Below are positions 1 to 39,030 of a stretch of DNA of 39,030 bases, piece after piece; position 1 is the first letter of the stretch; the number at the start of each line of letters is the position of its first letter. Both the position numbers and the translations under genes were made by a program. The notes below the pieces were generated by a model. That model had not been told where the DNA came from and searched no databases. It was given only the letters and a program-made list of their open reading frames with translations. The stretch is from Betaproteobacteria bacterium RIFCSPLOWO2_02_64_14 (GTDB lineage Bacteria > Pseudomonadota > Gammaproteobacteria > Burkholderiales > SG8-41): positions 1 through 39,030 of the forward strand of contig MEQT01000135.1 of assembly GCA_001770325.1 (NCBI GenBank). Reading direction: 5' to 3'.

Positions 1-69
1 ATCACCCATCACCCATCACCCATCACCCATCACCCATCACCCATCACCCATCACCGGTCACCGGTCACG
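1..69. repeat. Heptanucleotide tandem repeat array A (unit ATCACCC)
   Basis: Seven perfect copies of ATCACCC (1-49) are followed by degenerate units ATCACCG (50-56), GTCACCG (57-63) and GTCACG (64-69). The array starts at base 1, so it probably continues outside the window. Its degenerate end contains the stop codon of hprK (TGA, complement of 58-60) and encodes that protein's last residues. The unit is seven bases, as in the other arrays of this window. There are no CRISPR-length units or spacers. Confidence 0.95.
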
Positions 70-1002
70 TTTGTCCATCTCCTTCGACTGGCGCGCGATG
101 AACTCGCGCGTGCTGTCGAAACCGCGCAGCTCGAGCACGTAGCTGCGCACCGCCGCTTCCGTCAACACGGCGAGATTGCGTCCGGCGGCCACCGGGATCG
201 TCACCTTGCGGATGTCCACGCCCATCAGTTGCTCGGTGCCGGGTTTGAGCGGCAGCCGCTCCAGCGGCGCGGCGTCGGATCCCGAGCGGCGCTCCAGGTT
301 CACGATGAGCTTGACGTTCTTGCGCGGCCGCAGCGCCGCCTCGCCGAAGATCGCGCGGATGTCGAGGACGCCCAGCCCCCGCACCTCCAGGAAATCCTTG
401 AGCAGCGCCGGACAGCGCCCCTCGACCGCTTCCGGGCCGACCCGGTACAGTTCAACGACATCGTCCGCGATCAGCCCGCCGCCGCGGCTGATGAGCTCCA
501 GGGCAAGTTCGCTCTTGCCCACGCCGGAGTCCCCGGTGATCAGCACGCCCATGCCGAGCACGTCGAGCAGCACCCCGTGCACGGCGGTCGATTCGGCGAG
601 CGCGCGCGCAAGGTACGGCCGCAGCATCCACATCAATTCCACACTCGGCACCGGCGAGAGGAAGAGCGGGGTCTGCGTCGCCCGCGCGACCGTAACGAGC
701 GTCGCCGGCGCCGGCGCGACGCCGGCGACGATGAAACAGGCGAGATCGCCGGTGGCGACCTGAGCGAGCATTCTGCCGCAGTGCTCGGGATCGAGACCGT
801 TGAGATAGTCGGCCTCGGAGAGTCCGAGCACCTGGATCAGATTGGGATGGATGAAATTGAGGTGACCGATCAGACCCCGGGACGAATCGCGGGTGAGTTC
901 GCTGTCGAGTTCCTTTGCACCGCCGTCTTCGCCGGCGATCCACGCAAGCTTGAGCTTGGCCTCGTTGTCCTCAAACAACCGGGCTATGCTGAGCTGCGGC
1001 AT
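58..1002 (-). CDS. hprK: HPr kinase/phosphorylase
   Basis: This is a bifunctional cytoplasmic enzyme that phosphorylates and dephosphorylates a serine of HPr. In proteobacteria it usually belongs to a regulatory rather than sugar-importing PTS. The 314-aa length is normal. A P-loop GDSGVGKS lies at residues 157-164, followed by the paired acidic residues D180-D181 and the family signature EVRGLGVLDIR near 206-216. A conserved histidine lies at 142. The start ATG overlaps the 3' end of ptsN by 32 bp, so translation is probably coupled; no clear Shine-Dalgarno sequence precedes it. The last residues and the stop codon lie in heptamer array A. The neighbouring ptsN and rpoN match the usual betaproteobacterial order. 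HPr itself is not in the window. Confidence 0.96.
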   Translation of the reverse strand: MPQLSIARLFEDNEAKLKLAWIAGEDGGAKELDSELTRDSSRGLIGHLNFIHPNLIQVLGLSEADYLNGLDPEHCGRMLAQVATGDLACFIVAGVAPAPATLVTVARATQTPLFLSPVPSVELMWMLRPYLARALAESTAVHGVLLDVLGMGVLITGDSGVGKSELALELISRGGGLIADDVVELYRVGPEAVEGRCPALLKDFLEVRGLGVLDIRAIFGEAALRPRKNVKLIVNLERRSGSDAAPLERLPLKPGTEQLMGVDIRKVTIPVAAGRNLAVLTEAAVRSYVLELRGFDSTREFIARQSKEMDKRDR

Positions 1003-1456
1003 CGGGCTGCCAGGCGGTGATCAGTTGGTGCAACTCGGCGGCGCTCGGGGCCGCGAGAAGCCGCCCGCGCAGCGGGCGGTCGCCGAACATCTGCGCGAGT
1101 TCGGAGAGGATCTGCAGGTGCAGGTCGGTGGCGCGATCGGGAACGAGCAGCACGAAGATCAACGCGACACTCTGTCCGTCGGGCGCGTCGAACGGGATCG
1201 GCTGTCTCAGGCGCACGACGGCTCCGGCGGCTTCCTTGAGACCCTTGACCCGGCCGTGCGGGATCGCGATTCCCTGTCCGAGGCCGGTGGAACCGAGTTT
1301 CTCGCGCGCGAACAGGCTGTCGAACACCGTGCTGCGCGCGATATGAAGGCTGTTCTCGAACAGCAGGCCGACTTGCTCGAACACGCGTTTCTTGCTCGAC
1401 ACGTCGACGTCGACGAGCACGTGGGCGAGCGGAAGGAGCGGTGCGATGAGGTTCAT
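971..1456 (-). CDS. ptsN: PTS nitrogen-regulatory EIIA protein (EIIA-Ntr)
   Basis: EIIA-Ntr is the terminal phosphate acceptor of the nitrogen PTS. In other proteobacteria it controls potassium transport and other processes through protein contacts. The 161-aa length fits a single EIIA domain of the fructose/mannitol class. The phospho-acceptor histidine is visible as H67 in the motif GIAIPHGR. The gene lies between hpf and hprK and overlaps hprK by 32 bp. A potassium antiporter lies about 6 kb away in the window, but any functional link to it is only inference. Confidence 0.95.
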   Translation of the reverse strand: MNLIAPLLPLAHVLVDVDVSSKKRVFEQVGLLFENSLHIARSTVFDSLFAREKLGSTGLGQGIAIPHGRVKGLKEAAGAVVRLRQPIPFDAPDGQSVALIFVLLVPDRATDLHLQILSELAQMFGDRPLRGRLLAAPSAAELHQLITAWQPDAAAQHSPVV

Positions 1457-1504
1457 GGGTTGGGCGTGGTGGATCCGGGAAGCGGCGTCGCGCGGGCGGC
1501 GCCG

Positions 1505-1831
1505 TTACTGCGCCGCCTTGTGTTTGATCGGCATGTCATCGTGGCGGTGCCGCAGGTTCCTCTCCTTGTGCTTGATGATGGTGCGGTCAAGCTTGTCGAT
1601 CAGGTTGTCGATCGCAGCGTACATATCGGGATCGCTGCTCTCGCAGAAGATGTCCCGGCCTCTGACGTGCACGGTGGCCTCGACCTTCTGCTGCAGTTTT
1701 TCCACACTGAGGATCACATTGACGTCGATCACATGGTCGAAATGATGCGTGATGCGGATGAGTTTGTTCGCGACATAGTCGCGGATCGCGGAGGTGATCT
1801 GGAGATGGTGCCCGGTCAGGTACAGATTCAT
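1505..1831 (-). CDS. hpf: Ribosome hibernation promoting factor, short form
   Basis: This is a small protein of the HPF/YfiA (sigma-54 modulation protein) family. It binds the decoding centre of idle 70S ribosomes in stationary phase. At 108 aa it has the N-terminal beta-alpha-beta fold only and lacks the C-terminal dimerisation domain of long HPF. It starts MNLYLTGHHLQIT and has the typical mid-protein segment KLDRTIIKHKER near its end. A good ribosome binding site (AAGGAAGG) precedes the ATG. It lies 16 bp downstream of rpoN, its usual position. Confidence 0.95.
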   Translation of the reverse strand: MNLYLTGHHLQITSAIRDYVANKLIRITHHFDHVIDVNVILSVEKLQQKVEATVHVRGRDIFCESSDPDMYAAIDNLIDKLDRTIIKHKERNLRHRHDDMPIKHKAAQ

Positions 1832-1847
1832 CGTGCCTTCCTTTCGC

Positions 1848-3281
1848 TTACAGCGATCGTCTCAGGTTGACCGGCAGGATCTGCAAAGATTCCCGGTACT
1901 TGGCGACCGTACGCCGCGCGACGACCAGCCCCTGCTGCCCGAGGATTTCCGAAATCTGGCTGTCGGTCAGGGGCTTGCGTGTATCCTCGGCGCCGACGAA
2001 CTGCCGGATGAGCGCGCGAATCGCGGTGCTCGAGGCGGCGCCACCGGTTTCGGTCGTGACGTGGCTGCCGAAGAAGTACTTGAGCTCGAAGATGCCGCGA
2101 GGCGTGTGCATGTATTTCTGGGTGGTGACGCGGGAAATGGTGGACTCGTGCAATTCGACAGCCTCCGCGATCTCGCGCAGCACGAGCGGCCGCATCGCCA
2201 CTTCGCCATGCTCCAGAAACTGCCGCTGCCGGTCGACGACGGCCTGCGCCACGCGCAGGATGGTATCAAACCGCTGCTGGATGTTCTTGATCAGCCATTT
2301 CGCCTCCTGCAACTGGCTGGCGAGTTGCTGCGAGCCCGCGCCGCGATTCCGGTTCAGTATGTCCGCATAGAGGCGGTTCACCCGCAGCCGCGGCATGGCC
2401 TGCGGATTGAGCGCCGCCACCCATGCACCCTTCAGCTTCCGCACCGTTACGTCCGGCACGATGAAGCGCGTCTCGGTGTTGGAGAAATTCCGCGCGGGCC
2501 GCGGATCGAGCCCTGTAATCAGCTTTTGCACTGCACGAAGGCAGCCGTCGTCACAGTGCAGTTGGCGTTTGAGCTTGCTGAAATCGCGCGCCGCGAGTAG
2601 ATCGAGGTGCGCCGTGACGGTTTCCAGGGCCTGTCTGCGGTACGGCGTGTCCTCCGGGAGCGCCGCGAGCTGCAGGGCAAGGCATTCGCCCAGACCACGG
2701 GCGCCGACGCCGGCGGGTTCGAAATGCTGCAGATGCTTCAGCGCGATCTGCAATTCCTCCAGCTCGACTTCCAGTTCCGCAGGCAGCATGGCGAGCAACT
2801 CGGGCAGTTCGGGCTTCAGGTAGCCGTCCTCATCCAGCGAATCGATGAGCAGCGCGACCAGCTGCCGGTCGCGTTGCGAGAGCTTGGTGAGCGAGAGCTG
2901 CGTGAGGAGGTGCGCGCGAAGGGTGGGCGACTCGGCGACCACGTGCGGAAATTCGCCTTCGTCACCATCGTCGCGCCCCCCCCCCGCGGAAGGCGCGTCG
3001 TCCAATGCACCGAAATCGGCGGTCTCCACATCCGCAGGCTCGTGCTCGGCCGTTTCGCCCGCATCCTGCGGACGTTCCAGCGGGGCATCGGCGCGCATGT
3101 CCGGCGCGATCGCGGGGCGTTCCGCTTCGTCGTCGCGCTCGATCAGGGGATTTTCCTGCAGCACGCGCTCGAGCTCCTGATTCAGTTCCAGCGTGGACAA
3201 CTGCAGGAGCCGTATCGACTGCTGCAGCTGCGGGGTGAGCGCGAGGTGCTGGGATAACCGGAGCTGGAGGGAATGCTTCAT
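1848..3281 (-). CDS. rpoN: RNA polymerase sigma-54 factor
   Basis: RpoN directs RNA polymerase to -24/-12 promoters and depends on AAA+ activators. The 477-aa protein has the glutamine- and leucine-rich region I (about residues 5-48), an acidic variable region II (about 49-115), the core-binding and HTH regions ([14 protein letters not shown] in the C-terminal half), and the RpoN box [10 protein letters not shown] at 455-464. Region II contains a run of ten G on the coding strand (complement of 2976-2985, residues 99-102), where slippage would shift the frame. A sigma-54 activator and a clear -24/-12 promoter occur elsewhere in the window. The 146 bp between lptB and rpoN shows only a weak GC hairpin (3369-3386). 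Confidence 0.97.
2976..2985. repeat. Ten-base C/G homopolymer inside rpoN
   Basis: There are ten C on the plus strand, which is G10 on the rpoN coding strand. It encodes part of an Ala-Gly-Gly-Gly run in the acidic linker region. No other homopolymer this long was noticed in the window. Tracts of this length are slippage-prone in replication and are also common sites of sequencing error. Confidence 0.95.
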
Positions 3282-3427
3282 GCCGAGAGGTGAAAGTGGC
3301 TGTCGCTGGACAGGGCCGTGACGCGGCTCACGCCGTTCCCACTGCTAGTGCGTTCCACAAAACACCCGCGGGGCCGGATCGCCCCGGAGCACATTCCGCC
3401 GGTTGGGAGAGGTCATTCTCAACGGCG

Positions 3428-4150
3428 CTAGAGGCGAAAATGTTCTCCCAGGTAAACCCGTCTGACGCTCTCATTATAAACGATTTCGTCGGGTTTTCCG
3501 TAGGCGAGAACCCCGCCGTCGTTGATGATATAGGCGCGATCGCAGATTCCCAGCGTTTCCCGGACGTTGTGATCGGTGATCAGCACGCCGATGCCGCGCT
3601 CCCGGAGAAATCCTATGATCTTCTGGATCTCGAGGACGGCGATGGGATCGACGCCGGCGAACGGCTCGTCGAGCAGGATGAACCGCGGCTGGGTGGCAAG
3701 CGCCCGGGCGATTTCCACGCGCCGCCTTTCGCCGCCCGAAAGGCTGATCGCGGGGTCGTCCCTGAGATGGGCGATGTGCAGGTCGCGCAGCAGGTCGTCG
3801 AGGCGGTTCGCGATGTGGTCCGGGTCGCGATGGTGCAGTTCGAGCACCGCGCGGATGTTGTCCGCGACCGTGAGGCGCCTGAAGATCGATATCTCCTGCG
3901 GCAGGTAGCTCAGGCCGAGGCGCGCGCGGCGGTGTATCGGCATGTGCGTGAGTTTGCGCCCGTCGAGATACAGGTCGCCACCGTCCATCGGCACGAGGCC
4001 GACCATCATGTAAAAACAGGTGGTCTTGCCGGCGCCATTGGGACCCAGCAGGCCGATCACTTCGCCGCTGCTCACATCGAGCGAGACGTCCTTGACGACC
4101 ACGCGCGAGCGGTAGCGCTTCTTCAGGCGTTCTGCCTTGAGTTCACTCAT
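3428..4150 (-). CDS. lptB: LPS export ABC transporter ATP-binding protein
   Basis: LptB is the ATPase of the LptB2FG complex, which extracts LPS from the inner membrane. At 240 aa it has normal length. It has Walker [10 protein letters not shown], the ABC signature LSGGERRR, a Walker B region ending [12 protein letters not shown], and the switch histidine in TDHNVRE. It lies between lptA and rpoN, the usual proteobacterial order, 127 bp downstream of lptA. LptF and LptG are not in the window. Confidence 0.96.
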
Positions 4151-4277
4151 GTGCGAACATCTTTATCCCGTACGTATCGCGAGAGATTCGGGCGGCGAGG
4201 CGGGTTGCGAAAGGGGTCGGGCTCGGACGCTGGCGCCGGGGGGCGCGGTGAGCGCCACATCCGCCCCGGCGTGTTTC

Positions 4278-4883
4278 CTACTTCTTCGCCGCACCGGGTT
4301 CTTCGCGTGGTGCAGCGAGGTCCGTCGCCGGCTTCAGCGTCACCGGAGGAGACGCCGGCGGCTTCTCCCGGGACTTGGGTTGCATCACCGCGCGCACGCG
4401 GCCGTCGGGATTGTTGGGGCTCGCTGCCTTGGCGCCGCCACCGATCACCTGAAAGAACTCGGTCGTGGCGTCGTAGGAGATGTAGTCACCGCGTACCTCG
4501 TCCTGGCCCCGTTTCATCGCGGCGCGGGTGAACATCTGCACTTTGTCCGCGCGCCCATCGTATTCGATGCGCTCGGCCCAACCTTCGATGTATTCGTCGA
4601 AGCCCTCGCGTTTTTGCCTGAAATACGCGAGCTTGCCCCACGAAATGCCGTGCCTGAATCCGTCGTAATCCTGCCGCACCTCCATGCGGTCGCCCCGGAT
4701 CACCATCGTGCCCTGCGTGAGGACCACGTTGCCCTCGAAGGTTGCAAGCTGCTTAGCATCGTCCACCGTGACGCGGTCCGCCTCGAGATTGATCGGCTTG
4801 TCGCGGTCGGCCTTCTCGCCGTGGGCGGCGCCCGCCAGCACCAGCGCGCATGCAATGGCGAGCGCGAGGCGCCGGCCCGTCAT
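4278..4883 (-). CDS. lptA: LPS transport periplasmic protein LptA
   Basis: LptA forms the periplasmic bridge that carries LPS to the outer membrane. I chose the ATG at 4883 because it gives a normal signal peptide (MTGRRLALAIACALVLAGAAHG). A longer in-frame reading to 4940 would overlap lptC and place extra residues before the signal. The OstA-type beta fold begins at PINLEADRVTVDD and continues with FEGNVVLTQGTM. The C-terminus is proline-, lysine- and alanine-rich. The start lies only 4 bp after the lptC stop, so the two genes are probably translationally coupled. Confidence 0.93.
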   Translation of the reverse strand: MTGRRLALAIACALVLAGAAHGEKADRDKPINLEADRVTVDDAKQLATFEGNVVLTQGTMVIRGDRMEVRQDYDGFRHGISWGKLAYFRQKREGFDEYIEGWAERIEYDGRADKVQMFTRAAMKRGQDEVRGDYISYDATTEFFQVIGGGAKAASPNNPDGRVRAVMQPKSREKPPASPPVTLKPATDLAAPREEPGAAKK

Positions 4884-4887
4884 GTAA

Positions 4888-5499
4888 CTAAGGTCGCCCC
4901 GGGTTGCCGGTGCGCCGGTCAGCCGGCTTGCCGGGATCATGATAGATGCCTCTTACGCTTGACAGCAGTTTCAGAACGCGGGTCTCACTGTTCAATTCTA
5001 AGCCAACTGCGCGCACTGTGGTATTCGCGTCCGTGATCGTCACTGCCCGATCGGTCCGGGCAATGCTCTCGTCGGGAACGACGTGGAGATAGCTCGTCTG
5101 CACGACCAGCTCGCTCCGGTCGGCGAATGCCGCCCGCGTCACGCGCACGTCGTCCTGGAAGTAGATGTTTTCGCCTTCGCTTGAAACCAGCGCCCCCCTC
5201 GCAGTGATCGTGACGGGCGCGCGTCGGGTCGCGTACGAGACGAAGCGGGGAGTCTCGATATGAGTCGTGTCGTCGTCCGGATAATGCACCATCCGGTGGG
5301 CCGCCAGGGTGTGCTTGATGGAGCCGTCGGGCGCCATGCGCATCACGGACAGACCATCGACGAAGTAATCGGGATCGTGCCGCGCGATGGCCGGGCGTCC
5401 CGGCGGTGGCGGTTGCACGACACGGTCGAGCCAGACCGTCAGCGCCGCGAGCGTCGCGAGCAGGAATAGCGGAAACCACGCGGTCAACCGTTCCTGCAT
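4888..5499 (-). CDS. lptC: LPS export protein LptC
   Basis: LptC is a bitopic inner-membrane protein that passes LPS from LptFG to LptA. The start at 5499 gives MQERLTAWFPLF, followed directly by one transmembrane segment (LLATLAALTVWL), the expected topology. The longer open frame upstream runs into kdsC. The periplasmic part contains the recognisable DYFVDGLSVMRM segment early in the domain and several short beta-strand-like stretches. The length of 203 aa is usual. It lies between kdsC (22 bp upstream) and lptA. Confidence 0.93.
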   Translation of the reverse strand: MQERLTAWFPLFLLATLAALTVWLDRVVQPPPPGRPAIARHDPDYFVDGLSVMRMAPDGSIKHTLAAHRMVHYPDDDTTHIETPRFVSYATRRAPVTITARGALVSSEGENIYFQDDVRVTRAAFADRSELVVQTSYLHVVPDESIARTDRAVTITDANTTVRAVGLELNSETRVLKLLSSVRGIYHDPGKPADRRTGNPGRP

Positions 5500-5521
5500 C
5501 TCAGCCTGCTCCCAGCATCCG

Positions 5522-6049
5522 CTATACGAGATAATGCGCGAGCTGCGCGTCGAGCGTGTTCTGGCCCCGCATGATGAGTTCGCACGCTTCACGCACGGCG
5601 CCATGCCCGCCTGCCGCGGCAGTCACGTAGTGTGCGTGCCGGCGCACGAGCGCGGGGGCGTCAGGCACCGTGACGGCAAGACCGCAGCGCCGCAGGACGG
5701 GGAGGTCGATCACGTCGTCACCCATGAAGCACGTGGCTTGCGCTGCCAACCCGAGTTCACGCAGCATATCCTCGAACACCGTGCGCTTCTCCGAGGCACC
5801 CTGGTACAGCAGATCGATTCCGAGATTGCGTGCGCGCAGTTCGACACAGCTCGATTTGCGGCTGGTGACGATCGCGAGCCTGACGCCGCTCGCCTGCAGC
5901 ATCTTCAGGCCGTGCCCGTCGCGCACGTTGAACGCCTTGAGTTCCTCGCCGGCGCCGGAATAGTACAGCGTGCCATCGGTCAGCACGCCGTCCACGTCGA
6001 AGATTGCAAGCCGTATTCGGCTCGCTTTGTGATAGACGTCCTGCATCAA
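5522..6049 (-). CDS. kdsC: 3-deoxy-D-manno-octulosonate 8-phosphate phosphatase
   Basis: KdsC hydrolyses Kdo-8-phosphate to Kdo in the LPS inner-core pathway. It is a C0-type HAD phosphatase that works as a tetramer. The nucleophile motif DVDGVLTDG lies near residues 18-26. Motif II is the serine of VTSRKS, and motif III/IV is GDDVIDLPVL. The 175-aa length is typical. There are two adjacent ATG codons at the start; the second (6046) is equally possible. It lies between kdsD and lptC. Confidence 0.95.
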   Translation of the reverse strand: MMQDVYHKASRIRLAIFDVDGVLTDGTLYYSGAGEELKAFNVRDGHGLKMLQASGVRLAIVTSRKSSCVELRARNLGIDLLYQGASEKRTVFEDMLRELGLAAQATCFMGDDVIDLPVLRRCGLAVTVPDAPALVRRHAHYVTAAAGGHGAVREACELIMRGQNTLDAQLAHYLV

Positions 6050-6107
6050 TTCGGTAGGCGCAGAGCGGTGAGCGGACAGCTGAATTCTGACACCCGAATC
6101 CCGCTCC

Positions 6108-7106
6108 CTATATCACCTTGGCGCGGAACAGGTCATGCATGTTGAGCGCGCCGAGCAACCGCAACTGCGGGTCGACGACGAGCAACTGATTCACCTTGTT
6201 GCGCTCCATGATCTCGACCGCTTCCGCGGCGAGCCTGTCCGGGCCGATGGTGCGGGGCGAGGGCGACATCACCTCGATGATCGGCGTCGTCTTCAGGTCG
6301 ACGCCCTTCTGCAGGACGCGACGCAGGTCACCGTCGGTAAAGATGCCGATGACCCGGGCGCCCGCATCCAGAATCGCCGTCATGCCCATGCGGCCCCGCG
6401 ACATTTCCAGCATGGCGTCCATGGTCGTGACCGCATCGGCCACGCGCGGCGCGTTCTCGCCCGTGCGCATCACGTCGCGCACGTGGGTGAGCAACCGGCG
6501 TCCGAGCGTGCCGCCGGGGTGCGACAGTGCAAATTCGTCCTGGGTGAACCCTTTTGCCTTCATCAAGGCCACCGCGAGCGCATCGCCGAGCGCGAGGGCA
6601 GCCGTGGTGCTCGCCGTGGGCGCAAGGTTCAGCGGGCAAGCTTCCTTCTGTGCCCCGGCGTACAGATGCACGTCCGCTTCCCGCGCCAGGCTCGACTCCG
6701 GGTGCCCCGTCAGCGCAATGAGCGCGGCCCCCTGTCGCTTGAGCAATGGCACGATCGCGAGCAATTCCGTGGTTTCTCCGGAGTTCGACAGCGCAACGAA
6801 GATGTCATCGCGTGTAACCATGCCGAGGTCGCCATGGCTCGCTTCCGCGGGGTGCACGAAAAAGGCCGGTGTGCCGGTGCTCGCGAGCGTCGAAGCGATC
6901 TTGCGTGCGATGTGTCCGGACTTGCCGATGCCGCCCACGACCACGCGGCCGCGGCACTCGAGAATCATCTCCACCGCCCGCGCGAAGCGCTCGTCGAGCG
7001 TGCCGACCAGGTCGTATACCGCCTTCGCCTCGATTTCGAGCACGGTGCGGGCCATGGCCACCACATCCGCCGCCGACGATCGTGCGTGGGTTAGCGGGCT
7101 GCTCAT
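6108..7106 (-). CDS. kdsD: D-arabinose 5-phosphate isomerase (KpsF/GutQ family)
   Basis: KdsD converts ribulose 5-phosphate to arabinose 5-phosphate, the first step towards Kdo. The 332-aa protein has an N-terminal SIS domain (GGIGKSGHIARK, then ALSNSGETTE) and two C-terminal CBS domains, the second ending VNQLLVVDPQLRLLGALNMHDL. I chose the ATG at 7106 because it starts MSSPLTHAR and fits the family length. The open frame further upstream, to 7670, lies antisense to the antiporter gene and is not coding. It is the first gene of the nine-gene minus-strand run. Confidence 0.95.
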   Translation of the reverse strand: MSSPLTHARSSAADVVAMARTVLEIEAKAVYDLVGTLDERFARAVEMILECRGRVVVGGIGKSGHIARKIASTLASTGTPAFFVHPAEASHGDLGMVTRDDIFVALSNSGETTELLAIVPLLKRQGAALIALTGHPESSLAREADVHLYAGAQKEACPLNLAPTASTTAALALGDALAVALMKAKGFTQDEFALSHPGGTLGRRLLTHVRDVMRTGENAPRVADAVTTMDAMLEMSRGRMGMTAILDAGARVIGIFTDGDLRRVLQKGVDLKTTPIIEVMSPSPRTIGPDRLAAEAVEIMERNKVNQLLVVDPQLRLLGALNMHDLFRAKVI

Positions 7107-7114
7107 CGCGCGAG

Positions 7115-7120
7115 AGTATA
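7115..7120 (-). promoter_or_regulatory. Possible -10 element for kdsD
   Basis: The minus strand reads TATACT eight bases before the kdsD ATG. No good -35 hexamer lies 16-18 bases upstream. If real, transcription would start almost at the start codon and give a leaderless or near-leaderless message. This rests on the hexamer match alone. Confidence 0.3.
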
Positions 7121-7167
7121 GCAGAACGCCTTTTCTGCGCTGCCCCTTCCGGCGCCGGCCCGCACGC

Positions 7168-7195
7168 TTGCAATCCAGTGTCGATAGGGCATGAT
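7168..7195 (+). promoter_or_regulatory. Possible sigma-70 promoter for the Kef-type antiporter
   Basis: TTGCAA (7168-7173) and CATGAT (7190-7195) are separated by 16 bp, and the antiporter ATG follows 26 bp later. The -35 matches four of six consensus bases and so does the -10. This is the only arrangement I see in the 115-bp divergent gap. Confidence 0.3.
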
Positions 7196-7221
7196 TCGGC
7201 TGATCGCCTGCGCCGCACGAC

Positions 7222-9189
7222 ATGCAAACGATACTGCAACAGGTACTCATCCTGCTTGCCGCCGCCGTGGTGGTGGTGGTGGTTTTCCGCAGCCTGCGTC
7301 TGCCGTCGCTGCTCGGGTATCTCATCGTCGGCGTGATCATCGGCCCCCACGCGCTGGGGTGGATCCACACGACCCAGCAAGTCGACCTGCTCGCCGAGAT
7401 CGGTGTCGTGTTCCTGATGTTCAGCATCGGGCTGGAATTCAGCCTGTCGCGGCTCGTCACCATGCGGCGCATCGTATTCGGATTGGGTGGTGCGCAGGTG
7501 GCGACCACGATGGCGGTCGTGCTCGGCCTCGCCCTGCTGTCCGGTACGACCTGGCAGGCGGGCATCGTCCTGGGCGGCGCACTCGCGATGTCGTCCACCG
7601 CGATCCTCGCCAAGCTCCTGGTCGAGCGCCTGGAGCTCAACTCGCCGCACGGGCGGCAGATCATCGGCATCCTGCTGTTTCAGGATCTCGCGGTGGTGCC
7701 GCTCCTGATTCTCATCCCGGCGTTTGCCGCTCCGCCGGGAGCGCTGGCGCTCAATCTCGGCTTCGCTTTGCTCAAGGCGGTGGTCGTGCTCGCGGTTCTG
7801 CTATTCGTCGGCCAGCGCCTGATGCGCGGCTGGTTTCACATCGTTGCCAGCCAGAAGTCGTCCGAACTCTTCGTGTTGAATGTGCTGCTGGTGGTGCTCG
7901 GCGTGGGGTTCGTCACCGAGTTGGCCGGCCTGTCGCTCGCCCTGGGCGCCTTCGTTGCCGGCGTCCTGATTTCGGAAACCGAATATCGCTATCAGGTCGA
8001 GGAGGACATAAGACCGTTCCGCGAACTTCTGCTCGGCCTGTTCTTCGTCACCATCGGCATGCTGCTTGACGTACGCGTTGTCGTGGACAACGTCTGGGTG
8101 AGCGTGCTGCTGGTGGCGCTTGTGGTGATGAAGACCCTGTTGATCACCGGCCTTGCACGACTGTTCGGCGCGGGTATCAGCGTGGCCCTTCGCGCCGGGC
8201 TCGCGCTCGGCGCGTGCGGGGAGTTCGGATTCGTGCTGCTCAGTCACGCGCATGCGGCGGGGCTTCTGCGCGCCGACACCCTGCAGCCGGTGCTGGCGGC
8301 GATGGTGCTGTCGATGTTGATCGCGCCATTCGTGATCGAGCGCAGCGAGCGCATCGTGCGCCGCTGGGCTGCGTCCGAATGGATGACGCGGGCTTTGCAG
8401 GTCACCAATATCGCGGCGCAATCGTTGGCGGCCGAGCAGCACGTGGTGGTCTGCGGTTATGGACGCAGCGGCCAGAACCTGGCCCGCCTGCTTGAGCAGG
8501 AGCGGGTTCCGTTCATCGCGCTCGACATCGACCCGCACCGGATACGTGAGGCCGCGGCGGCCGGTGAGAGCGTCGTATTCGGAGATGCCGCCCGGCGCGA
8601 GGTGCTGGTGGCGGCCGGATTGTTGCGGGCCAAGGCACTGGCCATCACCTACGCGGACACGGGCTCCGCGGTGAAGATCCTCAACCACGTGCGCCAACTG
8701 CGCCCCGGGCTGCCGGTCGTGGTGCGCACGCTTGACGATTCTGACATTGACCGGCTGAAGAACGCCGGGGCCGCGGAGGTCGTGGCGGAGATCATGGAGG
8801 GCAGCCTGATGCTGGCCTCGACCACGCTCATGCTGATTGGTACGCCGCTCAACCGGGTGCTGCGGCGCATCCGCGAAACGCGCGAGCATCGCTACAGCCT
8901 GTTCCGGGGTTTTTTCCGCGGCATCTCGGATGAAGGCGAGGATCTCGATCACGAGGATCAGCCACGGCTGCATTCGGTCACGATCGTGGCCGGCGCGGCG
9001 GCGATCGGCAAAACCCTGTCGCACCTCGACCTGAACGCGCTCAACGTGGAGGTGACAGCAGTGCGGCGGCACAACGTCAGAACCATCACGCCGGCGCCGG
9101 ATACTTGCATCGAGGAAGGCGACGTGCTGGTTCTGCTGGGCGCCGCCGGAGACCTTGCTGCTGCCGAAATCAAGCTGCTGCAAGGGTGA
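7222..9189 (+). CDS. Kef-type monovalent cation:proton antiporter (CPA2) with RCK domains
   Basis: This is an inner-membrane antiporter, most likely for potassium/proton exchange. At 655 aa it has an N-terminal Na/H-exchanger domain with about 12 membrane segments (residues 1-385). A TrkA-N/RCK domain with the nucleotide-binding motif VVVCGYGRSGQN follows at about 405-417, and a TrkA-C domain ends the protein. The order matches YbaL/KefB-type proteins. The first helix contains a valine run encoded by five GTG codons in a row. The gene is divergent from kdsD and ends at a terminator. The exact ion cannot be read from sequence. Confidence 0.9.
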   Translation: MQTILQQVLILLAAAVVVVVVFRSLRLPSLLGYLIVGVIIGPHALGWIHTTQQVDLLAEIGVVFLMFSIGLEFSLSRLVTMRRIVFGLGGAQVATTMAVVLGLALLSGTTWQAGIVLGGALAMSSTAILAKLLVERLELNSPHGRQIIGILLFQDLAVVPLLILIPAFAAPPGALALNLGFALLKAVVVLAVLLFVGQRLMRGWFHIVASQKSSELFVLNVLLVVLGVGFVTELAGLSLALGAFVAGVLISETEYRYQVEEDIRPFRELLLGLFFVTIGMLLDVRVVVDNVWVSVLLVALVVMKTLLITGLARLFGAGISVALRAGLALGACGEFGFVLLSHAHAAGLLRADTLQPVLAAMVLSMLIAPFVIERSERIVRRWAASEWMTRALQVTNIAAQSLAAEQHVVVCGYGRSGQNLARLLEQERVPFIALDIDPHRIREAAAAGESVVFGDAARREVLVAAGLLRAKALAITYADTGSAVKILNHVRQLRPGLPVVVRTLDDSDIDRLKNAGAAEVVAEIMEGSLMLASTTLMLIGTPLNRVLRRIRETREHRYSLFRGFFRGISDEGEDLDHEDQPRLHSVTIVAGAAAIGKTLSHLDLNALNVEVTAVRRHNVRTITPAPDTCIEEGDVLVLLGAAGDLAAAEIKLLQG

Positions 9190-9215
9190 CCTGGCCCCCG
9201 GAACGCAGGCAAACA

Positions 9216-9240
9216 AAAAGCCCGCACGCAGCGGGCTTTT
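9216..9240. terminator. Bidirectional intrinsic terminator
   Basis: A perfect 10-bp inverted repeat, AAAAGCCCGC and GCGGGCTTTT, surrounds a five-base loop (ACGCA). The stem has its own T-run on each strand. It lies between the convergent antiporter gene (ends 9189) and pilin gene (ends 9260), so it can serve both. Confidence 0.95.
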
Positions 9241-9259
9241 AACTGCGGCCGACAGCCGC

Positions 9260-9919
9260 TTAGAACAGCGTCGTCGCGCCGCAGTTGGCGTTGGGCGTGG
9301 CCGACTGCCATGCGCCCGTGCCGCTAGCGAAGCATACGTCGGCGGCATTCGTCGCGCCGCCGAAAGTCGAGAATCTCAACTGTCCGCCGTTGCCGAGTCC
9401 GTCATCAATCTTGCGATCGACTTCGGCAAGGATATCGGACGGAATGTTGTTACCGGTCTTCAGGTTGTGCCGAGCAGCGGGGGCGGCATCCTGATAGACG
9501 CTGTCAAAGATCAATTGCACGAGCGATCCGTAGGGATTGACTGGCGTGTTACTCGGCGCTGCCACGGCTGCATACACGTAACTGCCGGTTATGAAACCCG
9601 CCTTCGACAGATGTTCCCATGCGGAAATCGACTCGAGGATTGCGCCGTTAAGAAGAATCTGCCCGTTGTTGTCGCCATTCTGGCAAGCAGCACAGCCTGG
9701 AATATTGGTCGTGGCCTGGCTGTAATCACCCGGTAACGCGCGGTAGCGATCCAGAAAACCGAAATACGCCGCCTTCACGCCATCCTGGTGCGCGATCAGG
9801 TTGCGCACGCGGGCACTGGTGATCAGTTCCTGGCCCTTCAACACGCCGCCCAGTAACAAGCCGATGATTACCAGCACGATCGCAATTTCGATCAGGGTAA
9901 AGCCTTGTTGGGTCTTCAT
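9260..9919 (-). CDS. Type IV pilin-like protein, likely sigma-54 controlled
   Basis: The 219-aa protein starts MKTQQG|FTLIEIAIVLVIIG. This is a short basic leader, a prepilin peptidase site after G6, phenylalanine at +1, glutamate at +5 and a hydrophobic assembly helix. The globular part has an RALPGDY motif (60-66), a CxxC pair (C76, C79) with acidic residues DNNG after it, and a C-terminal cysteine pair (C196, C213) that could close the disulfide-bounded D-region typical of major pilins. It is transcribed alone, with a strong ribosome binding site (GGGAGG), its own -24/-12 promoter and a terminator. It is probably a main subunit of the Msh-like pilus. Prepilin peptidase is not in the window. 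Confidence 0.88.
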   Translation of the reverse strand: MKTQQGFTLIEIAIVLVIIGLLLGGVLKGQELITSARVRNLIAHQDGVKAAYFGFLDRYRALPGDYSQATTNIPGCAACQNGDNNGQILLNGAILESISAWEHLSKAGFITGSYVYAAVAAPSNTPVNPYGSLVQLIFDSVYQDAAPAARHNLKTGNNIPSDILAEVDRKIDDGLGNGGQLRFSTFGGATNAADVCFASGTGAWQSATPNANCGATTLF

Positions 9920-9967
9920 GATTTCCTCCCGCAGCGATTGATGGTTGCAGCCGGCTCACGCAACATC

Positions 9968-9982
9968 GCAATTAGCGTACCA
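9968..9982 (-). promoter_or_regulatory. Sigma-54 (-24/-12) promoter of the pilin gene
   Basis: The minus strand reads TGGTACG-CTAA-TTGC, against the consensus TGGCACG-N4-TTGC. It has one mismatch, correct spacing and the invariant GG and GC in place. The predicted start is near 9956, which gives a leader of about 37 nt containing a good Shine-Dalgarno sequence before the pilin ATG at 9919. Confidence 0.85.
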
Positions 9983-10060
9983 ACACCTTGAGATAGAACG
10001 CTTTTTTGGGGCACACCGTAGACTGGATGTAAACCCCGAGCCCGGGACATGTCATAACCA

Positions 10061-10166
10061 ATTGAAAAAACATTGAAATCATCAATTCCGGCTTTCGATG
10101 CCGAAACCCTATCTCGTTGCCATTGCTGCATCGGTGGCCATCGGCAGTCGAGCAGCGCAAGCTGCC
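10061..10166 (-). promoter_or_regulatory. Possible activator and bending region upstream of the pilin promoter
   Basis: The gap 9920-10181 holds no gene. About 105-120 bp upstream of the predicted pilin start, ATTGAAA occurs twice exactly 11 bp apart (10061-10067 and 10072-10078). The second copy also forms an inverted repeat with TCAAT (10082-10086). Further up, GCAGC-GCAA-GCTGC (10152-10165) lies inside a wider GGCAG...CTGCC pair (10143-10166), about 190-210 bp from the start. These distances suit DNA bending and an enhancer for a sigma-54 activator. The assignment is inference. Confidence 0.35.
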
Positions 10167-10181
10167 TTACCGGCGGCACTG

Positions 10182-10901
10182 TCATTTTGCCGTCGAAGAT
10201 GACGAGATTTCGGCGGCTTTAAGCGCTTCGAGACGTTCGGTGAGGAAGCGGATTTCCTGCGGATCGGTGACCTCGCCCTCGGCAAGGAGACCTCCGAGCA
10301 GGATCGAGGCCGACTCGCGTTCGCCCAGGTCTTCGAGGATGAATATGCGTATCTGTCGTGCCCAGCCGGGCGCGCCCCGCGCGTGGTGCGCGATGTCCTC
10401 GGCGTAACGCAGCGCAAGCTTGAGGTCGTGCAACCGATGCCTGGCCGTGATCACCGCGTGCGCGAGCCAGCGCCAGCGCCGGTCCGGATCTTCGAGAAAC
10501 CTGCGGTGCACGAAATCGAGCATTGCGCGCTGCTTTGCCGCAACGGGCACCTGCGCATAGAGTTGCGACGCCATCATCAGCGGATACTGACCGCGCGGAT
10601 CGAGCTCGAGCATGCTCGTGAGCCACTGTTCGACGCGGACGTAGTCGAGGTCACGAAACGGTACGCTCACGCCCGGCTGGTTGTCGAAGGCCTGCAGGTA
10701 GAGTGCCGCGAGTTGTGCAGCGGCAATTACCTCGTCGCCGGTCAGGACACGCGTTACGGCCGTCGGGTAAGGCGAGCCAAGCGCTTCGGCGCGCGCGACT
10801 GGCGCCGGGCGCGCGGCTTGCCACGTGATCTGGGCGACGAGCGTCGCCGCCAAGAGCGCAATGACCGGGCGGGGAACCGCGGTGACGCCGCGCTCGCGCA
10901 T
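10182..10901 (-). CDS. Uncharacterised helical-repeat protein downstream of ABC-2 permease
   Basis: I do not recognise a named family. The 239-aa protein has a short basic N-terminus, one hydrophobic segment (about residues 12-26) that could be a signal anchor, and then an all-helical, TPR-like region (for example AAAQLAALYLQAF, KLALRYAEDIAHHA, then RESASILLGGLLAEGEVTDPQEIRFLTERLEALK). It ends in a serine run. Its ATG overlaps the permease stop by one base (TGATG), so the two are almost certainly co-translated. A periplasmic or membrane-attached partner of the exporter is a reasonable guess. The pilin promoter region lies just downstream. Confidence 0.8.
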   Translation of the reverse strand: MRERGVTAVPRPVIALLAATLVAQITWQAARPAPVARAEALGSPYPTAVTRVLTGDEVIAAAQLAALYLQAFDNQPGVSVPFRDLDYVRVEQWLTSMLELDPRGQYPLMMASQLYAQVPVAAKQRAMLDFVHRRFLEDPDRRWRWLAHAVITARHRLHDLKLALRYAEDIAHHARGAPGWARQIRIFILEDLGERESASILLGGLLAEGEVTDPQEIRFLTERLEALKAAEISSSSTAK

Positions 10902-11668
10902 CAGAAGTCCTTGCGGTAGAAATCAAACATGGCTGCTGCTGCGAGCAGCATGACGTACAGTGCGCCATGCCCCGCGAGTACCGCGATGTGTGTCCAGTCG
11001 GCAGGCGCGTCGACCACCCAGGCAGTGCGTGTCCACTCGTCGAATGCCGGCATCAGGAGCGCGAGGCCCTCCGCTGTCCAGTGCATTACCTGGTGCGCCA
11101 GGGTGTCGCCCCCGGCAATCGGGTTCGCGCTCATGAGCCGCACCGCCGCCAGCGACCTGCCGAGCAGGTAGAATCCGGCCATCAGGCTCGCCGCCACCGT
11201 GAGATGGCCGAGCGATACGATGCAGAACAGGGCGAAGGCGATGACGACGGAGAGTTCCAGGCCGAGCGAGATGGCCCACTGCAGCGCGGCGGACCACGGG
11301 GCGGCGAACGCGAGCGGTAGCGCCGCGGCTGCGGCGAGCAGCATGCCGATCGCGAGATATCCGGCAAGTTTTCCGAGCAGGTAATGGGCGCGCGGCAGAT
11401 CGAGCGCCAGCATGACATCGAGCCCTTTGTCGTCGAATTCGCGCGCCATGCTTGCAAGCACGTACAATCCGGCGATGAACACTGCGCCAAGGCGCGCGCC
11501 CGCGGCATAAAGTCCGATCTGGAAACGCGTGCCTTCAGCAATCGCAAGCTGCTGCGCGAACAGGCTTGCGGAGACCAGCAACAGGATCGCGGAGACCACC
11601 AGCAGGGGGAGCCGTGTGCGCACGGCTTCAAGCAGCGTGTAGCGGGCGATGGTCGCGGCCAAGCGCAT
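10901..11668 (-). CDS. ABC-2 type transporter permease
   Basis: This is a membrane protein of 255 aa with about six hydrophobic segments, beginning MRLAATIARYTLLEAVRTRLPLL. The early sequence and the segment MAREFDDKGLDVMLALDLPRA resemble ABC-2/NosY-like permeases. I chose the ATG at 11668; the frame stays open upstream, antisense to the kinase gene, but has no reasonable start there. It lacks an adjacent ATPase. The only ABC-2-type ATPase in the window lies 16 kb away at 27626-28342, on the same strand and on the other side of the pilus cluster. The substrate is unknown. Confidence 0.85.
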   Translation of the reverse strand: MRLAATIARYTLLEAVRTRLPLLVVSAILLLVSASLFAQQLAIAEGTRFQIGLYAAGARLGAVFIAGLYVLASMAREFDDKGLDVMLALDLPRAHYLLGKLAGYLAIGMLLAAAAALPLAFAAPWSAALQWAISLGLELSVVIAFALFCIVSLGHLTVAASLMAGFYLLGRSLAAVRLMSANPIAGGDTLAHQVMHWTAEGLALLMPAFDEWTRTAWVVDAPADWTHIAVLAGHGALYVMLLAAAAMFDFYRKDF

Positions 11669-11684
11669 GGAAAATGGTGCCTGA

Positions 11685-13457
11685 TTGACGTCACAGTATA
11701 GCGAATCACGGGGCGCCATCCCGGGGCGGGGAGATGGGCCGGGCACGAATGGGCGCGCCGGCACGCCGGCGGTGGCCGCTTTCGCGGCCCACGGACACTT
11801 GCGACTGTGCGTGATGTTGCTTGCGTTGCACGCTGCACTCGCCTGGGACATCAGCGAATGGTGGGCGCGCGCGTTTCTGCTCGCCCATTTCGGACTGTTT
11901 CTGCTGTGGCAGCCGGTCTGGCGCGGCGAGCGCGAGATCGAACTGCGACACGCGCTGCTGGTGGTAGGGGCGGGTGTGGTGCTGGCAGCGTCGAGCAGCT
12001 GGTGGCTCGTGGCGGTGTGGCTGGCGGTGCTGTTCGGCCTCATCGGCGGCTCGGTGCCCGGCACCGCAGATCGCCGCCAGCGTCTCGCGTCCGTCCTGGC
12101 AGCGGTGTACCTGCTGTCGATGCTGTTGATCTGGGTGGTGCCGCAGCTCCACGCGGGGAGCGTCGTCGAAACCGCGCAGCTTGCGCTGGTGCGCTACGGG
12201 CTCGCGTTCATTCCCCTCGCCATAGGCCTGACGCGCACGGAATCGGTGCGTGACGCCGCGCTGGTCGTCGTCGATCTCTTCTACAGCATTCTGCTGTTCC
12301 TTCTGGTGCTGGTGCTGGTGCTGGGGAGTTTCGTGGTGCAGCAGGTAAGCCACAGCGCATACCCATGGGCCCTCGCGCAGACTTTGTTCGTCATCGCACT
12401 GCTGCTGGTCGCGCTGTCCTGGCTGTGGAATCCGCGCAGCGGCTTCGCAGGCCTGGGGCAGATGCTTTCGCGCTACCTGCTGAGCATCGGGCTGCCGTTC
12501 GAGCGCTGGATCCAGAATCTCGCGGAACTCGCGCAGGTGGAGGCGCAGCCCGAACGCTTCCTAGAGGCGGCGTTGCAGCGCATGCTGGAAATGCCCTGGG
12601 TGACGGGGCTCGAGTGGCGCGCGGTGAGCGCCGGCGGCGAATTCGGCCGGAAGTCCGGGCACGTATCCGAGATCGCGGCCCAGGAGATTGCCTTGCGCGT
12701 CTACACCCGATGGCAGCCTTCCCCCGCGATGTTGCTGCACACCAAACTTCTCGCCCAGATGGTGGGATACTTCTACCGCGCCAAGCAGCGCGAGCAGACC
12801 CAGCTGCAAAACGCCTATACGCAGGCGATCTACGAGACCGGGTCACGTCTCACCCACGACGTGAAGAACCTGTTGCAGTCATTGCATTCGTTGTGCGCCG
12901 TCGCCGAGACCAGCACTCCCGAGCAGGCCGCGGCGCTGCAGGCGCTGATGCAGCGCCAGCTGCCGCAGATCACGCAACGCCTGAACACGACGCTCGAGAA
13001 ACTCCGTGCACCAGGTTTCGCAGCCGCGAGCCTCGTGGATGCGAAAGCATGGTGGGATGCGTTGGTGCAGCGCTACAGCGCGCGCGATATCCGGTTCCGG
13101 TTCGACGCGACCGCCAGTGCGCCCGGGCCCAGCGTGCCTGCCGAACTGTTCGACAGCGTCGCCGCCAATCTGATCGAGAACGCGATCCGGAAACGGACAC
13201 ACGGCGGGGAGCTGGAGGTCGGCGTTACGTTCTCGCCCGCAAACGGCGGACAGCTCACAGTATGTGATACTGGAGCACCGGTCGCGGAAGGCATCGCGGC
13301 GCAACTGTTCGCTGCGCCCGTGGCCTCCAGGTACGGACTGGGCGTCGGGCTCTACCACGCGGCGCGTCACGCCGCGCAGCTCGAGTACACCCTCAGGCTT
13401 GCAGCCAACGAACGCGGCCGGGTCTGTTTCGAACTCGCGCGGCGAAGCGCAGGGTGA
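11685..13457 (+). CDS. PrsK-like membrane sensor histidine kinase
   Basis: This is a sensor kinase of up to 590 aa. About seven hydrophobic segments fill residues 41-247, followed by a GAF-like region (about 280-370). The phospho-acceptor box is LTHDVKNLLQSL with H391, and the HATPase domain shows NLIENA (495-500), DTG (528-530) and GLGVGL (551-556). The HDVKNL form of the H-box and the membrane-GAF-kinase layout resemble PrsK, the partner of PrsR. The first in-frame start is TTG at 11685, only 17 bp from the divergent permease ATG. GTG 11811 or ATG 11814 would leave room for promoters and still include all membrane segments. The likely partner regulator is at 26106-27548. Confidence 0.88.
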   Translation: MTSQYSESRGAIPGRGDGPGTNGRAGTPAVAAFAAHGHLRLCVMLLALHAALAWDISEWWARAFLLAHFGLFLLWQPVWRGEREIELRHALLVVGAGVVLAASSSWWLVAVWLAVLFGLIGGSVPGTADRRQRLASVLAAVYLLSMLLIWVVPQLHAGSVVETAQLALVRYGLAFIPLAIGLTRTESVRDAALVVVDLFYSILLFLLVLVLVLGSFVVQQVSHSAYPWALAQTLFVIALLLVALSWLWNPRSGFAGLGQMLSRYLLSIGLPFERWIQNLAELAQVEAQPERFLEAALQRMLEMPWVTGLEWRAVSAGGEFGRKSGHVSEIAAQEIALRVYTRWQPSPAMLLHTKLLAQMVGYFYRAKQREQTQLQNAYTQAIYETGSRLTHDVKNLLQSLHSLCAVAETSTPEQAAALQALMQRQLPQITQRLNTTLEKLRAPGFAAASLVDAKAWWDALVQRYSARDIRFRFDATASAPGPSVPAELFDSVAANLIENAIRKRTHGGELEVGVTFSPANGGQLTVCDTGAPVAEGIAAQLFAAPVASRYGLGVGLYHAARHAAQLEYTLRLAANERGRVCFELARRSAG

Positions 13458-13464
13458 ACGGGAG

Positions 13465-14139
13465 TCACGGAAGTTTTCCCGCAGCCACCATGCGGTTGAA
13501 CAGGATCGGCCGCGAAATCCAGATCAGGATGTCGTCGAAAGTGCTGCTCGGAACGTCCGCCTGGTAGATCCCGCTCGTCGGCTCGAAACTCGCGAGTGCG
13601 TTCTGCCCATCGGCCGCGGTGTTGGCGCCCGCGGAAAAAATGATGGCGACGGGGCGCTCGGTCGACGAAGTGAGGGCAGTACCCGCGCTGTTCCTCACCG
13701 TGAGCGCATCGGCGCTGAAGCCGGTGGCGAGCGTGAAGGCTACGGCGAAATTCCGGTCCACCCGGTAGCGCCAGTCTCCGATGCGAAGGCTGCCGACTGC
13801 GGTGCGCCGGATGCCCCATGCGTCCATTTCCGCCACGCCCAGCGATTTCCAGGGCAGATACCCCTCGGTCACAGGGTCGGCACTGCACGCGGCCTCCTCG
13901 AGGCCGTATCCCGCCGCCGCGGGATCGCTGTCGGTGTCCGGGCACGGCAGGCGCCCGTTGATGATCGCGAATCCGATCAATGCCTCGCGTATTTCGTCCA
14001 TCGCCTTGCGCGTGTCGCTCGTCCTGCGCTGCTCGATCTGGGTGTTGAGCGGCACAAGGATGCTTCCGAGGAGAAGCGCGATGACGAGCACCGCCACGGC
14101 CAGCTCGATCAACGAAAACCCCTGCTGAGAGCGATGCAT
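13465..14139 (-). CDS. Pilin-like protein with one LPCPDTD module
   Basis: The 224-aa protein has a canonical prepilin start (MHRSQQG|FSLIELAVAV, with cleavage after G7 and glutamate at +5). The globular part begins REALIGFA and shows RLPCPDTDSD, then GYLPWKSLG, then RPVAIIFSAG and STFDDILIWISRPILFNRM at the end. The same landmarks occur in the upstream neighbour, 3 bp away. The aspartates of CPDTDSD could bind a metal, as calcium does in some pseudopilins, but this is not shown. It is the last gene of the minus-strand msh run and converges with the kinase gene, leaving 7 bp and no terminator between them. Confidence 0.87.
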   Translation of the reverse strand: MHRSQQGFSLIELAVAVLVIALLLGSILVPLNTQIEQRRTSDTRKAMDEIREALIGFAIINGRLPCPDTDSDPAAAGYGLEEAACSADPVTEGYLPWKSLGVAEMDAWGIRRTAVGSLRIGDWRYRVDRNFAVAFTLATGFSADALTVRNSAGTALTSSTERPVAIIFSAGANTAADGQNALASFEPTSGIYQADVPSSTFDDILIWISRPILFNRMVAAGKLP

Positions 14140-14142
14140 CGC

Positions 14143-15330
14143 TCAGGGCGCGACGGTGACCAGCCGGTCGTTCGCGGTTGCGCCTACGACCGTTCGGGCG
14201 TAAACGAAGTCGCCGTTCGTGTTTTCCACGTCCTCGATGCAGTCGTTCACTGTTGCGCACGGGCGTGCCTGCGCGCCCAGCGCGCGCCCAGGCATGATCA
14301 CCAGCGCCTGCAGGTCATCGTTGGGCGCGGGCATGCCGGTGACCGTCATCAGGCTGCCGGCGGCGGCGCAGCCCGGCGCCGTCGGCGAAGCGCAGCGCGA
14401 GGCAACGGCGTAGAACGCAATCTGATGCCAGTCATTCGAAAAAAACCACGCCGGCCAGGTGACCCCGTTCCAGTCCGGATCGGTCGGAGCGATCTTGCAG
14501 TCGTCGGAGAAGTAACGCGGAATGCGACCGCCATACTGGCTGGTGGTGCATCGGTAGGTGCCATCGGCATAGGCGTTGGCGAACGGGAAGTAGCCGTGGG
14601 CGCTGAAAAAAGCGCGCAGCACGGTTCGCGCCTCGCGGGCGACGCGCATCTCCACCACGGGCAGCAGTGCATCGCGGGTGAGCGGTAGCAACCGGTCGTT
14701 GAACGTAGCGCCGGCGGACGCGGTCACGAACGTGGTGGCGCCGGTGACTTCGTTGCCGCCCTCGAGATAGTTCTGCACCAGATTCTGACTCGCCGCGTCC
14801 CGCGCCTGAGCGCCGAGAACAGGGCCGGGCGCGAATACGACCGCGACCACACTGCTTGCCGGCGCGGTGCCGGTCACCGCCAGCTGACCGGGCGTGTCCG
14901 TGTTCAGAGCCGGCGCGCCAGCCGGGTTGCGCGAAAACGCCCGCGACACGGCGTACCAGAGCCGCTCGCCGCTGCCGTCACGAAGGTCCGGCAGGCCCAG
15001 CGTGCGCCACGGCAGACGCCCGATCTCGCTCGGGCAGTAGCTGCCGGCGTAGAGCTGCGCGGAGCCGTTGTTGTCGGTGTCCGGGCAGGGCAGCGAGGCG
15101 GGGCGGTTATCGTCGCTCGCGGCATAGCCAATCAGCGCCTCGCGCGCTTGCGCCAGGGCCTCGCTGGTAGTTTTCTCAGTCTCGAGCGCGAGGGAAGCGG
15201 GACTGATCAACGTGTAGAACAACGCGCCGAAGCCGATTCCGAGTATCACGAGTAGCGCGAGCAGCGCCTGCCCATTCTGCGCAGCGCGCACGCTGCACCT
15301 AGCGCGGGTCCGCACCATTGCCATCCGCAT
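14143..15330 (-). CDS. Atypical pilin-like protein with a duplicated LPCPDTD-type module
   Basis: This is a 395-aa secreted or membrane-anchored protein. A basic N-terminus leads to one hydrophobic helix (NGQALLALLVILGIGFGALF). The helix has a glycine at the expected cleavage point but no phenylalanine at +1 and no glutamate at +5, unlike true pilins. The rest looks like two related halves. Residues 60-222 carry REALIGYA, SLPCPDTDNNG, GRLPWRTLG, VLGAQAR and ATFNDRL. Residues 230-395 carry REARTVLRAFF, YFPF, GGRIPRYF, ALGAQAR and ATANDRL. The neighbouring pilin-like gene carries one such module. ATG 15324 has slightly better Shine-Dalgarno spacing than 15330. Both starts overlap the mshK-like gene. 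Confidence 0.85.
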   Translation of the reverse strand: MRMAMVRTRARCSVRAAQNGQALLALLVILGIGFGALFYTLISPASLALETEKTTSEALAQAREALIGYAASDDNRPASLPCPDTDNNGSAQLYAGSYCPSEIGRLPWRTLGLPDLRDGSGERLWYAVSRAFSRNPAGAPALNTDTPGQLAVTGTAPASSVVAVVFAPGPVLGAQARDAASQNLVQNYLEGGNEVTGATTFVTASAGATFNDRLLPLTRDALLPVVEMRVAREARTVLRAFFSAHGYFPFANAYADGTYRCTTSQYGGRIPRYFSDDCKIAPTDPDWNGVTWPAWFFSNDWHQIAFYAVASRCASPTAPGCAAAGSLMTVTGMPAPNDDLQALVIMPGRALGAQARPCATVNDCIEDVENTNGDFVYARTVVGATANDRLVTVAP

Positions 15331-15847
15331 CCCTGCGGGTCGCTGGTGCCGCTCGCGCGCCGGTCGGCGCTCCGGTTGAAGCAGGCTTCGGCTGTGACAC
15401 CGCCGGTTTTCCGGCAGCTTTGTCGCTGCCGCGTGCGCGGCTGTAGGGCTCGGCGATCGTGCCCGACACGATTTCGACGCTTTGTCCGACCTTGAGATTG
15501 ACCGAATGATCGGATTGAGCGATGCCGAGGCTCACGCTCCCGTCCGGACGCAGCCTGCTGGTGACAGGCACCCCACCAGGGGCTTTCCCATCATTGATTG
15601 CCCGGTTGTTGATCCACACCGTAGTCCTGCCATCGCTGCGCCGCACGAGCCCGTCGTAGGTGACTACCTCCGGCAACAGCGGCGGTTCCTCTGGCTCGGC
15701 ACTGGTCGCGGCGCGGCTTTTCTGGCTGCGTGCCACGTCGAGTTGGACGCGCTGGGCCGGAGTATAGAAGAGCCGGCCGAGCGGCTCGGCGGCGTACGGC
15801 GCCAGCGGCGCGAGAGCGAAGGCGAGGCCGAGAAGCGCGCGCCTCAC
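15299..15847 (-). CDS. mshK: MshK-like periplasmic pilus assembly protein
   Basis: I set the start at GTG 15847. It overlaps the preceding stop as GTGA, has GGTGGAGA seven bases upstream, and gives a clean signal peptide (RRALLGLAFALAPLAPYAA). The mature protein contains a short proline-rich segment and a beta-rich core (VTYDGLVRRSDGRTTVWINN, then LKVGQSVEIVSG) of the kind seen in MshK/GspB-like proteins. A disordered Pro/Ala/Arg-rich tail follows. The longer open frame upstream would overlap mshJ by over 100 bp. The family assignment rests mainly on position after mshJ and on the overall layout. Confidence 0.8.
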   Translation of the reverse strand: MRRALLGLAFALAPLAPYAAEPLGRLFYTPAQRVQLDVARSQKSRAATSAEPEEPPLLPEVVTYDGLVRRSDGRTTVWINNRAINDGKAPGGVPVTSRLRPDGSVSLGIAQSDHSVNLKVGQSVEIVSGTIAEPYSRARGSDKAAGKPAVSQPKPASTGAPTGARAAPATRRDADGNGADPR

Positions 15848-16452
15848 GGCTGATTCTCCACCCGGCGCGGTTTGGCGGTGATCCACGAGAGTTTGCACTC
15901 GGCGGCGAGGTTGGGTTGGTAGCGGATGGCGCCGGTCGTATCCGTGCGTTTCATCGCGCACTCGTCGATCGCGAACATGCCCGCCCCCGCATCCTGCAAT
16001 GTGTTGAAAAAGCGCAGAAGATCCTCTTCGTGCAGCAGCCGAAAGCGTATGGTCATGACCGACTGGTTAAGCGCAATGTCGCCGGCTTTCAACTCGCTCG
16101 CGTGGGCGTAGGGCGCTTGCGAACTGATCTGGTAATCGACCCCGAATAGTTCCGCCCGCTCGTTCGCAAGTCTCAAGCCGTCGAGCCAGTTGATGCGCTG
16201 CTCGTCGCCAGCGAATCCCGTACGCTGCAGTTCTTGGTAGCCACCGACATAACGGACGATCACTTCCTTCTCATCTCCCGACCGTTGCAGCCGGGTACGG
16301 GCGTCGCGCAGCTGCGATTCCTGTTGCGCGAGCTGCCGCTGTGCCTCGTTGAGCAGCGTCTCGGAGTAGTAGACCGCCCCGCCCGCCGCGACTGCGGCCA
16401 GCACCAGCACGATGGCCGGCAGCTGTAGCTCACGATGGGCGAGGTCTCTCAT
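15844..16452 (-). CDS. mshJ: PilO/MshJ-like inner-membrane assembly protein
   Basis: The 202-aa protein has one transmembrane helix (about residues 10-28). A coiled-coil region (LLNEAQRQLAQQESQLRDARTRL and onward to about 65) and a small periplasmic ferredoxin-like domain follow. This is the layout of PilO, GspM and MshJ. It overlaps the upstream mshI-like gene by 4 bp (ATGA) and the downstream gene by 4 bp. Such tight coupling is typical of the IJK subset of pilus platforms. It probably links the cytoplasmic MshI and the periplasmic MshK. Confidence 0.83.
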   Translation of the reverse strand: MRDLAHRELQLPAIVLVLAAVAAGGAVYYSETLLNEAQRQLAQQESQLRDARTRLQRSGDEKEVIVRYVGGYQELQRTGFAGDEQRINWLDGLRLANERAELFGVDYQISSQAPYAHASELKAGDIALNQSVMTIRFRLLHEEDLLRFFNTLQDAGAGMFAIDECAMKRTDTTGAIRYQPNLAAECKLSWITAKPRRVENQP

Positions 16453-18008
16453 AGGTTGGGCTTCAACACCACCAGCACTTTGAAATCCGCAGCCCCCGGC
16501 AGCTCCCGGTTGTCGAGCGTGTTGCCCGCCAGGGTGAGCGCCGGATCGACGTTGAGCGGGAGTTTCACGATGCGTGCGTCCGCGACGGCCGGGTCCCGGG
16601 CGAGTTGCGCGGCAAACGCGTTGATGGTTGCGACGGCGGCGCGATAATCGCCGCGGAACGGCTTGATCTCGCCTTCAATGACGCCGCTCTGCCTGCGCCC
16701 CGGGGGCACGCCCGGTGGTGCGGGTGCCGCCGCCGCGCGCCGCGTGCCGGTGCCGGCGTCCGCCTCGCCCGCCCCATACTTCCACGTGAGCCCGGAGATC
16801 ACGATGCCTGGCGTGGACTCGAGTGCCGCGCTCACGACGCGCATGAACAGCTCCGGGGTGCGCACGCCCTCGCGCAGTTGTTGCGCGATCTCGACCGTGC
16901 GCTTCAGGTTGCGGGCCGAGGTCGGGGCAGCGGGAAACTGGCGCGTGGCTTCCCGGTACTGCGCCTGCAGCAGTGCCGTCTGGCGGGCGGCCTCGATCTT
17001 CTGGGCGTGCGCATCGGCCGCCTGCCACAGATTGACGCCGCTCCAGGCGGCGCCGGCGAGGGCAAGCACCCCGGCCGCCGCATAAATCGCGCGGCGCAAC
17101 TGCAGCCGCCGAAAACCGATGGTGACGTTGCTCGGAGCAAGGTTGCATGCCGGGGTGCGGATCGCCAGCAATTGCAGGTAAATGGCCTCCGGGCTCAGCT
17201 CGAGCACAGACTCGGCAATCTTCAGCCGCGAGGAAAGCTCGCGCCGGCCCAGACGCATGCATTCCAGGCTCGGATTGTCGCGCGCAATCGCGCCGGTCGC
17301 TTCGACCAGCGTGTCGTTGCGATCCAGCAGGAGGAGAGTCAGCTGCTCGTCGAGCCGCGTGGTACGCAATGCGTGCAGGTAGACCCGGGTGTTCGAGATT
17401 TCGTCCGTGATGAAACGCGCGCGATCGCCGGCCCTGCCGCCATCGCCCCGCGTCAGGCGGCTCAGGCGGAACTGGCCATCGCGAAAGAACGTCAGCCGCA
17501 GTCCGCCGCTTTGCTGCGACACGAGCAGCAGGTTCGCCCCCTTGATGCGCAGCGTCTCGAAGAGCGTCGCGCTGACGATCGGCAGCAAAAAGATGCCCGC
17601 AACGGCCATGCCGCGCACGCTCACCGCCTGCAACCATGGCGCGAGCAGGTTTGGATTGGTCAGTGCCGAGAACAGGTAGCGATCGTCGCGCCGCTTGCTC
17701 TTGTCGCGCCCCAGCAGCCATGCAGCGACGTATGGCGTGTTGCGATAATGCTGTTTGAGCTTGCGCTGCACCAGTTCGCGCCGGTCGGCGCCGAACGCGT
17801 GCGGCAGCATCTCGAAGCGATAGTCTTCCTCGACGACATCGACCATCAGGTACGCCGGCAGGCCGGCGTAAGGGGCGAGATATTCGTCGAAAGCGGCGAG
17901 TCCGGATTCGTCGTTCTGGAAGGTCGTGCAATCCACGAGCTGGCGGCGACGGCACAATGCCGCCGTCACCTGAACCGCCGAGACGCAAATGAATATCGTG
18001 TCAGCCAT
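16449..18008 (-). CDS. mshI: MshI-like PilM-PilN fusion protein
   Basis: The 519-aa protein combines a cytoplasmic PilM/GspL-like actin-fold region (about residues 1-290) with a PilN-like part. The PilN-like part has one transmembrane helix (about 312-335, AIYAAAGVLALAGAAW), a coiled coil (QKIEAARQTALLQAQYREATRQF) and a periplasmic beta-alpha domain. Classical ATP-binding signatures of PilM are not obvious. The ATG at 18008 lacks a Shine-Dalgarno sequence. Thirteen bp upstream lies a heptamer repeat array, so the leader may have been altered by the repeat. A possible sigma-54 promoter lies at 18107-18121. Confidence 0.83.
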   Translation of the reverse strand: MADTIFICVSAVQVTAALCRRRQLVDCTTFQNDESGLAAFDEYLAPYAGLPAYLMVDVVEEDYRFEMLPHAFGADRRELVQRKLKQHYRNTPYVAAWLLGRDKSKRRDDRYLFSALTNPNLLAPWLQAVSVRGMAVAGIFLLPIVSATLFETLRIKGANLLLVSQQSGGLRLTFFRDGQFRLSRLTRGDGGRAGDRARFITDEISNTRVYLHALRTTRLDEQLTLLLLDRNDTLVEATGAIARDNPSLECMRLGRRELSSRLKIAESVLELSPEAIYLQLLAIRTPACNLAPSNVTIGFRRLQLRRAIYAAAGVLALAGAAWSGVNLWQAADAHAQKIEAARQTALLQAQYREATRQFPAAPTSARNLKRTVEIAQQLREGVRTPELFMRVVSAALESTPGIVISGLTWKYGAGEADAGTGTRRAAAAPAPPGVPPGRRQSGVIEGEIKPFRGDYRAAVATINAFAAQLARDPAVADARIVKLPLNVDPALTLAGNTLDNRELPGAADFKVLVVLKPNL

Positions 18009-18020
18009 TGTTCAAATGTG

Positions 18021-18055
18021 TGAGCCGTGATCCGTGATCCGCGAATCGAGATCCA
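18021..18055. repeat. Heptamer array B, first arm (unit TGATCCG)
   Basis: There are five degenerate seven-base units: TGAGCCG, TGATCCG, TGATCCG, CGAATCG and AGATCCA. They begin 13 bp upstream of the mshI start codon and lie within its leader. The unit matches array E read on the opposite strand. Confidence 0.8.
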
Positions 18056-18106
18056 TTGGTCGCAAACTCATGAGGGTGGGCGTGGCCGCCGCTCGCCCGG
18101 TGTTGC

Positions 18107-18121
18107 GCAATGCATTTCCCA
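18107..18121 (-). promoter_or_regulatory. Candidate sigma-54 promoter upstream of mshIJK
   Basis: The minus strand reads TGGGAAA-TGCA-TTGC. Spacing and the invariant GG/GC dinucleotides are correct, but the -24 element departs from TGGCACG at three bases. It lies in the 170-bp gap between mshG and mshI, so it could re-initiate transcription in mid-run. It is much weaker evidence than the pilin promoter. Confidence 0.4.
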
Positions 18122-18159
18122 TGGCTCAATAGTCGCCTCACGGCTCGCGCCACTGGCGT

Positions 18160-18173
18160 CGGCTCACCGATCA
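18160..18173. repeat. Heptamer array B, second arm (inverted)
   Basis: CGGCTCA-CCGATCA on the plus strand reads TGATCGG-TGAGCCG on the minus strand. These are two units of the same family as the first arm, in inverted orientation, 5 bp before the mshG stop codon. With only two degenerate units this arm is less certain than the others. Confidence 0.5.
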
Positions 18174-18178
18174 CGCCC

Positions 18179-19387
18179 CTAGAATTTAAGCTTACCCAAA
18201 ATATCATACACCGGCGATAGTACCGACCACATGATGAGCGCAAGCAAGGTGCCCAGGCCCAGCGTAAGTGTGGGCTCCAGGAGCTTCAATGCCTTGTCCA
18301 CGGATTCGCGCACTTCGCGGGTGTAGAAGTAGTTGACGTTGTTCAACGCCGTGTCGAGCGCGCCGGTGTTCTCGCCCACGCGCAGCATCCGGATCACGAG
18401 CGGCGGGAACAGGCCCAGGTTGCGGAACGCCTCGGTCATGTTCTCGCCGGCGGAAATCTGTTGCCCGGCGCGCATCAGGCCGTCCGCGATCACGCGATTG
18501 GCGACGATGTCCTCGCTGGTCTTCAGCGCGTCGAGCACCGTGATGCCGGACTGGTACATCAGGGAAAAGAAGTTGGCGAATCGGGCCAGTATGATCTTCT
18601 TCAGGATTGCGCCGGTGAACGGCAGGCGCAACTTCATGTAATCCCACATATAGGCCGCGGCCGCGTTGCGCCTGACCATTGCAACCGTGCCGATCGCGAG
18701 CGCGAGCGGGATTCCGATGACCAGCGGCCAGTAAGTGATCACCACGTGCGAGGCGAAGATCAGCACCTTGGTCTGGATCGGCAGGTCGATGCCCATGGTC
18801 TTGAGCAACGACACCACCTGGGGCACGAGAAAGATCAGGAGGAACACGATCACCGCAAGCACCACCGCGAGCACCATCGCCGGGTAGATCATGAGCCGCT
18901 TGGTCTGCGATGACAGCTCGTCCTCCCACTTGAGCGACGCAGTGAGGCTGGCGAACACCTCGGACATGCGGCCGGTCTGCTCGCCCGCGCGCACCAGGCT
19001 CACAAACACCTCGTCGAATATCTGCGGGTAGGTCGCCATGCATTGCGACATGACCTTCCCGCCCTCCATGTCCTCGGTCATGCCCGTCAGCACTTCCCGG
19101 AAGCGTGGGTTCTCGATGGTGTCGCGCAGGTCGCGCAAGCCGTCGATCAGCGGTATCCCCGAGCGGTTCATCTGCTCCATGTCGAAGCAGAAGTTGATGA
19201 GTTCCTGGCGCGTGATCCTGCCGCCGGCGGCGGGCTTGCGCCCGGCGCCCTCGAGCTGCCGGTAAGTGATGAGGTCCAGCCCCATGCGCCGCAGGCGCTG
19301 CTCCAGGTCGACCTCGTTGATTGCCTCCAGTCCGCCGCGGGCGGGACGCCCGGTGCGGTCGACGGCTTTGTACTGAAAAGTGGGCAC
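18179..19387 (-). CDS. mshG: MshG/PilC-like inner-membrane platform protein
   Basis: This is the polytopic platform protein of type IV pili and type II secretion. I chose GTG 19387 because it starts [V]PTFQYKAVDRTGRP, the usual family beginning, and gives 402 aa. The frame continues upstream into heptamer repeats and is not credible there. Two T2SSF domains (about residues 70-190 and 275-395) are each followed by membrane helices. Conserved elements include SGIPLIDGLRDLRDT and SGITVLDALKTSEDI. No Shine-Dalgarno sequence is visible before the GTG, where array C begins 15 bp away. It follows mshE, its usual partner. Confidence 0.9.
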   Translation of the reverse strand: MPTFQYKAVDRTGRPARGGLEAINEVDLEQRLRRMGLDLITYRQLEGAGRKPAAGGRITRQELINFCFDMEQMNRSGIPLIDGLRDLRDTIENPRFREVLTGMTEDMEGGKVMSQCMATYPQIFDEVFVSLVRAGEQTGRMSEVFASLTASLKWEDELSSQTKRLMIYPAMVLAVVLAVIVFLLIFLVPQVVSLLKTMGIDLPIQTKVLIFASHVVITYWPLVIGIPLALAIGTVAMVRRNAAAAYMWDYMKLRLPFTGAILKKIILARFANFFSLMYQSGITVLDALKTSEDIVANRVIADGLMRAGQQISAGENMTEAFRNLGLFPPLVIRMLRVGENTGALDTALNNVNYFYTREVRESVDKALKLLEPTLTLGLGTLLALIMWSVLSPVYDILGKLKF

Positions 19388-19401
19388 TAGAATCAGCGCA
19401 C

Positions 19402-19429
19402 AATGATGAATGATGAATGATGAATGATG
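19402..19429. repeat. Heptamer array C, first arm (unit AATGATG)
   Basis: There are four perfect copies of AATGATG between mshE and mshG, ending 15 bp from the mshG start codon. With the second arm (19465-19499) it forms an inverted pair, since the second arm's CATTCAT unit is the complement of the same sequence. Confidence 0.93.
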
Positions 19430-19464
19430 AACGGAGTGCGCAGAACGAGGATCCGCGTGATCTT

Positions 19465-19499
19465 CATTCCGCATTCATCATTCATCATTCCGCATTAAC
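19465..19499. repeat. Heptamer array C, second arm (unit CATTCAT, inverted)
   Basis: The five units are CATTCCG, CATTCAT, CATTCAT, CATTCCG and CATTAAC. The last unit contains the mshE stop codon (TAA, complement of 19495-19497). Paired with the first arm it could fold into a long imperfect hairpin with a loop of about 35 nt. Confidence 0.9.
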
Positions 19500-21198
19500 C
19501 ATAGCGGCCGGTGAGATCGATGGAGCGGGCCACTTCCGTGAGCGTGGTGGCGCCGTCGACCGCGCGGCGCAGACCTTCCAGCGCGAGCGGGCGAAAATCC
19601 CTGGCCAGCGCGGCCGCGCGCAATTCCTGCCCCGTGACGTGGCGCGCGACCAGTTCGTCGAGATCGCTGTCCATCACGAGCAGCTCCATGATTGCAGTGC
19701 GGCCCTTGTAGCCCTTGTTGTTGCACTGCCTGCATCCCACGGCGCGGTAGAGGCTGGGGAGGGCGTCGCCGCGGTCGCCGATGAGCGCAAGTTCCTCGGG
19801 CGATGGCGCGTAGGCCTCCTTGCAGTGCGGGCAGAGCATGCGCACCAGGCGCTGGGCAATGACTCCGATGATGTTGCCGGCGAGAATGTAGGGCTGAATG
19901 CCGATATCCAGCAGCCGGGGAAAGGCGCCCAGCGCCGAGTTGGTGTGGAGCGTGGTGAACACCTGGTGGCCCGTCATCGCGGCGCGAAACGCCATTTCCG
20001 CGGTTTCCTTGTCGCGGATCTCGCCGACCAGGATGATGTCGGGGTCCTGGCGCATGATGGAGCGGATCCCGCCCGCGAAGTCCATCCTCGCCACCTCGTT
20101 GATCGAAGTCTGCCGCATCAGGGTCACCGGGTACTCGACCGGGTCCTCGAGGGTCATGATGTTGACCGTTTCATCATTGACCTGCGCGAGCAGCGAGTAA
20201 AGCGTCGTCGTCTTGCCGCTGCCGGTTGGACCCGTCACCACCAGTATGCCCTCCGGACGCGCGAGCATGAGCTTCAACCGCGCCAGCGTTCCCGCGGGAA
20301 GATTCATGCGCTCGAGGCTGAGGATCGATTTCTCGCGGTCGAGCACCCGCACCACGACGTTTTCGCCGTAGATGGTAGGCTGCGTCGACAGGCGGAAATC
20401 GATCGGGCGGCCGTTCAACGTCAGCGACAGCCGCCCGTCCTGCGGCGCGCGGGTCTCGGCGATGTTCATGTCGCTCATCACCTTGAGCCGCACCGTGATC
20501 CCGGGCATGTAGCTCTTGTGCAGGCTGCGCACGGTCTCCAGCACGCCATCGATGCGGTAGCGGATGCGCATGAAGGCATATTCCGGTTCGAAGTGGATGT
20601 CGGATGCGCCGCGTTTGACCGCATCGACCAGCAGCGAATTCACCAGCCGCACGATGGGCTGCGTGTATTCGTCACCGCCAGAGGGCAGGCTCTCGTAATC
20701 GATCTCGCCGGTTTCGATCTCGTGCAGGATGCCGTCGACCGAAAGCTCGTAACCGTAGAACTGATCGATGTAGTTTTCGAGCTGGTCTTCGCTCGCGAAC
20801 TGGGTCTTGATCTCGACCTCGGGGCCCAGCATCGCGCGCAACTGGTCCATCGCAACGACGTTGAATATTTCCGGCGTCGCGACGGTCAGCACGCGGTCGG
20901 CCGGATCGTAGGCGATGGGCATCACGCGGTTGCGGCGGGCGAATTCCTGGGGCACCAATTTGAGCGCCTCGGCGTCGGCGACGACCTGCGACAGATCGAT
21001 GGATTCCTGGCCGATGGTGCGCGACATGATGTCGCGGATCGCCGTTTCCGTGACGAATCCGAGCCGCACGAGCAAGCGCCCGATGGGAACGTTGTTGTTG
21101 CGCTGTTCGGCGAGCGCGATGGCGAGCTGATCGGGGGTGATGAGCCCCTGCTGCACGAGGAGGTCGCCTAGCCGCAGTTTCTTGCGCTGTTCAGCCAT
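19495..21198 (-). CDS. mshE: MshE/PilB-like pilus extension ATPase with c-di-GMP motif
   Basis: This is a hexameric AAA-like ATPase that powers pilus assembly at the cytoplasmic face. The 567-aa protein has an N-terminal MshEN domain. The first motif at residues 9-32 starts RLGDLLVQQGLI and fits the c-di-GMP-binding pattern RLGxx[LVI]2xxG[LVI]2x4Lx3Lx2Q at every position. The second copy (38-61) is degenerate, with PIG in place of RLG. The ATPase has Walker A GPTGSGKTT (323-331), a Walker B/Asp-box region IMRQDPDIILVGEIRD (381-396), the His box TGHQVFTTLH, and a zinc-type tetracysteine (CPHC 456-459, CRQC 489-492). It lies between mshN and mshG. Confidence 0.93.
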   Translation of the reverse strand: MAEQRKKLRLGDLLVQQGLITPDQLAIALAEQRNNNVPIGRLLVRLGFVTETAIRDIMSRTIGQESIDLSQVVADAEALKLVPQEFARRNRVMPIAYDPADRVLTVATPEIFNVVAMDQLRAMLGPEVEIKTQFASEDQLENYIDQFYGYELSVDGILHEIETGEIDYESLPSGGDEYTQPIVRLVNSLLVDAVKRGASDIHFEPEYAFMRIRYRIDGVLETVRSLHKSYMPGITVRLKVMSDMNIAETRAPQDGRLSLTLNGRPIDFRLSTQPTIYGENVVVRVLDREKSILSLERMNLPAGTLARLKLMLARPEGILVVTGPTGSGKTTTLYSLLAQVNDETVNIMTLEDPVEYPVTLMRQTSINEVARMDFAGGIRSIMRQDPDIILVGEIRDKETAEMAFRAAMTGHQVFTTLHTNSALGAFPRLLDIGIQPYILAGNIIGVIAQRLVRMLCPHCKEAYAPSPEELALIGDRGDALPSLYRAVGCRQCNNKGYKGRTAIMELLVMDSDLDELVARHVTGQELRAAALARDFRPLALEGLRRAVDGATTLTEVARSIDLTGRYG

Positions 21199-21291
21199 GT
21201 TCTGGAGCGATCGTGAACCGGTCCCATGCCCGGTGTTCCGGCCGCCGCGCGCAATGATGCTCCGCGACGGGAGCAGCGACGGAGGTGATGG

Positions 21292-22521
21292 CTATTCTAC
21301 CTGCGCCGCCAGGCGGCTGATCCGGTCCTGGACCTGGGCGGTGTCGAAGTTGGCGTGACCGCGCTTCGCGGCCAGCCCCGCGGCCTGGCGATAGAAGCGC
21401 AGGGCGAGTCCGGGTTGGGAGAGGTGCTCGAGTGCCACGGCGAGGTTGTACGCGCAGTCCGGATTGCCCGGCTCGAGATGATGGGCCTGGAAATACGCCT
21501 GCTGTGCCTGGGCCCACAGCGATTGATCGGCATACAGATTGCCGAGCGTGAAATAGAGAAAAGCGGATGGCTCGCGGGCGATCAACTGTTTGAGGCGCGT
21601 TTCCGCACCCAGCGGATCGCCGCGCCCGAACTGCCCGATCAATCCCGACTGCGCCAAGGCGTGGCGCGGGTCGAGTTCCAGGATCTGCTGGTAATAACGG
21701 GTCGCGTCGTCGGCCCTGCCCTGCAATGCCGCCGTTGCCGCAAGGCCAAGCAGGACATCGAGGTTTCTGGGCTCATTTCGCGCAAGCTGGGCGTACAGGC
21801 GCTGCGCTGTTTCCAGGTTGCCGGCCTGCAGCGCGCCATAGGCTTCCACGAGCAACGGGCTGACCGTCACTGCGGCAGTGCCGCCACTGACCACGATCTT
21901 GCTCCCGGGAGGGGTTGTTGCTTTCTGCGCGAGCGCTGGCGCGGCAGGTTTCGATGCAGGCACGCGCTCAGTTGCCGCAGGGCGCGCGGGCGCTTCCACG
22001 ACGGGCGGCTCGAGCACCGCGCTCGAAGGGATCGGTGGGGCGATTGACGGGACGGGCGCCGAGGGGGCGGCCGGGCCCGGGGATTGTGCGGCCGGCGATA
22101 CCGTCGCTGGGGCCGGAGATTTGCGAACGAACACGCCGGGATGGTAGATCTGGAGGTACACGTAGACCGCGAATCCAGCGGCGAACAACCCGGCCAGCAC
22201 TCCAAACACGATCACCGGGTTGATCCGGCGGCGATCGTCCAGCCTGGCACCCGTGTGCTCGCCCGCCCGCATGACGGTGGCGGCGCGGCCCTGCTCGTGT
22301 GTGGCCGAAGAGGCGCCCGCGTCGGCGGCAGCGAGCCGCGCCTTCGGCGTCGCCTCGGCCCGGGTCTGCGAGGCCGGTGCTTCGGTCGCGAGGAGTTCGA
22401 GAGCGAGCGATAACTCGGGCTTGGATTCCCCGGCCGCCGGCGAGGGGGACGCGGTCGGCTCGTTGCGCGTTTCGCCCCGGTCTTTGGCGGCCTGTTCCAG
22501 GGCCTTCATCAACAGGCTCAT
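21292..22521 (-). CDS. mshN: MshN-like TPR protein
   Basis: The 409-aa protein begins MSLLMKALEQAAKDR, a start seen in betaproteobacterial MshN-like proteins. A low-complexity cytoplasmic region leads to one transmembrane helix (about residues 102-126). A long Pro/Ala-rich linker follows, then a C-terminal block of TPR repeats (for example LVEAYGALQAGNLETAQRLY, then further units up to PGLALRFYRQAAGLA). It overlaps the secretin gene by 4 bp (ATGA). By analogy with MSHA it probably connects the secretin with the inner-membrane platform. Confidence 0.85.
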   Translation of the reverse strand: MSLLMKALEQAAKDRGETRNEPTASPSPAAGESKPELSLALELLATEAPASQTRAEATPKARLAAADAGASSATHEQGRAATVMRAGEHTGARLDDRRRINPVIVFGVLAGLFAAGFAVYVYLQIYHPGVFVRKSPAPATVSPAAQSPGPAAPSAPVPSIAPPIPSSAVLEPPVVEAPARPAATERVPASKPAAPALAQKATTPPGSKIVVSGGTAAVTVSPLLVEAYGALQAGNLETAQRLYAQLARNEPRNLDVLLGLAATAALQGRADDATRYYQQILELDPRHALAQSGLIGQFGRGDPLGAETRLKQLIAREPSAFLYFTLGNLYADQSLWAQAQQAYFQAHHLEPGNPDCAYNLAVALEHLSQPGLALRFYRQAAGLAAKRGHANFDTAQVQDRISRLAAQVE

Positions 22522-24482
22522 CGAGCATTCCCTGAGGCGTCGGGTCTTCCTTGAGGTTGCTGGCTGGGTGGCAGGAACGAGGACGGCATACCCTCTGGCG
22601 GCGCGGGCGGGGCTTCCGGTTTGGGCAGGAAGCGATTGAAAAATTTCAGCTCGTCAGCCTCCAGGGTCGGATTGCGCACGATGGTGGCGCGCAGGAAGAT
22701 GACGAGCTCGGTCTTGCTCACCTGCTCATCGCGGAAAGCGAACAGCTCGCCCAGGTCGCGCACGTTGCCAACGAGCGGCACCTGGTCTCTGTTGCGCCGA
22801 ACGTCATCCTGCATGAGCCCACCAAGGATCACGGCCTGGCCATTGCCGAGCTGCAGCACGGATTCCATCTCGCGCACCTGGACCTGTGGCACCCGGTTCT
22901 GGATGCAGGTGCTTTGGGTGGCGGTGCACAGGCTGGGATTGGGATCGTTCACGAACGGCTGAGTCGGATTGAGCCGCGTGATCGTCGGGCGCACCGTGAG
23001 CTGCACGCGGCCGTCGTCGTTGATCTGCGGGATGACCCCCATCACCACGCCGACAGCCACCGTCCTCGCCGTGGTCGTAGCGGTGGTAAGGGTCGGCGTG
23101 TTCACCGCCTGCGAGGTCTGCACTTGGACATCGAAGTAAACAACGTTGTCGACGACCTTGAGCAATGCCGTCTGATTGTTCAGTGCCATCAGTTTCGGAC
23201 TTGACAGCACCCGCGCATTGCCGAACTGCTCGAGCAGCTTGACCGTAAGCTGGATGTCGCCCTGGCGCTGGTTGCTCTGGTTGTAGAACAAGGCGAAGAA
23301 CGGCGCGGTGGCGAGGTTGCCGCCGAGCAGGGCCTGGGTGAAGGCGATGCCCCCGCTCTGCGAGACGCGCGCCCAATCGATCCCCGCCTGGTAGTTGTTG
23401 GCAAGCTGCACCTCGACGATGGTCGCCTCGATCAGCACCTGGCGCTGGGCCACCGCCGTGATGCTGTCGATATGCTGCTGGATCAGCTGGTGCTGCCGCG
23501 CCGAAGCGAGCACGCTCAGCGTTCCGGTGACGGGATTGACGATGATGTCATCGCGCGCATCAAACGGCTGCTGTTGTGACGGGCCACGGAATGCCGTCGC
23601 GTAAAGGTTCGTCGCGCCCTGGCCTGCGCGCGCCACGGCCTCGGCCTGCTTCAGCGCCGTCTCGCGCGCGGAGCGGTGTTCTTCGGCGACCTTCGCTTTC
23701 TCTTCCGAGCTCAGGCTGTGCGCGCGCGTGGACACCAGTATCGCGCGGATGTTGTCGCGCAACTGGTCCCAGAAATCGTTCTTTGAAACGGTGCGTACCT
23801 GGGTGCTCGATGCCCCGGTCGTGCCGCCGCCGGCAACACCCGTGGTGCCGCCGCTCGTGGTTCCCGCGGTGGCGCTGCCCGAACCGGATGACGACGAGGC
23901 GATTTCGCCCGACACGCTGACGGTGGACGTCGTGTCGCGAGTCATGTTTACGTAGCCGATCCGATAGGTCTTGAGGTAAGGCGTGTCGGGAGAGACGATG
24001 ATCGTGTTGGCCTCGACGCGGTAGCGCATGTTGACCTGTTTCGCGATGCGATCGAGGATTGCGGGCAGCGTCTCGTTAATCGCGTTCATGCTCACCAGCC
24101 CCTGCAGGCCGGAGTGGATATCGATGTTCTGCTTGGTGTCGCGCCCGAGCGCCAGCAGCAACTCCTTGACCGGAACTTCATTGACCACGACGCTGTAGGT
24201 TTGCGGCTTCACCGCCGGCTTGGGCGGGGGCACGAACGTGCTTGTGCGCGCCGGGGGAGGGATCGCACGGTCGGGCTCCGGCCGGGCTTGCTGGCTGCCG
24301 ATGTGTCCTTCGGAGGGGGGCACGTACGGACGATATTGCGTGCAGCCGGCCGCTACGAGCAACGCCACCGCCGCAGGCAGCCACCCGGGCGGGATTGCCG
24401 GACCCCGTGCGACGCGATTTCGTGCTGCCCGCAGTGCCGCCGGGACTGCGAGGTTCGCTGCCAACTCCCACCGCATCAACAT
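22518..24482 (-). CDS. mshL: MshL-like outer-membrane secretin lipoprotein
   Basis: This is an outer-membrane secretin pore for the pilus, about 654 aa. A lipobox (LLVAAGC) near the N-terminus suggests a lipoprotein. N-domains follow (VVVNEVPVKELLLALGRDTKQN, then a second one), with a Ser/Gly/Thr-rich linker. The C-terminal secretin domain has VLIEATIVEVQL, NARVLSSPKLMALNNQTA and VLQLGNGQAVILGGLMQDD. I chose ATG 24482 because GGAGGGG precedes it; ATG 24476 has better Shine-Dalgarno spacing, and the frame stays open to 24518. The signal region is unusually long. The domain order fits MSHA-type secretins. Confidence 0.91.
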   Translation of the reverse strand: MLMRWELAANLAVPAALRAARNRVARGPAIPPGWLPAAVALLVAAGCTQYRPYVPPSEGHIGSQQARPEPDRAIPPPARTSTFVPPPKPAVKPQTYSVVVNEVPVKELLLALGRDTKQNIDIHSGLQGLVSMNAINETLPAILDRIAKQVNMRYRVEANTIIVSPDTPYLKTYRIGYVNMTRDTTSTVSVSGEIASSSSGSGSATAGTTSGGTTGVAGGGTTGASSTQVRTVSKNDFWDQLRDNIRAILVSTRAHSLSSEEKAKVAEEHRSARETALKQAEAVARAGQGATNLYATAFRGPSQQQPFDARDDIIVNPVTGTLSVLASARQHQLIQQHIDSITAVAQRQVLIEATIVEVQLANNYQAGIDWARVSQSGGIAFTQALLGGNLATAPFFALFYNQSNQRQGDIQLTVKLLEQFGNARVLSSPKLMALNNQTALLKVVDNVVYFDVQVQTSQAVNTPTLTTATTTARTVAVGVVMGVIPQINDDGRVQLTVRPTITRLNPTQPFVNDPNPSLCTATQSTCIQNRVPQVQVREMESVLQLGNGQAVILGGLMQDDVRRNRDQVPLVGNVRDLGELFAFRDEQVSKTELVIFLRATIVRNPTLEADELKFFNRFLPKPEAPPAPPEGMPSSFLPPSQQPQGRPDASGNAR

Positions 24483-24539
24483 GTCCCCTCCGCTGTTGCG
24501 CACTGCTGCAAACGCCATGGCCGTTGCCGCCCGCGCATT

Positions 24540-26051
24540 TCACGAGGCCTGTTGTGGCCGCCCGGTCTGCGCGCGAATACCGCGCACGGTGCGAAGGAAA
24601 GGCCGGTTTGCCTTCAGGGCCGGCGGCAGCTTGTCGAGCGCATCCTGCGCCGCGCCGCGATCGCTGAAACTGCCGTACAGCACACCCAGCGAGGCTTTGC
24701 GGTTGGCACCCGTACGATACAAAAAAACCTTATTGATTTCAATGAATTTCGCTATATCGCTGAGGTCGCGTGCGAGCTGTGGCTCGTGTTCGGCCTCCAT
24801 CAACTGAATGGTGAAGGCGTTGGGGTCCACGCTCTTGAGCCATTGCCGGGTGGCGGCGAGGCGCAGGTCCACGAGATTGCCTGCCTCGATCTCGGGCCGC
24901 GCGGGCAGTTCAGCACTCGTGGCCCCTGCCCCTGTCACCGGCGCAGCGCGTGCCTCAGTGCCCCGAGTAGCCGGGGCCCTTTCCGCGGCGGATTTCAACC
25001 CAGCTGCGGCCGCCGCCCGTTCAGCGGGTGGCACGCCGGTTGTTGCGCTAACCGTATGGTCTTTCAATGCTTCGACACCCGCAGGCGCAGGGCTTGCGGT
25101 GGAACTCGGGTTGACCCCCACCTCGGGCGCAATGGTGTCACCCGCGCGCAACAGCGCGTAAACACCCGAGCCAGTTGCGACAACGGTAAGTGCCATCGCG
25201 ATCCACGGGGCGATAGGGCCGCGCATCCATGTGCGTGGGCGCTGGCTGAATTCGCTGTCGCGTACCGCGGCGCCGACGTGCTTCGGCTTGATCGTGTGCG
25301 TGTTCTCCGAGAACGCGGCGAGCAGGGCCTTGTCCGCAATGAGATTGACACGGCGCGTGAGGCCCTCCGAGGCCCGCGCGATGCGCTTCACCACGGCGCG
25401 TGAGAAAAGATCAGGGCCACGATAACCAGCGGTGCGCATGCGGAACATGAGGTACTCGTGGATCTCCACCGCAGTGAGCGGTTCCAGCCGGAAGCTGTGG
25501 GCGATGCGTTCGCGCAGCTGCCGTATGTTGGGCTGGCGCAGGTTCTCGTCGAGTTCGGGCTGCCCGAAGAGCACGATCTGCAGCAGCTTGTCGTTGCGCG
25601 TTTCCAGATTGGACAGGAGGCGGATCTCCTCCAGGGTCGCAAGCGGCATGCTTTGCGATTCCTCTACGATGACGACCACGTGACGGCCTTCCGCGTGGCG
25701 CTTCAGCAGATGCTCCTGGAGGGCGTGCATGACTTCGAGACGCGATGTGCCGGAGGCGGTTCCCATCTGCAGCTCGAACGCGATGGCGTGCAGGATCTCT
25801 TCGGGGGGCACGTTCGGATGCACGAGGTACACGGTCTCCACGTTCGACGGCAGCCGCGCCTGCAGCATGTTGCACAACATGGTCTTGCCGCTGCCGACCT
25901 CGCCGGTGACCTTGACCATGCCCTCGCCCTGCGTCACGGCGTAGATCAGCGCCTCGAGTATCGGGCCGCGGTTGCCGCCACCGAAGAAAAAACCGGTGTT
26001 GGGCGTGATCCGGAACGGGGGCTCGTTCAGCCCGAAGTGGTTGTAATACAT
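24540..26051 (-). CDS. mshM: MshM/ExeA-like AAA+ ATPase with SPOR-like C-terminus
   Basis: The 503-aa inner-membrane protein starts MYYNHFGLNEPPFRITP, typical of the ExeA/MshM family. Walker A is GEVGSGKT (50-57) and Walker B is VVVIVEE (125-131). A transmembrane helix lies at about 279-301, followed by an Ala/Pro-rich linker. The last 85 residues (from FTIQLMEAEHEPQLARDL to the end) look like a SPOR peptidoglycan-binding domain, as in DamX or ExeA partners. The family inserts secretins through the cell wall, which fits its place immediately before mshL. A short stop-to-start gap suggests co-transcription. Confidence 0.89.
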   Translation of the reverse strand: MYYNHFGLNEPPFRITPNTGFFFGGGNRGPILEALIYAVTQGEGMVKVTGEVGSGKTMLCNMLQARLPSNVETVYLVHPNVPPEEILHAIAFELQMGTASGTSRLEVMHALQEHLLKRHAEGRHVVVIVEESQSMPLATLEEIRLLSNLETRNDKLLQIVLFGQPELDENLRQPNIRQLRERIAHSFRLEPLTAVEIHEYLMFRMRTAGYRGPDLFSRAVVKRIARASEGLTRRVNLIADKALLAAFSENTHTIKPKHVGAAVRDSEFSQRPRTWMRGPIAPWIAMALTVVATGSGVYALLRAGDTIAPEVGVNPSSTASPAPAGVEALKDHTVSATTGVPPAERAAAAAGLKSAAERAPATRGTEARAAPVTGAGATSAELPARPEIEAGNLVDLRLAATRQWLKSVDPNAFTIQLMEAEHEPQLARDLSDIAKFIEINKVFLYRTGANRKASLGVLYGSFSDRGAAQDALDKLPPALKANRPFLRTVRGIRAQTGRPQQAS

Positions 26052-26105
26052 GTGATCAAAAGGGAGATGCGCGCTGACTCATCCCGGGAGCGATCATTGC
26101 CCGCG

Positions 26106-27548
26106 TCATTTTGCGTCCTTGGCCGGCTCCGCGTGCCCTGCGTGGCTCTGCATCCGGCTGTAGAGCGTGGTGCGGTGGATGCCCAGCAGCTTCGCCGCAC
26201 GGGTGAGGTTGCCATGGGTGAGCGCCAGGGCCGCGTCAATATAGCCACGCTCCCATTGCTGCAGCGTGAGGTCGAGGTCGAATGATTTTCGGGACTGGAG
26301 ATGGTGTTTTGCCGCATCCTGAAGCGCCTCCGAGTCTTCCATGAAGGGAAGTTCGGCGGGGCCCGGCTCCATGCCGTCGGTGTCGAGTTCGGCCTGCAGC
26401 TGCTCGGAGTTGACCTTGCGCCCGGCGTACTTCGTGGTGAGCCGGATCACGATGTTGCGCAACTCGCGCACGTTCCCGGGGAAACCGTAGTCCATCCACG
26501 ACCGCATCGCGGCGTCGTCCAGCTCGAACTTCGGCATGCGCGCCTGCTGCGCGTAGCACTCCCGGAAATGGTCGAGCAGCACGCAGCGGTCATCGCCCAG
26601 GTCGCGCAGAGCGGGGACCGTGACGGTGAATACCGAGAGGCGGTGATAGAGGTCGGCGCGAAAGCGCCCGTTGCGTATCTCCGCGCGCATGTCGCGGTTG
26701 GTCGCCGCGAGCACGCGCGCATTGGACGCCCGCGTCAGCGTTTCGCCGACACGCTGGAACTCGCCGTTCTCCAGCACGCGCAGCAGCTTTGCCTGCAGCT
26801 CGAGCGGAAGTTCGCCGATCTCGTCGAGAAACAGCGTCGAATCGCGCGCATCCTCGAAGTAGCCGGCGCGCGCGTTGGTGGCGCCCGTGAACGCGCCTTT
26901 GGCATAGCCGAACAGCGTCGGTTCGACCAGCGTCGGCGAGATCGCGGCGCAGTTGAGCGCGAGGAACGGACGTTCCGCGCGATGGCTCAACGAGTGCAGC
27001 GATCTCGCGACGAGTTCCTTGCCGCTTCCCGATTCACCCTCGATCAGCACCGGGAAAGGCGCATCGGCAAACTGCCCGATCTGCTGGCGTAGCTTTTCGA
27101 CGGGCGGGCTGCTCCCGAGCAGCCCGCCGCCGGGGGCGGTGGCGGGATCGGCGCCGCGGATCGCCAGCACGTCCGCAAGCAGCTTCTGGAGCTTTCGCGG
27201 TTCGCACGGCTTGGCGACGAAATCGATCGCGCCCAGGGTGCGCGCGTGGCGCGCGTTGGTTTCGTCGTTCTGCCCCGACAACACGACGATCTTGATCGAC
27301 GGCGAGTAGGCGAGCAGCTCGCTCACCAGCCGGAACCCCTCGTCGGGACGGTGCGGCGTGGGCGGCAACCCGAGATCCACCAGGGCGAGCTGTGGCGGCC
27401 GTTCGAGCTGCAGCAGCAGGCTTCTCGCCTGCGGCCGCGACCCCGCGACATATACGACAAAGTCCCGGCTCAGCACGAAATTGAGCGTATCGGTGATGAG
27501 CGGGTCGTCGTCGACGATCAACAGGTCGGGTTTGTCGTTCGCTGCCAT
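26106..27548 (-). CDS. PrsR-like sigma-54-dependent response regulator
   Basis: This is a 480-aa transcription activator of the NtrC class. The receiver domain (1-125) has acidic residues DDD (13-15), phospho-acceptor D58 in [10 protein letters not shown] and K113. The run DLGLPP...EG and the segment [14 protein letters not shown] resemble PrsR. The AAA+ domain has Walker A GESGSGKE (171-178), the sigma-54 contact loop GAFTGA (218-223) and Walker B LFLDEIGE (239-246). A Fis-type HTH ([19 protein letters not shown]) ends the protein. It heads the msh run, 54 bp before mshM. The kinase at 11685-13457 is the likely partner and the pilin promoter a likely target; both are inference. Confidence 0.92.
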
Positions 27549-27625
27549 GGCGTTGGGCTCCTACGCGCGAATAACTCATTGTGCCAGATCGCCCGGCGCG
27601 CGGGCGGGGCGCGGCCGCCGAGCCG

Positions 27626-28342
27626 TCACGCGACGCATGCAAGAAACGCCTCCTCCAGCCCCGGCACGGCGAATTTGCGCCGCAGATCGCCGGGCGCGCC
27701 GGCAAACCGGATCTGACCCTGGTGCAGTATCGCCATGCGCTCGCACAGCTCCTCGATATCGGCGAGCACGTGCGAGGTGAGCAGCACGGTGTGACCGGCC
27801 GGGCGCAGGCCGCGAAGCTGCTGCTTGAACAGGGCGCGTGCCCTGGGGTCCAGCCCGCTCGTCGGTTCATCGAGGATGAGAAGTTCCTTGCGTGACAGCA
27901 GACACGCCGCCAACCCCAGCTTCTGCGTCATGCCTTTCGAGTAGGTGCGGGCCGGCCTGTCGAGCACGCCTTCAGAGAGATCGAGACCGGCGAGCGCCCG
28001 GGCAGTCGCGGCCTCGTCGTAGGCCGTGCGATGAAGTTCGAGCATGTAGCGCAGAAAGTCGCGCCCGCTGAGATAGAACGGCGGATTGAAGCGCTCGGGC
28101 AGGAATGCGAGCCGCGCCCGGGCCCCCGGCGCGCGATGCCCGGCGCCGAAGATCTCGATGAAGCCCGCATCGATCTCGGCCAGGTCCAGCGCGCACTTGA
28201 TCAACGTTGTCTTGCCGGCCCCGTTCTCACCCACCAGACCGAAGCATTCGCCCGGCCGCACATCCAGCGAGACGCCGTCAAGGGCAGAGGTTCCGCCATA
28301 GGATTTTCGTACATTGGAGAAGCGCAACGCGAGATCGCTCAT
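27626..28342 (-). CDS. ABC-2 type transporter ATP-binding protein
   Basis: The 238-aa cytoplasmic ATPase has Walker A GENGAGKT (38-45), a YSKGMTQ signature (about 134-140) and Walker B LLILDEP (154-160) followed by TSGLDPRAR. The YSKGM form and the ending GLEEAFLACVA are typical of CcmA-like ABC-2 exporters. I chose ATG 28342 (MSDLALRFSNVRKSYGG); the longer frame overlaps the divergent oxygenase gene. No permease lies next to it. The ABC-2 permease at 10901-11668 is the only candidate in the window. The response regulator follows 77 bp downstream. Confidence 0.9.
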   Translation of the reverse strand: MSDLALRFSNVRKSYGGTSALDGVSLDVRPGECFGLVGENGAGKTTLIKCALDLAEIDAGFIEIFGAGHRAPGARARLAFLPERFNPPFYLSGRDFLRYMLELHRTAYDEAATARALAGLDLSEGVLDRPARTYSKGMTQKLGLAACLLSRKELLILDEPTSGLDPRARALFKQQLRGLRPAGHTVLLTSHVLADIEELCERMAILHQGQIRFAGAPGDLRRKFAVPGLEEAFLACVA

Positions 28343-28381
28343 GCGCAGTAACTTATCCGAAAGCCGGCGGGCGGTAAACAG

Positions 28382-28387
28382 TATAAT
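28382..28387 (+). promoter_or_regulatory. Consensus -10 element for the diiron oxygenase, possible leaderless start
   Basis: There is a perfect TATAAT six bases before the ATG at 28394. A start 7 bases after the hexamer would fall on the A of the ATG. No Shine-Dalgarno sequence lies between, and no good -35 is visible (GAAAGC at 17-bp spacing). It lies in the 51-bp divergent gap with the ABC ATPase. Confidence 0.5.
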
Positions 28388-28393
28388 TTCCGC

Positions 28394-29251
28394 ATGCGGA
28401 GTCCCGATCTTGCCCTGCTGCGGCAGCTCTCGGCAAACAGCGAAATCTACCGCGATCCGCTGGCCCATATCGACTGGCATGCGCTCGATTGCAGCGGGTT
28501 CTGGTTGCCCGAGCCGGCGCTGTCCCTGTACGGGCTGGCGGAGTACGCCACACTGAGCGCCGACGTGAAGCGGCGTTTGTCGCACTACGAGTTCGTCAAC
28601 GTCATGTGCTGCGGCCTTTGGCTGGAACGCGCCTTCCTGCAGCGCGTGTCACGGCGCCTCGACGCGCAACTGCCGCGCGTCGAATACGAGTTCTTCCTCC
28701 ACGAACTGCGGGAAGAGGCGGGCCACAGTCTCATGTTTCTCAAAGCGATCCGGGCGAGCGGGCTCGCGCTGCCCGAGGATGCGTGGCAGGCGCCGCGCCT
28801 CGCCAACTGGCTGGCGCGTCACGCGCTGGCGGCCGGCGCGGCATTCTGGCTCGCGATGGTGATCGGCGAGGACGTGCCCGACAAGTTCAACCGCTACGTG
28901 CGCAGCGAGCCGGCGGCGGTACACCCGACGATCGCGCAGATCTGCACCTTGCACGTGATCGACGAGGCGCGCCACATTGCCGCCGCGCGCAGCAGGCTCG
29001 AGGCTGCCTTGCGTCAGCGCCCAGGTTGGCGGCGCGCGGCGCTGACGCCGGTCATGAACCTGCTGCTGAGGCAGATCGTCGAGGTCTTCTACTTGCCGCC
29101 GGCGCGCTTCTACGAACTCGCGGGTCTCACGCACGGACGGTGGTGGCGCGCGATGGCGGCGAACAACGCGACGCACCGGCACTTTGTTGCGCAGCAGCTG
29201 GCGCCGACGCTGCGGATGCTCGAGGGCTACGGGCTGAAACCCAAGCTTTGA
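28394..29251 (+). CDS. AurF-like diiron oxygenase
   Basis: The 285-aa, mostly helical protein shows a complete set of carboxylate-bridged diiron ligands: E78, E108 and H111 (EEAGH), E159, then H187, E191 and H194 (HVIDEARH). Order and spacing agree closely with the p-aminobenzoate N-oxygenase AurF (ligands about 101, 136, 139, 196, 223, 227, 230, from memory). AurF oxidises aryl amines; relatives have other substrates, so the substrate here is unknown. There is no signal peptide. The gene converges with the epimerase-like gene with a 10-bp gap and no terminator. Confidence 0.83.
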   Translation: MRSPDLALLRQLSANSEIYRDPLAHIDWHALDCSGFWLPEPALSLYGLAEYATLSADVKRRLSHYEFVNVMCCGLWLERAFLQRVSRRLDAQLPRVEYEFFLHELREEAGHSLMFLKAIRASGLALPEDAWQAPRLANWLARHALAAGAAFWLAMVIGEDVPDKFNRYVRSEPAAVHPTIAQICTLHVIDEARHIAAARSRLEAALRQRPGWRRAALTPVMNLLLRQIVEVFYLPPARFYELAGLTHGRWWRAMAANNATHRHFVAQQLAPTLRMLEGYGLKPKL

Positions 29252-29261
29252 CTTTGAGGTT

Positions 29262-30149
29262 TCAGGTCTGCGCAAGCACCTGCGCGGCAGTATGGCAGCT
29301 GCGCCAGCCGAGTTCGACGATCGCGCGCCGGCAGTTGAGGAGCAGGGTGCGGGTGAGACCCTCGATCCACGCAGGTTCTCCGCCCCAGCCGAAGTAACGC
29401 CAGGCGAAATTTGCGCCGCGGCGCGCCACCGCGAGCGGGAGGGGGATCGATACGCGATGCCGGCCACGGATCGCATCGCGGAAACTGAAGTTGTCTTCAG
29501 TTGCCAGGTTGAACGCGCCGCGCACGTCGCGCTCGAGCGCGAGCAGTACCGCCTGCGCGGCATCGTCTTCGTGGACGCACTGCAGCAGCGGCTGCGGCTC
29601 GTGCAGGCGCGGGTAGCACGGCTGGCGCAACAGTTGTCGGAGCAACGGCTGGGCGTGAGGTCCGAGGATCACGTGCGGACGCAGCCGCACGCACTCCGGG
29701 AACTCGATCGCCAGCAATCGCTCGAGGTGCGCCTTGTGGCGGCCGTAGAGGAATCCCGGAAGCGGCGCGTACGGTGCGTCTTCGTTCAGGTGCACGCCCT
29801 GCCCGTATACGGCGGCGCTCGACAGGTGGATGAGCCGCTTCACCCCCGCCGCGCGGGCCGCATGGAATACCTTATGACTCGCCGTGACATTGATGTCGAA
29901 CATCTCGGACTCGCTCATCCGTCCGCGCAGCACGACGAATGCCAGGTGGATCAACGCATCGTGTCCGGCGAGCCGGGCGGCGATCTCCGGGTCGCGGATG
30001 TCACCCTGAGTCGCGGTAAACAGCGGGTGCGTGAAATGCGGAGTACGCAGATCGACGCCGGTCACCGCCGCGACGCCGCGATGCGCGCACAGCCTGGGCA
30101 GCAGCGTCCGTGCGAGGTGCGCGCTCGATCCGGTGACGAATACACGCAT
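29262..30149 (-). CDS. NAD-dependent epimerase/dehydratase-like SDR protein
   Basis: The 295-aa extended short-chain dehydrogenase has a Rossmann start (MRVFVTGSSAHLAR), a conserved acidic residue after strand two (VDLRTPHF), GDIRDPE, the LSSAAVYG segment, and the catalytic YxxxK as YGRHK. The dinucleotide motif is TGSSAHLA rather than TGxxGxxG, so two glycines are replaced by alanine. Cofactor binding may be altered. The substrate cannot be read; sugar nucleotides and sterol-like substrates are both possible. It is followed upstream by heptamer array D. Confidence 0.83.
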   Translation of the reverse strand: MRVFVTGSSAHLARTLLPRLCAHRGVAAVTGVDLRTPHFTHPLFTATQGDIRDPEIAARLAGHDALIHLAFVVLRGRMSESEMFDINVTASHKVFHAARAAGVKRLIHLSSAAVYGQGVHLNEDAPYAPLPGFLYGRHKAHLERLLAIEFPECVRLRPHVILGPHAQPLLRQLLRQPCYPRLHEPQPLLQCVHEDDAAQAVLLALERDVRGAFNLATEDNFSFRDAIRGRHRVSIPLPLAVARRGANFAWRYFGWGGEPAWIEGLTRTLLLNCRRAIVELGWRSCHTAAQVLAQT

Positions 30150-30160
30150 GCCGTGTCAGG

Positions 30161-30188
30161 ATCGAGGATCGAGGATCGCGGATCGAGG
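30161..30188. repeat. Heptamer array D, first arm (unit ATCGAGG)
   Basis: The four units are ATCGAGG, ATCGAGG, ATCGCGG and ATCGAGG. They begin 11 bp upstream of the epimerase start codon. Together with 30211-30238 it forms an inverted pair with related units. Confidence 0.88.
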
Positions 30189-30210
30189 GAAGCAGGGGTC
30201 GCCGACCATA

Positions 30211-30238
30211 CTCAATCCTCAACCCTCAATCCTGAATC
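30211..30238. repeat. Heptamer array D, second arm (unit CTCAATC, inverted)
   Basis: The four units are CTCAATC, CTCAACC, CTCAATC and CTGAATC. On the minus strand they read GATTGAG-like, close to the GATCGAG of the first arm. The stop codon of the flavin monooxygenase gene (TGA, complement of 30212-30214) and its last residues are read from this array. Confidence 0.87.
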
Positions 30239-31288
30239 CCGGCCAAATGCCGGCATCACCTCGGCAGCGAAGAGTTCCATTGATTCCGTGACGATGGAAT
30301 GATCGACGGCACCGGCGCCGAACGCACACAGCAGATGCGTTACGCCGCCATCCCGATACTTGCGGAGCTTGTCGATGCAGTCGCGGGGATCGCCGACCAC
30401 CGTCATGCCGAAGGCGTCCGCGAGTCCGAAATCGACTCCCATCCTCGCGAGATGGCGAAACCGGCCCAGATCGTGAATCTGCTCGTAGCCTGGGTAACTG
30501 CGCTCGAGCACCGGCAGGGTCACCTTGTAGAGCTCGCGATAGAACCAGGTGAATGCCGGCCTGGCCAGCTCCCGGGCGCGGGTGCGATCCGCGAGACACA
30601 GCACGCCGACTGTCATGCCGCAGCGCGGAGGATCGGACGCGCGCCAGGCGGCGCGAAAGCGCGCGATGTCGTGCTTCACCATGAACCATGGCTTGAATGG
30701 GCCGGCAAGCACGCCGAGTTGCATTTCGGCGGCCCACTCGTAGGTTTCGGGGCTGACCGCCGCCGTCCACAGCGGTGGGTGCGGCTGCTGCACCGCGCGC
30801 GGCACGAGTTCGAGGCCCGCGAATCGATAATGTTTGCCGGCGTGGGTCAGGGGCCCGGGCCGAAAGCTCTCGCGCAGGACCGCCAGGCTCTCTGCGGTCA
30901 CATCCCGGCTTGATGCCATCGAGACACCGAACGTTTGATACTCCAGCGGGGAGAATCCGCGGCCGATTCCGACTTCGATCCGCCCACCGCTCAGCACGTC
31001 GAGGGTGGCGATGCGCTCGGCGACATGGATCGGATGATGCAGCGGCAACGGGATGACGGCATGGCCCAGCCGGATGCGGCGCGTGCGTTGAGAGGCGGCG
31101 GCGAGCAGCAGTTCCGGCTTGGAGCAGTGCGAGTAGCCGGGCATGAAGTGATGCTCGACCAGCCACGCGCACCGGTAGCCCAGGTGGTCGGCGAGTTCAA
31201 TTTCGGCCAAGGCGTCGTGGCACGCGGCGGCTTCGGTCCTGGCTGCATGCGCGGGAAAGGCGACTTCGTGGAACAGGTCGAAATTCAT
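30212..31288 (-). CDS. LLM-class flavin-dependent monooxygenase
   Basis: The 358-aa member of the bacterial luciferase-like family uses reduced flavin. I chose ATG 31288 (MNFDLFHEVAFPAHA) as the natural first strand of the TIM barrel. Family landmarks are AWLVEHHFMPGYS, RIRLGHAVIPLPLHHPIHVAE, LDVLSGGRIEVGIGRGFSPLEYQ, and the C-terminal GDPRDCIDKLRKY. The last residues (about DSGLRVED) and the stop codon come from heptamer array D, so the original C-terminus may have been replaced. The substrate is unknown. It reads in the same direction as the epimerase-like gene, 62 bp away. Confidence 0.88.
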   Translation of the reverse strand: MNFDLFHEVAFPAHAARTEAAACHDALAEIELADHLGYRCAWLVEHHFMPGYSHCSKPELLLAAASQRTRRIRLGHAVIPLPLHHPIHVAERIATLDVLSGGRIEVGIGRGFSPLEYQTFGVSMASSRDVTAESLAVLRESFRPGPLTHAGKHYRFAGLELVPRAVQQPHPPLWTAAVSPETYEWAAEMQLGVLAGPFKPWFMVKHDIARFRAAWRASDPPRCGMTVGVLCLADRTRARELARPAFTWFYRELYKVTLPVLERSYPGYEQIHDLGRFRHLARMGVDFGLADAFGMTVVGDPRDCIDKLRKYRDGGVTHLLCAFGAGAVDHSIVTESMELFAAEVMPAFGRDSGLRVED

Positions 31289-31379
31289 GAAGGCGGTGTG
31301 CACTCTAAAGCCGGTATCATGCCAGTGCGGGCAGCGCACACCAACAGTCGCATGCGCGCCTGCCGTCCGCCCGGATTTC

Positions 31380-31406
31380 TTGGGGCGTGTGGAACTGGTT
31401 TAAAAT
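31380..31406 (+). promoter_or_regulatory. Possible sigma-70 promoter for the mla operon
   Basis: TAAAAT (31401-31406) matches five of six -10 bases and lies 24 bp before the mlaF GTG. A TGG precedes the AT-rich stretch, as in an extended -10. TTGGGG (31380-31385) is a poor -35 at 15-bp spacing. The region is the most AT-rich part of the 141-bp divergent gap. Confidence 0.4.
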
Positions 31407-31429
31407 CATTGCTTTTTTGAACCGCAACC

Positions 31430-32248
31430 GTGCCCCCGCCCGTGGAAAACCTCGTCGAAGTAAGGGATGTCGACTTCTCCTACGACGTGCGCCCCGTCCT
31501 CAAGGGCATCAACATGGCCGTGCCGCGGGGCAAGGTCGTGAGCATCATGGGTTTGAGCGGCTGCGGCAAGACCACGTTGTTGCGGCTGATCGGCGGGTCG
31601 ATCAAACCGTCCAAAGGGGAGGTGCGCGTCGCCGGCCGGGTGGTGCACGAACTTGACCAGGACGAGCTTTATGCAATGCGCCGCCGCATGGGGATGCTGT
31701 TCCAGTTCGGCGCGCTGTTCACCGACATGTCGGCGTTGGACAACGTGGCATTCCAGATTCGCGAACATACCGAGCTCCCGGAATCGATGGTGCGGGATCT
31801 GGCGCTGATGAAACTGCACGCGGTCGGGCTGCGTGGCGCAGCACATCTGATGCCTGCGGAACTTTCCGGCGGAATGGCGCGGCGGGTCGCGCTCGCGCGC
31901 ACCATCGCGCTCGACCCGATGTTGATCATGTACGACGAGCCGTTCACGGGACTCGACCCGATCGCCATGGGCGTGATCGGCGATCTCATCAAGAAACTGA
32001 ACGACGTGCTCGGAGCAACGTCGATCATCGTCACGCACGACGTCCAGGAGTCGCTGAAAATCGTCGACTACGTCTACTTCATGTCCGACGGCGTGGTGGT
32101 GACCCAGGGGACTTCCGCGGATATCCGCGGGTCGCAGGCGCCGTTCGTCCACCAGTTCGTCTGGGGCGAAATCGACGGGCCGATGCCGTTCCACTACCCC
32201 GGCACGGCAACCGGCGCCGACTTCGGCGTGGGGGCAGGCCATGCTTGA
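31430..32248 (+). CDS. mlaF: Phospholipid transport ABC ATPase MlaF
   Basis: MlaF is the ATPase of the MlaFEDB complex, which moves phospholipids between the outer and inner membranes. The 272-aa protein has Walker [10 protein letters not shown], the Q-loop [15 protein letters not shown], signature [13 protein letters not shown], Walker [15 protein letters not shown] and switch histidine THDVQES. The GTG at 31430 is the first start and lacks a Shine-Dalgarno sequence; GTG 31442 is an alternative. It overlaps mlaE by 8 bp and leads the operon mlaFEDCB. Confidence 0.95.
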
Positions 32249-33035
32249 GCGCATTGCCGCGGCGTTGCGCAGGCTCGGGCGCCAGTTTATCAACGCCATC
32301 TGGCGCCTCGGCTATGCCAGCCGTTTTTTCCTGCTGGTGCTGCTGCGCTCGGGCACGAGCTTCCGGCGCTTCCGGCTGGTGGTGAAGGAGATCTATTTTG
32401 CGGGGGTGCTGTCGCTCATCATCATCAGCGTCTCGGGGCTCTTCGTCGGCATGGTGCTGGCGCTCCAGGGCTACGAAACGCTGCAGAAGTACGGGTCGGC
32501 GGAAGCGGTGGGAACGCTGGTCGCGCTGTCGCTCACGCGCGAACTCGGGCCCGTCGTTTCGGCGCTGTTGTTCGCGAGCCGCGCCGGTTCCGCCATGACC
32601 GCGGAGATCGGGTTGATGAAAGCGACCGAGCAGATCTCCGCGATGGAGATGATGGCGGTGGATCCGATCGCGCGCGTCATCGGGCCGCGCTTCTGGGGCG
32701 GGTTGATTTCCATGCCGCTGCTTGCCGCGATGTTCAGCGCGGTGGGCGTGTTCGGCGGCTACCTCATCGCGGTGGTGCTGATCGGCGTGGACGAGGGCGC
32801 ATTCTGGTCGCAGATGCAGAATGCCGTCGACTTCCGCTACGATATCGTGAATGGGGTCATCAAGAGCGTGGTTTTCGGCGTGGCGGTGACGGCGATTGCC
32901 CTGTTCGAGGGTTACGACGCGCCGCCGACCGCCGAAGGGGTGTCGCATGCAACCACCCGCACCGTCGTGACCTCGTCGCTGGCGATCCTGGGCCTGGATT
33001 TTGTGCTGACCGCGTTTATGTTCAGAGGAGCATGA
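32241..33035 (+). CDS. mlaE: Phospholipid transport permease MlaE
   Basis: The inner-membrane permease of the Mla system has 264 aa and about five to six hydrophobic segments. Family motifs are [17 protein letters not shown], the cytoplasmic loop [26 protein letters not shown] (read in two parts) and [14 protein letters not shown]. It overlaps mlaF by 8 bp, and mlaD follows after 4 bp. Confidence 0.96.
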
Positions 33036-33039
33036 GGCA

Positions 33040-33513
33040 ATGGACCGAACCATGGTGGACCTGTGGGTGGGGATATTCGTTGCCATCGGGATCGCCGCCC
33101 TGATGGTTCTCGCGCTCAAGGTCGGCAATGCGAGCACGACGTTCAACGTCGGCGAGACCTATCACGTGAGCGGTGATTTCGACAACATCGGCGGGCTCAA
33201 GGTGCGGGCGCCGGTGAAGAGCGCGGGGGTCGTCGTCGGGCGCGTCGACCAGATCACGTTCGACAACGAACGCTTTCGCGCGCGCGTGGTCATGAACATC
33301 GACAAGCGCTACCAGTTTCCGAAGGACACGTCAGCTTCGATCCTGACCTCCGGCCTGCTGGGCGAGCAGTACATCGGGCTGGAAGCGGGGGGTGACAGCG
33401 AGAACATCAAGGCCGGCGGCAGCCTCAAGCTGACACAGTCGGCGGTGGTTCTGGAAAAGCTGATCGGCCAGTTTCTTTACAACAAGGCGGCCGAGGGCGA
33501 CAGCAAGAAGTAG
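33040..33513 (+). CDS. mlaD: Phospholipid transport MCE-domain protein MlaD
   Basis: MlaD forms a hexameric ring with a lipid pore on the periplasmic side of the inner membrane. The 157-aa protein has one N-terminal transmembrane helix (about residues 7-28) and one MCE domain (about 38-118), including FDNIGGLKVRAPVKSAGVVVGRV and LTSGLLGEQYIGLE. The tail ends in a lysine-rich segment. Start ATG 33040 lies just after the mlaE stop with an upstream AGGAG. Confidence 0.95.
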   Translation: MDRTMVDLWVGIFVAIGIAALMVLALKVGNASTTFNVGETYHVSGDFDNIGGLKVRAPVKSAGVVVGRVDQITFDNERFRARVVMNIDKRYQFPKDTSASILTSGLLGEQYIGLEAGGDSENIKAGGSLKLTQSAVVLEKLIGQFLYNKAAEGDSKK

Positions 33514-33552
33514 CGGCCGCGGGTTGCCGCGACGGAGAAAGGGAAGGCAATC

Positions 33553-34179
33553 ATGAAGCAGATCATTGCAATGGCACTATGCGCGGGGGCGCTCTGGGCC
33601 GGCCAGTTACCCGCGTCGGAGGCGCTGGCGCCGGACGTCCTCGCGAAGAGCGTGACCGATGAAGTGCTGGCAATCGTGCGCGCCGACAAGGACATCCAGG
33701 CGGGCAACCAGAGGAAAGTCCACGACCTGGTCGAATCCAGGGTCGTGCCGCACTTCAACTTCGTCCGTATGACGCAACTTGCAATGGGACGCAACTGGCG
33801 CAATGCCAAGGCGGATCAGCAGAGGCGGCTGGTGGAGGAGTTCCGCCAGTTGCTGGTGCGCACCTACACGTCCGCTTTTACCCAGTACCGGAATCAGACG
33901 ATCGAGTACCGGCGCACGCGCATGGCCGCGGGCGACACCGACGTGGTGGTGCAGTCGCTGATCAAGCAACCGAGCGGTCAGCCGGTGGCCGTGGACTATG
34001 CCATGGAAAAAACCGGCAACGGGTGGAAGGTCTACAACGTCAAGATCGAAGGTGTGAGCCTGGTCGAGAACTATCGCAACACCTTCAATACCGAGGTCCA
34101 GAAGAGCGGAATCGACGGCCTGATCAAGTCGCTCGCCGACAAGAACCGGATGCTGGTGCAGCAGGCGCAATCCAGGTGA
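33553..34179 (+). CDS. mlaC: Periplasmic phospholipid-binding protein MlaC
   Basis: The soluble lipid shuttle of the Mla system is 208 aa with a signal peptide (MKQIIAMALCAGALWAG, cleavage near residues 18-24). The Tgt2/MlaC domain follows, with VLAIVRADKDIQAGN, VVPHFNFVRMTQLAMGRNWR and the C-terminal YNVKIEGVSLVENYRNTF. A good ribosome binding site (GGGAAGG) lies in the 39-bp gap after mlaD. The stop overlaps the mlaB GTG start (GTGA). Confidence 0.95.
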   Translation: MKQIIAMALCAGALWAGQLPASEALAPDVLAKSVTDEVLAIVRADKDIQAGNQRKVHDLVESRVVPHFNFVRMTQLAMGRNWRNAKADQQRRLVEEFRQLLVRTYTSAFTQYRNQTIEYRRTRMAAGDTDVVVQSLIKQPSGQPVAVDYAMEKTGNGWKVYNVKIEGVSLVENYRNTFNTEVQKSGIDGLIKSLADKNRMLVQQAQSR

Positions 34180-34454
34180 TTACCTGCGACGGCGGGCGCT
34201 GCGAGGTGCGGGGCCCGCTCACCATCGCCACTGCCGCCGGACTGTTTGACGAGGGCAAGCGGCTGTTCGTTGCCGATAACGTGGTCGTCGATCTGGCGGG
34301 CGTGACCGAGGTCGACTCGGCGGCGGTGAGCCTGCTGCTCGAATGGCGCCGCAGCGCGCTGGCCGGCAACCGACGCATCGAGTTCACGAATCTCCCAGCC
34401 AACCTCAAGAGCCTTGCAACACTCTATGGCGTTGCCGATCTGTTAGGCGGGTAA
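34176..34454 (+). CDS. mlaB: STAS-domain protein MlaB
   Basis: MlaB is a small cytoplasmic STAS protein that binds MlaF and is needed for assembly or activity of the complex. I chose GTG 34176, which overlaps the mlaC stop as GTGA and gives 92 aa, the family length. The longer frame from 34023 runs inside mlaC and is not coding. Conserved pieces are VRGPLTIATAAGL, VVDLAGVTEVDSAAVSLLLEW and the C-terminal ANLKSLATLYGVADLL. The stop codon TAA (34452-34454) lies inside heptamer array E. Confidence 0.92.
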   Translation: MITCDGGRCEVRGPLTIATAAGLFDEGKRLFVADNVVVDLAGVTEVDSAAVSLLLEWRRSALAGNRRIEFTNLPANLKSLATLYGVADLLGG

Positions 34455-34485
34455 TGGGTAATCACGGATCACGATTCACGGCCTT
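34451..34485. repeat. Degenerate heptamer array E
   Basis: The units are GTAATGG, GTAATCA, CGGATCA, CGATTCA and CGGCCTT. On the minus strand the middle units read TGAATCG-TGATCCG-TGATTAC, the same family as array B. It fills most of the 42-bp gap between mlaB and ibaG and contains the mlaB stop codon. No second arm is seen. Confidence 0.7.
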
Positions 34486-34496
34486 AGCGGAGCGAT

Positions 34497-34730
34497 ATGA
34501 TCGACGCTGAACAGATCGAAGAGTGGATAAAGAGCGGGCTTGCCTGCGAGCGCGTGGAAGTGCAGGGCGACGGCCATCACTTTGAGGCCGTCATCGTCAG
34601 CGCGCAGTTTCGCGGCAAGACGCGGGTGCAGCGGCATCAGCTGGTCTATGGCGCGCTTGGCGACCGCATGCGGGCGGAAGTCCATGCGTTGTCGATGCGC
34701 ACGCTCACACCGGAGGAATCGGACGAGTGA
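34497..34730 (+). CDS. ibaG: BolA/IbaG family protein
   Basis: The 77-aa BolA-like protein is of the IbaG type, which partners monothiol glutaredoxins in iron-sulfur handling. It contains VQGDGHHFEAVIVSAQFRGKTRVQRHQLVY, the class II-KH-like core with conserved histidines, and ends in EVHALSMRTLTPEE. GGAG precedes the ATG. It lies between mlaB and murA, its usual place in gamma- and betaproteobacteria. Confidence 0.94.
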   Translation: MIDAEQIEEWIKSGLACERVEVQGDGHHFEAVIVSAQFRGKTRVQRHQLVYGALGDRMRAEVHALSMRTLTPEESDE

Positions 34731-35993
<1,263 letters not shown>

Positions 35994-36017
35994 CGCCGGC
36001 GCTCAGCACCGCCTTGC

Positions 36018-37571
36018 TCAGCTTTGCAGGCGCTCGGTGACCTGATAGCGCACCCAGTCGAAGTCCTCACCAGCCTCGACCAGGCTGACCGGGGCGAGGG
36101 CGAAGCCCCCCGCGGGGATCATCATGTGAAGGTGGCGCTTCGCCGTGAAGGATCCGGCGCGCATCAGCAGCGCCACCTCGCGATTGTGGTCGGGTCTGCT
36201 CGACAGCAGCATCGCGGATTCGGTTTGGCGTGCGCGATCCCCCGACTGAGTACTGGCGGCGGACGCCAGCGCGACCGGGACCGCCGCCGTCCCCAGCACC
36301 TGTATCCCGACGCGGCGTTGATCGAACTTGTCGCGGGTTATGCGCCGCACGATGCCGACACGGCACAGATTCGATGTCTCCGTCCGCAAGCCCACCAGGC
36401 AGCCCACATGCAGCCAGTCGGCCTTCATCTTGGGCACCACGGTGCCGTAGCCGCCGTCGCTCGCGTTGAAGACGATCCAGCTTTCGGCGCCGTCCGGATC
36501 GCTGAATTCGAGGGAGGTCGCGTCCGTAACCGACTGCACCCATATCAGCGTCTCGGCGAATCCCGGCATCACCGTGACGCGCGTCACGAGATCACGGCGA
36601 TCGGCGCCACGCTCCGGCACCTTGTCGCCCCAATACTGATGGAGGTGGTCGAGCACCGACGCCACTGTGTTCTTGTCGAATTCGCCTCCTAGGTTGATAT
36701 CGCCCGGAACACCGTCCTTCTCATGTATCGCGCGCGCCAGGTCACCCAGTCCCCGTGCTGCGTCACCCGCCCCGAAATATCTGACCAGCGCGCCGGCGGC
36801 CGTATTTTTCGTCACGCGCGCCGGGGGTCGGTGCAGCGACAGGTCGAAGCAGAAGTTGCAGCCGGGCGCGGCCTGCTGCTGCCAGGTGAAGCGGTTTGCA
36901 AAGTGCGCGACAACGCGCTCGGCGATGTGCACTTTCATCGGCGCGAGCCCGTCCGGCGACGATGCCACGAGCATCAACGCCTTGAGGATTTCTTGCTGCG
37001 CGGTGGAATCGCCGTGCCTGCCCGGGTAGATCTGGGCCTTGGCGGACGCGAAGCCCTGGCTTTCTGCGAACAGGTGCGCGCGTCCGAGGTCGCGCCAGAG
37101 GCGATCTTCGATCAGGCCGTAGCGCAGCAACACCCACTTGATCTGGAGGGTGAGCGTGCGCAAGGCGCGACCCACGACCATGGGCAGATGCTTGTGGACC
37201 GCGTTCGCGCCGGGAGCGTTCCCCTGGTACTGCTCGATGCAGCGCAAATAACTGCTGCCCAGAGCCCTCCAGAATCCGAACGAGGTATTCCACAGGTGAC
37301 TCTCATAGAACTTTTGCAGCCGCGGCGCATCCAGGTACTCGGGCGCGAGCTTGAACTGGTGGTTCTTCGCCGCCCGGTCGAGCAGGTCGATCGCATCGAG
37401 GCGGTTCTGCGGTTTAATGTCGTCGGCTTCATTGATGGAATCGAGCCATCGGGTCATTTCTTCGAGTGCGCGCAAAGAGTTGTCAGAGGGCAATTCCGCG
37501 ATCGCCTCGCGCACTCTCTTGAGGTCGGCCATGGGATGATCGCCCTTGCCGCCCTTGATCCAGTTGAGCAT
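36018..37571 (-). CDS. Unrecognised conserved-looking 517-aa protein
   Basis: I do not recognise this family. There is no signal peptide or membrane segment. The first 300 residues look mostly helical, with RALRTLTLQIKWVLLRYGLIE and an RWLDSINEADDIKP-like early segment. The last 200 residues look beta-rich (DPDGAESWIVFNASDGGYGTVVP, then WLHVGCLVGLRTE, VGIVRRITRDKFDQRRVGIQVLG). The latter pattern recalls small beta-barrel sensory domains of PilZ type, but the RxxxR and DxSxxG motifs are not clear. It lies on the opposite strand between murA and hisG, which are often adjacent. ATG 37571 was chosen; M14 is an alternative. Confidence 0.82.
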   Translation of the reverse strand: MLNWIKGGKGDHPMADLKRVREAIAELPSDNSLRALEEMTRWLDSINEADDIKPQNRLDAIDLLDRAAKNHQFKLAPEYLDAPRLQKFYESHLWNTSFGFWRALGSSYLRCIEQYQGNAPGANAVHKHLPMVVGRALRTLTLQIKWVLLRYGLIEDRLWRDLGRAHLFAESQGFASAKAQIYPGRHGDSTAQQEILKALMLVASSPDGLAPMKVHIAERVVAHFANRFTWQQQAAPGCNFCFDLSLHRPPARVTKNTAAGALVRYFGAGDAARGLGDLARAIHEKDGVPGDINLGGEFDKNTVASVLDHLHQYWGDKVPERGADRRDLVTRVTVMPGFAETLIWVQSVTDATSLEFSDPDGAESWIVFNASDGGYGTVVPKMKADWLHVGCLVGLRTETSNLCRVGIVRRITRDKFDQRRVGIQVLGTAAVPVALASAASTQSGDRARQTESAMLLSSRPDHNREVALLMRAGSFTAKRHLHMMIPAGGFALAPVSLVEAGEDFDWVRYQVTERLQS

Positions 37572-37647
37572 GGTATGACTTGCGTCCCCGGTCCCCTGTG
37601 TGCACAGTTTACAGTAAAATGCTGTTTTTAAGGTAACATTTCAAGCC
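37572..37647. promoter_or_regulatory. AT-rich divergent promoter region of hisG and the 517-aa gene
   Basis: This 76-bp divergent gap is much richer in A/T than its surroundings. It contains ACAGTAAAATGCTGT, a short imperfect palindrome (37611-37625), and TTTACA (37608-37613), a good -35 hexamer on the plus strand. No -10 lies at standard spacing; TAACAT (37634-37639) is 20 bp away. Promoters for both genes must lie here or further in, but I cannot place them. Confidence 0.35.
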
Positions 37648-38283
37648 GTGATCACGATCGCGCTGTCGAAGGGGCGCATTTTCGACGAAACCCTTCCCTT
37701 GCTGCGCGCGGCAGGCATCACGGTCGGCGAGGACCCTGAAACCTCGCGCAAGCTGATCCTCGGCACCAGTCGCCCGGACGTGCGCGTCATTATTGTGCGT
37801 GCGACCGATGTCCCGACCTACGTGCAGTACGGGGCCGCCGACCTGGGGGTGACGGGCAAGGATGTGCTGGACGAGCACGGCGGCAACGGCCTGTATCAAC
37901 CACTCGATCTCGGCATTGCGCGCTGTCGCATGATGGTCGCGGCGCGCGAGGGTTTCGACTACCGTGGCGCGGTGCGTAAGGGCGCGCGGCTGCGCGTCGC
38001 GACCAAGTACGTGCAGACGGCGCGCGAGCATTTCGCTGCCAAGGGCGTGCACGTCGACATCATCAAGCTTTACGGTTCGATGGAACTCGCGCCGTTGACC
38101 GGGCTGGCGGACGCCATCGTCGACCTGGTGGGTACCGGCAACACGCTCAGGGCGAACCATCTCGTGGCGGTCGAGGAAATCACGCGGGTGAGCGCGCGGC
38201 TGGTCATCAACCAGGCGGCACTGAAGCTCAAGCGCAGGTCGATCCAGCCCTTGCTCGATGCGTTCACAAGGGCTGCGGCATGA
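37648..38283 (+). CDS. hisG: ATP phosphoribosyltransferase, short form
   Basis: HisG catalyses the first step of histidine synthesis, joining ATP and PRPP. The 211-aa protein is the short form, which lacks the C-terminal regulatory domain and needs HisZ; HisZ is not in the window. It starts at GTG 37648 ([18 protein letters not shown]). It has the [15 protein letters not shown] segment and the PRPP-binding loop [17 protein letters not shown]. Its stop overlaps the hisD start (ATGA). Confidence 0.96.
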
Positions 38284-39030
38284 CGCCCGCGCGATTGCTC
38301 GACACCGCGCAGGCGGATTTCGAAGGCCAACTCGGGCGGCTGCTCGCATTCGACGCCGCGCAGGACGCGGCGGTCGACGAGGCGGTCGCCGCAATCATCG
38401 CCGATGTCCGGGCGAAGGGCGATGCCGCGGTCCTCGACTACACGCGGCGGCTCGACCGCGTGGCTGCGGATTCGGTTGCGGATCTGGAGGTCCCGCTCAA
38501 GCACCGTGACAACGCATTGGCCGCGCTGCCGGCGCCCCGGCGCGAGGCGCTTGGTGTCGCGGCCGACAGGGTGCGCGCCTTCCACGAGAGGCAGCGCACG
38601 CAATCGTGGAGCTTCGAGGACGCGGACGGCAACGAGCTGGGCCAGCAGGTGACGGCGCTCGACCGCGTAGGAATCTATGTTCCCGGCGGAAAGGCGGCTT
38701 ATCCGTCGTCGGTCATCATGAATGCCGTGCCGGCAAGGGTGGCGGGCGTGCGCGAGATCATCATGACCGTTCCCGCGCCGGGTGGTGAACTCAACGATCT
38801 GGTGCTGGCGGCCGCCGCGATCTGCGGCATCGACCGGATTTTCACGATCGGCGGCGCGCAGGCGGTTGCGGCGCTCGCCTACGGCACCGCGACGGTGCCG
38901 CGCGTGGACAAGATCGTTGGCCCCGGCAACGCCTACGTCGCAGCGGCCAAACGACGTGTGTTCGGGGTGGTCGGCATCGATATGGTGGCGGGACCGTCCG
39001 AGATCCTGGTGGTGAGTGACGGGACGGCGA
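38280..39030 (+). CDS. hisD: Histidinol dehydrogenase, N-terminal part (cut by window end)
   Basis: HisD catalyses the last two oxidation steps to histidine. About 250 codons are present, a little over half of the usual 430, and the reading frame runs off the window. Visible motifs are [33 protein letters not shown] and [16 protein letters not shown]. The start ATG 38280 overlaps the hisG stop by 4 bp, so the two are coupled. Confidence 0.95.

Follow-up and report, generated by a model that had tools for sequence, protein, structure and literature searches.

The window analysed here, a stretch of 39,030 nucleotides, carries an MSHA-like pilus operon on its minus strand, and the last gene of this operon encodes a pilin-like protein of 395 amino acids (14143-15330, minus strand; an open reading frame with an ATG start). 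At the far end of the locus lies an AAA ATPase (24540-26051), a candidate MshM equivalent, which matched AAA_22 and fell below the cut-off of TIGR03015. Next to it is a secretin of the MshL type (22518-24518), recognised by the Pfam Secretin model and scoring 238.9 bits with the MshL model TIGR02519, just under its cut-off of 250.2. It is followed by a TPR protein, MshN-like by its TPR match and position (21292-22521), by an MshE-like extension ATPase with an MshEN c-di-GMP domain (19495-21198; matches to T2SSE, MshEN and the c-di-GMP motif NF053729), and by a platform protein of the MshG/GspF kind (18179-19474; T2SSF and TIGR02120). Three further proteins, all encoded on the minus strand like those above, are assigned by their position: a 519-aa inner-membrane assembly protein with one transmembrane segment, probably MshI-like (16449-18008), a 202-aa single-pass protein, probably MshJ/PilO-like (15844-16452), and a 220-aa protein, probably MshK/PilP-like (15299-15961). 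The gene for the 395-aa protein lies directly after these inner-membrane assembly genes, and the same gene order, including the place of the MshI-like gene, was found in the records L003 and L006.

A pilin gene of the GFTLIE type with an N_methyl match is located downstream at 9260-9919 on the minus strand. Its product is 50-83% identical in most of the family, better conserved than the 395-aa protein, and in most genomes the gene shares contig and strand with the gene for the 395-aa protein, which lies about 4-7 kb further upstream. Because it is both better conserved and linked to the operon in most genomes, it is probably the major pilin of the system. The model of the MSH pilus system comprises mshE, mshG, mshL, mshM and mshA (PMC6668835). 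Genes corresponding to E, G and L were found in the window (L below the MshL cut-off), M was found only as the AAA/TIGR03015 protein, and the major pilin was assigned by linkage. In Vibrio, the msh locus carries a set of several msh pilin genes. The locus in the window resembles that of the Vibrio cholerae MSHA pilus in having the MshL, N, E, G and I/J/K-like gene set together, but has a two-gene pilin pair in place of the several msh pilin genes. Searching the genome for DUF6701, as in MshQ, yielded no hit, and neither did the controls of that search.

The 395-aa protein begins with a basic leader of 20 residues (15271-15330, minus strand), which ends at Gly20, the predicted prepilin peptidase site (G/QALLA). 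The sequence around this site is RAAQNG followed by QALLALLVILGIGFGALF, and the features of a type III leader, namely a basic stretch, Gly at position -1 and a long hydrophobic helix, are all present. Residues 21-45 (15196-15270, minus strand) form the hydrophobic N-terminal part of a long helix, which spans residues 15-72 in the AlphaFold2 model. The Pfam scan gave no match of the N_methyl model to the protein. The residue at position +5 is Ala, and Glu was found at this position in 0 of 70 family members. Homologues were gathered from genome collections, and 33 of them were aligned; they were present in 76 of 100 sampled relatives and, across the class, in 67 of 274 genomes. Searches of Pfam, NCBIfam and PDB sequences with the 395-aa protein and its 9-member alignment gave no match, the GspK family gave no Pfam or NCBIfam match for the protein at E values up to 1, and a literature search for LPCPD pilins gave nothing relevant. 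The family is widespread and unnamed, with no Pfam or NCBIfam model.

The second gene of the pilin pair (13465-14139, minus strand) starts 3 nt after the end of the gene for the 395-aa protein. It encodes a single-domain pilin which matches N_methyl (PF07963) and has Glu5 (GFSLIE), a residue present in 69 of 69 such neighbours (68 by pattern, and one as the variant GFTLTE). Among 71 loci, the pair was intact in 65, 4 had no room for the second gene and 2 lacked the partner; the Glu5 pilin is therefore found directly downstream in 65 of the 67 loci with room.

Profile comparison revealed that the 395-aa protein consists of two homologous halves, D1 (residues 52-222; 14665-15177, minus strand) and D2 (residues 223-395; 14146-14664, minus strand). 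For this comparison an alignment of 30 relatives was split at residue 222/223 and the two profiles were compared by hhalign. They aligned end to end with a probability of 99.2% and a score of 101.9-103.2, while 60 column-permuted controls gave 13.1 +/- 2.8 (maximum 23.7) and reversed columns gave 15.3. In the 395-aa protein alone, blastp aligned D1 with D2 at 39% identity over 67 residues (E 2e-8). In both domains the C-terminal half contributes most of the signal (score 82), and the N-terminal half alone is weak (19). The similarity of the two halves is far beyond chance, which confirms the observation made in an earlier note on this DNA. The same note had taken the adjacent gene for a single copy of the module, and its product is indeed a homologue of D1, with a profile score of 167-170 and an hhalign E value of 1e-30; its score with D2 is 52-56, and both values are far above the controls. 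We conclude that the 395-aa protein is a pilin lacking Glu5, with a duplicated head, encoded in an MSHA-like pilus locus. The suggestion in the note that a pilin globular domain was duplicated is backed by the profile comparison, by conservation in relatives and by the order of secondary structure elements in the model described below.

The landmarks previously noticed in the two halves do occur in the same order: REA at 63 and 232, GRLP at 104 and GRIP at 268, WYAV at 125 and FYAV at 306, LGAQAR at 172 and 351, and ATFNDRL at 208 and ATANDRL at 384. The note spoke of two copies of an LPCPDTD module, but the LPCPDTD segment itself occurs only once, at residue 80 in D1 (where it precedes GRLPW, LWYAV, LGAQAR and FNDRL), and the aligned place in D2 is occupied by FPFANAY. 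The Trp of the proposed W...YAV landmark is likewise not aligned between the halves.

The loop of D1 with this segment, LPCPDTDNNG (residues 80-89; 15064-15093, minus strand), resembles a calcium loop and contains a Cys. After LPCP the residues are D-T-D-N-N-G, which fit the spacing D-x-[DN]-x-[DN]-G. The whole pattern was found in 43 of 65 D1 domains, in 19 of 59 neighbours and in 0 of 49 D2 domains; position by position, the 65 D1 domains have the first Asp in 59 cases, Asp or Asn at the third position in 46 and at the fifth in 53, and the following Gly in 50. A calcium site in this loop is therefore plausible from the motif counts. A second Cys between LPCPD and GRLP is conserved in 56 of 65 D1 domains, which suggests a putative disulphide at the loop.

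The AlphaFold2 model of the 395-aa protein, built with nine sequences, has a mean pLDDT of 58 and a pTM of 0.63, a low to medium confidence, and the pLDDT of the D2 strands is about 45-65. In the D1 part, helix 15-72 is followed by strands at 103-105, 125-128, 161-167 and 213-218; the D2 part opens with a 27-residue helix (219-245), after which come strands at 306-309, 342-346 and 389-393. Strands of the two parts sit on the paired motifs WYAV/FYAV, VVAVVFA/LQALVIM and NDRLL/NDRLV. The order of elements in a pilin head, a helix and then an antiparallel sheet, fits this model of pLDDT 58 in both halves; the picture of a single long helix preceding two domains has to be amended, since D2 starts with a helix of its own.

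Structure comparison of the D1 model by VIA-align found GspG pseudopilins as the best matches (3gn9, Z 6.2 over 86 residues, rmsd 2.3; 4lw9, Z 5.5), but a Z of about 6 can also be reached by common arrangements. Foldseek of the model against the PDB gave no match with E under 1, and the model of the neighbour protein gave weak pilin matches, the best with Z 4.3. A GspG profile gave no sequence signal when compared directly with D1; it scored 29 against the neighbour family with the membrane helix removed (maximum of 40 shuffles 20.6), and gave a weak 22.5 against D2 (shuffle maximum 15.1). In the alignment of the neighbour family with GspG, LPCPD lies opposite the YPT turn, and DAWGNRFRY opposite DPWGNPYQY. 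The loop of D1 is thus probably placed where GspG has YPT, so that LPCPD may correspond to the turn which follows the first helix in a head of the GspG kind. GspG is the closest solved fold for D1 and its YPT and PWGNPYQY regions are alignable with the neighbour family, but this major pseudopilin is a single-domain protein which has Glu5 and lacks the LPCPDTD loop.

Comparison with longer homologues found that residues 251-300 of D2 (14431-14580, minus strand) are a place of insertion in relatives. In other families of the class, the inserts lie between the first helix of D2 and the motif WF..N.W..V.YAV; proteins of 580-780 aa carry about 190-255 aa of insert, and those of 980-1135 aa (L079-L085) about 480-730 aa. 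The longest contain tandem repeats of about 75 aa (DFxxxGVxxGDxVxNxTDGSxGxV), with many offset matches between and within inserts; the Pfam scan of the proteins with long insertions found nothing significant. The protein in the window is a compact form with no recognisable adhesive module. Large and variable inserts of this type would be expected on a platform that is exposed at the surface and makes contacts; they suggest that D2 is such a platform for an adhesin, and in related bacteria they may be adhesive. Homologues in Thiomicrorhabdus have one clear LPCPD domain and no clear D2; therefore, D2 is not essential to the role of the protein. Two Thiomicrorhabdus records contain a row of four pilin genes whose products have loops of the LPCPD or VPCPD-like kind (L008, 7998-12758; L010, 7863-12696), the first of which is a one-domain version of the gene for the 395-aa protein.

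Assembly of type 4 filaments begins with a tip complex whose capping subunit has no Glu5, an absence allowed in capping subunits only (PMC10191384). Because the 395-aa protein lacks Glu5, known filament tips are capped by such pilins and the gene context points the same way, we read it as a tip subunit: a minor pilin that would cap an MSHA-like type IV pilus, with a duplicated head and D2 facing outward, a reading to which we assign a probability of about 0.68. We infer that the leader would be cut after Gly20 and the hydrophobic helix inserted into the filament core, and that the protein, lacking Glu5, would be the first, capping subunit. D1 would then be an ordinary head of the GspG/pilin type and D2 a diverged second one, which starts with a helix of its own and lies above D1; the neighbouring Glu5 pilin, the paralogue of D1, would probably be the next subunit down. 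D2 would probably be the outward-facing part that makes contacts, in an adhesive role that we likewise infer, and the loop of D1 probably binds calcium, carries a disulphide or does both, as judged by motif conservation only.

In its proposed action the protein would work like a GspK-type cap or a modular tip pilin. GspK is the large tip subunit of the T2SS (PMC5131608) and binds calcium (PMC6211770). Like GspK/XcpX and other capping pilins lacking Glu5, the 395-aa protein is large, is encoded beside Glu5 pilins, and has an extra domain beyond the pilin head, the calcium sites of GspK being a further possible parallel; unlike in GspK, the extra domain repeats the pilin head instead of being an alpha-helical insert, and there is no detectable sequence match. 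The modular pilins PilB and PilC of Streptococcus sanguinis also join a pilin head to a second module and have been proposed to be located at the tip, and PilB mediates metal-dependent adhesion (PMC8179133). Their grafted module, however, has a non-pilin fold (vWA or lectin-like), whereas here it is a duplicated pilin head, which itself carries insertions in relatives. The added domain of a modular pilin is one not restricted to type 4 pili; D2 is a homologue of the pilin head. We do not claim membership in either group, because the sequence or module features that define them were tested and found absent.

The 395-aa protein might also be a structural or priming subunit with no adhesive function, in which the sole task of D2 is to keep more subunits from being added or to touch the secretin, a task that the extra domain of GspK may also have. 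The compact forms, including that in the window, carry no extra module, and tips of the GspK type cap by steric block (PMC5131608), both of which agree with such a subunit; but the large, variable and repeat-containing insertions in D2 of many relatives look surface-exposed and function-bearing, and we regard a purely structural role as rather unlikely. Less probable still is that D2 came from a third paralogous pilin gene, which was fused to this one, instead of from duplication of D1; the finished protein may work alike in either case. Paralogous pilins do occur side by side, as the neighbour gene and the four adjacent LPCPD-type genes of Thiomicrorhabdus illustrate, and D2, just as a whole pilin head would, includes a helix of its own; however, D1 and D2 have in common the features GxxLGxQxR and NDRL, which are missing in the neighbour family, and the score of D2 is 102 with D1 but 52 with the neighbour. 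That the operon encodes a T2SS-like secretion or pseudopilus machine, with the 395-aa protein as its tip pseudopilin, is very improbable: D1 resembles GspG and the GspE and GspF models score well, but MshL is the best-scoring model for the secretin (238.9 bits versus 140.5 for GspD), the ATPase carries MshEN and c-di-GMP domains, and the TPR protein fits MshN.

In MSHA-like pili, where the minor pilins are poorly characterised, the minor tip pilin that we favour would be a candidate tip adhesin. Its tandem pilin head sets it apart from the known modular pilins, in which the added domains are foreign. As a tentative and at present doubtful extension, the pilus tip might be a covalently linked pair of pilin heads, in which D2 stands in for the next subunit that is missing above D1; the filament would then start from a ready-made two-head cap, and the second head would serve in many lineages as a docking site for inserted adhesive or stalk modules. 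The range of forms, from compact proteins to those of 1135 aa, offers a way to test how pilus tips gain binding modules.

Two regulatory genes flank the pilus operon: a sigma-54 response regulator (26106-27548, minus strand), which matches the PEP-CTERM response regulator model best, and a histidine kinase (11685-13457, plus strand). They are possibly the control pair of the operon. Three of the metagenome-assembled genome records used for comparison (L003, L004 and L005) are titled Bordetella parapertussis; their contigs are the same as those of G045, G041 and G029, which belong to the window's own family, and the titles look like mislabels.
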